NCBI RefSeq assembly: GCF_000155775.1
Contig: NZ_DS989812.1
Location: 117,727-181,726 of the forward strand
Direction of reading: 5' to 3'
Length of the DNA: 64,000 nucleotides
From: Glaciecola sp. HTCC2999
Lineage (GTDB): Bacteria > Pseudomonadota > Gammaproteobacteria > Enterobacterales > Alteromonadaceae
In this document: positions 1 to 64,000 of the stretch, piece by piece
Layout: every line of letters starts with the position of its first letter
Numbering within the stretch: the first letter of the stretch is position 1
Notes under the pieces: generated by a model
What the model was told of the DNA's origin: nothing
The model's input: only the letters and a program-made list of their open reading frames with translations
Database searches by the model: none
Translations under genes and position numbers: made by a program

Positions 1-795
1 CGGGTTGACTTCCTAGTGCCTTTTATTGATACCGTGGCGGCAGATCGCAGTTTAAAAGAGCAAGCCGTGGACGTGCCGGAGCAATCCGCCATTACGAAAG
101 ATAACATCAGCTTATCGGTTGACGGTGTACTGTATTTTCGAGTGCTTGACCCGAAAAAAGCCACGTATGGCGTCGATGATTATGTCTTTGCGGTAACGCA
201 GTTGGCACAAACCACCATGCGTTCAGAACTGGGTAAAATGGAATTAGATAAGACCTTTGAGGAGCGCGATATGCTAAATGCGAATATCGTCTCAGCCATC
301 AATGAAGCGTCGAGCCCTTGGGGGATCCAAGTCCTTCGCTACGAGATCAAAGACATTACTCCACCATCCTCCGTCATGGAAGCGATGGAAGCGCAAATGA
401 AAGCAGAACGGGTTAAACGTGCCCAAATATTAGAGTCTGAAGGAGATCGTCAAGCGGCGATTAACCGTGCTGAAGGTGAAAAACAATCACAAGTCTTAGC
501 CGCAGAAGCTGACCGTGCAGAGCAAATTCTCCGTGCAGAAGGTGAGGCCAAAGCGATTGTTGCGGTGGCTGAAGCGCAAGCCGAAGCATTGGCAAAAGTT
601 GGTCAACAAGCCAACACTGTCGAAGGTCAAAAAGCCATACAATTAGACTTAGCGACCAAAGCGATTGAAGCTAAACAAGCCATTGCCAAAGAATCTTCGG
701 TGATTTTATTACCAGATAATGCTACCGATGCAAGCAGCTTAGTGGCTCAAGCGACGAGTATTATTAATACGTTAAATAAGGGTGGTCAAGCATGA
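1..795 (+). CDS. qmcA: SPFH/band-7 membrane protein QmcA (5' end outside window)
   Basis: Stomatin/prohibitin-type scaffold of the inner membrane; in E. coli QmcA works with the FtsH/HflKC quality-control system. The reading frame is open from base 1, so the N-terminal membrane anchor lies outside the window. What remains is the SPFH core (VPFIDTVAADRS, then the SVDGVLYFRV strand) followed by a long Ala/Glu-rich coiled coil typical of the family. The GTG at 16 is an internal Val codon and not the start. It overlaps the next gene by ATGA, which supports translational coupling to the NfeD-like partner, the usual pairing for this family. Confidence 0.93.
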   Translation, partial: RVDFLVPFIDTVAADRSLKEQAVDVPEQSAITKDNISLSVDGVLYFRVLDPKKATYGVDDYVFAVTQLAQTTMRSELGKMELDKTFEERDMLNANIVSAINEASSPWGIQVLRYEIKDITPPSSVMEAMEAQMKAERVKRAQILESEGDRQAAINRAEGEKQSQVLAAEADRAEQILRAEGEAKAIVAVAEAQAEALAKVGQQANTVEGQKAIQLDLATKAIEAKQAIAKESSVILLPDNATDASSLVAQATSIINTLNKGGQA

Positions 796-1247
796 ACTGG
801 CTCACGCATAATTTAGCAGAAACCTTATTCATCATTGGTTTGATTATTTTAATTATCGAAGTCACGGTATTGAGCTTTTCGACGATTATTTTGTTTATGC
901 TAGGGGCGGCGACTATTATCACCAGTATCACCATGTATATGGGGGTGATCAGTGCCAATATTCTCGATGCCACCTTGATGATCGCTATTGTCACTGCCGT
1001 ATTAGCGCTTATTTTGTGGAAGCCGTTTAAACAGCTACAAAATACACAAAATGATAAAGCGGTGAGTTCTGATTTGGTTGGGTTTACATTTATATTATCC
1101 GAAGAACTCAGTCCAGGTAAGGATGTCAGCTATAAGTATTCAGGAATTCAATGGCGTTTAGTCAGCACCCAGACCATTGCTGCACAGACCAAAGTCAAAG
1201 TGGTTGCGGTGAATGTTGGTGAATGGGAAGTGATTGCGCTCAACTAA
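792..1247 (+). CDS. NfeD-like membrane protein (YbbJ type)
   Basis: Short NfeD-family protein of 151 aa. It has hydrophobic segments in the first half (about residues 10-75) and a C-terminal OB-fold-like beta domain ending in VKVVAVNVGEWEVIAL, the usual NfeD C-terminal pattern. The family partners with SPFH proteins in membrane microdomain or protease quality control. The ATG overlaps the stop of the qmcA gene by 4 nt. A terminator hairpin follows, so the two genes form one unit. The exact biochemical role of short NfeD proteins is not settled. Confidence 0.88.
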   Translation: MNWLTHNLAETLFIIGLIILIIEVTVLSFSTIILFMLGAATIITSITMYMGVISANILDATLMIAIVTAVLALILWKPFKQLQNTQNDKAVSSDLVGFTFILSEELSPGKDVSYKYSGIQWRLVSTQTIAAQTKVKVVAVNVGEWEVIALN

Positions 1248-1264
1248 GCCTTGATGTACTCTTT

Positions 1265-1299
1265 TGCTGTTGCTATGTGTTGGCAACAGCATGTTTTTT
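1265..1299 (+). terminator. Rho-independent terminator after the qmcA-nfeD unit
   Basis: Perfect 9-bp stem (TGCTGTTGC at 1265-1273 with GCAACAGCA at 1283-1291), a 9-nt loop, then a short spacer and a run of six T. It lies between the nfeD stop and the holD start. Confidence 0.8.
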
Positions 1300-1315
1300 C
1301 GACTAAGAGCTCATA

Positions 1316-1696
1316 ATGTCATTATATCAACAAGCGATGCTTCAAGCGCTAGGTATTCAGCAATACGCAGAACGTCATAACTCATCTGATCATGATCTTG
1401 CTTCTACACATGAAGTTGAGACACCCGTGCCAGCTCCTCAGGAATTAGCTCCTCAGGAACTAGCCACACAGGAATTACCTACTCAGGAACTCGCTCCACA
1501 AGAATTACCCCCTCAGAAAACCTATCCTCAGGTGCCAGATAGGCTGATACGTGATATCCAGATTGCATTGGGCGTGGATGTGAGCGTGAATTTCGGGACT
1601 GAGATAACGGTGGCTAAAGATCTTGTTACCTTACCTTATCCGTTCTCAACGAGCGATAAACCCATGCTGCTCAAAGCACTACATGGCCATGCCTGA
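1316..1696 (+). CDS. holD: DNA polymerase III psi subunit (HolD) with a repeat-expanded linker
   Basis: Small clamp-loader accessory subunit that links the DnaX collar to chi (HolC). The N-terminal peptide (LQALGIQQY) closely matches the E. coli psi start (LQQLGITQW), and a HolD-like C-terminal half begins near RLIRDIQIALGV. The gene sits directly before rimI and overlaps it, as in E. coli holD-rimI. Residues 40-67 are a low-complexity insert of about 5.5 copies of a five-residue unit (APQEL and variants), encoded by a 15-bp tandem repeat between the DnaX-binding peptide and the chi-binding fold. Length 126 aa, against 137 in E. coli. The family is poorly conserved, so the call rests on the N-terminal motif and synteny. 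Confidence 0.78.
   Translation: MSLYQQAMLQALGIQQYAERHNSSDHDLASTHEVETPVPAPQELAPQELATQELPTQELAPQELPPQKTYPQVPDRLIRDIQIALGVDVSVNFGTEITVAKDLVTLPYPFSTSDKPMLLKALHGHA
1433..1516 (+). repeat. 15-bp in-frame tandem repeat inside holD
   Basis: About 5.5 copies of a 15-bp unit (GCTCCTCAGGAATTA and variants) encode APQEL, APQEL, ATQEL, PTQEL, APQEL, PPQ. Third-position differences between copies show it is not a very recent perfect expansion. Copy number can change without shifting the frame. Confidence 0.85.
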
Positions 1697-2174
1697 TATT
1701 CAAATTACACCATTAAGCATGCATGATGCGCCGAGTGCATATACCATCATGGAATCGGTTCAACCGGGCACTTGGAGCCAAGCCACGTTTTTAGATGCGC
1801 TTACTCCTCCTAACCTAGCATGGCAATTATGTATTGAAAAACGCTGTATAGGGTTATGTATTGTACAAACCTTGATGACACCACAATTCAAAGAATGGAC
1901 CTTAGAAGAAATTGCGATTCATCCCGAGTATCAGTCACAAGGATATGGACATGCGATGCTTGAATATATGCTCAAGCAAGCACAAGAATTAGCAGTAGAT
2001 GAGATATTTTTAGAAGTAAGAGAGACTAATCTGCCCGCACAATCACTCTACACTCGCCATGGTTTTACACAAATAGACCGCCGTAAAGGGTATTACCCCA
2101 GTCTACCGATAAATGGACTCGTCACCTCCACCAGAGAAGATGCGCTGATTATGCGTTGGGCAAGTTCGCAATAA
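1689..2174 (+). CDS. rimI: Ribosomal protein S18 alanine N-acetyltransferase
   Basis: GNAT acetyltransferase that modifies the N-terminal alanine of ribosomal protein S18. GNAT motif A is visible (IAIHPEYQSQGYGHAML, with the Q/R-x-x-G-x-G/A acetyl-CoA loop), followed by the RimI-like FLEVRETNLPAQSLYTRHGF segment and RRKGYYP. I start at ATG 1689 because it aligns best with the family N-terminus; ATG 1683 is possible and an upstream in-frame extension is unlikely. It overlaps the end of holD. Its 3' end overlaps the convergent kinase gene by 26 bp. Confidence 0.88.
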   Translation: MPDIQITPLSMHDAPSAYTIMESVQPGTWSQATFLDALTPPNLAWQLCIEKRCIGLCIVQTLMTPQFKEWTLEEIAIHPEYQSQGYGHAMLEYMLKQAQELAVDEIFLEVRETNLPAQSLYTRHGFTQIDRRKGYYPSLPINGLVTSTREDALIMRWASSQ

Positions 2175-4779
2175 TGATTTCTGTTAGCATATCCAGATCA
2201 AATGGTTTGGCTAAATGATCATTCATTCCGGCATCTCGACAGGTTTTTTGGTCGGACACCATGGCATTCGCTGTCATCGCAATAATGGGGACGTCAGTTA
2301 AATTTAGCGTATGACGAATAAACTTTGTCGCAGCGATACCATCCATGACAGGCATCTGCATATCCATAAAAATAATATCAAATTCGTGCGGCTGTGCAGT
2401 CAATGTTTCGACTGCTTGTTGACCGTCTTCAACAATACTTACTTTAATGTGTAAATTTTCCAACATGTTTCTAGCCACTTCTTGATTGATAAAGTTATCT
2501 TCAACCAAGAGTATATGAAGTTGAGAAAAATCATATTGAATATGGCCAGCCGCTGGTTGATTATCGTATTTATCGAGCAGCTGAGAGGCAATTTCTTCAT
2601 AAAAATTAGATGGGGTGATGGGTTTAATAAAATATCCATCGATAAGGACTTGTTGATAATCTTCAAGCTCTGAACTTAGGTCGCTACTTAATGTACACAT
2701 TAAATAAATCAACGGTCCGTCATCACTCGTGATTTGCTGTTTGATAAGGCGTAACTCATCCCACGTGCTGTCATTTATTTCGTATTTATCAACCACCACA
2801 ACATTAATCGTAGGGTGATCTTCATTGCTTATACTCTCGTCGAGTATCGTTAATACTTGGTCAGTAGAAGACGCGTGCAGACATTGCCACTTAAAGTTGT
2901 CACAGATATGATCAAAGATATCTTTACCAATGGCATTTTCAGAATAAAATAATATGTTCTGTTGTTTGAGTAAATGCTCGTTGACATATTGCGTTGTGCT
3001 ATTGGATAAATGCAGATTTTCCGAGTCGGCTTTTTTGAAGTTAAGCTCGAACCAGAATGTCGAGCCTACCATGGGTTCGGATGACACTGCTAACGAGCTT
3101 CCCATCAATAACAAAATACTTTGACAAATGTTAAGTCCAAGCCCTGTTCCACCATATTTTTTGGTGGTATTCATATTGGCCTGTTCAAAACTTTCAAAGA
3201 TCCGCGATTGTTGCTCTTGATTAATCCCAATACCCGAATCACTGACTTCAAACTTAACGGTCATATGATCATCAGAAAGGGCTGTTTGGGTTAATTTGAT
3301 TTTGACAAAACCCTCGTCAGTAAATTTAATCGCATTACTGACAAGGTTAATTAGGACTTGACGCAGGCGTGTCTCATCGCCCAAAATATTCATATTCATA
3401 TTCATATTCTGGTCGATATCTAACCATAGTTCGAGACGTTTCTCATTCAATGAACTAGACATGAGTGAACCTATGTCATTAATCATCATTTCTAGAGAAA
3501 ATACCGATTTTTGTAATGTCACTTTATTCGCTTCAAGTTTACTGTAATCAAGTATGTCATTGACAATTTGAGAAAGTAAACGAGTGGACTTTAATCCGTT
3601 TTGGGCAAATTCGTGTTGTTTTTTATTTAATGATTCAAGTTCGAGTAATTGAAAGAAGCCCATTATCCCGTTCAGTGGGGTCCGAATTTCATGACTCATG
3701 TTGGCTAAAAATGTACTTTTAGCCTCAAGTGCCCGTTGCGCATTTTGATTTGCAGTAGCGGCAATATCACGTTGGATTGCCAAATTTTTCAAACTCAAAT
3801 AAACCGCTAACATGGTGCCAAGAAACAATACTATAGATATGACAATAAGCGCAATCAAGGTCTGATTAATTGAAGATGCTTCAGTGATATTATCGGTGAG
3901 TGAGTAAGTATATAGTAACGTCGGATATTCACTTTTCTCTTTTTCTGTATCCAGTTTGATTTTCCCATAAACGGTATTGTCATCAAAATGAGTGGTTGAA
4001 TCAGTCAGTTGTGAGATAGTTTGCCATAATTGTGGTGACTCTTTTGCTAAATTGGCATCGGTGCGATTTAGCAGCCATCCCCAATTTTTACTAACGTCGT
4101 TATTTTGCAGGTAATAGCCTTGGGAGTTCAATATACTGACTCGATGATTGATGAGAGTATCTAATTCATCAAATAATGCACTAGAGGAATAATTAATCAC
4201 TAATATACCGGATTGTTCCCCGGCTTTATCAAAGCGTTTGATAAATCGTATTGTGGGATTGAGTGGACGTTCAATTACTCCGAACTCTTTATTAAGGTCA
4301 AATTCAGACGTCATAATATCTCTATCGACAAGCTCGAATCCGGCTTGCACATAGTTACGGTTGAGCTTATTTTGTTTGTCGTCAGAGGTAACGATTTGCT
4401 GGGTTAAGCGATGGCGTTCAACTCGAATTTGTTCAATACCGCTTCTATCAATAAAGCGTATTTGTTGAATATTGGAATGTGCCGCTAGCATATTCTGCCA
4501 AGATAGCTCGATAGCGGCTTGAGCAGACTCAGTCGATTGGGCCAGGTATTGTGTGAAAACGGATTCGTTACTCAATAAAATCAGGTCTTGTTCGACACTA
4601 TTAAGTTCATCTTCAACGATGTATTTTAACAGCGCAACCTGGTGTTTAACTTGGTTAATTTGAAAATTTTGGTTATTTTTACGTTCCTGCATAACCTGAA
4701 AATAAATCACAGAGATAAAGAAAAGTGAAATTAAAAATGTAGGAAAAGCAATTTTCAAGAATAATGGCTCTGATTTCAA
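2149..4779 (-). CDS. Hybrid sensor histidine kinase with two receiver-like domains
   Basis: Membrane-bound hybrid kinase of 876 aa. Transmembrane segment 1 is about residues 8-29, an extracytoplasmic sensor spans about 30-304, and transmembrane segment 2 is about 305-330. HisKA has H363 in NMSHEIRTPLNG. HATPase_c has an N-box near N482, DSGIG near 514 and GGTGLGL near 543. A receiver-like domain at about 607-735 lacks the usual acidic pair. The C-terminal receiver has E760/D761, phospho-acceptor D806 (FMDMQMP), T836 and K858. There is no Hpt domain, so a separate phosphotransfer protein is expected. Translation probably starts at TTG 4779, 6 nt after AAGGAG. The gene occupies the place of yjjG between rimI and prfC. 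The ligand is unknown. Confidence 0.9.
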   Translation of the reverse strand: MKSEPLFLKIAFPTFLISLFFISVIYFQVMQERKNNQNFQINQVKHQVALLKYIVEDELNSVEQDLILLSNESVFTQYLAQSTESAQAAIELSWQNMLAAHSNIQQIRFIDRSGIEQIRVERHRLTQQIVTSDDKQNKLNRNYVQAGFELVDRDIMTSEFDLNKEFGVIERPLNPTIRFIKRFDKAGEQSGILVINYSSSALFDELDTLINHRVSILNSQGYYLQNNDVSKNWGWLLNRTDANLAKESPQLWQTISQLTDSTTHFDDNTVYGKIKLDTEKEKSEYPTLLYTYSLTDNITEASSINQTLIALIVISIVLFLGTMLAVYLSLKNLAIQRDIAATANQNAQRALEAKSTFLANMSHEIRTPLNGIMGFFQLLELESLNKKQHEFAQNGLKSTRLLSQIVNDILDYSKLEANKVTLQKSVFSLEMMINDIGSLMSSSLNEKRLELWLDIDQNMNMNMNILGDETRLRQVLINLVSNAIKFTDEGFVKIKLTQTALSDDHMTVKFEVSDSGIGINQEQQSRIFESFEQANMNTTKKYGGTGLGLNICQSILLLMGSSLAVSSEPMVGSTFWFELNFKKADSENLHLSNSTTQYVNEHLLKQQNILFYSENAIGKDIFDHICDNFKWQCLHASSTDQVLTILDESISNEDHPTINVVVVDKYEINDSTWDELRLIKQQITSDDGPLIYLMCTLSSDLSSELEDYQQVLIDGYFIKPITPSNFYEEIASQLLDKYDNQPAAGHIQYDFSQLHILLVEDNFINQEVARNMLENLHIKVSIVEDGQQAVETLTAQPHEFDIIFMDMQMPVMDGIAATKFIRHTLNLTDVPIIAMTANAMVSDQKTCRDAGMNDHLAKPFDLDMLTEIIIANLPNA
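3391..3408 (-). repeat. 6-bp tandem repeat in the histidine kinase gene
   Basis: Three exact copies of CATATT encode a short Asn-Met repeat (NMNMNMN, near residue 460) in the kinase ATPase region. It is small and in frame. Confidence 0.7.
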
Positions 4780-5065
4780 TGATGACTCCTTTCATATTGG
4801 TTCGAGCATTTGAGACTGAGTATATCCTTTAGTATAACGATTAGCTATTAAATTGTGTTAACTATTTAACCAACATTTGTCAGGTTTAATTTATAGTTTT
4901 TAATTATTTTGCTATACTCACGCACCCAATAAGCACCCAATTTTTTGAATGTGTTTTTCACTTGTTTTATAAACACTGTTCTTAGCTGTTTATTTGCATA
5001 TCGACACACACAGATAACTTAATTTTTGTCCCTTCGAACATAGGACGAAAAAGGAATATACAGAC
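4780..5065. promoter_or_regulatory. Divergent intergenic region between the kinase gene and prfC
   Basis: 286 bp without a gene. For the minus-strand kinase there is a strong Shine-Dalgarno AAGGAG (4791-4786) before its TTG start. Towards prfC there is a TATACT -10 candidate at 4913-4918, a short direct repeat (CACCCAAT twice, 4922-4941) and an AAGGA ribosome site near 5051. I see no small ORF with a ribosome site and no hairpin of note. Confidence 0.45.
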
Positions 5066-6652
5066 ATGGCAAATGCCGATTTTCTGAATGAAATCAATAA
5101 GCGAAGAACGTTCGCAATCATTTCTCACCCGGATGCGGGTAAAACCACGATCACTGAAAAAGTCCTATTATTTGGTAACGCTTTACAAAAAGCTGGTACG
5201 GTAAAAGGTAAAAAATCCGGTCAACATGCCAAGTCAGATTGGATGGACATGGAAAAAGAACGTGGTATTTCGGTATCAACGTCTGTGATGCAATTTCCTT
5301 ATGCGCAAAAGCTCGTTAACTTACTCGATACTCCTGGACACGAAGATTTCTCCGAAGATACTTATCGTACGTTAACCGCCGTCGATTCATGTTTAATGGT
5401 CATAGATGCGGCAAAAGGTGTCGAAGATCGCACCCGTAAACTCATGGAAGTGACACGTCTTCGTGATACGCCGATTATCACGTTTATGAATAAACTTGAC
5501 CGCGATATTCTGGATCCAATGGAACTACTCGATGAAGTGGAAACTGAGTTAAACATCGCGTGTGCGCCAATTACGTGGCCAATTGGTTGCGGTAAATTAT
5601 TCAAAGGGGTGTATCACATTCACCGCGATGAAACGATTTTATATGCGACAGGCCAAGGTCACACCATCCAAGAATTGCGCATTGTTAAAGGATTAAATAA
5701 CCCTGAATTGGATGAGGCAATAGGTAGTGACTTAGCCGAGCAATTGCGTGACGAGCTCGACTTAGTGATGGGGGCATCAAATGAATTTGACCAAGAATTA
5801 TTCTTAGACGGCCAACTGACCCCTGTGTTTTTTGGTACGGCGTTAGGTAATTTTGGTGTCGATCATATGTTAGATGGTTTAGTGGAATGGGCGCCTAAAC
5901 CACAAGCTCGTGTCACCGAAGCTAGAACAGTTGATCCCGAAGAAGAAAAGTTCACTGGTTTTATTTTCAAAATCCAAGCGAACATGGATCCGAAACACCG
6001 GGACCGTATCGCATTTTGTCGCATTGTTTCAGGTAAATATGCCAAAGGGATGAAAATGCGTCACACCCGAATTGGGAAAGATGTCCGCGTCTCCGATGCG
6101 TTAACGTTTTTAGCCGGGGATAGGGCGTTATTGGAAGAAGCGTATGCTGGCGATATCATTGGTTTACATAATCATGGTTCTATCCGCATCGGTGATACCT
6201 TTACGGCTGGAGAAGACGTACGTTTTACCGGTATTCCAAATTTTGCGCCAGAGCTGTTTAAGCGTATTCGTCTCAAAGATCCATTAAAGATGAAACAGTT
6301 GCAAAAAGGCCTGATCCAATTATCAGAAGAGGGCGCAGTCCAAGTATTTCGTCCATTGATGAACAATGATTTGATTGTTGGTGCGGTCGGTGTGTTGCAG
6401 TTTGATGTGGTCGTTGCGCGTTTAAAAGCCGAATATAATGTCGATGCGATTTATGAGCACGTGTCGGTCGCCACTGCGCGTTGGGTATATGGGGATGACC
6501 GTAAAGTCGATGAGTTCCGTCGTAAAGCCCAAGCTAACCTTGCGTTAGATGGTGGCGATAACTTGACGTATATTGCCCCGACTATGGTGAATTTGTCATT
6601 AGCGTTAGAGCGCTACCCAGATATTAATTTTACCGCGACCCGCGAACAATAA
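5066..6652 (+). CDS. prfC: Peptide chain release factor 3
   Basis: GTPase that recycles RF1/RF2 from the ribosome after peptide release. The translational GTPase motifs are complete: G1 [10 protein letters not shown]3 DTPGHEDF and G4 NKLDRD. The RF3-specific N-terminus ([20 protein letters not shown]) and C-terminal region are present. Its 528 aa match the family. The ATG has an AAGGA ribosome site. argS follows after 21 bp, so the two are probably co-transcribed. Confidence 0.98.
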
Positions 6653-6673
6653 TTTTTTCAATAAAGAGCGATT

Positions 6674-8407
6674 ATGAATATTCAAGCTATTTTAGTTGAG
6701 CGTTTTTCTACAGCCTTAGCCAAACTCGATGCCGCTGATGCTGCCGTGCCTGTAAGTAAAAGTACCCGTCCAGAATTTGGTGAATATCAGTTTAATGGCG
6801 CGATGGGATTAGCCAAACGCCTGCGTTGTTCACCGCGTGATGTCGCTCAACAAATTTTAGATGTGGTCGACCTCGATGGCATTGCTGAGCAATGCGAGAT
6901 TGCAGGTCCTGGTTTCATTAATATTCATTTATCGAGCCAATGGTTAGCACAACAAGCCTCTCGTGTACTGGCAGATGAGCGCTTAGGCATTGAAACTCAG
7001 CCTCAACAAAACATTGTTGTGGATTACTCCGCACCTAACCTCGCAAAAGAAATGCATGTGGGCCATTTGCGTTCTACCATTATTGGTGATGCGGTGGCCA
7101 AAGCGCTTGAATTTATGGGGCACAATGTGTTGCGTCAAAATCACATGGGCGATTGGGGCACACAATTTGGCATGTTACTAGCGCACTTGAACGATAAACT
7201 TCAAGCGAACGAAGTGGCAGAAACGGCCCTGTCTGATTTAGAAGATTTCTACCGCCAAGCTAAAGTGCGGTTTGATGCGGAAGAGGGGTTTGCTGATCGC
7301 GCCCGTGAATACGTGGTCAAGCTACAAGGCGGGGACGATGCTTGTTTAGCGTTATGGCAAAACTTCATCGATGTCTCGATAGCCCACTCTGAAGAAGTGT
7401 ATGAGAAATTGAATGTTTCGTTAACTCGGGAACATGTGATGGGCGAATCAGCTTATAACCCGGATTTAGCCAATGTCATCAGCGACTTACAAGCCCAAGG
7501 TGTGGCGGTAGAAGATGCCGGTGCACAGGTCGTTTTTCTCGATGAATTAGCGGATAAAAATGGTAAGCCTGCGGTGTATATTGTGCAAAAATCCGGTGGC
7601 GGTTATTTATATGCAACCACCGATTTAGCAGCAATTCGCTATCGTAAGCAGCAATTAGCTGCTCATCGGACATTGATTTTTACGGATGCGCGTCAGGCAT
7701 TACATTTTAAACAAACTGAAATTGTTGCCCGTAAGGCCGGATTTTTAGCTGCGGATGAACAATATCAGCATTGTCCCTTTGGCATGATGCTGGGTAAAGA
7801 CGGTAAGCCGTTTAAAACTCGTACTGGCGGCACGGTGAAGCTGATTGATTTACTTGATGAAGCGGTCGAACGCGCGCAGACACTATTGGCGACTCGAGAT
7901 AATGATTTCTCAGCAGATACGTTAGCCGATATGGCGAATAAAATCGGTATTGGCGCAGTCAAATATGCCGATTTAAGTAAAAACCGCACGACGGACTATA
8001 TTTTTGATTGGGATGCGATGTTGAGTTTCGAGGGCAATACTGCCCCGTATTTACAATACGCCTTCACACGTATTCAAAGCATCTTTAACAAAGCGAATGT
8101 GACATTAGAGAATTGCCGCGAAAATATTGTGATTAACGCACCTCAAGAAAAAGCATTAGCGACCAAATTATTACAATACCAAGATACGCTTGAGCAGATG
8201 GCTCATGAAGCGACGCCACATGTGTTATGTACCTATTTGTATGAATTAGCCAGTTTATATATGAAGTTTTATGAAGCATGCCCCATTCTAAAAGACGACG
8301 TGAGTGAAAGTGATAAAGCGTCGCGTTTAGCATTGTGTGCACTATGCTCTAACACCTTGTCCCATGGTCTGGATGTATTAGGCATTGCGACATTAGACAA
8401 AATGTAA
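6674..8407 (+). CDS. argS: Arginyl-tRNA synthetase
   Basis: Class I synthetase that charges tRNA-Arg. The HIGH motif appears as HVGH within SAPNLAKEMHVGHLRSTIIGD. The C-terminal KMSKS loop is replaced by the degenerate FKTRTGG typical of bacterial ArgRS. A DALR anticodon-binding domain closes the protein. The 577 aa equal the E. coli length. It follows prfC closely. No clear terminator follows. Confidence 0.98.
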   Translation: MNIQAILVERFSTALAKLDAADAAVPVSKSTRPEFGEYQFNGAMGLAKRLRCSPRDVAQQILDVVDLDGIAEQCEIAGPGFINIHLSSQWLAQQASRVLADERLGIETQPQQNIVVDYSAPNLAKEMHVGHLRSTIIGDAVAKALEFMGHNVLRQNHMGDWGTQFGMLLAHLNDKLQANEVAETALSDLEDFYRQAKVRFDAEEGFADRAREYVVKLQGGDDACLALWQNFIDVSIAHSEEVYEKLNVSLTREHVMGESAYNPDLANVISDLQAQGVAVEDAGAQVVFLDELADKNGKPAVYIVQKSGGGYLYATTDLAAIRYRKQQLAAHRTLIFTDARQALHFKQTEIVARKAGFLAADEQYQHCPFGMMLGKDGKPFKTRTGGTVKLIDLLDEAVERAQTLLATRDNDFSADTLADMANKIGIGAVKYADLSKNRTTDYIFDWDAMLSFEGNTAPYLQYAFTRIQSIFNKANVTLENCRENIVINAPQEKALATKLLQYQDTLEQMAHEATPHVLCTYLYELASLYMKFYEACPILKDDVSESDKASRLALCALCSNTLSHGLDVLGIATLDKM

Positions 8408-8490
8408 ATGCAGTGAATGATGTGTGCTTTAGAGACTCACATAAGGCATCATTAGCTGAAAATATCACGTAATAATAGAGGATAATGTTC

Positions 8491-9066
8491 ATGGCAAAAT
8501 TACTGGCTTTTAGTGGCAGCTTACGTAAAGACTCTCATAATCAGGCAATAGTCACTTGTGCTGCACAGGGTGCTCGTGCTCATGGTGCAGAAGTGACTAT
8601 TATCCAATTAGTCGATTATATCGCACCATTATTCAGTGAAGATGTGGAAGCTGAGTTGGGTATGCCTGACACCGCGCAAGCATTTAAACAATTATTGATA
8701 GAACATGATGGGGTATTAATCGCTAGTCCTGAATATAATTCAGCCTTTAGTGCCGCGTTAAAAAATGCGATTGATTGGGCATCTCGTGGGGCAGAAGGGG
8801 AAGCACCATTAGCCGCTTTTCGTGGTAAAACAGCACAGCTCATGGCGGCATCACCTGGTGCATTAGGTGGATTGCGCGGATTGGTCAGTTTGCGCAGTTT
8901 GTTGGGCAATCTCGGTATGCATGTACATCCAACACAGCAAGCGATTAGCAAAGTACACACATTAATCGATGAACAAGGTGTGGTCAGTGATGAAAAAACC
9001 ATAGCTAAGTTACACTCATTAGGCAAATTAGCCGCAGAGTTTACCGCGCAACTACACGATAAATAG
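8491..9066 (+). CDS. NADPH-dependent FMN reductase family protein
   Basis: Flavodoxin-like quinone/FMN reductase of the ChrR/AzoB group, 191 aa. The phosphate-binding loop is SGSLRKDSHNQ, the NADPH/FMN loop is SPEYNSAFSAALKNAIDW, and SPGALGG follows. The family reduces quinones, azo dyes or metals; the physiological substrate cannot be read from the sequence. I chose ATG 8491 rather than ATG 8485 because AGAGG at 8477-8481 is 9 nt from the former and only 3 nt from the latter. Confidence 0.85.
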   Translation: MAKLLAFSGSLRKDSHNQAIVTCAAQGARAHGAEVTIIQLVDYIAPLFSEDVEAELGMPDTAQAFKQLLIEHDGVLIASPEYNSAFSAALKNAIDWASRGAEGEAPLAAFRGKTAQLMAASPGALGGLRGLVSLRSLLGNLGMHVHPTQQAISKVHTLIDEQGVVSDEKTIAKLHSLGKLAAEFTAQLHDK

Positions 9067-9126
9067 TCGTTTATCTGTGGTAGGGCATGCATCTTTATAT
9101 GTCCGACTGATGGTATGTCGACTCTG

Positions 9127-9168
9127 GTGAATTGGTAGTAAAAATAGCCTTTTTACTATCAATTTCAC
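9127..9168. other. Long near-perfect hairpin upstream of prfB
   Basis: An 18-bp stem by eye: 9127-9144 pairs with 9150-9168 with one G-T pair and one bulged T, closed by a 5-nt loop (TAGCC). The inner part is TAGTAAAAA with TTTTTACTA. No T run follows on the + strand, so a classical terminator is not obvious. It lies 52 bp before the prfB start and 60 bp after the reductase gene. Confidence 0.65.
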
Positions 9169-9219
9169 TCATTATTCGCTATTATTCCGCATCAAAATTT
9201 TCCACTGTTTAATAGCTAT

Positions 9220-10318
9220 ATGTTTGAAACTAATCCTATTACGACGAGTTTAGCCGATATCCGTGAGCGTACTTTATCGCTTAGGGGGTACCTTTGACTT
9301 TGATGCTAAACAAGAGCGCCTTGAAGAAGTTAATCGCGAACTAGAAGATTCAGCTGTCTGGAATGAACCGGACCGTGCACAAGCCCTGGGTAAAGAGAAA
9401 GTTGCTTTAGAGCAAGTCGTGGAAACGATTATGATCCTCGATCAAGGTGTTGAGGACGTGGAAGGCTTACTTGAGCTAGCGGTTGAAGCAGAAGATGAAG
9501 ACACGTTTGCTGAAACTCAAGCGGAATTAGCTGAACTTATCAAACATCTTGAGCTACTGGAATTTCGCCGTATGTTTGCCAAACCGAATGACGGTAACGA
9601 CTGTTATTTGGATATTCAATCGGGTTCTGGTGGCACTGAAGCTCAAGACTGGGCGAACATGCTGTTACGTATGTATTTACGTTGGGGTGAAGAAAATGGC
9701 TTTAAGACTGAACTAATTGAAGTCTCTGATGGTGATGTGGCAGGGATAAAGTCAGCCACCATCCGTTTTGGTGGTGAATATGCTTTCGGCTGGTTAAGAA
9801 CCGAAACCGGTGTTCATCGTTTAGTGCGAAAGTCACCGTTTGATTCAGGTAATCGTCGCCATACGTCATTTGCGTCCGCGTTTATTTATCCTGAAATTAA
9901 CGATGATATTGACATTGATATTAATCCATCGGATTTACGGATTGATACTTATCGGGCATCAGGTGCCGGTGGTCAGCACGTTAACCGAACGGACTCTGCG
10001 GTAAGGATCACCCATTTACCTACGAATATCGTGGTGCAGTGTCAAAACGACCGTTCCCAGCATAAAAACAAAGACCAAGCATTCAAACAGCTCAAAGCGA
10101 AGCTGTATGAATATGAGCTACAAAAACAAAACGAAGAAAAACAAGCGATGGAAGATAGTAAATCAGATATCGGTTGGGGCAGTCAGATCCGTTCTTATGT
10201 CTTAGATGATTCACGGATCAAAGACTTACGTACTGGCGTAGAAACCCGTAATACTCAAGCTGTCTTAGACGGCAATTTAAATAAATTTATTGAAGCTAGT
10301 TTAAAATCTGGCTTATAA
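9220..10318 (+). CDS. prfB: Peptide chain release factor 2, with programmed +1 frameshift
   Basis: Class I release factor for UGA and UAA. Translation starts at ATG 9220 ([16 protein letters not shown]). After 25 codons an in-frame TGA (9295-9297) must be bypassed by a +1 shift; the main frame continues from GAC 9296 to 10318, giving 365 aa, the E. coli length. The GGQ catalytic loop ([16 protein letters not shown]) is present, as is a C-terminal recognition domain. An in-frame GTG at 9263 belongs to the downstream frame and is not the true start. lysS follows 27 bp downstream, as in E. coli prfB-lysS. Confidence 0.97.
9283..9298 (+). promoter_or_regulatory. RF2 autoregulatory +1 frameshift site
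   Basis: All known elements are visible: an internal Shine-Dalgarno-like AGGGGG (9283-9288), the slippery CTT (9292-9294), the in-frame TGA (9295-9297), and C as the next base. When RF2 is scarce, slow decoding of UGA favours the shift and restores RF2. This matches the well-described E. coli signal. Confidence 0.97.
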
Positions 10319-10345
10319 CCTTTGAAGTAGGATGTAATCACACTC

Positions 10346-11914
10346 ATGACCGACCAACATGCAGATGACAACAAACTTGTCGCCGAGCGCCGTGCTAAAT
10401 TGGATGCTATTAGAGCACAATGTAAGTCCAATGGTTTTCCAAATAGTTTTCGTCGTGAAGACTATGCTGATGATCTTCAAGCGAAGTTAGGTGAGTTTGA
10501 TAAACCGACTTTAGAAGAGCAAGCTCATACTGCCAGTATTGCGGGGCGTATTATGGCCAAACGTGGGCCGTTTTTACTACTTCAAGACATGAGTGGACAA
10601 ATCCAAGCATACGCGTCAAAAGATACCCAAAAAGACATTAAAGCACGTTTTGGGAGCTTAGATATCGGTGACATTATCGGTGTGAAAGGCGTGGTGCATA
10701 AATCGGGTAAAGGCGATTTATATGTCAATATGGATGAGTATGAATTACTGACCAAATCATTGCGTCCATTACCGGAAAAGTTTCACGGTTTAGCTGACCA
10801 AGAAACTAAATACCGTCAGCGTTATGTCGATTTGATCACTTCACCTGAAACGCGTGCGACGTTTTTATTACGCAGCAAAATCGTGAATGGGATCCGTTCA
10901 TTTTTAGCGGATCGTGATTTCATGGAAGTCGAAACGCCGATGCTCCAAGTTATCCCCGGTGGCGCGACAGCGAAACCATTTGTAACGCATCATAATGCGT
11001 TAGACATCGATATGTATTTACGTATTGCTCCTGAGTTATATCTGAAGCGCTTAGTGGTCGGTGGTTTTGAACGTGTATTTGAAATTAACCGTAATTTCAG
11101 AAATGAGGGCTTATCGACGCGTCACAATCCAGAATTCACAATGATTGAATTCTATCAAGCCTACGCTGATTATAACGACTTGATGGATTTGACTGAAGAC
11201 ATGCTCAAACACCTTGCGCAAAATGTTTTGGGCACGACCATAGTGAAAAACACGGTTAAAAATGCTGACGGGGAAGTTGTTGAAACTAAAGAATATGACT
11301 TTGGTCAACCATTCCAGCGTTTATCTATGGGCGATGCGATTTTAAAATATTGGCCAGAGGCGAATGCCGCTGCGATAAATGATCCGGAAGCACATTTAGA
11401 TGAGCTTAAAGCCATGGCTAAACAATTACATATTAAAGAGCCTGAAGTGGATGGTATTTGGGGCGCAGGCAAGTATCTTTGTGAGATTTTTGAAGCGACT
11501 GCTGAAGAACAATTAGACCAACCGACCTTTATTACCGAATACCCATGGGAAGTATCGCCACTGGCGCGTCGCAATGATGATAATCATTTCATTACAGACC
11601 GTTTCGAATTTTTCGTAGGTGGACGTGAATTAGCCAATGGTTTCTCAGAGTTAAATGATTCAGAAGATCAAGCAGCTCGATTTAAAAAACAGGTTGAAGA
11701 AAAAGATGCGGGTGATGATGAAGCGATGCATTTTGATGAAGATTATATCACTGCACTTGAGTATGGTATGCCGCCAACAGCAGGTGAGGGGATTGGGATT
11801 GACCGTTTGGTGATGTTATTTTCAGATAGCCCAACCATCAAAGACGTTATTTTGTTCCCACACATGAAACCGGTGCCAACTGATACGCCTGATGCGGATC
11901 TTAAAGACGCATAA
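10346..11914 (+). CDS. lysS: Lysyl-tRNA synthetase, class II
   Basis: Class IIb synthetase that charges tRNA-Lys. An N-terminal OB-fold anticodon-binding domain ([23 protein letters not shown]) is followed by the catalytic core: motif 2 [15 protein letters not shown]...[17 protein letters not shown], and motif 3 [26 protein letters not shown]. Length 522 aa, slightly above E. coli LysS, with a longer acidic N-terminus. It forms a unit with prfB and ends at a strong terminator. Confidence 0.98.
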
Positions 11915-11937
11915 CTGAATGTAGTATGTCAGCAGAT

Positions 11938-11973
11938 TAAAGCTAGTCAATTGAGAAATTGACTGGCTTTTTT
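11938..11973 (+). terminator. Terminator after lysS, overlapping the 3' end of panE
   Basis: A 14-bp stem with one T-G pair (AAAGCTAGTCAATT with AATTGACTGGCTTT), a GAGA loop and a T run. It lies partly inside the last codons of the convergent panE gene. Confidence 0.85.
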
Positions 11974-12863
11974 AATGCCAGAATATTTTCCAATAAAGCT
12001 TGATTGCGCGATACATCAACGCCAAATTCATGCCCAACATTCACAATATAACCATTGATATGTTCAATTTCTGTTTTTCGACCGTGAGCGATATCTTGGT
12101 GCATGGACGAAAAATTGTTGCGCGTCGCATCGATCACATTAAATACGGTGTCTATCACCTCGGTGACGTTTAAATGGACATCCTTTGCTTGCGCAACACC
12201 GATCACCTCGTTGATGATGACATGAATATCGTCATGTAAATGAGTGGATGATAAGTCACCATTGGGCACATTTAACAATGCCGTGAGTGGATTGATCACG
12301 CAATTAACAGCGAGTTTAGTAAAGAGTGAAGGTAATATATCAGCGTGCCATGTCACACTCGGTAACACCTGATCAATGATCGTTTTATGTAAGCTTGTCT
12401 TATGATCACTCACGATCCCGGCTTGGGTTTCACCCCATGCAGTATGGGTAACAATATTATCTCGTTTAAACCCTGCCAACGTGGTGGTGGCAGCGATGAT
12501 AACATGCTGTGGAAATAGTGTTTGAGCCAGCTCAATACTGCCCATGCCATTATGTAACAATACAATGGTCGCGTCACAGGCTAAGCGCGGCGACAATTCT
12601 GCTAATACCTGAGCCACTTGGTAAGCTTTGACCGGAATAATCACAATACCTGAAAGCGTCTCTTGTTCACTCAATAGTGTCCCTTGAGATAAACCATAGG
12701 TCTGCTCGTCTAGCCATCGTACGTTGACAGGAGGATGCTGCAATGCAGAGGACTTGATATAGTGTTTGACATGAAAGCCTTGTAGCAAAGCATTGACTGA
12801 AAGCAGCGCACCAATACTGCCTTGGCCTATAATATGAATATCGGTGGTAGTGTTTGCGCTCAT
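11943..12863 (-). CDS. panE: 2-dehydropantoate 2-reductase family protein
   Basis: NADPH-dependent ketopantoate reductase family, the step that gives pantoate for coenzyme A. The N-terminal Rossmann loop is IIGQGSIGALLS. A KLAVNCVINPLTALL segment carries the family's conserved Lys/Asn region, with a C-terminal ApbA/PanE domain containing HQDIAHGRKTEIEHINGYIV. I start at ATG 12863, which overlaps the stop of the upstream pseudouridine synthase by ATGA; an in-frame start at 12878 is less likely. Paralogues of this family exist, so the exact substrate is inferred. Confidence 0.85.
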   Translation of the reverse strand: MSANTTTDIHIIGQGSIGALLSVNALLQGFHVKHYIKSSALQHPPVNVRWLDEQTYGLSQGTLLSEQETLSGIVIIPVKAYQVAQVLAELSPRLACDATIVLLHNGMGSIELAQTLFPQHVIIAATTTLAGFKRDNIVTHTAWGETQAGIVSDHKTSLHKTIIDQVLPSVTWHADILPSLFTKLAVNCVINPLTALLNVPNGDLSSTHLHDDIHVIINEVIGVAQAKDVHLNVTEVIDTVFNVIDATRNNFSSMHQDIAHGRKTEIEHINGYIVNVGHEFGVDVSRNQALLENILALKKPVNFSID

Positions 12864-13582
12864 GGTTGTAATGGCCAATTGAATGAGTGCATGATGTCAG
12901 GGGTAATGGCATTAATGATGTGCGGATCGTGGAACCACGAATCGGTATCGTTTTCGTGTGGTTCAATATGATCGACCGGACAATGAATCTGGATCGGCTC
13001 ATCATCATATATAAAGTCCAGAGCAAATGCGTGAAGATACATGCGTTGTGCAGGTTCTGAGCTATATTGAGGGTCGCCTAAGATCCCACTGCCATTGCTT
13101 TTTAAGGCCACTCGGACCTGGTGGGTTTTACCACTGAAAGGTTTCACCCAAAATAAATATAACCCATTTCCCAGACCTTGCCGAAAAAAATAGGAGATAG
13201 CAGGACGCTCAACCGACTTAGTCAGGACCCATTGCCCCTTTCGTTTGTTGACCATGTCACCCTTTACCCAACCTGCTTTGCGTTTTCCTTTTGCATGACT
13301 TAATGCCACATAATATTTTTGAATACGTTGTTGACTGAATAATTCGCGAAAGCGTTCTGCCGCCACGGCATGTTTAGCAATGATCAAACATCCAGAAGTA
13401 TGATCATCTAATCGATGGACTAAATGTAAATGCGCGTATTGTGCTTCAGGATATGCCATGTTAGCCAAGGCTGCTTTAAACAACGGCAAAACGGCAGGTA
13501 AACCATTGGATGCCTCATGCATCGTGACGCCTTGAGGTTTGGCAATGATGAAAAAATCCGAATGGTCATAGAGCACTTGCAT
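12860..13582 (-). CDS. RluA-family pseudouridine synthase
   Basis: Short RluA-type synthase (240 aa) without an S4 domain. The catalytic motif is HRLDDHTSG, with the Asp of HRLD as nucleophile, followed by KYYVALSHAKG and KTHQVRVALKSNG. The target RNA cannot be fixed from the sequence; it resembles the stand-alone group of about 230 aa rather than RluA, RluC or RluD. It overlaps panE by 4 nt, so the two genes are translationally coupled. No strong Shine-Dalgarno precedes its ATG. Confidence 0.85.
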   Translation of the reverse strand: MQVLYDHSDFFIIAKPQGVTMHEASNGLPAVLPLFKAALANMAYPEAQYAHLHLVHRLDDHTSGCLIIAKHAVAAERFRELFSQQRIQKYYVALSHAKGKRKAGWVKGDMVNKRKGQWVLTKSVERPAISYFFRQGLGNGLYLFWVKPFSGKTHQVRVALKSNGSGILGDPQYSSEPAQRMYLHAFALDFIYDDEPIQIHCPVDHIEPHENDTDSWFHDPHIINAITPDIMHSFNWPLQP

Positions 13583-13596
13583 CGGCGGGGAGCTCG

Positions 13597-13929
13597 TTAC
13601 TCGTTGATATATTGTTCGATAGCACTGATAGTATCATTTAAGCTTTCGCTAAAGGACGTCATTTGTGCGGGCTCAACATTACCTGATTTGCATGCTTGCT
13701 CTAAGATGTTACTTTCTTCATGAAGCGCTTTCATACCTAAATTACCAGTAATACCTTTAACAGTATGTACTAGCATCGTGGCTTCCGAATAGTTTTGTGC
13801 TGCAACTAGTCCGCTTACGGTGTTGTATGTATCGCGGTAATCGTCGATAAATTTGTTAAGAAGGCGGCACAATAAATCATGGTTACCGTTGAGTTGTGAA
13901 ATAGCGAAATCAGTGTCAAAAATAGTCAT
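13597..13929 (-). CDS. Stand-alone histidine phosphotransfer (Hpt) protein
   Basis: 110-aa four-helix Hpt protein. The phospho-accepting motif is HTVKGITGNLG with H55, and there is no kinase or receiver domain attached. It relays phosphate between a hybrid kinase receiver and a response regulator. It ends 14 bp before the RluA-type gene, so the two may share a transcript. The only hybrid kinase in this window (2149-4779) lacks an Hpt domain, which makes it one possible partner, but cognate pairing is not shown by the sequence. Confidence 0.85.
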   Translation of the reverse strand: MTIFDTDFAISQLNGNHDLLCRLLNKFIDDYRDTYNTVSGLVAAQNYSEATMLVHTVKGITGNLGMKALHEESNILEQACKSGNVEPAQMTSFSESLNDTISAIEQYINE

Positions 13930-14068
13930 AGCAGATGATAAAAGAATAGAGATGGCTCTTATAGTAGCGAAATTATCCTCAATTTCCAGAATTCTTTTAA
14001 TTTATACTATATTAATACTGTTTTATTGCTTATGATCGAATATATAAATACACCGCGTCATTGACTAA

Positions 14069-15658
14069 ATGGATTCTATTTTGATATCAGATACGGCATC
14101 TTTTGCGCAACGAGTACTTTTTTTATCCGAACACCAAAATCTCGATGCATTACGTGGCATTCAACATGGTATTGAGCGAGAAGGATTACGCGTTGCTGCA
14201 GATGGCAGCTTATCCCAATTGCCTCATCCATCGGCATTAGGTTCCGCGCTTACCCATGAATGTATTACGACAGACTTTTCTGAAAGTTTGTTGGAATTTA
14301 TCACGCCACCAAATATCTCAGTGGCAACAACGTTATCCCAGTTATCTGATATACATTCGCACGTATATTTGCAGATTGACCAAGAACAAATTTGGCCGTT
14401 ATCCATGCCGTGTTTCGTGGGTGATGAAGATGACATTGTACTGGCTCATTATGGCACTTCGAATGTGGGTAAAATGAAACACGTGTATCGTGTGGGCCTC
14501 AAAAATCGTTATGGCAGTATGATGCAAGCGATATCCGGTGTGCATTTTAACTTTTCATTACCCTCATCATTCTGGGATATTTGGGGAGAAATGCATGGCC
14601 AAGTGGCTGATCAAGATGTCATTTCTGATAGCTATTTTGCTTTGATCCGAAATTATCGTCGTATGTGTTGGATCATTCCTTATTTGTACGGCGCATCACC
14701 TGCTATTTGTCGCTCTTTTTTACAAGACCGAGTCACGACGTATGATTTCAAGACGCTAGGTAAGGGGACGTCATATCTACCTTATGCCACATCACTGCGC
14801 ATGTCTGATTTAGGCTATACCAATTCAGCGCAATCTTCGCTGAATATTTGTTATAACAGTTTACCTAGTTATGTGGCGTCAGTTCGCCAAGCGATTCAAA
14901 CGCCTTCAGCCCAATATGCCAATATACCCGCCGGTGAAAATGGGAATTATCAGCAATTGAACGCCAATGTCCTGCAAATTGAAAATGAGTTGTATTCGCC
15001 TATTAGGCCAAAACAAATTGCCCGTTCAGGGGAAAAGCCTACGGACGCGTTATCATCAAGAGGCGTTGAGTATATTGAAGTGCGTGCATTGGACTTAGAT
15101 CCATATTCTATGATCGGGGTGAATGCCACCCAAGTGTACTTTTTAGATGTGTTTTTGTTGTATTGCTTATATAAGCCGAGTGCGCCACTTTCTACTGCAG
15201 AATACAAACAAACTGAAGACAACCTTACCGCGGTAGTACTGCGTGGACGTGATCCTGAATTGACGTTGGCCACAGCTGAAAAACCAATGAAGTTAACGGA
15301 TTTAGCTAATGACATGTTTATGGAAATGACGCAGATTGCCCATGTCTTAGATAAAGCGAATGGATGTCACGAATATTCCAACGCCTTGGCTCACGAACTC
15401 AAAAAAGTAAAGGATCCGAATTTAACGCCATCAGGAATGATGTTAAATACGATGATTACAGAGAATGAAGATAATTCACATTTTGGCAAACGCTTAGCTG
15501 AGCAACACAAACAACAGTTACTCGCGCGCGACTATGTGCATTACACTCAAGCTGAATTTGATGATATGTGTCTGCGCTCGATATCACAACAACATGCGAT
15601 AGAGCAGGAAGATACGGTTGATTTTGCGACATATCTAAACACGTATTTTAATTACTAA
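14069..15658 (+). CDS. gshA: Glutamate-cysteine ligase
   Basis: First enzyme of glutathione synthesis, proteobacterial GshA type, 529 aa (E. coli 518). Family signatures include IQHGIEREGLRV near the N-terminus, ECITTDFSESLLEFITPP, HVYRVGLKNRYGSMMQAISGVHFNFSLP and the C-terminal SRGVEYIEVRALDLDPYSMIG. The glutathione theme fits gloB at the right edge and grxD in this window. It is transcribed alone, away from the Hpt gene. Confidence 0.97.
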   Translation: MDSILISDTASFAQRVLFLSEHQNLDALRGIQHGIEREGLRVAADGSLSQLPHPSALGSALTHECITTDFSESLLEFITPPNISVATTLSQLSDIHSHVYLQIDQEQIWPLSMPCFVGDEDDIVLAHYGTSNVGKMKHVYRVGLKNRYGSMMQAISGVHFNFSLPSSFWDIWGEMHGQVADQDVISDSYFALIRNYRRMCWIIPYLYGASPAICRSFLQDRVTTYDFKTLGKGTSYLPYATSLRMSDLGYTNSAQSSLNICYNSLPSYVASVRQAIQTPSAQYANIPAGENGNYQQLNANVLQIENELYSPIRPKQIARSGEKPTDALSSRGVEYIEVRALDLDPYSMIGVNATQVYFLDVFLLYCLYKPSAPLSTAEYKQTEDNLTAVVLRGRDPELTLATAEKPMKLTDLANDMFMEMTQIAHVLDKANGCHEYSNALAHELKKVKDPNLTPSGMMLNTMITENEDNSHFGKRLAEQHKQQLLARDYVHYTQAEFDDMCLRSISQQHAIEQEDTVDFATYLNTYFNY

Positions 15659-15682
15659 AGCGCATATCGTGAAACACTAGAC

Positions 15683-15709
15683 AAAAAAAAGCCTGATTCA
15701 AGATCAGGC
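15683..15709 (-). terminator. Intrinsic terminator oriented for the minus strand
   Basis: Stem GCCTGAT (15691-15697) with ATCAGGC (15703-15709) and a 5-nt loop. On the + strand it is preceded by eight A (15683-15690) and has no T run after it. Read on the minus strand it is a standard hairpin followed by eight T. It could still act weakly for gshA. Confidence 0.65.
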
Positions 15710-15755
15710 CATAATACTCTAGGGAAACACACTACATATAAATAGAGCATGCAAA

Positions 15756-16397
15756 ATGATGAAAGTTCAAAATAAATTATCAAAAATATCGATGTTTTTT
15801 AGTCTATTTGCTCTGGCCTTTATTCTAGGGGGGTGTAGCGTTTCTCCGCCCAAACAACCTGATGATTTATGTGCGATATTTTTTGAAAAAGATGATTGGT
15901 ATGATGCCGCAGTTGATATGAATGAAGAATATGGCGTGCCTATTCATGTGCCTATGGCGATGATGTACCAAGAGAGTTCGTTCAAAGCTCAAGCGCAACC
16001 ACCCAAAGATTATATCTTGTTTGGCCTTATTCCTTGGGGGCGAGTATCAAGTGCTTATGGTTATTCTCAAGCCAAAACCATGACCTGGGAAGATTATATC
16101 AACGCCACGGGTAATAGCGGTGCTGATCGAGATGACTTTGCTGATGCGATTGATTTTATGGGGTGGTTTATTACCCAATCCCATCGTATCAACGGTGTTT
16201 CTAAATGGGACGCCTATGCGCAATACCTTAATTATCATGAAGGGTGGGGCGGATATAAGCGTCAAACATATAATAAAAAACGCTGGTTAGTGGGCGTGGC
16301 TAATAAGGTGAAGGCCCGGTCTTTAAAATATGCTGGACAGCTCAAGCAGTGTGAAGATGAACTTAACCGTGGTTGGTTCATGAAGTTATTTTTCTAA
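15756..16397 (+). CDS. Lipoprotein with SLT-type lytic transglycosylase fold
   Basis: A 213-aa predicted lipoprotein: signal peptide with lipobox LGGC, then a lytic-transglycosylase-like domain with the catalytic-type Glu in YQESSF, a glycine-rich SSAYGYSQA segment and the YLNYHEGWGGY motif of SLT enzymes. It would cut or bind peptidoglycan at the outer membrane. The short length and single domain set it apart from MltC or MltD. Two in-frame ATG codons (15756, 15759) are possible. Its specific substrate is unknown. Confidence 0.8.
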   Translation: MMKVQNKLSKISMFFSLFALAFILGGCSVSPPKQPDDLCAIFFEKDDWYDAAVDMNEEYGVPIHVPMAMMYQESSFKAQAQPPKDYILFGLIPWGRVSSAYGYSQAKTMTWEDYINATGNSGADRDDFADAIDFMGWFITQSHRINGVSKWDAYAQYLNYHEGWGGYKRQTYNKKRWLVGVANKVKARSLKYAGQLKQCEDELNRGWFMKLFF

Positions 16398-16420
16398 TAC
16401 TAGCACCATCTGATAGTTCC

Positions 16421-16513
16421 TTGACCTATATCAAATAACTCTCTGAACCTGGTTAGGTGGCAAGGGATTATTTGATGTAGATCAATATTCTTAAAAGTGA
16501 CATTTCCTATACT
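16421..16513 (+). promoter_or_regulatory. Tandem FNR-type sites and promoter of the 41-residue membrane protein
   Basis: Two FNR-type half-site pairs: TTGAC-N4-ATCAA at 16421-16434 and the perfect TTGAT-N4-ATCAA at 16472-16485. Their centres are 51 bp apart. A -10 candidate TATACT lies at 16508-16513. If transcription starts near 16520, the sites are centred near -41.5 and -92.5, the classical class II and class I activator positions. This implies anaerobic induction by an FNR/EtrA-type regulator. Confidence 0.72.
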
Positions 16514-16549
16514 CAAAGTATGAATTTAACTAACCCGTATAGGTGATTT

Positions 16550-16675
16550 ATGTTGCAATTACTCTTAACTGACCCCGTCGCATGGGGTTCTATTCTCGGT
16601 ATCGTTATCATGGTCATAATGTGTTCATATTATGCGTACATGTTTATCCATAACAGTGCTGATGAGCATAAATAA
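16550..16675 (+). CDS. 41-residue membrane protein, DUF3149-like
   Basis: Small ORF starting MLQLLLTDPVAWGS, with one hydrophobic helix (about residues 13-33) and a short polar, acidic tail (NSADEHK). AGGTGA at 16541-16546 is a good ribosome site 3-4 nt before the ATG. Length, the N-terminal L-x-D-P-V pattern and the single helix resemble DUF3149 proteins, whose function is unknown. Two FNR-type sites precede it. I infer a role in the membrane under low oxygen; no specific partner is visible. Confidence 0.75.
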   Translation: MLQLLLTDPVAWGSILGIVIMVIMCSYYAYMFIHNSADEHK

Positions 16676-16708
16676 TTGTTCGTATAAGGTATGTAAATAG
16701 GGGTTCAC

Positions 16709-17362
16709 TTACTCAAATTGGTTGAGATCTGGCACATTGATTAACGCCAGAATAGTGGCTTTCCCTCCCCATTGCTTTGGTGCATGGCAAAAGGCAATGA
16801 TATGGGGATATTGGATCAAGTAATTGGGGATGGCTTGTTTTAAGATACCAGCCCCGTGTCCATGCATGATGGATACGCATGCACAATTATCTTTATACGC
16901 TTTACTAAGTAGTGCGGCAAGCTCAGCTTTTGCATTGGCCTTTGTCATCCCATGGCAATCTAATTCCCAATCAGGGATGAAATCACCGCGTTTAAGACGC
17001 TTTAACAGTCGAGCATGGGACTTGTCACCCTGATGCCAAGCAACCGCATCGGTATCACCAAAATAACCTTCAAATCCGTCGCTGAAGGTAAACTCTGCCT
17101 GTTGTTGTTTGACTAATGTCGCCGCTTGACGTTTTTCATGAGTGGCGCTTAGCTTTGAGTTCAGTGATGTTGGCGTGATTGTATCTTGATGCAAGGGAGT
17201 CACGTCTTGGTATAAGTCTTTGAAATTCGGTTCAGGTAACTCCGGTTCTACTTGGGTGGTGTTACTTGTGGGTGACGCAAAACTCGCATTGGTCGGCTGA
17301 CCAGGCTGACGTTGTTCACGTAAAAATGCTTTGATCTCACCTTTGGTTAAATTTGTTTTCAT
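16709..17362 (-). CDS. smrB: Smr-domain endonuclease SmrB
   Basis: Ribosome-rescue endonuclease family; in E. coli SmrB cleaves mRNA at collided ribosomes. A disordered N-terminal region is followed by the Smr domain: LDCHGMTKANAKAEL (the D-x-H motif is kept, with Cys in place of the common Leu), MHGHGAGILKQ, and a C-terminal APKQWGGKATILALI. I start at ATG 17362, which has AGG 6 nt upstream; the upstream TTG is unlikely. Divergent from prmB, as in E. coli (yfcN/yfcB). No terminator is seen directly after it. Confidence 0.92.
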   Translation of the reverse strand: MKTNLTKGEIKAFLREQRQPGQPTNASFASPTSNTTQVEPELPEPNFKDLYQDVTPLHQDTITPTSLNSKLSATHEKRQAATLVKQQQAEFTFSDGFEGYFGDTDAVAWHQGDKSHARLLKRLKRGDFIPDWELDCHGMTKANAKAELAALLSKAYKDNCACVSIMHGHGAGILKQAIPNYLIQYPHIIAFCHAPKQWGGKATILALINVPDLNQFE

Positions 17363-17459
17363 CAAAAACCTAATATCAGAGTAAATTCCGCATGCCGATT
17401 TCGCACTTTTGAGGTATTATAAACACTATATTAGCCGCAACAAGTACATTCCATTATCT

Positions 17460-18395
17460 ATGAGTACTCCATACAGTTTTGTCTCAGACGATTACGCGCA
17501 ATTACATACCGTATTAGATTGGGTGCGTTATTGTACCTCTGAACTTAATCAAGCCGATGTTTATTTTGGTCATGGTACCGATAATGCGTGGGATGAGGCC
17601 ATGGCGATTGTGCTGTTTAGCTGTGCTTTGGCACCTGATATGGCTCAGCACACGGATAACCTTATCCTTCAAGCACGTCTAGTTCAGCGCGAGAAAGAGC
17701 AAGTGGTCAACCTACTGACTGAGCGCATTAATACCCTTGAACCATTACCCTATTTAACTCACCAAGCCTGGTTTGCGGGTTTCCCGTTTTATGTGGACCA
17801 TCGTGTGTTAATCCCGCGTTCTCCGTTTGCTGAACTCATTCATGATGAATTTACACCCTGGTTATCTCAACCACCTCAGTTGATTATGGATTTATGCACT
17901 GGTGGCGGATGTATCGCGATTGCGTTAGCGCATCAGTTTCCTCATGCACAAGTCGATGCGTTGGATATCTCTGAAGATGCACTCGAGGTGGCGAGTCTCA
18001 ATATTGATGAACATGGTTTGACGGAACGAGTTTATCCGGTGCAATCAGATGTGTTTTCTGGCGTCATGGGACAAACTTATGATTTGATCGTGTCTAATCC
18101 GCCTTATGTGGATGCAGAAGACATGTCGGATTTACCACAAGAATTTTTACATGAACCGTCGTTAGCGTTAGCTGCCGGTCATGATGGGTTGGATATTGTC
18201 CAAACTATTTTAGAACAAGCGCCACAACACTTATCACCTGAAGGTTGGTTATTTGTCGAAGTGGGTAATTCATCTGTACACATGGAACAACGTTTTCCAG
18301 GCTTGAATGTGCAGTGGATTGAATTTGAATTAGGTGGTCAAGGTGTCTTTGCTGTTGCTCGGCAAACACTAGTTGATTACTGGCAACAACAGTAA
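17460..18395 (+). CDS. prmB: Ribosomal protein L3 N5-glutamine methyltransferase
   Basis: SAM-dependent methyltransferase that modifies a glutamine of ribosomal protein L3. It shows the SAM loop MDLCTGGGCIAIALA and the catalytic NPPY motif (VSNPPYVDAEDM) shared with the release-factor methyltransferase PrmC. ATG 17460 gives 311 aa, matching E. coli PrmB (310); a longer TTG start at 17409 adds residues not expected for the family. aroC follows after 9 bp, as in E. coli. Confidence 0.93.
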   Translation: MSTPYSFVSDDYAQLHTVLDWVRYCTSELNQADVYFGHGTDNAWDEAMAIVLFSCALAPDMAQHTDNLILQARLVQREKEQVVNLLTERINTLEPLPYLTHQAWFAGFPFYVDHRVLIPRSPFAELIHDEFTPWLSQPPQLIMDLCTGGGCIAIALAHQFPHAQVDALDISEDALEVASLNIDEHGLTERVYPVQSDVFSGVMGQTYDLIVSNPPYVDAEDMSDLPQEFLHEPSLALAAGHDGLDIVQTILEQAPQHLSPEGWLFVEVGNSSVHMEQRFPGLNVQWIEFELGGQGVFAVARQTLVDYWQQQ

Positions 18396-18404
18396 GGAAT
18401 TATC

Positions 18405-19511
18405 GTGGCAGGCAATACTTTTGGTCGTATGTTTACCGTGACTACATTTGGTGAGTCACATGGCATCGCTATTGGCGGTGTGATAGATGGTTGTCCTCCG
18501 GGGATGGCACTCACAGAAGAAGATATGCAGGTGGATTTAGATCGCCGTAAACCTGGTACCTCTCGTTATACGACGGCGCGTCGTGAGGATGATGAAGTAC
18601 AAATTTTATCAGGCGTATTTGATGGGGTCACTACCGGTACGAGTATTGGTGTACTGATTAAAAATAAAGATCAGCGCAGCCAAGATTACTCTAAAATTGC
18701 CGATCGTTTTCGTCCGGGGCACGCTGATTATACCTATCAGCAAAAATTTGGTACACGCGATTATCGCGGTGGTGGACGCAGTTCGGCACGTGAAACGGCG
18801 ATTCGAGTTGCTGCAGGCGCCATTGCGAAGAAATACTTAAAACAAGAATTTGGTATTGAAGTGCTTGGGTATTTATCCCAACTAGGGCCGGTTTGTGCTG
18901 AAGTCATTGATCATAGTGTGACGAACACAAATCCCTTCTTTTGTCCTGATCCAAACAAGCTCGATGAGCTTGACCAGTACATGCGTGATTTGAAGAAATC
19001 GGGTGATTCGATTGGTGCGAAAGTCTCTGTGCAAATTACCAATATGCCAGTGGGGCTGGGTGAACCTGTTTTTGATCGTTTGGATGCAGATTTAGCGCAT
19101 GCCATGATGGGGATCAATGCGGTTAAAGGCGTTGAAATCGGGGATGGCTTTGATGTGATTAATCAAAAAGGCAGTGAACATCGCGATAAAATGACGCCAG
19201 ATGGCTTTGCCACTAACCATGCCGGTGGTGTGTTGGGTGGTATTTCTACCGGTCAAGATGTGCTAGTGCATATGGCATTGAAACCGACATCGTCGATCAC
19301 TGTACCAGGTGAAACGATTACCGTAGATGGTGAATTAACTGATGTGATCACCAAAGGTCGTCATGACCCTTGTGTAGGTATCCGTGCGGTTCCGATTGCT
19401 GAAGCAATGGCTGCGATTGTGATCATGGACCACTTGTTACGTCACCGTGGTCAAAATGCAGGGGTGACATCGTCTACTCCTGTCATCGCTGGAGCTATCC
19501 CTAACGCATAA
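18405..19511 (+). CDS. aroC: Chorismate synthase
   Basis: Last step of the shikimate pathway, 5-enolpyruvylshikimate-3-phosphate to chorismate, using reduced FMN. Signatures: [18 protein letters not shown] near the N-terminus, the DQRSQDY region, and [21 protein letters not shown]. The 368 aa are normal. It uses a GTG start with AAGGA close upstream and forms a unit with prmB. A bidirectional terminator follows. Confidence 0.98.
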
Positions 19512-19552
19512 TCATGCTGATGTTAGACAAAGGTGTTGAATACACGCTTATC

Positions 19553-19594
19553 CATAAAAAAAACGCCAAGTGATTATGACTTGGCGTTTTTTTT
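19553..19594. terminator. Bidirectional terminator between aroC and sodB
   Basis: Stem ACGCCAAGT with ACTTGGCGT (about 19563-19586), loop GATTATG, flanked by a run of A on the left and eight T on the right. It can end aroC on the + strand and sodB on the minus strand. Confidence 0.92.
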
Positions 19595-19648
19595 GTGACG
19601 GACAACATGTAGCACACCATCGTATGCTACATGAATGTCACATGTCGA

Positions 19649-20230
19649 TTATGCTGATAAATTTGCAGCTGCAAATTCCCAGTTCGCTAATGCCCAGAAA
19701 CCTTCTAAGTAATTAGGACGAACATTGCGGTAATCGATGTAGTAAGCGTGTTCCCAAAGGTCAACCGTTAATAGTGGCACTAAATCATCAGTGATCGGTG
19801 TACCTGCGTTAGACGTGTTAACGATATCTAACGTACCGTCAGCCGTTTTCACTAACCAAGTCCAGCTAGAACCAAAGTTGTTGACCGCTTTGTCGTTAAA
19901 CGCCGCTTTAAAGTCTGCAAATGAACCCCATTTTGCATTGATTGCGTCAGCTAGCTCGCCAGTTGGCTCGCCGCCACCATTTGGGCTAAGGCTGTTCCAA
20001 TAAAATGTGTGGTTCCAGATTTGCGCAGCATTGTTAAACACGCCACCGTCAGAAGATTTGATGATCTCTTCTAAGCTTTTCTCTGCAAGCTCAGTGCCTT
20101 CAACTAAACCGTTAAGTTTAGCCACGTAAGTCGCGTGATGTTTGCCGTGGTGAAAATCTAAAGTTTCCGCAGAAATGTGCGGTTCAAGTGCATTTTTTTC
20201 GTAAGGTAGTGCAGGCAATTCAAAAGCCAT
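19649..20230 (-). CDS. sodB: Superoxide dismutase, Fe type
   Basis: Cytoplasmic SOD, 193 aa, the E. coli SodB length. The start [20 protein letters not shown] is diagnostic. Metal ligands are visible in [15 protein letters not shown] and [13 protein letters not shown]. Several positions ([19 protein letters not shown]) favour the iron form over manganese. ATG 20230 has GGAGAA 4 nt upstream; the longer in-frame start is not supported. Neighbours grxD, bfd and a peroxiredoxin make an iron and redox cluster. Confidence 0.97.
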
Positions 20231-20272
20231 GATGTTCTCCATTCGTCGTAATAAAATGTGGTTATCAAGCAA

Positions 20273-20287
20273 ACCAATATAATTGGT
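20273..20287 (-). promoter_or_regulatory. Palindrome overlapping a candidate sodB -10 element
   Basis: Perfect inverted repeat ACCAAT-ATA-ATTGGT, 43 bp before the sodB start. On the minus strand it includes TATATT, a -10 candidate. A repressor site is plausible, but the regulator is unknown. Confidence 0.35.
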
Positions 20288-20469
20288 AACTGAAGGTAAT
20301 ATAAGGATTGTCTGACAGTTTACAAGTTTATATTAATAACTTTCGTAAACTAAACAACACTATCATATATGTAATTCCTATAAATAAGTTCAATTTTGGA
20401 TGGGGTTTGTTGAAATTGACTGGCATAATACCCATATCAATTTTAATTCAGATTAATTAGAGAGTACTT

Positions 20470-20814
20470 ATGGAAACCGTTGAAAAGATCCAACAACAAA
20501 TCAGTGAAAACCCAATCTTACTTTACATGAAAGGCTCACCTAAATTACCTAGCTGTGGCTTTTCATCACAAGCTTCTCAAGCGCTAATGCAATGTGGTGA
20601 ACAATTTGCGTTCGTCGATATCTTACAAAACCCTGATATTCGTGCTGAATTACCTAAGTTTGCGAACTGGCCAACTTTCCCACAGCTATGGGTAGACGGT
20701 GAGTTAGTCGGTGGTTGTGACATCATTATGGAAATGATGCAACAGGGTGAGCTGCAACCATTAATAAAAGAAACGGCAGCTAAATATGCTAGCGACGAAG
20801 ACGCTGCAGAATAA
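20470..20814 (+). CDS. grxD: Monothiol glutaredoxin, Grx4 type
   Basis: CGFS-type glutaredoxin that binds and delivers [2Fe-2S] clusters. The active site is KGSPKLPSCGFSSQ with C29, followed by the glutathione-binding WPTFPQLWVDGELVGGCDI. Its 114 aa fit E. coli GrxD. A likely extended -10 promoter (TGGCATAAT) lies about 35 bp upstream. Transcribed alone and followed by a terminator. Confidence 0.97.
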   Translation: METVEKIQQQISENPILLYMKGSPKLPSCGFSSQASQALMQCGEQFAFVDILQNPDIRAELPKFANWPTFPQLWVDGELVGGCDIIMEMMQQGELQPLIKETAAKYASDEDAAE

Positions 20815-20833
20815 AATATCCGTTTGATGTAAT

Positions 20834-20872
20834 AAAAAAGCCCCGATTCAATTGCTTGATTCGGGGCTTTTG
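20834..20872. terminator. Terminator between grxD and bfd
   Basis: Stem GCCCCGA-TCAA with TTGA-TCGGGGC (one mismatch), loop TTGC, A run on the left and short T run on the right. It fits both convergent genes. Confidence 0.85.
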
Positions 20873-20915
20873 TTTGTGCGTAAGTTTATTTCATACGAAT
20901 GAGAGAAGAATGAAA

Positions 20916-21110
20916 CTAGCCTACGTCTTTAAACAAACTTTCATCAACGATGTAGTTATCAATTAACTCTTGGGCCATTGATATGCATTTTCCACAATTT
21001 CCACCGAGGTTGATATGTTGTTTGAGCTCTCGTAAATTACCGACACCATGCTCTGATACAGCACGCTTTATGTCTTTATCGGTGACCTGGTAACACATAC
21101 ATACAAACAT
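20916..21110 (-). CDS. bfd: Bacterioferritin-associated ferredoxin
   Basis: 64-aa [2Fe-2S] ferredoxin that helps release iron from bacterioferritin. Four cysteines in the family pattern: C4, C6, C39 and C42 (MFVCMC and GNCGKC). A Fur-like box lies 29 bp upstream, as expected for a gene induced by iron shortage. Bacterioferritin itself is not in this window. Confidence 0.95.
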   Translation of the reverse strand: MFVCMCYQVTDKDIKRAVSEHGVGNLRELKQHINLGGNCGKCISMAQELIDNYIVDESLFKDVG

Positions 21111-21138
21111 CGAGAATTTCCTTAAATCTTTATGTTAA

Positions 21139-21153
21139 TAATAATAGTTCTCA
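21139..21153 (-). promoter_or_regulatory. Fur-like box upstream of bfd
   Basis: On the minus strand TGAGAAC-T-ATTATTA, matching 11 of 14 arm positions of the 7-1-7 Fur consensus. It is followed on its right by the perfect inverted repeat TTTGCA-N5-TGCAAA at 21154-21170. Position and target fit iron repression. Confidence 0.6.
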
Positions 21154-21211
21154 TTTGCACTTAATGCAAACATTTATTTGTTATTTTTTATATATTTGTT
21201 TTTTATGCGAC

Positions 21212-21240
21212 TTGATAAAGGATTTTTAAACCTTATATCT
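21212..21240 (+). promoter_or_regulatory. Candidate promoter of the peroxiredoxin gene
   Basis: TTGATA at 21212-21217 and TATATC at 21234-21239 with a 16-bp spacer. The spacer is AT-rich and carries AAGG and CCTT ends. No OxyR site is evident by eye. Confidence 0.4.
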
Positions 21241-21306
21241 AATCCTAACGTATGATTAATTCGTTACTTTTTAACAATAATAAACTAACCAATATTGGAG
21301 ATCCTT

Positions 21307-21912
21307 ATGGGTGTTTTAGTAGGTCGCGCTGCTCCTGATTTTACAGCTGCTGCAGTTTTAGGTTCAGGCGAAATCGTTGATTCATTTACATTAAGCGAAG
21401 CAGTTAAAGGCAAAAAAGCCGTTATCTTTTTCTATCCGTTAGATTTCACCTTCGTATGTCCTTCAGAACTTATTGCATTTGATAAGCGTCTTGAAGAATT
21501 TACTAAGCGTGGTGTTGAAGTGATCGGTGTGTCTATTGACTCACAGTTCAGCCACAACGCATGGCGTAACACTGCTATCAATGATGGCGGTATTGGCCCG
21601 GTTAAATATACGCTAGTAGCTGATACTAAGCATGAAATTTGCCAGGCATATGATGTTGAGCATCCAGAAGCGGGTGTTGCTTTCCGTGCATCATTCCTTA
21701 TCGATGAAGATTTACAAGTACGTCACCAAGTGGTTAACGATTTACCATTAGGCCGTAACGTTGATGAAATGTTACGTATGGTAGATGCATTAAACTTCAC
21801 TCAAGAACACGGTGAAGTATGTCCTGCTGGCTGGCAAGACGGTGATAAAGGTATGGATGCAAGCACTGAAGGTGTTGCAGCATACTTATCAGAAAATGCG
21901 GACAAACTATAA
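21307..21912 (+). CDS. Typical 2-Cys peroxiredoxin (AhpC/Prx1 group)
   Basis: Thiol peroxidase of 201 aa. The peroxidatic site is DFTFVCPSE with C51, and a resolving Cys lies in the C-terminal HGEVCPAGW. This is the group usually named peroxiredoxin C in gammaproteobacteria; electrons probably come from thioredoxin because no ahpF is adjacent. ATG 21307 has GGAG upstream; the in-frame TTG at 21295 is not supported. Divergent from bfd across a region with a Fur-like box. Confidence 0.93.
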   Translation: MGVLVGRAAPDFTAAAVLGSGEIVDSFTLSEAVKGKKAVIFFYPLDFTFVCPSELIAFDKRLEEFTKRGVEVIGVSIDSQFSHNAWRNTAINDGGIGPVKYTLVADTKHEICQAYDVEHPEAGVAFRASFLIDEDLQVRHQVVNDLPLGRNVDEMLRMVDALNFTQEHGEVCPAGWQDGDKGMDASTEGVAAYLSENADKL

Positions 21913-21948
21913 GCAATCGCTTGTTGTTATCTGATTAGATAATAATTA

Positions 21949-21984
21949 AAAACCCGTTAATAGCTTGCTGTTAACGGGTTTTTT
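21949..21984 (+). terminator. Terminator after the peroxiredoxin gene
   Basis: Perfect 10-bp stem AACCCGTTAA (21951-21960) with TTAACGGGTT (21971-21980), 10-nt loop, then T run. Confidence 0.92.
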
Positions 21985-22076
21985 GTATGTGCTTAACAAA
22001 CAATACGCTTGGGCAGTAGGATTTTTGATTGTGAACATGCATAATCTCACCACTTATTTGCAAACGATGGGGCAGC

Positions 22077-24005
22077 ATGAAAAAAATAGCGTCTGTATTT
22101 GCTAAAGAGGGTTTATTGGCTGATGTGATCCCCGGTTTCTCCCCGCGTGATGCCCAGACGCAAATGGCGAATGCTGTGAATCAAGCGATGGCTAAAAAAC
22201 AGCAACTCGTGGTAGAAGCGGGTACGGGGACGGGTAAAACCTTTGCTTATTTAGTGCCAGCCTTACTCAACGAAGGTAAAACCATCATCTCTACGGGGAC
22301 TAAAAATCTCCAAGAACAACTATTCCATCGTGATTTACCCATTGTTAAGGAAGCCTTAGGTAGTTATAAACAAACTGCATTACTCAAAGGACGTGCGAAT
22401 TATCTATGCCAACATCGCTTAGCGCAGTTTTCGGGCAGTAATACCTTTTTAGATCCTGAAACATTACATGAATACTCGCAAGTCAGACACTGGTCAGTGA
22501 CGACGAAAACCGGCGACATTGGCGAATTAAAAACCATCCCTGAAAATGCAAAAGTGATCCCTTATGTCACCTCGACAGCTGAGAATTGTTTAGGGAAAGA
22601 ATGCCCTGATTTTGAAGGGTGCTATTTAGTCAAAGCGCGCACCGAAGCGCTCGATGCCGATGTCATTGTGGTGAACCATCATTTATTCTTTGCCGACTTA
22701 GCACTCAAGGATACGGGGTTTGGGGAATTGATCCCTGAAGCGGATGCGATAATCTTTGATGAAGCACATCAAATTGGCGATATTGCCAGTGAGTATTTTG
22801 GTAAGCAATTCTCTACCCGCTTATTACATGATGTGGCCAAAGATATTTATGGGTTATTTCGCACCAGCCTAAAAGATATTGAACAGGTGAATAAGACTGC
22901 GCGAAAACTTGCCGATATCGCGACTGATTTACGCTTAAATTTTCCGGAGAAATCGCAAAAAGGCAAACTCAAACATATCCTCAATGACGATAAAGTGGCG
23001 ACTGGACTAGAGCGTTTAGCCGATACATTGAAAAGTCTGGTGGCGGTACTCAAGGTTCATTTAGGGCGTGATAAAGAACTGGATAATATTTATGAACGTT
23101 TAGCGCAAGCCAAAGCAAATCTTAAAGAGGTCATCGATGTTTCCACCCCTGGTGTGTCACTATGGTATGAAACTACTCCTAAACAAGTGGTCTTGCATTT
23201 AACCCCGTTGAGTATTGCCGAAAAATTTAATGGTATCGTTACTCAGCCTCGCCGAACTTGGGTGTTTACGTCAGCAACGTTAATGGTAGATAACGGCTTT
23301 AGCCATTTTACTGAGCATATGGGCTTAACCCAGGCCCAAACATTAGCGTTGGAAAGTCCGTTTGATTATGCAGCCCAAGCGATGTTGTGTGTACCACATT
23401 ATTTGCCTGAACCATCAAATTTTGCAATGAAAGAGACGTTAATTCGCGTATCTATAGAGCTCATCGCTGCGGCGCAAGGTCGATGTTTTTTACTGTTTAC
23501 GTCCCATGCGATGTTGCGAGAAGTCGCTAACGCGCTAGAAACACACATTGATAATGAATTACTGGTGCAAGGGACGACAACCAAACAGGCGTTATTAGAC
23601 CGCTATATTGAAAATAAATCAGCAGTCCTACTTGCCACGGGCGCATTTTGGGAAGGGGTCGATGTACGCGGAGACGATTTGTTATGTGTGTTAATTGATA
23701 AACTTCCGTTTGCATCCCCTGATGATCCACTGTTACAGGCGAAAGTTGAAGATGCACAAAAGCGCGGCAAAAACCCGTTTATGCATGTGCAAATCCCCCA
23801 AGCGGTTATTACTTTAAAACAGGGTGCCGGGCGCCTAATTCGGGATGAAACGGATAAAGGGGTGTTGGTGATTTGTGATAGTCGTCTTGTGACAAAAGAT
23901 TATGGTAAGATATTTTTATCGAGTTTACCGCCAATGCGCCGCACTCGACAACTAAGTAAAGCAACAGCCTTTTTAACTTCTCTAGTGGAACCTGAAGATA
24001 CATGA
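22077..24005 (+). CDS. yoaA: DinG-family ATP-dependent helicase YoaA
   Basis: XPD/DinG-type superfamily 2 helicase, 642 aa, linked in E. coli to repair of stalled replication with HolC (chi). Walker A is EAGTGTGKT and the DEAH box is FDEAHQIGD. Four Cys likely bind the Fe-S cluster: one in NYLCQHR, two in ENCLGKEC and one in EGCYL. The C-terminal motif VI region is QGAGRLIRDETDKG. It overlaps tsaB by ATGA, as in the E. coli yoaA-tsaB order. Confidence 0.96.
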   Translation: MKKIASVFAKEGLLADVIPGFSPRDAQTQMANAVNQAMAKKQQLVVEAGTGTGKTFAYLVPALLNEGKTIISTGTKNLQEQLFHRDLPIVKEALGSYKQTALLKGRANYLCQHRLAQFSGSNTFLDPETLHEYSQVRHWSVTTKTGDIGELKTIPENAKVIPYVTSTAENCLGKECPDFEGCYLVKARTEALDADVIVVNHHLFFADLALKDTGFGELIPEADAIIFDEAHQIGDIASEYFGKQFSTRLLHDVAKDIYGLFRTSLKDIEQVNKTARKLADIATDLRLNFPEKSQKGKLKHILNDDKVATGLERLADTLKSLVAVLKVHLGRDKELDNIYERLAQAKANLKEVIDVSTPGVSLWYETTPKQVVLHLTPLSIAEKFNGIVTQPRRTWVFTSATLMVDNGFSHFTEHMGLTQAQTLALESPFDYAAQAMLCVPHYLPEPSNFAMKETLIRVSIELIAAAQGRCFLLFTSHAMLREVANALETHIDNELLVQGTTTKQALLDRYIENKSAVLLATGAFWEGVDVRGDDLLCVLIDKLPFASPDDPLLQAKVEDAQKRGKNPFMHVQIPQAVITLKQGAGRLIRDETDKGVLVICDSRLVTKDYGKIFLSSLPPMRRTRQLSKATAFLTSLVEPEDT

Positions 24006-24712
24006 ATATTGTAGTGCTTGATACTGCCACCGAAGCATGTTCGGTCGCGGTGAATTATAACGATACTGTGGTAGGGCAGTTCACTGTGTCGCCACAGCAA
24101 CAATCAGTCAATATCTTACCGATGCTACAAGCTGTCTTAGATGAGGCGGGAATGGCAAAATCAGCAATCCAAGGGATTGGTTTTGGGCATGGTCCAGGTT
24201 CTTTTACCGGCGTTCGCATTGCTATGGGCATGACCCAAGGGCTAGCGTTAGGTTTAGATATTCCAGTGGTGGGTGTCTCTACCTTAGCCGCTATGGCGCA
24301 AGAGGCATTTACTCAAGCACCAGAATTAGAGACTGTATATGCGGCTATTGATGCGCGAATGGATGAAGTTTATTTTGCCCAATATCGTATCGAAAAAGGT
24401 CTAGTCGTGTTACAAGGTAATGAGCAGGTGATCCCACCAGAAGTGGCTTTATCTCAGATGGATGGGCAAATAGGACACCTGAAACAACAGCTGGCTGATG
24501 GCAAGATAGCGTTAGTCGGCACAGGCTGGGAAGCATATACGACGTTTGCTGAACTATTACCCGGCCCGATTGTCATTACTCTACCTAATGCGCGTTTTAT
24601 GCTGCCATTAGTCGAAGACGCTTTTGCTCAAAATAAAGGTGTGGCGGTTGAAGATGCCCAGCCTCAGTATGTGCGTGATACGGTGACGTGGAAAAAACTA
24701 CCCGGTCGCTAA
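24002..24712 (+). CDS. tsaB: tRNA threonylcarbamoyladenosine biosynthesis protein TsaB
   Basis: Partner of TsaD and TsaE in making t6A37 of tRNA. ASKHA-fold protein; DTATEACSVAV at the start and GFGHGPGSFTGVRIAMGMTQGLA are diagnostic. Length 236 aa (E. coli 231). The start codon overlaps the yoaA stop, so the pair is translationally coupled. slp follows after 50 bp. Confidence 0.97.
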   Translation: MNIVVLDTATEACSVAVNYNDTVVGQFTVSPQQQSVNILPMLQAVLDEAGMAKSAIQGIGFGHGPGSFTGVRIAMGMTQGLALGLDIPVVGVSTLAAMAQEAFTQAPELETVYAAIDARMDEVYFAQYRIEKGLVVLQGNEQVIPPEVALSQMDGQIGHLKQQLADGKIALVGTGWEAYTTFAELLPGPIVITLPNARFMLPLVEDAFAQNKGVAVEDAQPQYVRDTVTWKKLPGR

Positions 24713-24762
24713 ATTTACCACTATATTATTAATGATGATAATGAGATGTTTCTCCTAAGGAT

Positions 24763-25482
24763 ATGATGAAGATGAAGACCTTCTTAATAATGACCCTGTT
24801 AATGCTAAGTGGCTGTGCTTCGGTACCTCCGATCTTAGAAACGCCAGAAGATACTGCATTAGTCAGCTACGAAGAGGTTGTGATGAATCAAACAGCCAAA
24901 GATGCTCAAGCACGATGGGGTGGGGTGATTGCACAGGTTGAAAATAATCCAGATGGTAGTGTGATTGAAATGGTCCATTACCCGCTTAAAGCCAATGGCC
25001 GCCCCAATTTATCCAAAGCGTCTATTGGCCGTTTTAAGGTATTTGTAGATGGGTTTATTGATCCTCTGGTCTTTAAACAAGAGCGCGTAGTGAGTGTGTT
25101 AGGTACCGTAGGCGATCCAGTGGAAGGTACAGTATCTGAACAGGTTTATATTTATCCAAGTATTTATGCCACTGGTTATTATTTATGGGAAGACATTGAA
25201 GAGTTTGAATATTCAAAAGTACAAGTGACGCCGTTTTTTAGATTTGGTCACGGTTTTGGTTTCGATTTAGGTTTTCCTTATTACCGCTCGCGTCATCATG
25301 GGATCTATCGTGAATCAGGTAGGATCAGAGTGCGCTCGGGCAATACCCAATCAGGTGCTGGCGGGACTAATAGTAAACAAACATTGGAAAATATACCCAA
25401 TCGTCAGCCAGATAGTACATCTCGACCAAAACCAACGACGTCGACAGCCAGTGAGCATAACCGTAAATACGCAGAGCGATAA
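24763..25482 (+). CDS. Slp-family outer membrane lipoprotein (YeaY-like)
   Basis: Predicted lipoprotein: short signal peptide with lipobox LSGC, then the Slp domain (GGVIAQVENNPDGSVIEMVHYPL, VVSVLGTVGDPVEG). The C-terminal tail after about residue 160 is Gly/Tyr-rich then basic and Ser/Thr-rich, longer than in E. coli YeaY, and looks disordered. ATG codons at 24763, 24766 and 24772 are all usable; AAGGA precedes them. Position after tsaB matches E. coli yeaZ-yeaY. Function of the family is unknown beyond stationary-phase links. Confidence 0.88.
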   Translation: MMKMKTFLIMTLLMLSGCASVPPILETPEDTALVSYEEVVMNQTAKDAQARWGGVIAQVENNPDGSVIEMVHYPLKANGRPNLSKASIGRFKVFVDGFIDPLVFKQERVVSVLGTVGDPVEGTVSEQVYIYPSIYATGYYLWEDIEEFEYSKVQVTPFFRFGHGFGFDLGFPYYRSRHHGIYRESGRIRVRSGNTQSGAGGTNSKQTLENIPNRQPDSTSRPKPTTSTASEHNRKYAER

Positions 25483-25487
25483 ACTCT

Positions 25488-26462
25488 GTGGATTTACCAG
25501 CAATTAACGCAGTCTTACGAATTAATGATGAACTAGAAACGTTACCTCAAATCAGCTTTAAATTGCCTAATGGGGTAACCTTAAATGGGCGCACATTGAG
25601 CGCTCAGGAACCTTCGACAGCGTCTACAGCTTCTGTACCTACCCATGTGATCTTGTGTTTACATGGTTATTTGGATAACTGCCATAGTTTTGCGCCTTTA
25701 ATGTCGGTTTTAGCATTGGAGATGACCTCAGCTTCAGTAGCGCCAATACCAGAGGTCTATGCCATTGATTTTGCCGGTCATGGACGTTCTAGTCATCGTA
25801 GCCCTGATGCGCATTATCACCAATCGGATTACATCCAAGATATTGTTGCGCTAATCACTACTCAAGGCTGGCAGCAGGTGACATTAGTCGGGCATTCTAT
25901 GGGGGGGATCGTTGCTTGTTCTGTGGCTGCTATTTTAAGTGAAGCGATTTCACGTCTTATTTTGATTGAGACGGCAGGTCCTTTAGTGGATGACGAAAGT
26001 AATACGGTGACACAAATGCGCACATCGATTGATAGTCGAATAAGCGCATCTCAAAAATTGCCAAAACAACCAAAAGATTACCTAGCGGTATTACAAGCGC
26101 GGATGAAAGTCAGTGATATCAGCGTATCCCATGCCGATATGCTCATGCGACGCAATCTACGTTTTCATCAGCCGAGTAATGAGATCACTGTAGATGCATC
26201 GTGCCAATGGGGAACGGATAGTCGCTTACGGACAGTATCTACTTTGCGTTTTACTGAGGGGCAGGCGCAAAATATTATTGAGCATATTATGTGCCCGGTC
26301 ACCATGATAGTCGCTGATGAAGGATTTGAACGAGTTAAAATTCAAGCTAAAGCGCGTGCAGACTGGTTTAATCAGGTCAACATCATCCACACGCCAGGCA
26401 ATCATTATATGCATATGCAATACCCGCAGTTAGTCGCAGATATTATTTACCAAACTACATAA
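25488..26462 (+). CDS. Alpha/beta hydrolase
   Basis: 324-aa serine hydrolase fold. Oxyanion region LCLHGYLDN, nucleophile elbow GHSMGG, acid and final His near GNHYMHMQ. The first 60 residues are a family-variable extension. Substrate unknown; esterase or lipase-like activity is likely. It probably starts at GTG 25488, 5 bp after the slp stop, so co-transcription with slp is likely. Its stop overlaps the convergent M61 peptidase gene by 8 bp. Confidence 0.85.
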   Translation: MDLPAINAVLRINDELETLPQISFKLPNGVTLNGRTLSAQEPSTASTASVPTHVILCLHGYLDNCHSFAPLMSVLALEMTSASVAPIPEVYAIDFAGHGRSSHRSPDAHYHQSDYIQDIVALITTQGWQQVTLVGHSMGGIVACSVAAILSEAISRLILIETAGPLVDDESNTVTQMRTSIDSRISASQKLPKQPKDYLAVLQARMKVSDISVSHADMLMRRNLRFHQPSNEITVDASCQWGTDSRLRTVSTLRFTEGQAQNIIEHIMCPVTMIVADEGFERVKIQAKARADWFNQVNIIHTPGNHYMHMQYPQLVADIIYQTT

Positions 26463-28326
26463 ATGTCAGTTTTCGCTGGGTCCATTGTTGAAATATCGTT
26501 TCATCGATGACATGGACTTCTGCGGTATCGGTCAAGGCCGGTTTAATGAGCATGGTACCATGACACAGACGACCATCTCTAAGCCAAGTCACCTTCACTT
26601 GCTCGCGCCCTGCAAAACGATTGAGTAGATTAATTAAGTTCGTGGAGCTGACTTCGAGATCTTCGATGGCCAGTAAGACATCATTTCGCGTCATCCCGGC
26701 AGCTGCCACAGGTGAACCAATCAATACTTGAGTCAACAAAATACCAATGCTTTGTGCTTTATGCATCGCACCAAATGCAATGGCACAAGGCGTCGCTTTC
26801 GTAATCCCGCCCTTATCATTATTATCAACCGCCGGTCGTAACGTTAACGACAAACCAATAGTGGGTAACAATGTGGCTAACGGTAACTCGATAGTACTGT
26901 GTGCAAAATGATGAATAACACTATCTAAGTCAAGCTGTAGTTCATCTCGGCAAATCACTTCAATCACATTATCAGGCGTGCCGACTTCATTGACTCCGTA
27001 CTTTTCCCATAGCAAGCGCATCACCGAGTCGAGATTATATTTTCCGTTAGACTGTTGTAATATCACAATATCCAGACACAGTGCGGCGAGTCCACCTTTA
27101 TTGTAATAACTCACAATGAAATTTGTAGAATCAGGGGTCTGCTTATAAAACTTAGTCCAAGCTTCGAAGCTGGAAGTACTAATAGATTGATCGAAACGAC
27201 CAGGGTTTCGTAGTAACCGAGTGATATTTTTAGCCAAAATATTGGCGTAAGCTGGGGCATCAATGATACCTGTGCGCACTAGGGTGGCGTCATCATAAAA
27301 GCTCGTAAAGCCTTCATAAATCCACAGTTGATTCGTATAATTTTCTAATGTTAATGATGGATTCACCATGACATCTGGTTTTATCCGTTTAACGTGCCAC
27401 GTATGAAATAACTCATGGGCACATAAACTTAGGAAGGTTTCATAGCCTTCACTGATACCTGTTGTTGCTGTGTTTTTTAATGCATCACGCGGGTAGAGTA
27501 ACGCCGTCGACGCTTTATGCTCTAATCCACCAAACCCATCTTTAGCCACGAGCGTTTGAAACACATAGCGTTTTATTGGTGTCTCGGAATTAAATAGATG
27601 CAAATGGTGCGCACAGATTTTTTTCATATCTTCGATCAGTGCGGCCATATCAGTATCGATGTCTTCGGTAAACATCATCTCAAATACGACATCCTCGACC
27701 ATAAATGAATGCACATTGATAGCGCCTATGACAATAGGATGATCAATGAGATCGGCATAGGATTCGACTTGGTAATGACCCAGCACATATTGAGACGGGT
27801 CATAAATATCAGGTGGGCATTCGTCTTTAAGGAGCAGCGGTAGCGTCGTGCTCACTTGCCATTCATGTTCGATAGCATAGTCGTTAGCATATAAGCGCAC
27901 CGCATACGTTTTGTTATCATTGATCCTAATATCGTCAAGCTCATCACACTTAGGATCATAATCATCAATCACTTGCATAAAAATACTCGTACCATTTACA
28001 AATGCATATAAATCATTCATGAAGGCACTACGTACCGATAAATCATTTGCAAACACGATATACGTAAAGGTGAAATCATACTGACAAGGGGCCACAATCC
28101 AGGTGTGCTTAGATGTTTTTCGCCATGCCAGCGTCTGTCCTAAACAATCTTTGGCTGACTCTTGATGCACATGTTGAGCAAAGTCTCTGATCATGTAACT
28201 GCCAGGGATCCAGTTGGGTAAACGCAATATTGTTTGTTGGATATTTGCGGGTAACTGGATAGTGATTTGTAACAGATGAGCGTGGATATCAAATATCTTC
28301 ACATCATAACAAACAGGTGTTGGCAT
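26455..28326 (-). CDS. M61-family metallopeptidase with PDZ domain
   Basis: 623 aa. An N-terminal beta domain typical of M61 (LRLPNWIPGSYMIRDFAQHV) precedes the zinc motif CAHELFHTWHVKRI (HExxH) and the downstream Glu in WIYEGFTSFYDD. A PDZ-like domain follows near GSPVAAAGMTRNDVLLAI. Members are glycyl aminopeptidases. I see no signal peptide, so it is probably cytoplasmic. ATG 28326 has AGGG 7-8 nt upstream. Confidence 0.9.
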   Translation of the reverse strand: MPTPVCYDVKIFDIHAHLLQITIQLPANIQQTILRLPNWIPGSYMIRDFAQHVHQESAKDCLGQTLAWRKTSKHTWIVAPCQYDFTFTYIVFANDLSVRSAFMNDLYAFVNGTSIFMQVIDDYDPKCDELDDIRINDNKTYAVRLYANDYAIEHEWQVSTTLPLLLKDECPPDIYDPSQYVLGHYQVESYADLIDHPIVIGAINVHSFMVEDVVFEMMFTEDIDTDMAALIEDMKKICAHHLHLFNSETPIKRYVFQTLVAKDGFGGLEHKASTALLYPRDALKNTATTGISEGYETFLSLCAHELFHTWHVKRIKPDVMVNPSLTLENYTNQLWIYEGFTSFYDDATLVRTGIIDAPAYANILAKNITRLLRNPGRFDQSISTSSFEAWTKFYKQTPDSTNFIVSYYNKGGLAALCLDIVILQQSNGKYNLDSVMRLLWEKYGVNEVGTPDNVIEVICRDELQLDLDSVIHHFAHSTIELPLATLLPTIGLSLTLRPAVDNNDKGGITKATPCAIAFGAMHKAQSIGILLTQVLIGSPVAAAGMTRNDVLLAIEDLEVSSTNLINLLNRFAGREQVKVTWLRDGRLCHGTMLIKPALTDTAEVHVIDETIFQQWTQRKLTFM

Positions 28327-28479
28327 ATTATTCCCTAGACGAATGTAAAATTAATGTTAATATCGGTGTTGAAAATTTTCTGTGTCGATTATATAAAAAG
28401 ACACCACAATAATGCACGATAAAATCTAAGACTAAGTGTGCGTTAATTACTGCTAACAAGCAATTAATGGGATAAATCA

Positions 28480-28941
28480 ATGCGACAGATCGATAAATTA
28501 TTACATCAATACGGTGAATCACACCAACACAACACCAATATTTGGATCCATGGCTTAGCGGTGCCAAGTATTTTTTTTGTCACGATTGGGCTGATTTATG
28601 CCATACCTGTCCCAGATATGATTGCGAAATTTGACATCACTTTTGCTCATATTTTAGCTGTTCCTATGCTGATGTACTATTTTAAACTATCAGGGCCCAT
28701 TGGTGCGGCAATGACACTGTTAACTATTGCTGTATTTGGTGGCATCTCTGCACTTGAAATGCTGGATATATCGGTATGGCAATTTTCACTCGTACTATTT
28801 GTGGTGATGTGGGTATTGCAGTTTATTGGCCATAAAATTGAAGGTAAAAAGCCTTCATTCTTTGACGATTTACGTTTCTTATTAGTCGGACCGGCTTGGT
28901 GGTGGATGCATTTGTTAAAACGATTAAACATCCAACCCTAA
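28480..28941 (+). CDS. Mpo1-like membrane protein (DUF962)
   Basis: 153 aa with about four hydrophobic helices. It has the Mpo1/YGL010w pattern: an N-terminal H-x3-N-x3-H (HQHNTNIWIHGLAVP) and a C-terminal FIGHKIEGKKPSFFDDLRFLLVGPAWW. In yeast, Mpo1 is an Fe-dependent dioxygenase for 2-hydroxy fatty acids; the bacterial role is not established. It could serve fatty-acid turnover, in line with the fadR region nearby, but that is inference. Confidence 0.88.
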   Translation: MRQIDKLLHQYGESHQHNTNIWIHGLAVPSIFFVTIGLIYAIPVPDMIAKFDITFAHILAVPMLMYYFKLSGPIGAAMTLLTIAVFGGISALEMLDISVWQFSLVLFVVMWVLQFIGHKIEGKKPSFFDDLRFLLVGPAWWWMHLLKRLNIQP

Positions 28942-28963
28942 AGTGCAATTAATGGGCTTAATA

Positions 28964-28993
28964 TTGAACTAAAATCAGCGTCAACGGTATAAT
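28964..28993 (+). promoter_or_regulatory. Sigma-70 promoter before the DUF6279 lipoprotein gene
   Basis: TTGAAC (28964-28969), 18-bp spacer, perfect TATAAT (28988-28993), 33 bp before the start codon. Confidence 0.7.
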
Positions 28994-29026
28994 AACTATA
29001 TTGAATAATTATGTTAGTCAGGTTTG

Positions 29027-29851
29027 ATGCGTAAAATTTTTGTTTTAGTTACTTTACTATTGCTCAGTGCTTGCTCAAGTAGTCTGGTATATAACAATGC
29101 AGATACATTATTAGGTTGGTGGATTGGTAAATATATTGATTTTACCGATGCACAACAGCCTCTCGTTGATCAAACCATTGATGAGTGGTTAGCCTGGCAC
29201 AGACAAAATGAACTGCCTCAGTATCGCACTCAATTATTGCGTTTGCGTAACGCCATTAGTACTTCGGATTTAACTCAGGATGAATTGGCATCACATTTCG
29301 ACATAGCTCAGGGACATACTGCCCGAATCCGTCAACGCATTGCCCCTGATATTGCTAAAATAGGGGTCACATTAAACCTCGACCAGCTCTCTCAGCTGTT
29401 TGCGACGATCAACCATGAACGGTCAGAACGCGCGGAAGAGTTTGCTGAACGTCAACGTAAGCAGCCTAAGCGAAGCGAGCGTTTAACGGAGAATATATCT
29501 GAGTATTTAGGCCGTATGACGCCAGCACAGAAAACGATAGTTGAAGATTATGCACAACAACTTAACGCTACCTATGAATTGTGGCGTGAGTATGGTGATA
29601 CATCGAATCACACCGCCAGACAAATTTTGTTAACGGCTGCCTTTGATAATCAGGCTCAAACGAAACTAGCTCATTTTATTGTGGAACAAGAGTCATTACA
29701 GACCGCTGCATTACAAAGTGCGGCTGAGCAAAATAAGGCGTTGTATATTAATATGCTTTGGGCTATCTTTCCCACCCTCACTGATGCTCAGCGTGATCAT
29801 TTGATTGATAAAATCGATGAATATTTAGATTTAATCGAATCATTAAGTTAA
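29027..29851 (+). CDS. DUF6279 family lipoprotein
   Basis: 274-aa predicted lipoprotein: signal peptide with lipobox LSAC, then an all-helical, charged protein with the family start SSLVYNNADTLLGWWIGKYIDFT. Found widely in Alteromonadales and relatives; function unknown. ATG 29027 is chosen over the preceding TTG. Its own promoter lies just upstream. Confidence 0.85.
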   Translation: MRKIFVLVTLLLLSACSSSLVYNNADTLLGWWIGKYIDFTDAQQPLVDQTIDEWLAWHRQNELPQYRTQLLRLRNAISTSDLTQDELASHFDIAQGHTARIRQRIAPDIAKIGVTLNLDQLSQLFATINHERSERAEEFAERQRKQPKRSERLTENISEYLGRMTPAQKTIVEDYAQQLNATYELWREYGDTSNHTARQILLTAAFDNQAQTKLAHFIVEQESLQTAALQSAAEQNKALYINMLWAIFPTLTDAQRDHLIDKIDEYLDLIESLS

Positions 29852-29910
29852 TTCTCAGTTCATCGCTGTGCATCCATGTTGATATTACCTCTTTTTGTTA
29901 AGGAAGATTG

Positions 29911-30834
29911 ATGGCACAGCCACGTCCTATCTACGGGTTCATTCTCGCAGCAATTACTGCCGTGTTATGGGGTATGTTACCGTTGTTCCTGAAAATCTGT
30001 TTAGAAATGATGGATAGTATGACAATTACCGCCTACCGTTTTCTAGTGGCGGGGTTGTTCATATTCGGTGTACTGATCAGTCAACGTCAATTTCCTGATC
30101 CGCGCCAATTATCCAAATCGACCCTTGCACTGGTCCTATTTGCCAGTGTGATGCTAGTGTTAAATTACACCACCAATGTGATTGGTTTGGATTATCTTAA
30201 TCCTGAAACCGTACAAGTTATCATGCAACTGGCGCCATTTTTACTCATGCTCGGTGGGGTCGTGATATTCAAAGAACGCTTTACTCGATTTCAAACGTTT
30301 GGCGCAGGCGTCTTATTAATAGGGATGTTGTTATTTTTTAATGAGCGCTTAGAGACACTATCTCATTCTACGACAGAGTCTCCTATTGGGCTGTTTATTA
30401 TTATTTTTGCAGCAACGACATGGGCTATTTATGCACTGGCACAAAAACCATTATTTGCGTTTTTAAATGCCAAGCAATTGACTTTGTTTATGTATACTTT
30501 AGGCTTTTTATTATTGGTCCCTTTGACCGATTTTGGTGCCTTATTGACGCTTACTCCTGTTCATATCGGGGCCTTATTATTTTGTTGTTTGAATACCATT
30601 ATAGCCTATGGTGCATTTACTGAAGCGATGGAAGTGTGGAGTGCCTCAAAGGTAAGTGCTGTGATCGCTACCGCCCCCATTTTTACTTACTTATCAATGG
30701 TCGTGGCCATACAAATCGATCCGACTCGTTTTGTACACAGTGATATGGATGAATGGGCTTATGTCGGGGCATGTTTGGTAATCACTGGTTCGATCATCTG
30801 TTCTTTAGGTAAAAAACAACCCAAAATCAACTAA
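29911..30834 (+). CDS. EamA/DMT-family transporter
   Basis: 307-aa inner membrane protein with about ten transmembrane helices in two EamA repeats (starting at GFILAAITAVLWGMLPLFLK and near GLFIIIFAATTWAIYALAQ). The family exports or imports small metabolites such as amino acids; the substrate cannot be read here. ATG 29911 has AAGGAAG 4-5 nt upstream. Confidence 0.9.
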   Translation: MAQPRPIYGFILAAITAVLWGMLPLFLKICLEMMDSMTITAYRFLVAGLFIFGVLISQRQFPDPRQLSKSTLALVLFASVMLVLNYTTNVIGLDYLNPETVQVIMQLAPFLLMLGGVVIFKERFTRFQTFGAGVLLIGMLLFFNERLETLSHSTTESPIGLFIIIFAATTWAIYALAQKPLFAFLNAKQLTLFMYTLGFLLLVPLTDFGALLTLTPVHIGALLFCCLNTIIAYGAFTEAMEVWSASKVSAVIATAPIFTYLSMVVAIQIDPTRFVHSDMDEWAYVGACLVITGSIICSLGKKQPKIN

Positions 30835-30921
30835 ATATCGCATCTTTTACGTTTTATGCTAATCTAGTTCCCATTATTCAATTTGTTGTTCACTCGACTT
30901 ACACACACTGGTTATTCTCTC

Positions 30922-32070
30922 ATGTCACATCCTTATTTATTGATAGATTCATATGATGCGTTGTTGCAATATTGTCAACAAGCTGCACAACAATCTGTCA
31001 TTGCTGTGGACACAGAATTTGTCAGAACCCGAACCTTTTATCCTCATATTGGTTTGGTACAGATATATGATGGCGTAGATATTGCGTTGATTGATCCGAT
31101 TGCGATAGATGATTTATCACCGTTGTCACAACTCATGACAAACCCTCAAGTGATTAAAGTGTTACATGCGTGTTCAGAAGATTTAGAAACGTTTGAATTT
31201 GCCTTAGGGGTTATGCCAGAGCCATTATTTGATACGCAAGTTGCAGCTCAATTAGCGGGGTTAGGTAATTCCGTAGGTTATGGACGATTAGTGGAGCTAT
31301 TACAAGACATCACCCTTGAAAAAGGGGAGTCTCGAACCGATTGGATCCGCCGTCCTTTGAGTCCAGAACAATTAATCTATGCCGCGGAAGATGTGCTGTA
31401 CTTATTACCTTGTTATTTTAAGCTAGCAGAAAAGCTTGAAGCGAGTCAGCAACTACATTGGGTTTATGATGAAGTAAACCAACTCATCCGACGTAAGCGA
31501 GCAAATATTGACCCTAAACATGCCTATTTATTGCTTAAAAATACCTGGAAACTGAGTCCGCTAAATTTATATGCGATGCAATTGTTAGCTCAGTGGCGTT
31601 TAACGTTTGCTCGAGAGCATGATATTACCCAGAACTTTATTTTGCGCGAGCAAAGTATGTTTGATATTGCGTCTTGCCTTCCGGGGCATAAAGGCGCATT
31701 GTTTGCATTAGATGTCGTCACTCCTCAAGAAGCTCGACGTCATTGTGATACTATTTTAGGTATCATTAAAACCGCGCGTCAAGCCCCTGAAAGTGATTAC
31801 CCTGATGCAGTTCAACGGATCACCGATGTTCCACTGTATAAAAAACATGTTGCGGCGATCAAAGCCATTTGTAGTGAGGCGGCCCAATCAGTAGGAGTAG
31901 ATTCGACGTATTTTGCATCAAAACGTCAGATTAACCAGGTAGTTAGTTGGTTTGTGTTCGCGTTTGATGATACCCGTGCTCTAGGCATGGAACCTGACCT
32001 ATTAGTAGGATGGCGAGGCGAGTTAGTGGGTGCTAAAATTACTGCACTAGCTCAGCACTTTACTCGCTAG
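30922..32070 (+). CDS. rnd: Ribonuclease D
   Basis: DEDD 3'-5' exoribonuclease for tRNA maturation. DEDD residues: DTE in VAVDTEFVRT (the text reads AVDTEF), the HACSEDLE motif, and the C-terminal YAAEDVLYLLPCY. Two HRDC-type domains follow. ATG 30922 gives 382 aa (E. coli 375); the upstream in-frame start adds a tail not expected for the family. It leads a unit with ycgL and ycgN. Confidence 0.95.
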   Translation: MSHPYLLIDSYDALLQYCQQAAQQSVIAVDTEFVRTRTFYPHIGLVQIYDGVDIALIDPIAIDDLSPLSQLMTNPQVIKVLHACSEDLETFEFALGVMPEPLFDTQVAAQLAGLGNSVGYGRLVELLQDITLEKGESRTDWIRRPLSPEQLIYAAEDVLYLLPCYFKLAEKLEASQQLHWVYDEVNQLIRRKRANIDPKHAYLLLKNTWKLSPLNLYAMQLLAQWRLTFAREHDITQNFILREQSMFDIASCLPGHKGALFALDVVTPQEARRHCDTILGIIKTARQAPESDYPDAVQRITDVPLYKKHVAAIKAICSEAAQSVGVDSTYFASKRQINQVVSWFVFAFDDTRALGMEPDLLVGWRGELVGAKITALAQHFTR

Positions 32071-32097
32071 ACTACAGCTTAAAAGAGATTAATTGCA

Positions 32098-32400
32098 ATG
32101 AAGCAAATTTGCGCCATTTACAAGTCTAAGAAACGCCCTGATACTTATCTATACGTGCCTAAAAAAGAAGATTTTAGTGCAGTACCGGAAGGTTTGTTAG
32201 CGCGCTTTGGGCACCCTGAACTCGTCATGCTCATGGCATTACCCACGGATAAAACCTTTGTGAATCTTGATCAAACCAAGCTCATCGATGCACTTAAAGA
32301 CCCCGGCTATTATTTACAGTTACCGCCAGTTAGTCCTAGTTTATTAGCTGAGCATCGTATCGCACTGGGTTTATCTCCCGATCCACAGCAAGATACCTAA
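32098..32400 (+). CDS. ycgL: YcgL domain protein
   Basis: 100-aa protein of the YcgL family (MKQICAIYKSKKRPDTYLYV, LLARFGHPELVMLMAL). The fold is known but the function is not. It sits between rnd and ycgN with short gaps, a common gammaproteobacterial arrangement. Confidence 0.92.
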   Translation: MKQICAIYKSKKRPDTYLYVPKKEDFSAVPEGLLARFGHPELVMLMALPTDKTFVNLDQTKLIDALKDPGYYLQLPPVSPSLLAEHRIALGLSPDPQQDT

Positions 32401-32401
32401 C

Positions 32402-32926
32402 ATGGCAAAGTTATCCGCTCAGATGAGTGCACTCATCGCGTCCAAATACTGGGAAACCATAGCGCTAGCAGATATGGATGATGCTCAATGGGAGGCAATC
32501 TGTGATGGCTGTGCTAAATGTTGTTTACATAAATTTATAGATGATGAGGTAGACGAAGCCCATTACACGGATGTGGCGAAAGGTGAAGAAGAGATGTTCT
32601 TTACGGACATCGCTTGTCAGTATTTGCATACCAAAACATGTCAATGTACGGAGTACCAGGACAGAACTGAACTGGTTCCGCACTGCGTAAAACTCACGCA
32701 AGAAAATCTTCCTGAAATATTTTATATGCCACCAAGTTGTTCATATCGTCGTTTGCATGAGGGTAAGCCATTACCATCTTGGCATCCGTTGTTGAATAAT
32801 GGTAAAGCGCACAAGATGCATAGTGCAGGCATGTCGGTGCGAAATAAAACCGTCAATGAGTTAGCGGTCGATATGAATAAATTTGAAGACCGTATCGTTA
32901 CGTGGCCATTGAATGTGGAAGAATAA
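32402..32926 (+). CDS. ycgN: YcgN/YkgJ family cysteine cluster protein
   Basis: 174-aa UPF0260 protein. The clustered Cys (CDGCAKCCLHKF, then CQY and CQC) probably bind zinc or an iron cluster. Function unknown. It begins 1 bp after the ycgL stop, so translation is coupled. It ends 15 bp from the convergent dsbB gene. Confidence 0.9.
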   Translation: MAKLSAQMSALIASKYWETIALADMDDAQWEAICDGCAKCCLHKFIDDEVDEAHYTDVAKGEEEMFFTDIACQYLHTKTCQCTEYQDRTELVPHCVKLTQENLPEIFYMPPSCSYRRLHEGKPLPSWHPLLNNGKAHKMHSAGMSVRNKTVNELAVDMNKFEDRIVTWPLNVEE

Positions 32927-32941
32927 CGACCACATTCCTGA

Positions 32942-33463
32942 TTAGATACGACGTAAATTAACCACACGTAACATCAGCATCAATGCCCAGACTATCGCGT
33001 AACTGGCAAAAATAATACGCATCCATTCAGCCATGCCCATGCCAGCAAACTGCCATGAATTTTCACTGCAATCCCCAGTTGCACCAAAGATAGCAGGGAG
33101 CCATTCATGCAATGGCATGAATGCTGGGAAGTTAGGGACGATGTCACAAATCGCAAAAAACGGATTCGCAGCAAACAAAATATCGACATGTTCATGGGCA
33201 ATTAAAAAGCCCCAAATTGACGCGACGCCCCATCCTATAAAACCCAGTAAACGAGAGATGCTATGTTGCCAAATACTCGGTAATAAGGCACTGATGAGTA
33301 TACCTACGACAGCGGTGCGTTGATAAATGCATTTAATACAAGGCTGCAGATCCAGCACATGCTGAAAATATAATGCAGTGGCAAGTAATCCCAGCGCACT
33401 TAGACCTAATAAACGCCATGGTAATGTCGATTCTGGCCAGCGTTGTAATTGATTAAATAGCAT
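32942..33463 (-). CDS. dsbB: Disulfide bond formation protein B
   Basis: Inner membrane quinone reductase that reoxidises DsbA. Four transmembrane helices and two redox pairs: C42/C45 (PCIKC) and C106/C132, very close to E. coli (C41/C44, C104/C130). Length 173 aa. DsbA is not in the window. Divergent from fadR, which E. coli also keeps nearby (fadR-nhaB-dsbB). Confidence 0.96.
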   Translation of the reverse strand: MLFNQLQRWPESTLPWRLLGLSALGLLATALYFQHVLDLQPCIKCIYQRTAVVGILISALLPSIWQHSISRLLGFIGWGVASIWGFLIAHEHVDILFAANPFFAICDIVPNFPAFMPLHEWLPAIFGATGDCSENSWQFAGMGMAEWMRIIFASYAIVWALMLMLRVVNLRRI

Positions 33464-33532
33464 ATTGGATCCTCTTTAGGGTTGGCTATTTAATATAATA
33501 CAAGAGGGTTTGATAGGAATATAGGATAAATA

Positions 33533-33566
33533 TTGGTAGATAGATCTTTATCTGGTACAATCAGTT
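33533..33566 (+). promoter_or_regulatory. fadR promoter with an overlapping FadR-like operator
   Basis: TTGGTA (33533-33538), 17-bp spacer, TACAAT (33556-33561) with an extended TGG. A 17-bp FadR-like site (33550-33566, starting ATCTGGTAC) covers the -10 and fits the ANCTGGTCNGACCAGNT consensus except at three central positions. This suggests autorepression. The match could partly reflect the promoter itself. Confidence 0.5.
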
Positions 33567-33588
33567 CAGATTAATTGAGTGAATGTTC

Positions 33589-34299
33589 ATGATATATAAA
33601 GCCCAAAGTCCAGCAGGTTTTGCTGAAGAATACATCGTTGAGTCTATCTGGAGTGGTCGTTTTCCTCCTGGTACTATATTACCTGCAGAGCGAGAATTAT
33701 CTGAGTTAATTGGTGTGACTAGAACGACTCTGCGAGAAGTATTGCAGCGCCTAGCCCGTGATGGTTGGTTAACAATTCAGCACGGTAAGCCGACTAAAGT
33801 GAACAATTACTGGGAAACTTGTGGGTTAAACATCTTAGAAACCCTAGCTCGCCTTGATCCGGCCAATATCAAAGAACTGGTTGATAATCTTCTTGCTGCA
33901 CGTACTAATGTCAGTGCGGTGTTTATTCGAGGTGCGTTTAAACAAAATCCAGATAGAGCTCGTGAAATTATTGCCCGTCATGCTGAGATAGAGCAAACCG
34001 GTCTTGCCTTTGCTGAATTTGATTATCAAATGAACCATGATTTGGCGTTCGCTTCAAATAACAATATCTATGTATTATTAATGAATGGTTTTAAGGGAAT
34101 GTATGCACGCATCGGGACATATTATTTTTCTCATGAAAGTGCACGTGCTTTAGCCACACAATTTTATCAAGATTTACTGATGCTGATTGACCAAGATGAA
34201 CCTCAACGAGTGCCGCTGTTAGTGCGTCAGTATGGTATTGAGAGTGGAAAAATTTGGGCGCAAATTCGTGATGATCTACCTGCTGATATTGCTGATTAA
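33589..34299 (+). CDS. fadR: Fatty acid metabolism regulator FadR
   Basis: GntR-family regulator that represses beta-oxidation genes and activates unsaturated fatty acid synthesis, released by long-chain acyl-CoA. The winged-helix N-terminus ([44 protein letters not shown]) is almost identical to E. coli. The C-terminal acyl-CoA domain is of normal length, without the insertion seen in Vibrio. I use ATG 33589 (GAGTGA 6 nt upstream) over ATG 33583. Length 236 aa. Confidence 0.97.
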
Positions 34300-34400
34300 T
34301 TTTGGTAATTCTATCTCATAAATCAAAAAAATAACAATTCTGCAACACAATGTTTTGATCTCTGTTACATTACTGCTTTATTGTAGCTTACGAGATAGAC

Positions 34401-36017
34401 ATGACTGCTAATTTTGATTTTATTATTGTCGGTGCAGGCACTGCAGGTTGCACCCTTGCCCGACGTCTAATCGATACCCAACAAGTGACTGTCGCCCTTA
34501 TCGAGGCCGGAAAAAAAGATACTAACCCCTTTATTCATATGCCCATTGGGGTAGCAGCTCTTTCCAGTATAACGGGGATAAATTGGAACTATAATACGAC
34601 TCCTCAACCAACACTCAATGAACGTCAATTATTTTGGCCTCGTGGTAAAGTCATGGGTGGCTCAAGTTCTATTAATGCGATGGTCTATATTCGTGGGCAA
34701 TACAGTGATTATGATGAATGGGAGGCCATGGGGGCTAAAGGATGGTCTGCGGATGAAGTCTTACCGCTATTTAAACTAAGTGAAGATAATACTCGCGGTA
34801 CGAACCCATTCCATGGTGTAGGTGGCCCTATTGGCGTCAGTGATTTACGCTATCATGACCCTTCCTCTGATGCGTTTGTTGCAGCAGCGCAGCATGTTCA
34901 ATTACCTCAAGTTGATGATTTCAATACCCATGAGCGTTTAGGACTCGGTATTTATCAAGTATTTCATCGTGATGGACAACGTTGCTCAACCGCAAAAGGT
35001 TTCATTGGTCCTGTATTATCACATCCCAACCTAACTGTGTTAACTCATACTCATGTACGTAAAGTACTGATAGAAGGAGGCGAGGCAAAAGGCGTTGAAT
35101 GTGAAATCAATGGAGAAATCTTAACATACACGGCTAATCGAGAAGTCATTTTATCTGGTGGCGCAATTAACTCCCCACAGCTTCTCATGTTATCGGGTAT
35201 TGGTGATAAATCACATTTAGCTGAGCACATGATTGAATGCGTTGCCGATATTCCCGCAGTTGGTCAGCACATGCAAGACCACTTAGATGTCGTAGTACAA
35301 GTTAAAGCAAAATCGGCATGCGGTTATGCGGTGATGCCACGATTATTACCCAAATATATCTCACATGGTATGCAATACCTCACACAGAAAAAAGGCTTAC
35401 TGACATCAAATGCTGCAGAGGCTGGTGGATTCGCTGCGAGTCGTTATGGCAGTGCAGAAAAACCCGATTTACAGTTTCATTTTATTCCTGGATTGATCGT
35501 TGATCACGGCAGACAATTGGCGTTTGATTATGGTTTTAGTCTACATGTTTGTCATTTATATCCTAGGTCGACGGGGAGCATTCGTCTTGCATCTAAAAGC
35601 CCCCAAGATGCACCAAATATTGATCCTAATTATTTGTCAGATGAGGCAGATTTATATGCGTTAGTGGACGGCGTCCGTTTAGCCCGTCAGATTTTTACCG
35701 CGCCTGAATTTACTCATTATGGTTTATCGCCATGGTATCCAATAGCCAGCTCATTAGATGAAGAGTTAAGCGATGAAGCCATCATTGATTTTATTCGTGA
35801 ACGTGCTGAAACGGTTTATCATCCGGTCGGCACATGTCGGATGGGCAGTGTCGATGACCCAAATACAGTGGTTGATCCTGACTGCCGAGTGAAATACGTG
35901 ACGCGGTTAAGAGTTGTCGATGCCTCAGTTATGCCTAAAATTATGGGGGGGAACACCAATGCTCCAACCATTATGATTGCTGAGAAAATCGCTGCCAACA
36001 TCATTGCTGAACTATAA
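34401..36017 (+). CDS. GMC-family FAD-dependent alcohol/choline dehydrogenase
   Basis: 538-aa GMC oxidoreductase. FAD motif VGAGTAGCTLARR, GMC signature 1 RGKVMGGSSSINAMVYIRG, signature 2 GGAINSPQLLMLSGIG, and the catalytic His in YHPVGTCRMG. It resembles AlkJ-type medium-chain alcohol dehydrogenases and BetA. The place between fadR and fadH favours oxidation of a fatty or aliphatic alcohol. No betB or betI is adjacent, so choline is less likely. Confidence 0.88.
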   Translation: MTANFDFIIVGAGTAGCTLARRLIDTQQVTVALIEAGKKDTNPFIHMPIGVAALSSITGINWNYNTTPQPTLNERQLFWPRGKVMGGSSSINAMVYIRGQYSDYDEWEAMGAKGWSADEVLPLFKLSEDNTRGTNPFHGVGGPIGVSDLRYHDPSSDAFVAAAQHVQLPQVDDFNTHERLGLGIYQVFHRDGQRCSTAKGFIGPVLSHPNLTVLTHTHVRKVLIEGGEAKGVECEINGEILTYTANREVILSGGAINSPQLLMLSGIGDKSHLAEHMIECVADIPAVGQHMQDHLDVVVQVKAKSACGYAVMPRLLPKYISHGMQYLTQKKGLLTSNAAEAGGFAASRYGSAEKPDLQFHFIPGLIVDHGRQLAFDYGFSLHVCHLYPRSTGSIRLASKSPQDAPNIDPNYLSDEADLYALVDGVRLARQIFTAPEFTHYGLSPWYPIASSLDEELSDEAIIDFIRERAETVYHPVGTCRMGSVDDPNTVVDPDCRVKYVTRLRVVDASVMPKIMGGNTNAPTIMIAEKIAANIIAEL

Positions 36018-36056
36018 ATCTCAAGACCAGCAAAATGACAAACTGAATCATAAAAT

Positions 36057-38167
<2,111 letters not shown>

Positions 38168-38176
38168 CCGTTTTCG

Positions 38177-39334
38177 TTATAACCTCACTTCCAATGCCCC
38201 TGAGATTTGATCGATGATCACTTGGGGGCGGTTAAGGATATCCATCCCTAATAGCCCATCAAAACCAGATAATCGGTCGACAGGCAGCACTAATACGTCG
38301 ACTTGGTCAAGTTGCCAACCGCCAAGCGTTACCTGCTTCATGTTATATAAGCGTGCTTGGGTTTGACCACTGGCAGTATTAATTAATATACGTCCTAAAA
38401 ATTGTCGTTGTTCAGGCGCTAAACGTTCAAATGCTTCACCGGATATAGCTGTTGTTGACGCGCCGGTATCAACTAACAGTTCAAATGTAGTGGACCCAAT
38501 ATTCAAAGGTGCATACCACTGATTACGCTTATTTTTTAACGGGATAATCATGTCTGCAGGTTCATCAATACGACTTGGTTGTTCGGTGAATTTATCTGTA
38601 GCAGCTAGGTTACGCTGTGTTTGGTTATCACCAGGGACGTTGAATTTGCCTTCCCAGAGTCGTCTGGTTTGGATCATGATGGGATGTTGGTCGGGGAGAC
38701 TTGCCAACGTATTTTCCATGGCATCGGGTAAATTTAACATGGCGTACGATAACGCTAGCGGTTCTATGTATTGGATCGCAGTAGGAGCAAATTGAATCAA
38801 AGGTTCAACAAACGTCGCTAGTGCCGTCCAATCTTGATTATCGCGCAACGCATCAATAATAGGATTGGCATGATGATTAATAAAATCTTGAATCAAGCTA
38901 ATGGCATTGTCATCTATTTGGTGACTCATCAGCGCATAGAGATATTCTAATCCTTTAGCACTGGTTTGAGTGTGAATGATGACACGCCCCTCCAGCATCT
39001 GAGCACCAAAATGTGTAGGGTGTTGATACAAAAACTCATTTAATAATGGTGCCAATGTCGTCCACTGGCCTAAATTGGCAAGTGACTCGAGCTGCATAAA
39101 CTGACTATCAACATTCACAGAGGGATCCAGGCTGGTCATTATGCTTTGGTTCGAGTTAGAGAAATTGGCGTCGGATGAAGCAGCTAGTCTCGTTGAACTC
39201 AGTGTATTTTGCTTAACGGGTGTGTGAACACCTTGAACCGTTAATGTGTCATGGTGATCAATACTGAGCGTAAAGTATAAAGCAACAAATAAAAGTACAT
39301 TGATCGCTAGGGATAATAGCAGAGCAATTTTCAT
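38177..39334 (-). CDS. Membrane-anchored retropepsin-like aspartic protease
   Basis: 385 aa: N-terminal transmembrane helix (about residues 3-22), a helical repeat-like middle, and a C-terminal retropepsin fold with the catalytic motif LLVDTGASTT and a LLGMDILNR flap-end motif. It is a single-lobe enzyme and would act as a dimer, probably facing the periplasm. Substrate unknown. Its ATG overlaps the upstream thioesterase stop by 4 nt. Confidence 0.85.
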   Translation of the reverse strand: MKIALLLSLAINVLLFVALYFTLSIDHHDTLTVQGVHTPVKQNTLSSTRLAASSDANFSNSNQSIMTSLDPSVNVDSQFMQLESLANLGQWTTLAPLLNEFLYQHPTHFGAQMLEGRVIIHTQTSAKGLEYLYALMSHQIDDNAISLIQDFINHHANPIIDALRDNQDWTALATFVEPLIQFAPTAIQYIEPLALSYAMLNLPDAMENTLASLPDQHPIMIQTRRLWEGKFNVPGDNQTQRNLAATDKFTEQPSRIDEPADMIIPLKNKRNQWYAPLNIGSTTFELLVDTGASTTAISGEAFERLAPEQRQFLGRILINTASGQTQARLYNMKQVTLGGWQLDQVDVLVLPVDRLSGFDGLLGMDILNRPQVIIDQISGALEVRL

Positions 39335-39774
39335 ACGTGGTCCTTAACTTGACGGTATGCTTTAGAATAAGCTTCCGTAAACACCGGAGGCATTCGTTTT
39401 ATTTTTCCGGTGGATAATGCAATACAAATAAATTGTGTTTGTGCACTAAACACGCACTGACCTGTATTGAGATTGACCATTTCAAAACGTCGATGTAAAG
39501 AGGCTTTGCCGTCACATAATGTGATCCATGTGGCACAAGTGACGGTGTCGTCAAGGTGTAATGGAAGATGGTATTCTAAATGGTGAGTGCGAATAGCCAT
39601 GCCTCTATCTAAGGCTTTATATTGTTCAATACTCAAACCTAGGCTATTAGAGTGAAGCCATGCCACCGTTTCAATTTGTTTTACATAAGCGACATTATTA
39701 ACATGTCCATAATGATCAATGAGTGCAGGAGTAATATGCCAAGAGCAGGTAAATGGCGCGGGTAAACTGAACAT
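39331..39774 (-). CDS. Acyl-CoA thioesterase, 4HBT hotdog family
   Basis: 147-aa single hotdog protein. The active-site segment DHYGHVNNVAYVKQIE has the Asp/His-x-N-N pattern of 4HBT/YbgC-like enzymes. It hydrolyses acyl-CoA; chain length is unknown. ATG 39774 has AGGT 6 nt upstream; the preceding GTG is too close. It is coupled by ATGA to the aspartic protease. Confidence 0.85.
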   Translation of the reverse strand: MFSLPAPFTCSWHITPALIDHYGHVNNVAYVKQIETVAWLHSNSLGLSIEQYKALDRGMAIRTHHLEYHLPLHLDDTVTCATWITLCDGKASLHRRFEMVNLNTGQCVFSAQTQFICIALSTGKIKRMPPVFTEAYSKAYRQVKDHV

Positions 39775-39887
39775 CACAACACCTAAAAAATAGAAAACAC
39801 CATAATATTACATGAAAAGATAAATTATTATAAAATTTTATGGCTGGTTTTAAATAAGTGATATACACTTTAATTTAAGGGACTTTT

Positions 39888-40475
39888 TTGTATGGGGATA
39901 GGGTTATTCACGACGTAGATAGATTGATAGAATTGTTTGATGACACTTTTTTTGACAAGTACAACACTCGTCTTATAAAAGGTGGCGAAGAGCCTATTTA
40001 CTTACCTGCCGATGCCGAAAACGCATTTCATCAAATTGTATTTCGCAGTGATTATTTTTCTAGTGCCTTGCATGAAATTGCACACTGGTGCATTGCTGGT
40101 GCTGAGCGTCGTCTTAAAAAAGATTATGGATATTGGTACGCGCCAGATGATCGTGACAGACCGACCCAAAAAGAATTCTACAAAGTCGAAGAGTTACCCC
40201 AAGCAATAGAGTGGGGCTTTTGTTTAGCATGTGGTATTAAATTTAATATCAGTATGGATAATTTAAATGGCGATAAAACAGATGAGTTAGCATTTACCTC
40301 GAATGTTGCTTACCGATTATCAAAATTATTAAGTTTTGGTTTCCCTCCTCGCGCAGAATATTTTATCGATGTGTTACGGAAAGAGTATTTTCCCAAAAAA
40401 GTGTTTACACCAAAATCTCGCGCTCAATTGTCTTTTGAGACCACAAATAGTAAATTAAGAAATTCTCGAATTTAG
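39888..40475 (+). CDS. epmC: Elongation factor P hydroxylase EpmC (YfcM)
   Basis: Hydroxylates the lysylated lysine of EF-P. The family core is clear: NTRLIKGGEEPIYLPADAE and the metal-binding ALHEIAHWCIAGAERR, then GYWYAPDDRD. The frame has no early ATG. TTG 39888 has AAGGGA 5 nt upstream and is the best start, giving 195 aa (E. coli 182); the ATG at 39892 is out of frame. EF-P, EpmA and EpmB are not in this window. Synteny with yfcL and mnmC matches E. coli. Confidence 0.93.
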   Translation: MYGDRVIHDVDRLIELFDDTFFDKYNTRLIKGGEEPIYLPADAENAFHQIVFRSDYFSSALHEIAHWCIAGAERRLKKDYGYWYAPDDRDRPTQKEFYKVEELPQAIEWGFCLACGIKFNISMDNLNGDKTDELAFTSNVAYRLSKLLSFGFPPRAEYFIDVLRKEYFPKKVFTPKSRAQLSFETTNSKLRNSRI

Positions 40476-40504
40476 AATGATTTAGTCCACTTAAAGCACG
40501 CATA

Positions 40505-41683
40505 ATGTCAATTGAATCCTCAACTGCTGAACGCCAACAACGTACTTTTGTGCTTGGGTTGGTAATAAATCCGTATGCCGGTATTGGTGGCGCACTTGCA
40601 TTAAAAGGCAGTGATGGCGCAGATATTCGTGCTCAAGCCCTGGCTCAAGGGGCAATCCCTCAAGCGAATAACAAAACGACAGTGGCATTAAGTCAATTAA
40701 TTGACTACCAAGCTGATATTCTAATCAAAACGGCATCAGGACAAATGGGGGCTCAATGTGCAGAGTCATTGGGTTTTGATACTCAAGTGTGTTACACCCA
40801 CCCCAATACCCAAACCGAAGCGAGTGATACCCAAGCCGCTGTAGATATATTTGTTGAACAAGGTGTTGATTGTATTTTATTTGCAGGTGGTGATGGTACC
40901 GCTCGTAATATTTGCGCACAAGTGCCGCACCATATTCCTGTATTGGGGATCCCCGCGGGATGTAAAATTCACTCAGGTGTTTATGCCATCACTCCTAGTG
41001 CTGCAGGCTGTGTGATTGCTGATATGGTGTTAGGGAAATTGGTGACAGTGCAAAGTGCTGAAGTACGAGACATTGATGAATCGGCCTTTCGCGAAGGCAA
41101 AGTCATTGCTAAACACTTTGGCGAACTCACGGTACCCGCCCAACTGCAATACGTGCAATCAGTTAAAATGGGGGGTAAAGAATCGGATGAATTAGTATTG
41201 GCAGATTTAGCAGCATATATTCAAGAGTTACGCGACGATGAAGATGACTGCTCGTGGATCATGGGATCGGGTTCAACCATCGATTTTATGATGGACGAGT
41301 GGGGGATCGACAATACGCTTCTAGGCGTGGACGTGATCACTGCTAGTGGTGAGGTGTTAGCGGATATAACAGCGTCTGAGTTATTAGAACATGTACAGAC
41401 CCACCGAGCAAAATTAGTGATCACCTTAATTGGGGGACAAGGGCATATTCTTGGCCGTGGTAATCAGCAGTTATCCCCTGAGGTGATACGAACGATTGGT
41501 CGAGAAAATATTCTCATTGTTGCCACCAAAACTAAGCTTCAACACCTTGAAGGGCGACCATTAATCTGCGATACATCCGATCCCGAATTGGATACTCAAT
41601 TGCATGGCTACATGGAAGTTATCACAGGTTATAATGATAAAGTGCTGTACCCTGTCGGCGTCGAATACAGGTCAAAGGGGTAA
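40505..41683 (+). CDS. ATP-NAD kinase family protein (AcoX-like)
   Basis: 392 aa. N-terminal NAD-kinase fold (LVINPYAGIGGALALKGSD, then FAGGDGTARNI as the GGDG motif) and a C-terminal extension with IGGQGHILGRGNQQLSP. This group is distinct from the housekeeping NadK and its substrate is not settled. It is encoded between epmC and yfcL. Confidence 0.87.
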   Translation: MSIESSTAERQQRTFVLGLVINPYAGIGGALALKGSDGADIRAQALAQGAIPQANNKTTVALSQLIDYQADILIKTASGQMGAQCAESLGFDTQVCYTHPNTQTEASDTQAAVDIFVEQGVDCILFAGGDGTARNICAQVPHHIPVLGIPAGCKIHSGVYAITPSAAGCVIADMVLGKLVTVQSAEVRDIDESAFREGKVIAKHFGELTVPAQLQYVQSVKMGGKESDELVLADLAAYIQELRDDEDDCSWIMGSGSTIDFMMDEWGIDNTLLGVDVITASGEVLADITASELLEHVQTHRAKLVITLIGGQGHILGRGNQQLSPEVIRTIGRENILIVATKTKLQHLEGRPLICDTSDPELDTQLHGYMEVITGYNDKVLYPVGVEYRSKG

Positions 41684-41692
41684 ATATTCAAC

Positions 41693-41959
41693 ATGAGTCA
41701 ATTTTGGGATAAGGTCGATACGATTGAAGCACAACTCGATATGATTGTTGATAGTGGTACCGACGATGAGCTGTTTATTGCCAGTTATTTTCATGGTCAT
41801 TTTTCACTAGCGGTGAGTCAAGTACCTGATGATGTTGATGATAAGATGGTTTTCCTGCGTCAAACCTTAATCGCTAATTTAAACGATGCTTTTGTCAATC
41901 GTGAATTAGAGGATATTGATCAACAGAAAATATGGACACTGCTTGAACGTCTCTTTTAA
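41693..41959 (+). CDS. yfcL: YfcL family protein
   Basis: 88-aa acidic protein resembling E. coli YfcL in length and in the central DDELFIASYFHGHFSLAV segment. Function unknown. It follows the kinase-like gene by 9 bp and its stop overlaps the convergent mnmC stop by 4 bp. Confidence 0.85.
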   Translation: MSQFWDKVDTIEAQLDMIVDSGTDDELFIASYFHGHFSLAVSQVPDDVDDKMVFLRQTLIANLNDAFVNRELEDIDQQKIWTLLERLF

Positions 41960-44016
41960 GCACCCTGACTATCGTTTTGGGGCATGAATCGCGCCAAATA
42001 GTCTTGCCTTCGTACACCATCACGAATTAAAAAACGGTTTGGGCATAATGCCTCTGATATTGTACGACTGACGGGTAAAGGATGTCCGAGCAATTGCGAG
42101 ACGAGGAGTTCAGCCATTAACGGTGCTGTAGTTAATCCGCGTGAACCCAAGCCGGTTAAAATATATTGTTGTGGGATATTTTGGGCATCAGGGTAAGTAT
42201 ATGCCGGTTTCGCTTGGTATAAATGTGCATAGTCATTGAGTTGTTGTGGGATATCCGGTACCGCACCGACTAGCGGTAAATGATCCGGCGTCGAACAACG
42301 TACCGCAGCGCGTCCTTTGGTAGGCAATGTCATTGCATGGATCCATGGACACTCGACTAAGCTTTGTTGGTGCATTGCTAAATTCTGTTCTGATTCACTA
42401 GCCCGATAATCACAGCTTGTATCTTCTTTGACATAAGTTGAGCCCATCGCATGATAACCATTAATTGCCGGAGTGAAATATCCTTTATGGCATAACACGG
42501 TATTTAACGGTGTGCTTTGAACTGTCGCGCTGGCACTTTCGACTTGGCCACGTACTACTCGGTATGGCAGCGGGGGGATCGGCAAATTAGGTGAAGATGC
42601 GCCGGTTGCATAAATGACAGCATGCTCAGGTGATTGCGTGAGTGTATCGATTTGCTCAGGCGTCAATGTAGTTCGAGTCTCGATTTGACATAAGCCAGTT
42701 TGAGTCGACAGTTGCAATAATGCCTTGACCAACTGAGGCGGGCTGATCCAACCCCCATCTGGAATAAATAACCCTGTATAAGGCATGGCGACGCCGGCAA
42801 TAGTTTCGGCTTCTTCGATAGATACGCCTTTGATTAGTGCATCCGGCCAAGTTTGTCCATCCTGCAAAGCATGTTGACGCGTCTTGACTTTATCATTGAA
42901 CCCCACCAGTAATACGCCACACCAATCATGTTCAAAATTGGCACCCTGGGCAATAAGCTTGTCATAAAAACGTTTAGCATGCACAAAGCTACTAGCATGA
43001 ACTTGACTGGCATAACTAGCTTGAGCGTTGAGTTGTGGATAGAACCCGCCCAGATCATTACCTGATGCCCCTTGCGCAACATCAGAATCAGCGCAATACA
43101 CATTGACTTTGATACCTTGCTGAGTCAACAAATACGCTAAACAGCCCGTGGCGATGCCTCCCCCTAAAATACTTACCTGCGTGATTGGTGTCTGTGAGGT
43201 TTGTTGAGCCGAGCGTTGATAGTAAGGAACAGTATGCGTTTGTACGATATGTTCTCTTGATGCAAGCTCGGTGAGTCTTGCGCTGAGCATTTCCCGTTTT
43301 TTGCCAAAACCTTTGGCTTTTTTCGTGGTAAACCCGGCGGCATTGAGTGCACGACGAACAAATCCTGCGGCAGTAAAAGTAGCAATGGTGCCAGCTGGTT
43401 TGGTCAACCGCGCAAGTTGCGCAAATAACGCATCATTCCACATGTCAGGGTTTTTACTTGGCGCAAAGCCATCAAGATACCAGGCGTCGATTAAACCTGA
43501 GTCATGCTTTTCATTTGGTGGTACATGCCATTGAGGTAAAATGTCATGAATATCACCTAGCCATAAATCCAGAGTGATATGATCATTAAGAATACTCATC
43601 CTATGACAGCCAGCTAGTGGCATTGGGTATTGTGGTAATAGCTCGTCGATAAAGGGGGCTAAATGCGGATAAACGGCTAATGCCTTGATAATATCTGCAG
43701 GGGTAACCGGAAACTTTTCGGTCGATAAGTAATATAAACGTGGCAGTGTATAGCCCTCATCTAGCATACGCTGATAATGATGACACGTTTGAAAGAAATT
43801 TAAGCCCGTCCCAAAACCAGTTTCACCAATGACAAACGGCATATTGGGATAAGATTGTGTAAATTCTGACCAGCGAGTTAATAACTGACTTTGCTCGATA
43901 AACACATAATCGGTTTCTTCACAGCCACGCGCATCGCAAAAGTACACATCCGTAAATGTATCTGCGACAGGCGTGCCTGACTCATTAAAACTGATTTGTG
44001 CGTGGCTTAACTTCAC
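41956..44016 (-). CDS. mnmC: Bifunctional tRNA mnm5s2U methyltransferase/oxidase
   Basis: Last two steps of mnm5s2U34 in tRNA. The N-terminal SAM methyltransferase (VIGETGFGTGLNF, then DAWYLDGFAPSKNPDMW) is fused to a C-terminal FAD oxidase (SILGGGIATGCLAYLL, GLGSRGLTTAPL). Length 686 aa (E. coli 668). Divergent from fabB, which E. coli also has as a neighbour. Confidence 0.96.
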   Translation of the reverse strand: MKLSHAQISFNESGTPVADTFTDVYFCDARGCEETDYVFIEQSQLLTRWSEFTQSYPNMPFVIGETGFGTGLNFFQTCHHYQRMLDEGYTLPRLYYLSTEKFPVTPADIIKALAVYPHLAPFIDELLPQYPMPLAGCHRMSILNDHITLDLWLGDIHDILPQWHVPPNEKHDSGLIDAWYLDGFAPSKNPDMWNDALFAQLARLTKPAGTIATFTAAGFVRRALNAAGFTTKKAKGFGKKREMLSARLTELASREHIVQTHTVPYYQRSAQQTSQTPITQVSILGGGIATGCLAYLLTQQGIKVNVYCADSDVAQGASGNDLGGFYPQLNAQASYASQVHASSFVHAKRFYDKLIAQGANFEHDWCGVLLVGFNDKVKTRQHALQDGQTWPDALIKGVSIEEAETIAGVAMPYTGLFIPDGGWISPPQLVKALLQLSTQTGLCQIETRTTLTPEQIDTLTQSPEHAVIYATGASSPNLPIPPLPYRVVRGQVESASATVQSTPLNTVLCHKGYFTPAINGYHAMGSTYVKEDTSCDYRASESEQNLAMHQQSLVECPWIHAMTLPTKGRAAVRCSTPDHLPLVGAVPDIPQQLNDYAHLYQAKPAYTYPDAQNIPQQYILTGLGSRGLTTAPLMAELLVSQLLGHPLPVSRTISEALCPNRFLIRDGVRRQDYLARFMPQNDSQGA

Positions 44017-44049
44017 ATTGACTCATTAAATAAATATACTCAAGGCACT

Positions 44050-44089
44050 ATAATATCAGACCAGTTAATTTTATAAACTAACGTACAAT
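44050..44089 (+). promoter_or_regulatory. fabB promoter with FadR-like activator site
   Basis: A 17-bp site at 44050-44066 with a perfect right half (GACCAGTT) and a weaker left half of the FadR consensus, then TACAAT at 44084-44089. No good -35 is present, and the site centre is near -38, the place where FadR activates fabA in E. coli. This predicts FadR activation of fabB. Confidence 0.55.
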
Positions 44090-44130
44090 CATCGCTGATA
44101 AATACGACACACAAAACCCCAAGGAATATC

Positions 44131-45345
44131 ATGAGAAGAGCAGTCATCACCGGATTAGGCATTGTATCAAGCATCGGCAACAATAAAGCGGAAGTCACCG
44201 AATCATTACGCGCAGGGAAATCAGGTATTACTTATTCTGAACAATTTGCCGAAAAAGGCTTACGTAGCCATGTTTGGGGTAAAGTGGACATTGATTTAAG
44301 TGAACATATTGACCGAAAACAGCTTCGTTTTATGGGCGATGCTGCGTCTTATGCGTTTATTGCGATGCAACAAGCCGTTGCAGATTCTGGTTTAACTGAA
44401 GATCAAATATCTAACATTCGTACGGGTATTATTGCCGGTTCTGGTGGCGCATCATCTGAACACCAAGTCGATTCTGCTGATATTTTACGTAATAAAGGTG
44501 TTCGCCGTGTTGGACCTTACATGGTGACTCGTTGTATGGGGAGTACCGTATCTGCTTGCTTGGCGACGCCATTCAAAATTAAAGGGGTCAATTATTCGAT
44601 TTCCTCAGCATGTGCTACTTCTGCTCACTGTATTGGTAATGCACTTGAAATGATCCAATTAAATAAGCAAGACATCGTCTTTGCCGGTGGCGGTGAAGAA
44701 TTACACTGGGCCCTATCAGGTCAATTTGATGCCATGGGAGCCTTATCTTCACAATATAATGATACACCTGATAAAGCTTCGCGTACCTATGATGCTAATC
44801 GTGATGGTTTTGTGAGCTCTGGTGGCGGCGGTATGGTCGTGGTAGAAGAGCTAGAACACGCTTTAGCTCGTGGTGCACATATTTATGCTGAGATTGTCGG
44901 TTACGGTGCCACTTCTGATGGTTACGATATGGTTGCTCCATCGGGTGAAGGCGCGGTTCGTTGTATGCAAATGGCGATGCAAAACGTGGACACTGATATT
45001 GATTACTTAAATACGCACGGGACATCTACTCCAGTGGGAGACGTTCAAGAGCTGAAAGCGATTCAAGAAGTCTTTGGTGAGAAATCGCCAGCCATCAGTG
45101 CAACCAAAGCGATGACGGGACATGCTTTGGGAGCGGCGGGTGTTAACGAAGCGATCTACAGTATCCTGATGATGGAAAATGATTTTATTGCGCCATCGAT
45201 CAATGTTGAAACATTAGATGAAGCTGCTGCTGGGCTAGATATTGTGACAGAAACTCGTGAGCAAACGATTAATACAATCATGTCGAATAGCTTTGGCTTT
45301 GGTGGGACTAATGCAACGTTAGTTATGCGCCGTTATAACGATTAA
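44131..45345 (+). CDS. fabB: 3-oxoacyl-ACP synthase I
   Basis: Elongating condensing enzyme needed for unsaturated fatty acids. Catalytic Cys in [12 protein letters not shown], His in [11 protein letters not shown] and [10 protein letters not shown]. The start [18 protein letters not shown] and 404 aa match E. coli FabB. A FadR-like site lies 65 bp upstream. Confidence 0.97.
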
Positions 45346-45372
45346 TAATGATCTGGGGTGTGGTGTTTTGGG

Positions 45373-45407
45373 CGTATTTATTTTAGATTAAGGTAAATAC
45401 GTATAAT
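45373..45407 (+). promoter_or_regulatory. Promoter with inverted repeat before the aldolase gene
   Basis: Perfect arms CGTATTTA (45373-45380) and TAAATACG (45394-45401) with a 13-nt spacer, directly before TATAAT (45402-45407). The repeat covers the -35 to -10 region, so a repressor site is likely. Confidence 0.5.
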
Positions 45408-45426
45408 AAATGCAAGGACACACCCT

Positions 45427-46182
45427 ATGACTCAATCTGTTAAAGATATCGTATCTCCAGAAGAATGGGCGATTCGCGTCGACCTAGCGGCTTGTTATCG
45501 AATGGTCGCTCATTATGGTTGGGACGATCTTATCTTTACTCATATATCCGCTCGTGTGCCAGGTCCTGAAGCACATTTTTTAATTAATCCTTATGGTATG
45601 TTATTTGAAGAGGTCACCGCTTCTAGTTTGGTGAAAGTGGATCTAGACGGAAACAAAGTCTTAGATAGCGATTTTGATATCAACCCTGCTGGTTTTAATA
45701 TTCATTCTGCAGTGCACGCAGCGCGTGAAGATGCGCATTGTGTATTACATCTACATACCAACGAAGGTGTGGCGGTGTCCATTTTAGAAGACGGGCTAGA
45801 AGCATTTTCACAAGCCTCGTTATTCCCGTTAAGCGGCTTGTCTTACCATGATTATGAAGGGGTTTCCCTTGATCCAGATGAAAAACAACGTTTAGTAGCA
45901 GATTTAGGCGACAATAACTTTTTTGTATTACGTAATCACGGGTTATTAACTTGTGCGAGCACCATCCCTGATGCCTTTTTGTTTATGTATATTATGCAGC
46001 GAGCTGCTGAAACGCAATTGCTTGCGCAAGGGACTGGGAAACCACTGATTAAAGTGCCAGACGCTATTTTAGCCGGGATACAGTCTATGGCCAAAGAAGT
46101 CCTTAAATCCTCAGGTGGACAAATGGCATGGCCAGGTATTTTACGTAAACTTGACCGTGATTATCCGGGGTTTCGTTCCTAA
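45427..46182 (+). CDS. Class II aldolase/adducin family protein
   Basis: 251 aa, class II aldolase fold. The zinc site is the HLHTNEG motif with a later LRNHGLLTC, and THISARVPG matches the substrate phosphate loop region. Family members are sugar-phosphate aldolases or decarboxylases, but many like this one have no proven reaction. It overlaps the next hydrolase gene by 1 nt (TAATG), so the two are coupled. Confidence 0.88.
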   Translation: MTQSVKDIVSPEEWAIRVDLAACYRMVAHYGWDDLIFTHISARVPGPEAHFLINPYGMLFEEVTASSLVKVDLDGNKVLDSDFDINPAGFNIHSAVHAAREDAHCVLHLHTNEGVAVSILEDGLEAFSQASLFPLSGLSYHDYEGVSLDPDEKQRLVADLGDNNFFVLRNHGLLTCASTIPDAFLFMYIMQRAAETQLLAQGTGKPLIKVPDAILAGIQSMAKEVLKSSGGQMAWPGILRKLDRDYPGFRS

Positions 46183-47102
46183 TGAGTACATTCATACTGA
46201 GCGAGTATCAAACGCGTGCTCAGTATATTGAATACCAAGACTGGCATGTGGGCTGTTTTAGCCCTTTTGATTTGTATTCAACTGTGGATAATGTTGACGT
46301 GTTAGCACGGCCGGTGGTTGTGTTTTTGCACGGTTTTCCTAGTGCCAGTAGTGACTGGAAAGCCCAATGGCATACACTTAAGGACACGCATTTTTGTATT
46401 GGCTTGGATTTTTTAGGTTTTGGTATATCAGATAAACCTTATCCTCATCAATACTCTCTCCATGAACAAGCAGACATTGTTGAGTTGTTATTTGCTCGTT
46501 TAATCGAGCGGGGGATCACTAAAATTCATCTTGTGGCTCATGATTATGGCGTATCAGTGGCCCAAGAATTACTCGCTCGGCAACAACAGCAACGACTAGC
46601 ACTTAACATCAGTTCTGTTGTATTCATGAATGGGGGCCTGTTTGCGGCCTTGCACAAACCGATTTGGACTCAAAAATTATTAAAATCACCGATTGGCGGG
46701 CTGCTAAGTAAATTCATGTCTAAGCGGACATTAGCCAGTAGTTTCAACCAAATATTTGGTCCTAAAACACCGCCACAGCCTGAATTAATTGATGAGTTAT
46801 GGCAGTTATTGAATGTACATCAAGGACGACGAGTGATCCCTCAGTTGCTCAGTTATATTGATGAGCGTTATGCCAATGCTACGCGCTGGCAAGACGCGCT
46901 GACACAAGCGAAGATCCCTTTGACATTGATTAACGGCGTGCATGATCCCATCTCAGGTCAACATATGCTGAATGAGTTTGAACGGTTATTACCTCAAACA
47001 CATAATACGCCATTAAATGTTGGTCATTATCCTCAAATAGAAGCGCCAGAAGCAGTGACTCAAGCTTTACGCGACTTTTGGGCTAAGCTATCATCTGAGT
47101 AA
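46182..47102 (+). CDS. Alpha/beta hydrolase with Asp nucleophile
   Basis: 306 aa, alpha/beta fold. HGFPSASSDW is the oxyanion region. The nucleophile elbow reads VAHDYGVSVAQ, with Asp rather than Ser, as in haloalkane dehalogenases and epoxide hydrolases. A C-terminal NVGHYPQIEAPEAV carries the likely catalytic His. It is coupled to the class II aldolase gene. The real substrate is unknown; dehalogenation or epoxide opening is possible. Confidence 0.83.
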   Translation: MSTFILSEYQTRAQYIEYQDWHVGCFSPFDLYSTVDNVDVLARPVVVFLHGFPSASSDWKAQWHTLKDTHFCIGLDFLGFGISDKPYPHQYSLHEQADIVELLFARLIERGITKIHLVAHDYGVSVAQELLARQQQQRLALNISSVVFMNGGLFAALHKPIWTQKLLKSPIGGLLSKFMSKRTLASSFNQIFGPKTPPQPELIDELWQLLNVHQGRRVIPQLLSYIDERYANATRWQDALTQAKIPLTLINGVHDPISGQHMLNEFERLLPQTHNTPLNVGHYPQIEAPEAVTQALRDFWAKLSSE

Positions 47103-47126
47103 TGTTTTTTAGTCCACAGGTGTATT

Positions 47127-48305
47127 TTGAAAATTCTATATGATGACAACATGCCATTCGCCGAAGATGTGTTTCCTTCTCTTGGAGATGCAAGTGCGTT
47201 TAATCACCAGGCGTTAGCTGATATCGATTTGGCTTCGGTTGATGCCATGATGATCCGTTCTACCAGTAAAATTGATCAAGCTAGAGTGGGGCAATTATCA
47301 TCATGTCAGTTTCTTGCTACCGCGACTGCAGGCTATAATCATCTTGATTTAGCAGCATTATCGGCAGCTAAGATTGACACGTTTATTGCGGCAGGTTGCA
47401 ATGCGACGTCTGTTTCGGAATATGCACTCAGTGGGGTGTTATACGCCTTATTAGCACGTGGTGATATTCAAGCGTCAGATCCTGTGAGCATACTGCAAGG
47501 TTTTAGGGTAGGTGTCGTCGGACTAGGGCAAGTGGGTCGTCGTGTCATGGCTAAGTTTTCTGCATTATGAATGATCGTAGATGCCTATGATCCGCCTCGT
47601 GCGTTAGCTGAAAATAGGCCAGAGTGGAACGATCTTGCGGCTATTTTAAGTTGCGACATTATCTGTTTGCACGCTCCTTTAGTGAAAAACGGACCCTACC
47701 CATCATGGCATTTATTTGATGAACAGGTATTAGCTCAGCTTTCACCGCGTCAAATCTTACTCAATGCAGGCAGAGGGGAAGTGGTTGATAATCATGCTTT
47801 ACTTCGTCTTGCCCAACAGGGGCTAACACCGACGCTGATACTCGATGTGTGGGAAGATGAACCTGATATTTTAACAGAGCTGATTGAGTACTGTTTAATT
47901 GCCACGCCACATATTGCTGGACATAGTTTGGAAGGTAAAACTCGTGGGACATTCATGCTATATGATTGGTTAGCCACACAAACTCAACAAGCCATTGTGC
48001 ATCAAATGGCAGATTTTTTGCCCAATCATGATGTGTCGTTAATCTGCTCGGATGAGTCCTTAACCGTTGAATCGCTTAGTACATTGGTATGGACAATATA
48101 TGATATAGCATTTGATCATAGCGAATTTGTGTCTAACATGGCACAATCACCCTGTTTTGCACAATTACGAAAGCAATACCGTCAACCTCGACCCAATAGT
48201 GATATTGCGGTAAGACGAGAATTTGATACGGCGCATGTCACTTGTACTTTTGAGCAAACCACGCACACTTTGTCAGCGTTGGGTTTTAGTGCCTCAACGC
48301 TATAA
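47127..48305 (+). pseudogene. pdxB: Erythronate-4-phosphate dehydrogenase, interrupted by in-frame TGA
   Basis: Second enzyme of the DXP-dependent pyridoxal phosphate pathway. Codons 1-147 encode MKILYDDNMPFAEDVF to GLGQVGRRVMAKFSAL; then TGA at 47568-47570; the same frame continues to 48305 with no shift. Read through, it would have 392 residues (E. coli 378). The stop aligns with a conserved Gly (E. coli LEALG), so GGA to TGA by one base explains it. Downstream catalytic regions (NAGRGEVVDN, DVWEDEP, TPHIAGHSLEGKTRGT) are intact. ATG 47571 directly after the stop could allow restart. It may be a recent mutation, a strain variant or a sequencing error. Confidence 0.85.
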
Positions 48306-48329
48306 TCGGTTTAAGGATCCTTATTTACC

Positions 48330-49346
48330 ATGTCACAAGCATTTAATGTTGCCGTTTTAGGCGCAACTGGCCTCGTAGGCCAAACAATGATGGATTTACT
48401 TGCAGAGCGCAATTTTCCTATTAATCAATTATTTCCTCTTGCTTCAAGCCGTTCAGCGGGTGGTACGATTACATTTAAGGGTAAAGAAATTGAAGTGCTT
48501 GATGCCGATAAATTCGATTGGTCACAGGCTGAATTTGGTTTCTTCTCTGCTGGTGGCAGTGTTTCTGAAAAGTTTGCCCCCATCGCTGCTGAAGCAGGAT
48601 GTGTTGTCATTGATAATACCTCACATTACCGTTATGAGCCGGATATTCCTTTAGTCGTACCAGAAGTCAATAGTCACGCATTAGCGGATTTTAGAAATCG
48701 TAATATCATTGCCAACCCTAACTGCTCTACCATTCAAATGATGGTGGCTTTAAAGCCTATTCATGAAGCAGTCGGGATTGAACGTATTAACGTATGTACC
48801 TATCAATCAGTATCGGGTGCAGGTAAAGAAGCGATGGAAGAACTCGCTACGCAAACCGCTGATTTATTAAATGCTCGTGAAGTGAAAAACGATAACTTTT
48901 CTCGTCAAATTGCGTTTAATGTGATCCCACAGATTGATGTGTTCCTTGATAATGATTACACCAAAGAAGAAATGAAAATGGTGTGGGAGACACGTAAGAT
49001 TTTAGGTGATGATACTATTCTAGTGAATCCTACCGCAGTGCGTGTCCCAGTATTTTTTGGTCATGGTGAAGCGATTCACATTGAAACACGTTCTCCGATT
49101 GATGCCGCTGATGTTAAAGCGTTACTGGCTCAAGCTGAAGGCATTAAATTGTATGATGATCGTGAAGCATTTCCTACGCAAGTATGCAGTGCCAGTGGCA
49201 ATGATTTAACTCATGTTGGGCGTGTACGTAATGATATTTCGCATCCCAATGGTATTAATATGTGGGTTGTTTCTGACAACATCCGTAAAGGGGCGGCGAC
49301 GAACAGTGTTCAAATTGCAGAAACATTAATTCGCGATTATCTGTAG
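48330..49346 (+). CDS. asd: Aspartate-semialdehyde dehydrogenase
   Basis: NADPH-dependent enzyme for lysine, diaminopimelate, threonine and methionine synthesis. N-terminal VAVLGATGLVGQTMM, catalytic Cys in NPNCSTIQ, and the catalytic His region GHGEAIHIETR. Unlike E. coli Usg at this location, all active-site residues are kept, so it should be active. Length 338 aa. Confidence 0.95.
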   Translation: MSQAFNVAVLGATGLVGQTMMDLLAERNFPINQLFPLASSRSAGGTITFKGKEIEVLDADKFDWSQAEFGFFSAGGSVSEKFAPIAAEAGCVVIDNTSHYRYEPDIPLVVPEVNSHALADFRNRNIIANPNCSTIQMMVALKPIHEAVGIERINVCTYQSVSGAGKEAMEELATQTADLLNAREVKNDNFSRQIAFNVIPQIDVFLDNDYTKEEMKMVWETRKILGDDTILVNPTAVRVPVFFGHGEAIHIETRSPIDAADVKALLAQAEGIKLYDDREAFPTQVCSASGNDLTHVGRVRNDISHPNGINMWVVSDNIRKGAATNSVQIAETLIRDYL

Positions 49347-49478
49347 TTCCTCTTATATCCTACCTTCGATAAATGCTCGTCTATGACGAGCATTTATGCT
49401 ATCTTCTGACACAACTTTTTCTTCATATAACGACGACACTTTCTAGCCTATCGTTAACGATTTTTTTTGGGAATAACT

Positions 49479-51053
49479 ATGAAGCAATTCGTGATATTAG
49501 TGTTGATTTTTTTATCCCTAATCCAGACGACGCCTGCGTTTGCTGGAGAGTTCCAACGAGTTGAGTTAAGTGTCGATCATAACACTGAAACGACCCGCAC
49601 TAGTAATGTGGTTTATGGGCCTGTAAGTGATAATGATACGCTATGGCGTATAGCGCGTATCTATCGAAATTCCCCTGAATTTGCAACAGCGAAACCGGAA
49701 TCCTTATATCCGGTCATGTACGGCATATATGTATTAAATCCGAATGCATTTAATAACCAAAACGTGAATCAATTACTGAATAATGCGATGTTAGTCATGC
49801 CAGCGGCGAGTTTTGTTGCGACCATTGACCTAGAGACAGCTCGACGCAAAATGGAGGGTGATGAGGTTTTGCTTGCGGATAGTTCTTTACTAAGCACTCA
49901 ATCTAAGGCGGGTGTCGTCGAACAAAAAATGTTGTCGTCTAGTGAGCAACACACCCTGGAACAACTGACACTTCAATACTCAACATCGCTTGATAGTATT
50001 CAAACATTACTTGATGAAAATGCGTTGCTGTCTTCGCAATTACAGTCGGTATCCCAACAGCTTACGCAATTATCTCAACGTGTAGATGGTGATGTGCAAG
50101 AACAACTTGACGCTCAAGCTGAATTACAAGTGCAGTTATATCAATTACTGGATAAGTCTTCTCAGATCAGCGAAGCAACAACGCAAACCAATTCAGTGAC
50201 AGATTTACTGGTGCTATTAAAAGAGCCATTGATTATTATTTCGTTGTTTTCAGGCATCATATTATGTGCATTGGTTGTGTTTGGGCTGTGGTTATTTTCT
50301 CGTCGTCCCAGGATAATAGACGGTGATGACATTGCTTCAAGGCCAGCAGAAGATATGTTAAATGTCATCGAGTTGTCTGATACAGATTTTAGCCATGCAC
50401 CATTCTCTGATCGTGACTCCTATGTTAAGCATAGTTTTGAAAATCCTGATCTGGTTGAAGATGTTATTCCTGAGCCAGTGGTGGTGTCTGAGCCTGCATC
50501 TGATGCTTCCACAAAGCAGGAACCGAAAGCGACTTCGGAGTCGGTGTCTGAATTCGCATCATCTTTAATAGATGACATCCCTGACATTAATATTTGGGCG
50601 TCTGATCAACACGCGCCAGATGAAAGTCTGATCACAGATTTAGAGAATACGGATTTTGATGAATTACTTCAATCGCTTGAAACTCCGGCTAAGGATGAGG
50701 AAGTCAAGCTTGAGCCAAAGGCTCCGGTTGCCCCTTCGTCACTCAATGACAAGGTTAAAAATGAGACTGATGAATTTATCGATGTGGACACACTGCTTGC
50801 AGATATTAGCGAGATGGAAGATGAACCTGAGATAGATTTATTAAAGAACATCGACAGTATGCCTGAGCCGGTGAGTGAAAATGAGATCACTGACGATGAT
50901 GTTTTTTCATCTGATTTAGATTTAGCGCGTGTCTATATTGAAATGGACGATATCTCAGAAGCGTTGGATATCTTAAAAAAAGTGTTACTAAACGGTTCAA
51001 CTTCTCAACAAGCAGAAGCTAAACAAATTCTTACCCAACTAGATAACCGATAA
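49479..51053 (+). CDS. FimV/HubP-family polar landmark protein
   Basis: 524 aa. Signal peptide (cleavage near AFAG), periplasmic FimV domain with a LysM-like segment (YGPVSDNDTLWRIARIYR), coiled coil (about 150-225), one transmembrane helix (IIISLFSGIILCALVVF), an acidic disordered cytoplasmic region, and the C-terminal FimV helix motif (DLDLARVYIEMDDISEALDI). Vibrio HubP and Pseudomonas FimV organise the cell pole, chemotaxis and pili. It is short for the family. ATG 49479 has GGGA upstream. truA starts directly at its stop. Confidence 0.92.
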   Translation: MKQFVILVLIFLSLIQTTPAFAGEFQRVELSVDHNTETTRTSNVVYGPVSDNDTLWRIARIYRNSPEFATAKPESLYPVMYGIYVLNPNAFNNQNVNQLLNNAMLVMPAASFVATIDLETARRKMEGDEVLLADSSLLSTQSKAGVVEQKMLSSSEQHTLEQLTLQYSTSLDSIQTLLDENALLSSQLQSVSQQLTQLSQRVDGDVQEQLDAQAELQVQLYQLLDKSSQISEATTQTNSVTDLLVLLKEPLIIISLFSGIILCALVVFGLWLFSRRPRIIDGDDIASRPAEDMLNVIELSDTDFSHAPFSDRDSYVKHSFENPDLVEDVIPEPVVVSEPASDASTKQEPKATSESVSEFASSLIDDIPDINIWASDQHAPDESLITDLENTDFDELLQSLETPAKDEEVKLEPKAPVAPSSLNDKVKNETDEFIDVDTLLADISEMEDEPEIDLLKNIDSMPEPVSENEITDDDVFSSDLDLARVYIEMDDISEALDILKKVLLNGSTSQQAEAKQILTQLDNR

Positions 51054-51848
51054 ATGACTACCAATATTGCGATGGCTGTAGAATACTACGGTGCTGATTT
51101 TTATGGCTGGCAACGCCAAGATAACGTGCCTTCAGTGCAGCAAGCATTAGAAGATGCAGCGAGTTTTGTTGCCGATGAAAAAGTGAATATTATCTGTTCG
51201 GGTAGAACCGATGCTGGTGTTCATGCGACATATCAGATTGTTAATTTTAAAACGTCGGCTAAACGTGACGAGAAAGCCTGGACGTTAGGGGTCACAACAA
51301 AAACCCCAGATGCCATCGCGGTGAAATGGGCAGTAGAAGTGCCCGATACATTTCACGCTCGTTTTAGCGCAACGGCGAGGCGTTATCGTTATATTATTTA
51401 TAATCATCGTGTGCCTCCTGCGATTTTAGCGAAAGGGCTTACTCACTGTTATTTACCATTAGATGCACAAAAAATGCACGAAGCGGCACAAGTGCTGGTG
51501 GGTGAACATGATTTTACATCGTTCCGAGCAGCGCTGTGTCAGTCGAAAACGCCTTTTCGAAATATTCATTTTGTGAATGTTCAACGAGTCGGTGAATATG
51601 TCATTATTGATATTAAAGCGAATGCGTTTTTACATCATATGGTACGAAATATTGCCGGCTCTTTAATGTTGATAGGCGCTGGAGAACAGCCTTTGAGTTG
51701 GTTGCAAGAAATACTTGAGATTAAAGATCGTACTCAAGCAGGTGTGACGGCAAAACCGAATGGTTTATATTTTGTTGATGTCGATTACCCCGAATTTGAT
51801 TTACCTAAAAGTCCTCTTGGGCCTACATTCTTACAATTTCCCGAATGA
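51054..51848 (+). CDS. truA: tRNA pseudouridine(38-40) synthase
   Basis: Makes pseudouridine at tRNA positions 38-40. The catalytic Asp is in [23 protein letters not shown] and [13 protein letters not shown] are diagnostic. Length 264 aa. Its ATG immediately follows the TAA of the fimV-like gene. Confidence 0.97.
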
Positions 51849-51866
51849 CTATTATTGACTTCTAAG

Positions 51867-51897
51867 ACCAGTTAATCTTTCGTATTAACTGGTTTTT
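51867..51897 (+). terminator. Terminator between truA and accD
   Basis: Perfect 10-bp stem ACCAGTTAAT with ATTAACTGGT, 7-nt loop, then T run. It separates the fimV-truA unit from the accD operon. Confidence 0.9.
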
Positions 51898-51948
51898 GTG
51901 GTTTAATTCACCCTATAAAGATCGATTTTCGACAGGATATAAAAAATA

Positions 51949-52893
51949 ATGAGTTGGATAGAGAAAATTCTCCCGCGTACGCAGTCTTCTGAAAAGAGTA
52001 ATGTACCTGAAGGTATTTGGACTAAATGTACATCTTGTGATTCAGTACTTTATCGTAGTGAATTAGAAAAATTGCTTGAAGTATGTCCTAAATGTGACCA
52101 TCACATGCGTATAGGCTCACGTGCCCGTATCAATAGTTTTTTAGATGCTGATGGGCGTGAAGAGTTAGGTTCAGAGTTTGAACCTCAGGATATCCTAAAA
52201 TTTAAAGATTCCAAACGCTATAAAGACCGTATCTCAGCGGCGCAAAAATCCACTAATGAAAAAGACGCTATTATTGTGGTCAAAGGTAAATTAAATGGTA
52301 TGCCAGTTGTGGTGGCTAGTTTTGAATTTGCGTTTTTAGGTGGCTCAATGGCCTCGGTTGTGGGCGCCCGTTTTGTGGCAGCAGTTAATGCGTGCTTGGC
52401 TGAGAAAATGCCATTAATTTGTTTCTCTGCTAGTGGTGGTGCACGTATGCAAGAAGCACTTTTATCTTTGATGCAAATGGCGAAAACATCGGCTGCATTA
52501 GCGAAAATGAGCCAAGCAGGTTTACCGTATATTTCAGTATTAACGGATCCGACAATGGGTGGGGTTTCAGCTAGTTTAGCAATGTTGGGTGATGTGAATG
52601 TGGCTGAACCAAAAGCATTAATTGGTTTTGCCGGCCCTCGCGTTATCGAGCAAACCGTTCGTGAAACATTACCTGAAGGTTTTCAGCGCAGTGAATTTCT
52701 ATTGGATAAGGGAGCGATTGATATGATCGTTGACCGTCGTGATATGCGCGATACTTTGTTCAGTGTCTTATCAAAATTACATCATGTGAATGTCCCTGAT
52801 AGTCCAGCGTTTGATGCATCTAATACGTCAACTTCTGATCCTGTTGTTACTCAACAACCGTCAGATTTTCCAAAAAATGGATCTGACTCTTAA
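51949..52893 (+). CDS. accD: Acetyl-CoA carboxylase carboxyltransferase beta subunit
   Basis: Makes malonyl-CoA with AccA. N-terminal zinc ribbon C27-C30-C46-C49, then the carboxyltransferase core ([36 protein letters not shown]). 314 aa, E. coli-like, with a short Ser/Thr-rich C-terminal tail. Leads accD-folC-dedD-cvpA-purF. Confidence 0.98.
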
Positions 52894-52904
52894 GTAAACA
52901 CGCT

Positions 52905-54182
52905 ATGACTCTGACAGCTGATGCTTCGTTAATGGAATGGTTGACTCATCTTGAGTCAATCCATCCGGTAGGTATAGATATGGGCTTGGATCGTGTTCAA
53001 GCAGTCTATCAGCGTTTAAATTTGGATTGGTCTGGAGTCACGGTGATCACTGTGGCAGGCACCAATGGCAAGGGCACTACATGTGCTTTTATTGAAGCTG
53101 CTGCTATACAATGCGGTTATGAGGTTGGGGTCTATAGTTCCCCTCATATCAATACCTATAATGAACGTGTCAGAATTAATCAACAGTTATTAGATGATAC
53201 CGCTCATACTCAAGCATTTGCTGCAATAGAAGCTGCTCGAGGTAATATCTCTCTTACTTATTTTGAATTTGGCACGCTTGCTGGACTGTGGTTACTGCAT
53301 CAACAAGCGCTCGACGTGGCTGTATTAGAAGTCGGCCTAGGTGGCCGCCTTGATGCTATTAATGTAGTCGACCCAGATATCGCTGTTATCACGAGTATTG
53401 GACTGGATCACCAAGCATTTCTTGGGGATACACGCGCACTTATTGCACAAGAAAAAGCGGGAATTATGCGCGCGGGTAAACCGGTTATCATCGGTGAGCC
53501 TGAACCGCCTCATACCCTCCGCGAAGCTGTCGTGAGTTATGCTGCCGATGCTCAATGGGTGAGTCAAGATTTTGCTTATCACATTGAACACAATCTCTTT
53601 CACTTTAAGATGGGTAGTACACAGTTAAGCCTCCCTTTACCTCACATTCCTTTTCCTAATGCCGCTACTGCGATGGCAGTAGTGCATCAGCTAGCTTGGC
53701 CTGTCTCTGCTTCACAATGGGCATACTGTGCTGCACATACAAGGTTAAACGGCCGGTTAACAGTATTAACTGAACATGCGTTTGGCAGTGAGGCGCCAGT
53801 GATTATGTTAGATGCTGCACATAATATTCAAGCTTCAGAGTATTTAGCGACACATATTGCTCATCTTGCTCCTCGTCGGGTGTTTGCCGTATGCGGTATT
53901 ATGCAAGATAAAGATTGGGCCGGGGTATGTGCCCCATTAGTCCCTTTAGTATCACATTGGTATCCGTGTGATGTTCAGATTGAACGCGCTGCAAAAGGAA
54001 GTGATATTGCAGCATGTTTAGTCAATTCTTTAGCCATTAATAAGACACAAGTGACGGCAGTTAATACTCCTTATGAAGGGGTTGTGAATGCAATTAAGAC
54101 TGCCACCAATCAGGATTTAGTGTTAATATTTGGTTCGTTTTTTACCTTAAGTGACTTTTACGCACAATTACCATCTGCGTAG
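52905..54182 (+). CDS. folC: Bifunctional dihydrofolate/folylpolyglutamate synthase
   Basis: Adds glutamate to dihydropteroate and folates. P-loop VAGTNGKGTTCAFIEA; ligase segment EVGLGGRLDAINVVDPD; C-terminal domain with MLDAAHNIQAS. Length 425 aa. It starts 11 bp after accD. Confidence 0.96.
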   Translation: MTLTADASLMEWLTHLESIHPVGIDMGLDRVQAVYQRLNLDWSGVTVITVAGTNGKGTTCAFIEAAAIQCGYEVGVYSSPHINTYNERVRINQQLLDDTAHTQAFAAIEAARGNISLTYFEFGTLAGLWLLHQQALDVAVLEVGLGGRLDAINVVDPDIAVITSIGLDHQAFLGDTRALIAQEKAGIMRAGKPVIIGEPEPPHTLREAVVSYAADAQWVSQDFAYHIEHNLFHFKMGSTQLSLPLPHIPFPNAATAMAVVHQLAWPVSASQWAYCAAHTRLNGRLTVLTEHAFGSEAPVIMLDAAHNIQASEYLATHIAHLAPRRVFAVCGIMQDKDWAGVCAPLVPLVSHWYPCDVQIERAAKGSDIAACLVNSLAINKTQVTAVNTPYEGVVNAIKTATNQDLVLIFGSFFTLSDFYAQLPSA

Positions 54183-54209
54183 TGTCGCACGTTTTATGAA
54201 GGGCTATTT

Positions 54210-54851
54210 GTGAATACTGCATTACAGAACAGGTTAGTAGGGACGATTTTGGTAGTGGCACTTGCCGTCATCTTTTTACCTGATTTACTTGATGGTCAGA
54301 AACAAGTGCAACAAGATATTCAAATCAATATCCCGAAACCACCAGCACCTTTAGCGACTCATTCTCTTCGTGAAGTGAATATTGAAAATATTAAACAACA
54401 AGCGGCTTTACCGGTCGTTGTCGAAGATATTATTGCGGATGATACAGACGTTGTTTCTGTTAGTGACACTGGCATTGGCACTAATACTGATACCCAAGTC
54501 ACTCCAGAAATCGACACCGCAGTGGCAACTTCCCCCCCAGAAAATAGTAAAACCAATCTCACTGCCTCGCTGGAGAATCAGACACAACGTTTGCAAGCGG
54601 ACCCTCAAGAGTCAGCTGGGTGGGTGATACAGTTAGGTAGTTTTAGACATCAAAAGAATGTGAGAGAGTTATTCGATATTTTGGAAAAAGCAGGATATCG
54701 CACGTTTTCCCGTCCAGTAGAAACACCTTCTGGCATTCTCACTAAAGTGTTTGTAGGACCAGAAATTGACCAAGAAAAACTTAAAGCTGCATTACCACAT
54801 TTGAACGAAATCACGAAATTAAAGGGGCGACTTACGCCTTTTACAATATAA
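54210..54851 (+). CDS. dedD: SPOR-domain cell division protein DedD
   Basis: 213 aa: an N-terminal transmembrane helix (about residues 9-26, ending LPDLLDG), a disordered acidic linker, and a C-terminal SPOR domain (GWVIQLGSFRHQKNVRELFDIL) that binds denuded septal peptidoglycan. It starts at GTG 54210, with the E. coli folC-dedD-cvpA order. Confidence 0.93.
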   Translation: MNTALQNRLVGTILVVALAVIFLPDLLDGQKQVQQDIQINIPKPPAPLATHSLREVNIENIKQQAALPVVVEDIIADDTDVVSVSDTGIGTNTDTQVTPEIDTAVATSPPENSKTNLTASLENQTQRLQADPQESAGWVIQLGSFRHQKNVRELFDILEKAGYRTFSRPVETPSGILTKVFVGPEIDQEKLKAALPHLNEITKLKGRLTPFTI

Positions 54852-54949
54852 GTAAAAATCTTGATGGTTTTGCATCTAGCATCTGCTAAACTACGCGCCA
54901 TCAAGTTCTTAAGAAAGCCTGAGCTGACTTAAACTATTATGAAGAAATT

Positions 54950-55438
54950 ATGAACTGGGTCGACTTTTCTATTATTGGCATTATTGTCTTATCAGCATTG
55001 ATAAGCTTAGTGCGTGGCTTTATGAAAGAAGCCTTATCTCTGGTTATTTGGTTTAGCGCATTTTATGTGGCTAGCCGTTTCTATCCGAACGTGTCCCTGT
55101 TACTTACCCAAATTGAAAATGAGATGTGGCGTCAAGGTGCTGCTATTGGCCTGTTATTTGTAGCCACTATGATTGCGGGCGCTATCTTTAATTATATTGT
55201 CGGTCAGTTAGTTGAATATACTGGTCTGTCTGGCACTGATAGAATGTTAGGTATTGTGTTTGGTGCACTTCGAGGTGTCCTGATAGTATCTGCAATATTA
55301 TTTTTCATCGATTCATTTACAGGGTTCTCAACAACTCCTTGGTGGGAAGCATCCATTCTCATACCAGAGTTTGCGATTGTGATTGAATGGTTTTTTGAAT
55401 ACCTTCAAGGTAGTTCAAGTTTTTTAACACCCGCTTAA
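54950..55438 (+). CDS. cvpA: CvpA family membrane protein
   Basis: 162-aa inner membrane protein with about four helices. The family start [26 protein letters not shown] is clear. CvpA is linked to colicin V production and to bile or membrane stress tolerance; mechanism unknown. purF follows after 14 bp. I see no PurR box in the 98-bp upstream gap. Confidence 0.93.
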
Positions 55439-55452
55439 ATAGGTAATTTAAC

Positions 55453-56973
55453 ATGTGTGGTATAGTCGGTATTGTTGCGCAAGGTCCTGTCGCCCAAGAT
55501 TTATATGACGGGTTAACCGTTCTACAACATCGTGGCCAAGACGCCGCTGGAATTATGACCATTGATGATGGAAACTTCCATTTAAGAAAAGCGAATGGTC
55601 TGGTCAAAGATGTTTTTCATACGCGTCACATGAAGCGTCTTAACGGTAACACGGGGATTGCGCATTGTCGGTATCCTACGGCTGGCAGTTCAAGTTCTGC
55701 TGAGGCTCAACCCTTTTATGTCAATTCACCTTACGGTATCGCATTTGCGCATAATGGTAATTTGACAAATGCACATGAATTAGCGGATGAAGTATTTAAA
55801 CTTGCTCGACGTCATATCAATACCACATCAGATTCTGAAATTTTACTTAATATCTTTGCTCATGAAGTCCAAGCCTGTGAAGGCATGGTGGTAACACCTG
55901 AAGAGATCTTCAAGGCCGTGACTAATGTGCATAAAAAAATTCGCGGTGCTTACGCTGTTGTCGCTTCAATCATCGGTAATGGTATGGTTGCGTTTCGTGA
56001 TCCTAATGGGATCCGTCCATTAGCACTGGGTAAGCGTGAAAACGAGCATGGCACTGAATATATGGTGGCTTCAGAAAGTGTTGCGTTAGATGCGGTTGGT
56101 TTTACGTTTATGCGTGATGTATTACCTGGAGAAGCTGTATATATTACTGATGCAGGTGAATTATTCACGCAACAGTGTTCGTCGAATGCAGTTCATTCAC
56201 CGTGTGTGTTTGAATTTGTGTATTTTGCGCGTCCTGATTCATTTATTGATGGTATCTCGGTTTATGCGTCTCGTGTCAATATGGGCACTAAACTGGGGGA
56301 AAAAATAGCGCGTGAATGGGCTGATAAAGACATTGATGTTGTTATTCCTATCCCTGAAACATCAATGGATGTCGCACTACAAATCGCAAATACTTTGGAT
56401 TTACCTTATCGCCAAGGGTTTGTTAAAAATCGTTATATTGGTCGCACGTTTATTATGCCTGGCCAAAAACAACGTAAGAAATCTGTCCGTCGTAAACTGA
56501 ACGCGATCAAATCTGAATTCAAAGACAAAAATGTGTTATTGGTTGATGATTCCATTGTTCGTGGTACCACTTCTGAACAAATTATTGAGATGGCGCGTGA
56601 ATCTGGAGCGAAGAAAGTGTACTTTGCTTCAGCAGCACCTGAAATTCGTTTTCCTAATGTATATGGTATTGATATGCCGTCACCTAATGAGTTGATTGCA
56701 TACGGTCGTGAAATCGAACAAATCAGTGAGTTGATTCAAGCAGACGGCTTAATTTTCCAAGACATCGACGATTTAGTTGACGCAGTTAAACTAGAAAATC
56801 CAGAAGTAGCGCGTTTTGAGACTTCAGTATTTGACGGTCAATACATCACAGGTGATGTTGACCAAGACTACCTTGACCTGATCAATAACGCACGTAGCGA
56901 TCATGCAAAAAAATCAGCAGGTAAAAAAGGTGGATTAAACAATATTGACATGCACAATATTGATCAAGAATAA
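55453..56973 (+). CDS. purF: Amidophosphoribosyltransferase
   Basis: First committed step of purine synthesis. N-terminal Ntn glutaminase with catalytic C2 ([11 protein letters not shown]), then the phosphoribosyltransferase domain with the PRPP loop [17 protein letters not shown]. Length 506 aa (E. coli 505). It ends the accD-purF operon at a terminator. Confidence 0.98.
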
Positions 56974-56995
56974 TATCAATTGTTACGAAACAAAT

Positions 56996-57028
56996 AAAAA
57001 ACCACCTGTATTGAAGGTGGTTTTTTTA
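56996..57028 (+). terminator. Terminator after purF
   Basis: Stem ACCACCT (57001-57007) with AGGTGGT (57015-57021), with flanking A and T runs that lengthen it. It may also serve the convergent membrane protein gene. Confidence 0.9.
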
Positions 57029-57041
57029 TTGCGTTTAGCGC

Positions 57042-57638
57042 TTAAAGGTAAGTAATTCCAGAGCCTGAATTAAGTAAAATCACTGACATTGCCATCAACA
57101 CCGATAACAGTACTAAACCGCAAGTGACTACAGTTGATGCATAGATAAAGCCTTTTTCTTCAGGGATATGCATTAAAATCGGTACGCCCGAATAGAGTAG
57201 ATATATGGAATAGGTTAGTCCGACTAAACCCACTGCACTAATAAACCATAACTCAGGATATAAACAAGCAAAACCAACCATGTAAAGTGGGGTGGCTGTG
57301 TATGCTGCTAGTTCTAAAGCTTGTGTGATGGATGGTTTAGCATCAAATACTTCTGCGAGTTCATGGATCATCATTGCCAAGCTGGAAACACCGACGACTA
57401 GACCAAAATACATACCTAAAGACATGAATAGCGCACTTTCATGGGTTAAGCGGATCGTATCTCCTGCACCAATACTCCAACCAATTTGAGCACTAGCGTA
57501 ATAACTACAGACTGAAGGAATAAGTGCGATAATTAAGATATGACTCAACGCATACCAATAATTTTCATGATTACGGTCAATTTGTTGCCATTCGGTTCTT
57601 GGGTTTGAATATAACCCCCATAAGTGATTTAAAATCAT
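57042..57638 (-). CDS. Yip1-domain inner membrane protein (DUF1282/YohC-like)
   Basis: 198 aa with about five transmembrane helices and the Yip1/YohC start HLWGLYSNPRTEWQQID. Function unknown. ATG 57638 has GGAGAG 5 nt upstream, so the longer in-frame start at 57683 is not needed. Confidence 0.85.
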   Translation of the reverse strand: MILNHLWGLYSNPRTEWQQIDRNHENYWYALSHILIIALIPSVCSYYASAQIGWSIGAGDTIRLTHESALFMSLGMYFGLVVGVSSLAMMIHELAEVFDAKPSITQALELAAYTATPLYMVGFACLYPELWFISAVGLVGLTYSIYLLYSGVPILMHIPEEKGFIYASTVVTCGLVLLSVLMAMSVILLNSGSGITYL

Positions 57639-58001
57639 CACGACTCTCCAATAAGATAATATGTCGTCTTTGTACATATTCAAAGACAGATAACATTGAT
57701 AACTGAAAAGTGAGAAACAGAAGTATATCTATGTGGATATTGTATTCTGTAAATCGACCCCAACGCACCAAATGTAAAAATAATGGGGTTTCATTTACAA
57801 TGTGTTAACAAATAATGCGTAATAAGATAAAAAAAGTCAAATATTATGCACATATTAATTTTGTGGCACTCAGAAATAACGAACAAATCTAGGCGGAATA
57901 AGGTTCAGTTAGATAATAGTGACATAAATCGACATTGCGTTAGCGCTTGCACTTATTATAAAATATACCATTAATCCCGCTTCTTAATATTCGAGTAAAT
58001 A
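57639..58001. promoter_or_regulatory. 363-bp divergent intergenic region before miaE
   Basis: AT-rich, with no supported gene. Near miaE there is TTGCGT (57935-57940) and TATAAA (57957-57962) with a 16-bp spacer, overlapping a short AGCGCT palindrome, as a candidate promoter. A TGTAAA-N15-TTTACA inverted repeat (57773-57799) lies in the middle; its meaning is unclear. A 25-codon ORF there lacks a ribosome site. Confidence 0.4.
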
Positions 58002-58772
58002 ATGCTAACGACCACTTTGTTAGATCCTATTTTGACGTTTTTACCTAATACCACACCACAAGCGTGGCTGGATGAGGCGATTAAACCAGAAAACTTGCCC
58101 TTGCTGTTAACTGATCATCTAATGTGTGAGCTCAAAGCAGCACAGACAGCGATGTTACTATTACGTCGATATGCCGTTGACAAAGATAGCTCTCAGGCAT
58201 TGTTGGAATGGCTAAAGCCCTTTGAAGACTTTGCTTACCGTAAAGTGGGTGATGGCGATTTATCCACTAAAATTACCTTATCCAAAAAACTCATTAGTCG
58301 CAGTAATTTTGAACATGGCGATGAGCTTATTGCTAAGATGGTATTACTAATTAAAGAAGAGCTTCATCATTTTGGTCAAGTGCTAGAAATCATGCAGTCA
58401 CGCAATATCCCTTATGACAATATCCCGGCCTCACGTTATGCGCGAAGCTTAATGCAACATGTGCGAACCCACGAGCCGGCAAAATTAACGGATACCTTGA
58501 TTTGTGGTGCATTTATTGAGGCTCGAAGCTGCGAGCGCTTTGCTGCCATTGCGCCTAACTTAGATGAGGAATTAAATAAATTTTATGTATCACTATTACG
58601 CTCTGAAGCGCGACATTTCAGTGATTATTTAGGTTTAGCGCAGTTAGTCAGTAAAGAAGATATCACTGAAAGAGTCGCTTATTTTCGGGCCATAGAAGGT
58701 CAGTTAATCGTCACTGATGATCCCGATTTTCGCTTTCATTCTGGAGTACCGATACAACTTGCGGTAGCTTAA
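58002..58772 (+). CDS. miaE: tRNA 2-methylthio-N6-isopentenyladenosine hydroxylase
   Basis: Di-iron monooxygenase for ms2io6A37 of tRNA. Ferritin-like four-helix fold with iron ligands in HLMCELKAAQTA, KEELHHFGQVLE, IEARSCERFAA and RSEARHFSDYL. Length 256 aa. Present in Salmonella, Pseudomonas and marine gammaproteobacteria but absent from E. coli K-12. It overlaps the convergent lpxH stop by 4 bp. Confidence 0.95.
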   Translation: MLTTTLLDPILTFLPNTTPQAWLDEAIKPENLPLLLTDHLMCELKAAQTAMLLLRRYAVDKDSSQALLEWLKPFEDFAYRKVGDGDLSTKITLSKKLISRSNFEHGDELIAKMVLLIKEELHHFGQVLEIMQSRNIPYDNIPASRYARSLMQHVRTHEPAKLTDTLICGAFIEARSCERFAAIAPNLDEELNKFYVSLLRSEARHFSDYLGLAQLVSKEDITERVAYFRAIEGQLIVTDDPDFRFHSGVPIQLAVA

Positions 58773-59527
58773 GTTTTTTTGAAAGTACGTTGTTGTAAGT
58801 CAAATTTGTGCGCATCGACTTTCAATACACTGCCTTGTGTATACCAATCACCTAAGACAATTCTCGTCGCGTCGGTTTTTTTATCTGATGTAGGTTCGTT
58901 GATTTTGACCGGATGGATATGAATATCGGGTCGATGGGTATGACCGTGGATCATACGTTTGACTTGATATTTTTGAAACAATTCTACCACTGCTGTTGGC
59001 GTGACATCCATAATATCCATGTTGAGTTGTTGCTTATTTTGAGCGGAGACATTTCTGCCCTTATGAGCGATTCGCTTACGCCAACTTAAAGGCAAAGATA
59101 ACATTAATTTTTGCCACCACCAAGAACGTGATTTTTTACGAAAACGCATATATTCAACATCATGAGTACATAGTTCATCACCATGCAGTAGCAATGTCGG
59201 AGTGTTGTATAAATTAATCACCGTTTGTTCAGGTAATAATGTCATGCCAGCGCTTGCGGCATATTGTTCTTTCAATACGAAATCACGATTACCATGGATA
59301 AAATAGACAGGTGTTGTTAAGGAGAGCTGTTTAAATGCTTGAGCAATAAGTTGAGTAAAAGGGTTAATATCATCATCCCCAATCCATACTTCAAATAAAT
59401 CGCCCAAGACATATAAAGCATCTGCTTTAGGTGCTTCCTCACGCAGAAAGGTCATCAAGCAATCTGTGATGTCTTGACGCTCTGCGCTAAGGTGTAAATC
59501 AGAAATGAAATAAGTAAAAGCACCCAT
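58769..59527 (-). CDS. lpxH: UDP-2,3-diacylglucosamine diphosphatase
   Basis: Lipid A pathway enzyme, calcineurin-like fold with two Mn ions. Motifs FISDLHLSAER, LGDLFEVWIGDDD, HGNRDFVLKE and HGHTHRPDIHIH are intact. 252 aa from ATG 59527, slightly longer than E. coli (240). ppiB lies 24 bp upstream, as in E. coli ppiB-lpxH. No clear Shine-Dalgarno precedes it, so coupling to ppiB is possible. Confidence 0.95.
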   Translation of the reverse strand: MGAFTYFISDLHLSAERQDITDCLMTFLREEAPKADALYVLGDLFEVWIGDDDINPFTQLIAQAFKQLSLTTPVYFIHGNRDFVLKEQYAASAGMTLLPEQTVINLYNTPTLLLHGDELCTHDVEYMRFRKKSRSWWWQKLMLSLPLSWRKRIAHKGRNVSAQNKQQLNMDIMDVTPTAVVELFQKYQVKRMIHGHTHRPDIHIHPVKINEPTSDKKTDATRIVLGDWYTQGSVLKVDAHKFDLQQRTFKKT

Positions 59528-59551
59528 TTTCAAATAAACCGAAATCGTCGA

Positions 59552-60052
59552 TTATTCGTTGATATCAACGGATTCAATCATCACTGTTTCTAATGGTACA
59601 TCGGCGTGAAAGCCAGAGTTACCTGTCGCGACTGCCTCAATGGCTTCAACAACTTCGATACCGGCAGTGACTTCACCAAATACACAATAACCCCATCCAC
59701 TAACCGATTCGCTAGTGTGATTTAGAAAATCGTTATCTTTGGCATTGATAAAAAATTGTGCAGTCGCTGAATGAGGGTCTTGAGTACGTGCCATTGCAAT
59801 TGACCCTTTCTTATTCACTAAGCCATTGTTTGCTTCGTTTTTGATTGGTGCTTTAGTATCCTTTTGATCCATGTCAGCTGTAAATCCGCCACCTTGGATC
59901 ATGAAACCTTTAATCACTCGATGAAAAATAGTGCCTTCAAAGAAGCCATCTTTGGCATAGCTTAGGAAATTTGCGACAGTTTCAGGTGCTTTTTCGCTAT
60001 TTAAGCTAATAGTAATTGCGCCATGATTTGTGTTTAAAGTAATAGAAGACAT
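59552..60052 (-). CDS. ppiB: Cytoplasmic peptidyl-prolyl isomerase B (cyclophilin)
   Basis: 166-aa cyclophilin. Active-site segments [15 protein letters not shown] and [17 protein letters not shown]. No signal peptide, so it is the cytoplasmic PpiB type. Divergent from cysS, a very common gammaproteobacterial arrangement. Confidence 0.96.
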
Positions 60053-60161
60053 GAAAGTACCCTTTATATAAATTAAGTGGGCGTATTCTAGCCTACTTTA
60101 TTGATAATTACGATGATTCTGCAGGTTTGGAATGGTAAACTACGCAAATATTAAGAGGTGG

Positions 60162-60167
60162 TATACT
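60162..60167 (+). promoter_or_regulatory. cysS -10 candidate
   Basis: TATACT preceded by TGG, an extended -10, 44 bp before the cysS start. No good -35. Confidence 0.45.
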
Positions 60168-60210
60168 TAACATCACCACAGCGTTAATTTAATACAGGAA
60201 TGATACATAC

Positions 60211-61590
60211 ATGTTACATATTTTTAATACGTTGACTCGGGAAAAAGCCCCGTTTGTACCACTTGAACCAAACAAAGTCGGCATGTATGTGTGTGGGATC
60301 ACGGTATATGATTTATCGCATATGGGTCATGCCCGTACGTATCTAAGTTTTGATGTCATGGTCCGCTATTTACGTCATATGGGATATGAAGTGAAATATG
60401 TGCGTAATATCACAGATGTTGATGACAAAATCATTCAACGTGCTATTGAAAACAATGAAACGATGTCTCAGCTTACTGAGCGAACAGTCGCGATGATGCA
60501 TGAAGATTTTGCGGCTTTAAATCTGTTACCACCAGATATTGAACCCCGTGTAACTACACATATGGCCGAAATCATCGAAGTGATAGAAAAGTTAGTAGCA
60601 AAAGGGCATGCCTATGTCGCTAGTTCTGGCGATGTGCTGTTTGATGTATCTACGTTCAAAGACTATGGTGCATTGAGTAAACAAGACTTAGACCAATTAC
60701 AATCAGGTGCACGTGTCGCTGTGGCCGATGGTAAAGATGATCCGATGGATTTTGTGTTATGGAAGAAAGCCAAAGCGAATGAGCCTAGCTGGTCGTCGCC
60801 TTGGGGAGAGGGGCGTCCTGGCTGGCACATTGAATGTTCAGCCATGAACCATAAACATTTAGGTAAACATTTTGATATTCATGGTGGCGGCTCAGACTTG
60901 ACCTTCCCGCATCATGAAAATGAAGTGGCTCAGTCATGTTGTGCGTTTGATACCCCTTATGTGAATACTTGGGTGCATACTGGCATGGTGCAAGTAGACA
61001 ATGAAAAAATGTCTAAATCGTTGGGTAACTTTTTTACCCTGCGCAGCGTTTTAGAACAGCATCATAAGGAAACATTACGTTTCTTTTTAATGTCGGCGCA
61101 TTACCGTTCACAATTGAGTTACTCTCAAGATAACCTTGAACAAGCACAATCTGGTCTTGAACGATTATACACAGCACTACGTGATGTCACTCCCGATAGT
61201 CGCACTGAATTAGGTTATGGTGGATATTTAGCGCGCTTTGAAGCGGCCATGAATGATGATTTTAATACACCTATAGCGTTTTCAGTATTATTTGATTGTG
61301 CGAAAGATTTGAATAAAGCTAAATCTACTGACCCTGCAGAAGCGTCTCGCTTAGCGCAAGTATTAATCTCACTGGGGGCTATTTTAGGCTGCCTACAAGA
61401 CGACCCAGTTAATTTTCTACAGAGTGATGCGGATATCGATGGGGAGGCTGTTGCAGCATTAATTGCACAGCGAAATCAAGCGCGTGCCGATAAAGACTGG
61501 GGCGCAGCTGATGCAGCCCGTGATGCACTAACCGCAATGGGGGTGGTGATTGAAGATAGCGCGACTGGCACGACATGGCGTAAAGCATAA
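60211..61590 (+). CDS. cysS: Cysteinyl-tRNA synthetase
   Basis: Class I synthetase. [17 protein letters not shown] contains the HIGH-like motif and a zinc Cys; KMSKS is in [24 protein letters not shown] is the zinc-binding region. Length 459 aa (E. coli 461). Confidence 0.98.
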
Positions 61591-61647
61591 TGTCAGACAG
61601 AGGTGAGTTGCGTATTTGGCGTCAACTATTGTAATGCTGGCATAATC

Positions 61648-61673
61648 AAAGGGCATCTATTGATGCCTTTTTT
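61648..61673 (+). terminator. Terminator after cysS
   Basis: Stem GGCATC (61652-61657) with GATGCC (61662-61667), TATT loop, six T. The A run on the left suggests use by mltD on the minus strand too. Confidence 0.75.
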
Positions 61674-61684
61674 GTGCGCGTAGA

Positions 61685-63271
61685 TTATGAGGCGTTTGCT
61701 ATGCGGGTGACATCCACACTTAAACGTAAGCGTTGTCCTGGCTGTAAGTAACGCTGTTTATCAAGTTGATTCCATTTGACGATATCATTGATTTTGATAT
61801 TAAATTTCTGCCCGATCCGCGCCAGTGAATCCCCATTTTTAACGATATAGGTGATATTTCTCACGATACCTGAAGGTTTGTCGTTGGGGAGCCAGACGAC
61901 TAATTTTTGGCCCGGAAAAATAGGATCTTTGGGCGCTAAGCCGTTCCATTTAGCTATTGAACGTGTGCTGACTTTATATTTTTTAGCTAATTTCCAAAGT
62001 GAGTCACCCGTTCGGATCACATGCGTCAATTTTGCTTTATTTGAACGTTGACGTTTGTTTTTAATTGTCGCTAATCGCTGGGTTTTTGATAATGTATATT
62101 GATCCAATGATTTTAACGCTACAGGGACTAATAAATAATCGCCTTGGTAAATTACATTGCCATTGAGTTCATTGACCTGCTTTATGATATCAACACTGGT
62201 GTAATGTGCTTGGGCAATTTCCCCTAAATTATCACCAGGCTGAACTTGGTAACGTAACCAATTAATACGTTCTTTTGCCTGAGTTTGCGCTAATCTATCT
62301 TTAAATACTGTCGCTTTTTGGAGAGGTAATAGTAAGTGATGAGGACCATCGGGGGCTGTTGCCCAGCGATTAAACCCAGGGTTTAATGCATGTAATTCGG
62401 TCAGAGGTAAATCTGCAAAGTCAGCGGCTATCGCTAAATCAATTTGTGAATCTACAGTCACGATATCTAACACTGGCGCGTTAGCAATCACCGGCCAAGT
62501 GAAGTGTCCTTCAACGGCTTCTTGTTTTAATATATTAATTAAGGCCATCAACTTAGGCACATATTGACGGGTTTCTTGAGGTAAGTCCAGTGACCAAAAA
62601 TCAGTTGGTTTACTTAACCGTTCATTCTTTTTAATCGCTCGTCGGACTCGTCCTTCGCCAGAGTTATATGCTGCTAATGCGTGATACCAGTTACCATCAA
62701 AGTAACGATGTAAGTAAGCGAGGTATTTAACGGCACCTTGAGTGGCCTTGATGACATCACGTCGCCCGTCATACCACCAATTTTGTTCCATGCCAAAACG
62801 TTTGCCTGTCATTGGAATAAATTGCCATAAGCCTGAAGCACTGCCATGTGAATAAGCAAAAGGGTCAAATGCACTCTCAACAATGGGGAGTAGTGCTAAC
62901 TCGACTGGAAGATTATTTTCTTCTAAAGTCTGGACAATAAAATGCATAAAAGGACGAGCGCGTTCTGCTACTTTGTCCATGTATTGTGGATGCTTGAGAT
63001 ACCATTGTTGACGTTTTGTGATACGCGGATGTTCAGCATCTAAGGTAGTGGCATTAACAGCAATATATTCCCATAGATTAGTGATGTCAGCAGGTACCTG
63101 AGTATCGGTGAGTTCGACCGGTAATTCAATACTGGAAAGGGATTCGGTGACATTTTCGACAGGATGGATCAATTGTTCATTGTCGCTGACAACAGGTGCA
63201 TTGACGGTATGAGAAGTACTCATGCAGCCGCTAATGATGATTAAGTAAATGATAATTAATAAAAAACGCAT
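61685..63271 (-). CDS. mltD: Membrane-bound lytic murein transglycosylase D
   Basis: 528-aa lipoprotein with lipobox ISGC near residue 16. SLT domain with catalytic Glu in LPIVESAFDPFAYSHGSASGLW and YNSGEGRVRRA. It carries three LysM modules (starting near YQVQPGDNLGEI, HVIRTGDSLWKL and YIVKNGDSLARI) against two in E. coli MltD. Neighbour of gloB, as in E. coli. Confidence 0.95.
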   Translation of the reverse strand: MRFLLIIIYLIIISGCMSTSHTVNAPVVSDNEQLIHPVENVTESLSSIELPVELTDTQVPADITNLWEYIAVNATTLDAEHPRITKRQQWYLKHPQYMDKVAERARPFMHFIVQTLEENNLPVELALLPIVESAFDPFAYSHGSASGLWQFIPMTGKRFGMEQNWWYDGRRDVIKATQGAVKYLAYLHRYFDGNWYHALAAYNSGEGRVRRAIKKNERLSKPTDFWSLDLPQETRQYVPKLMALINILKQEAVEGHFTWPVIANAPVLDIVTVDSQIDLAIAADFADLPLTELHALNPGFNRWATAPDGPHHLLLPLQKATVFKDRLAQTQAKERINWLRYQVQPGDNLGEIAQAHYTSVDIIKQVNELNGNVIYQGDYLLVPVALKSLDQYTLSKTQRLATIKNKRQRSNKAKLTHVIRTGDSLWKLAKKYKVSTRSIAKWNGLAPKDPIFPGQKLVVWLPNDKPSGIVRNITYIVKNGDSLARIGQKFNIKINDIVKWNQLDKQRYLQPGQRLRLSVDVTRIANAS

Positions 63272-63331
63272 GAAACTCAGCTGTGTCGAAAAATAATCAG
63301 GCCAGATTATACATTAAAAAGTGACTCTTTT

Positions 63332-64000
63332 CTAAAATTCGTCTTTTGCTTGGCGTAATGCCGCGAATACTTGCACCGAATCTGAAAGTAAATTTTGGGC
63401 AAATTTATCAGCATAAAGTTTCACATTACTTTCGTTCAGTCGTAGGAATGGATTTAACTTTAACTGTTCTTGTAGCATTGTTGGTAGCGTGGGTTTGTTA
63501 TTAAAAATTTGACGTTCTACCCATAATTTGTATTGTTTGAGGTATTCATTATCGGGTTCAACATCCAAGGCAAATTCAATATTGGCTTGAGTGTATTCAT
63601 GCGTACAATACAACATGGTGTCGGTGGGTAATCTGGTAATTTTTTTAAGTGTCTCGGTCATTTGTCGTGGTGTGCCTTCAAATAAACGACCACATCCTAC
63701 TGAAAATAATGTATCCCCACAGAACAATACGCCTTTGGTATAAAACATTATATGATCAAGTGTATGCCCTGGGGCTTCTATGACAAAACACTCTAATTGC
63801 AGCTCGTTTAAATATATAACATCGTGTTCTTGAAGAGGCTGAGTAATCCCGGCAATGCTGGGGTTATTAGGACCAAATACCGGTAAGTCTGGAAAGGCTT
63901 GAGTCAGCGCTTTTATCCCCCCAGTGTGATCAGGGTGGTGATGGGTAATCAAGACTGCTGATAAGGTCAATTGCTGTTCGTTTAAAAATTGCATCACTGG
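63332..64000 (-). CDS. gloB: Hydroxyacylglutathione hydrolase, glyoxalase II (5' end outside window)
   Basis: Metallo-beta-lactamase fold. Metal motif LITHHHPDHTGG, PGHTLDHI, LFCGDTLFSVGCGRLFEGT and THEYTQANIEFAL are typical of GloB. The frame is open to the window edge, so roughly the first 35-40 residues are missing. It hydrolyses S-lactoylglutathione and depends on the glutathione made through GshA. Confidence 0.94.
   Translation of the reverse strand, partial: PVMQFLNEQQLTLSAVLITHHHPDHTGGIKALTQAFPDLPVFGPNNPSIAGITQPLQEHDVIYLNELQLECFVIEAPGHTLDHIMFYTKGVLFCGDTLFSVGCGRLFEGTPRQMTETLKKITRLPTDTMLYCTHEYTQANIEFALDVEPDNEYLKQYKLWVERQIFNNKPTLPTMLQEQLKLNPFLRLNESNVKLYADKFAQNLLSDSVQVFAALRQAKDEF

Follow-up and report, generated by a model that had tools for sequence, protein, structure and literature searches.

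A single in-frame TGA divides the only pdxB-type gene found in the Glaciecola sp. HTCC2999 assembly

The divided gene and its surroundings

The window (the whole stretch of DNA that was analysed, 64,000 nucleotides of the Glaciecola sp. HTCC2999 assembly, here G000) carries at positions 47127-48305 a PdxB-type gene (4-phosphoerythronate dehydrogenase). When this interval is translated, the TGA at 47568-47570 is the single internal stop, and the same frame is open on either side of it. The features of the locus are as follows, with the codons of the nearest relative found (G008) given for comparison.

47127..47570, forward strand: 5' part of pdxB, 147 codons from TTG at 47127 to the premature TGA; the start codon is GTG in G008
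47568..47570, forward strand: the in-frame TGA; GGA (Gly) at the same codon in G008
47571..48305, forward strand: 3' part of pdxB, 244 codons from ATG at 47571; begins with an inherited Met codon
48330..49346, forward strand: asd, the gene directly downstream and outside the split gene, intact and 98% identical to its G008 counterpart

The gene order matches that of G008, with fabB upstream of pdxB at 44131 and asd downstream at 48330. Between fabB and pdxB (window 45427-47102) lie a class II aldolase-family gene and an alpha/beta hydrolase-like gene, in an order that is also kept in G008.

Both halves matched the same two PdxB profile models over consecutive ranges (NF001309: positions 1-136 for the N half and 143-365 for the C half; NF011966: positions 1-138 and 146-372, respectively), so they represent one gene and not two chance open reading frames. 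What is left of the NAD-binding domain lies in the C part, together with DUF3410 at the C terminus. In G008 the orthologue is uninterrupted, equal in length and 85% identical at the protein level; it aligns end to end over 1179 bases, with the sole window stop at aligned residue 148 of 392. The translation, the consecutive model ranges and the intact full-length G008 orthologue together confirm the claim of the sequence-only reading that pdxB is split by one TGA.

Assignment to PdxB was made from the best family match, DUF3410 and pathway context. NF001309 E-values were 1.5e-24 for the N half, 8.1e-58 for the C half and 9.9e-90 for the intact G008 orthologue, with scores (86.7, 196.2 and 301.2 bits, respectively) below the curated cut-off of 434 bits. 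Because the intact G008 orthologue itself falls below this cut-off, the PdxB form of the genus is divergent, and we use the label "PdxB-type". The best non-PdxB family scored 99.6 bits against the intact G008 protein versus 301 bits for NF001309; the DUF3410 (PF11890) cut-off of 31.4 bits was passed by the window C part (47.1) and by G008 (43.6), and the best PDB matches were the PdxB structures 5dt9, 3oet and 2o4c. The gene therefore shares with known PdxB (NF001309, NF011966; 5dt9, 3oet, 2o4c) a full-length best family match, the 2-hydroxyacid dehydrogenase domains followed by DUF3410, and the presence of further DXP-dependent pathway genes in the same genome, and differs in the premature stop of the window copy and the divergence of the genus form. 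The genus PdxB (L062:1030-2205 (-), window 47127-48305) also has several additional residues ahead of the GxGxxG segment when compared with aligned relatives from outside the genus.

The stop site among relatives and constraint on the frame

The stop site was compared in an alignment of 31 rows, consisting of the window and 30 relatives, of which L032 and L007 are one duplicated locus (L007 lies within L032), leaving 29 distinct relatives. A stop at this site was present in the window alone (0 of 30 aligned relatives, 29 distinct). The residue is Gly in 26 of the 30 (25 of the 29 distinct), and the others have Gln (2), Asp (1) or Asn (1); the "conserved glycine" proposed earlier is thus common but not invariant. 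In 5dt9 and 3oet the aligned residue is likewise Gly, placed immediately after the GxGxxG segment, which we take to be the motif of the NAD-binding helix. The proposal that GGA became TGA in one step fits G008, which has GGA and an equal length, the window copy showing the one stop of the comparison.

In a wider survey of the family, 389 of 395 genomes (365 of 369 good ones) had a PdxB match at E 1e-20, and among the best matches listed the stop was seen in the window only; weaker matches were left out of this survey, which therefore gives no rate of interruption. A TAA counted within the G028 match appears to sit at the C-terminal end of that gene.

Substitution rates between the window and G008 were calculated by the NG86 method, giving pN 0.080 and pS 0.662 for the N part (dN/dS ~0.05) and pN 0.111 and pS 0.664 for the C part (dN/dS ~0.07); dS, at about 1.6, approaches saturation and is an imprecise estimate. 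Five neighbouring genes had pN of 0.012 to 0.236 and pS of 0.507 to 0.643, such that the pN of pdxB lies inside their range and its pS slightly above it. In the C part, lineage-specific amino-acid changes (window/G008) numbered 12/13 with outgroup G1, 10/13 with G3, 12/14 with G5 and 11/13 with G6. The N-part counts with the same outgroups were 4/3, 5/2, 4/5 and 4/3; here the excess of window changes is slight, occurs with three of the four outgroups and comes from counts too few to weigh. Treating the counts as binomial, for the C part with every outgroup in turn and for the two parts combined with G1, gives a rough bound: if pdxB has been unconstrained, this would have been so for at most about 5-8% of the window's branch, which leaves no room for a long decay.

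With no clear extra change, no indels and no further stops, an old pseudogene was ruled out. The remaining frame is intact and constrained, with one stop and a length equal to that of G008, which supports the earlier suggestion that decay is very recent or absent. Apart from its stop, pdxB looks like an ordinary working gene, judged from sequence.

Vitamin B6 synthesis in the genome

Possible substitutes for pdxB were sought in G000, a 2.56-Mb assembly of 11 contigs that is 82% complete, so that absences from it are soft. The full-length G008 PdxB used as a query gave only one match at E 1e-20, that is, no second pdxB in this 82%-complete assembly, and the sequence-only reading's idea that a paralogue covers the gene found no second copy to draw on. 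With the 244-aa half as a query, one other match was obtained in G000, a weak one (E 1.7e-4, 32%, 421-aa frame) which from its length is probably SerA.

The other genes of the pathway, epd, serC, pdxA, pdxJ and pdxH, each have an over-cut-off match in G000 with no stops inside. Neither pdxA nor pdxJ turned up in G008, perhaps simply because they are missing from an assembly that is 83% complete. The DXP-independent B6 pathway was set aside, as PdxS (TIGR00343) was found in none of the four genomes searched (G000, G008, G001 and G004). Likewise, a PdxK/PdxY-type kinase (TIGR00687, E 0.001) was found in none of four genomes (G000 and three genus relatives); in control genomes the same model had a match in 12 of 14 and reached its cut-off in 2, and either the kinase is missing throughout the genus or the model is too limited to find it. 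The genus may thus lack the common B6 salvage kinase (0 of 4 members, two of them 99% complete). Of the suggestion that salvage covers the loss, the presence of pdxH stands, but the PdxK/PdxY-type kinase was not found and salvage looks weak.

With no PdxS and no PdxK/PdxY-type kinase found, a true loss of pdxB should be costly, and the genome appears to depend on this gene. A published survey (PMC9997740) states that alternative B6 kinases and PdxB replacements are still to be found and that verified prototrophs without recognised PdxB or PdxR exist. According to another study (PMC12393044), E. coli without pdxB grows extremely slowly in minimal medium at first and then regains growth through promiscuous enzymes. 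Loss of pdxB would accordingly be expected to be possible, yet likely to hurt.

Explanations for the stop

Our leading explanation, held tentatively, is that in the sequenced cell or population the only pdxB copy found carries a nonsense mutation of very recent origin. A G-to-T change in the GGA codon of the glycine after the NAD-binding helix would have produced the TGA. Translation would then stop at 147 residues, leaving out most of the NAD-binding domain as well as the C-terminal domain, and a cell bearing the allele should therefore make little or no PdxB. Such a cell would need external B6, or would survive via leaky UGA decoding or a weak bypass. In this account the reality of the base, GGA as the ancestral codon, the recency of the change and its effect on the cell are all inferred. 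The stop is one substitution away from the sense codon of G008 and the rest of the frame is intact. Point-nonsense pseudogenes and nonsense alleles are ordinary in bacterial genomes; they share with this case the single substitution that places a stop in an otherwise intact gene, and this case differs in that no backup was found and there is no sign of further decay. The allele was not reported in the literature searched, and a plasmid search with the region (near mode) matched nothing.

Almost as likely is that the stop is absent from the organism, through a consensus base called wrongly or a minority variant taken into the assembly. With one genome per species to compare, a consensus error and a real allele would look alike, and an isolated base error would yield just such a single substitution. 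The functional and constrained appearance of the rest of pdxB favours this account, as does the finding of a single pdxB with neither PdxS nor a PdxK/PdxY-type kinase; as the genome seems to need pdxB, a fixed null allele would be costly, which makes an error, or some residual function, more likely. The state of neighbouring genes bears on the question in both directions. Within the 43 kb shared with G008 (downstream of window position 21294), 49 G008 open reading frames were matched and 8 that overlapped higher-scoring matches were set aside, leaving 41 colinear genes, among which pdxB alone has an internal stop. Each of the 40 others is in one piece against G008, 39 over at least 95% of the length and the last one truncated where the window ends; three showed a stop very early in the alignment (residues 2, 4 and 13), ahead of the point at which the window ORF itself starts. 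That pdxB stands alone in this way speaks for an error, but the 40 genes free of internal stops also indicate that the sequence is generally clean, and the TGA base itself carries no direct sign of error. Across 224 kb of contig C6, comprising the window and eight 20-kb stretches, a scan for adjacent open frames of 50 codons or more that share a reading frame gave 13 pairs. Inspected by eye for where the frames end, the pdxB pair was the only one to resemble a single broken gene. Widespread stops in the assembly were therefore set aside (one broken-gene pair in 224 kb, one interrupted gene of 41).

A real but leaky stop, at which near-cognate decoding of UGA would supply enough full-length PdxB, is unlikely. 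It would draw on a small requirement for B6 and on a site that tolerates some residues other than Gly. The B6 need of cells is small, the frame is still constrained, and Gln, Asp or Asn occupies the site in 4 of 29 distinct relatives, but none of the tests for dedicated decoding was positive. SelA was found in 0 of 4 genomes tested, including the 82%-complete G000. A tRNA search of G000 returned 38 matches, 37 of which were assigned an anticodon by ARAGORN, in no case UCA; at 82% completeness a suppressor elsewhere is possible. The 38th match, without an ARAGORN call, is degenerate (35 bits; L136:54-133 (-), G000:C8:509193-509272), with an anticodon read by eye as UGA (Ser). Rfam matched nothing across 46900-48500 at E up to 1. 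Compared with shuffled sequences, folding was modestly stable after the stop (z -2.2, 6 of 200 shuffles as good) and showed no such stability before it (z +1.6); the post-stop fold is given little weight, as two stretches were folded and no relative has the stop. For selenocysteine or another programmed recoding of UGA, neither the Sec machinery nor conservation of the stop (0 of 30) was found.

Still less likely, and indeed very improbable, is a split enzyme, in which ribosomes would reinitiate at the ATG next to the stop and the two separate products would reassemble. The TGA is directly followed by an ATG and conserved segments are kept in both halves. However, the ATG of TGAATG is an inherited Met codon (in LGM), carried by 6 of the 10 genus members (the window among them), with Cys in the remaining four, and so is no signature of evolved reinitiation. 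By eye, no ribosome-binding-like site has been gained before it relative to G008, alignments with 5dt9 and 3oet place the cut inside the NAD-binding fold, just past the GxGxxG helix, and no aligned relative shares the stop. Of the two routes offered by the sequence-only reading, neither reassembled halves nor dedicated read-through of UGA gained positive evidence. That the stop is real and fixed, with B6 still made through UGA read-through or joined PdxB halves, we regard as distinctly improbable; this reading needs fixation and was therefore placed below leaky stop and split enzyme taken together. If true, it would represent a natural split or leaky form of a needed biosynthetic enzyme.

A point-nonsense change of this kind is an ordinary finding, and its one useful point is the apparent dependence of the genome on pdxB. 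If the stop is an error, the genome should not be labelled a B6 auxotroph. If it is real, as in the nonsense allele that we tentatively prefer, it would catch the loss or bypass of B6 synthesis at its very first step, in a lineage with small genomes in which the common salvage kinase was not found.
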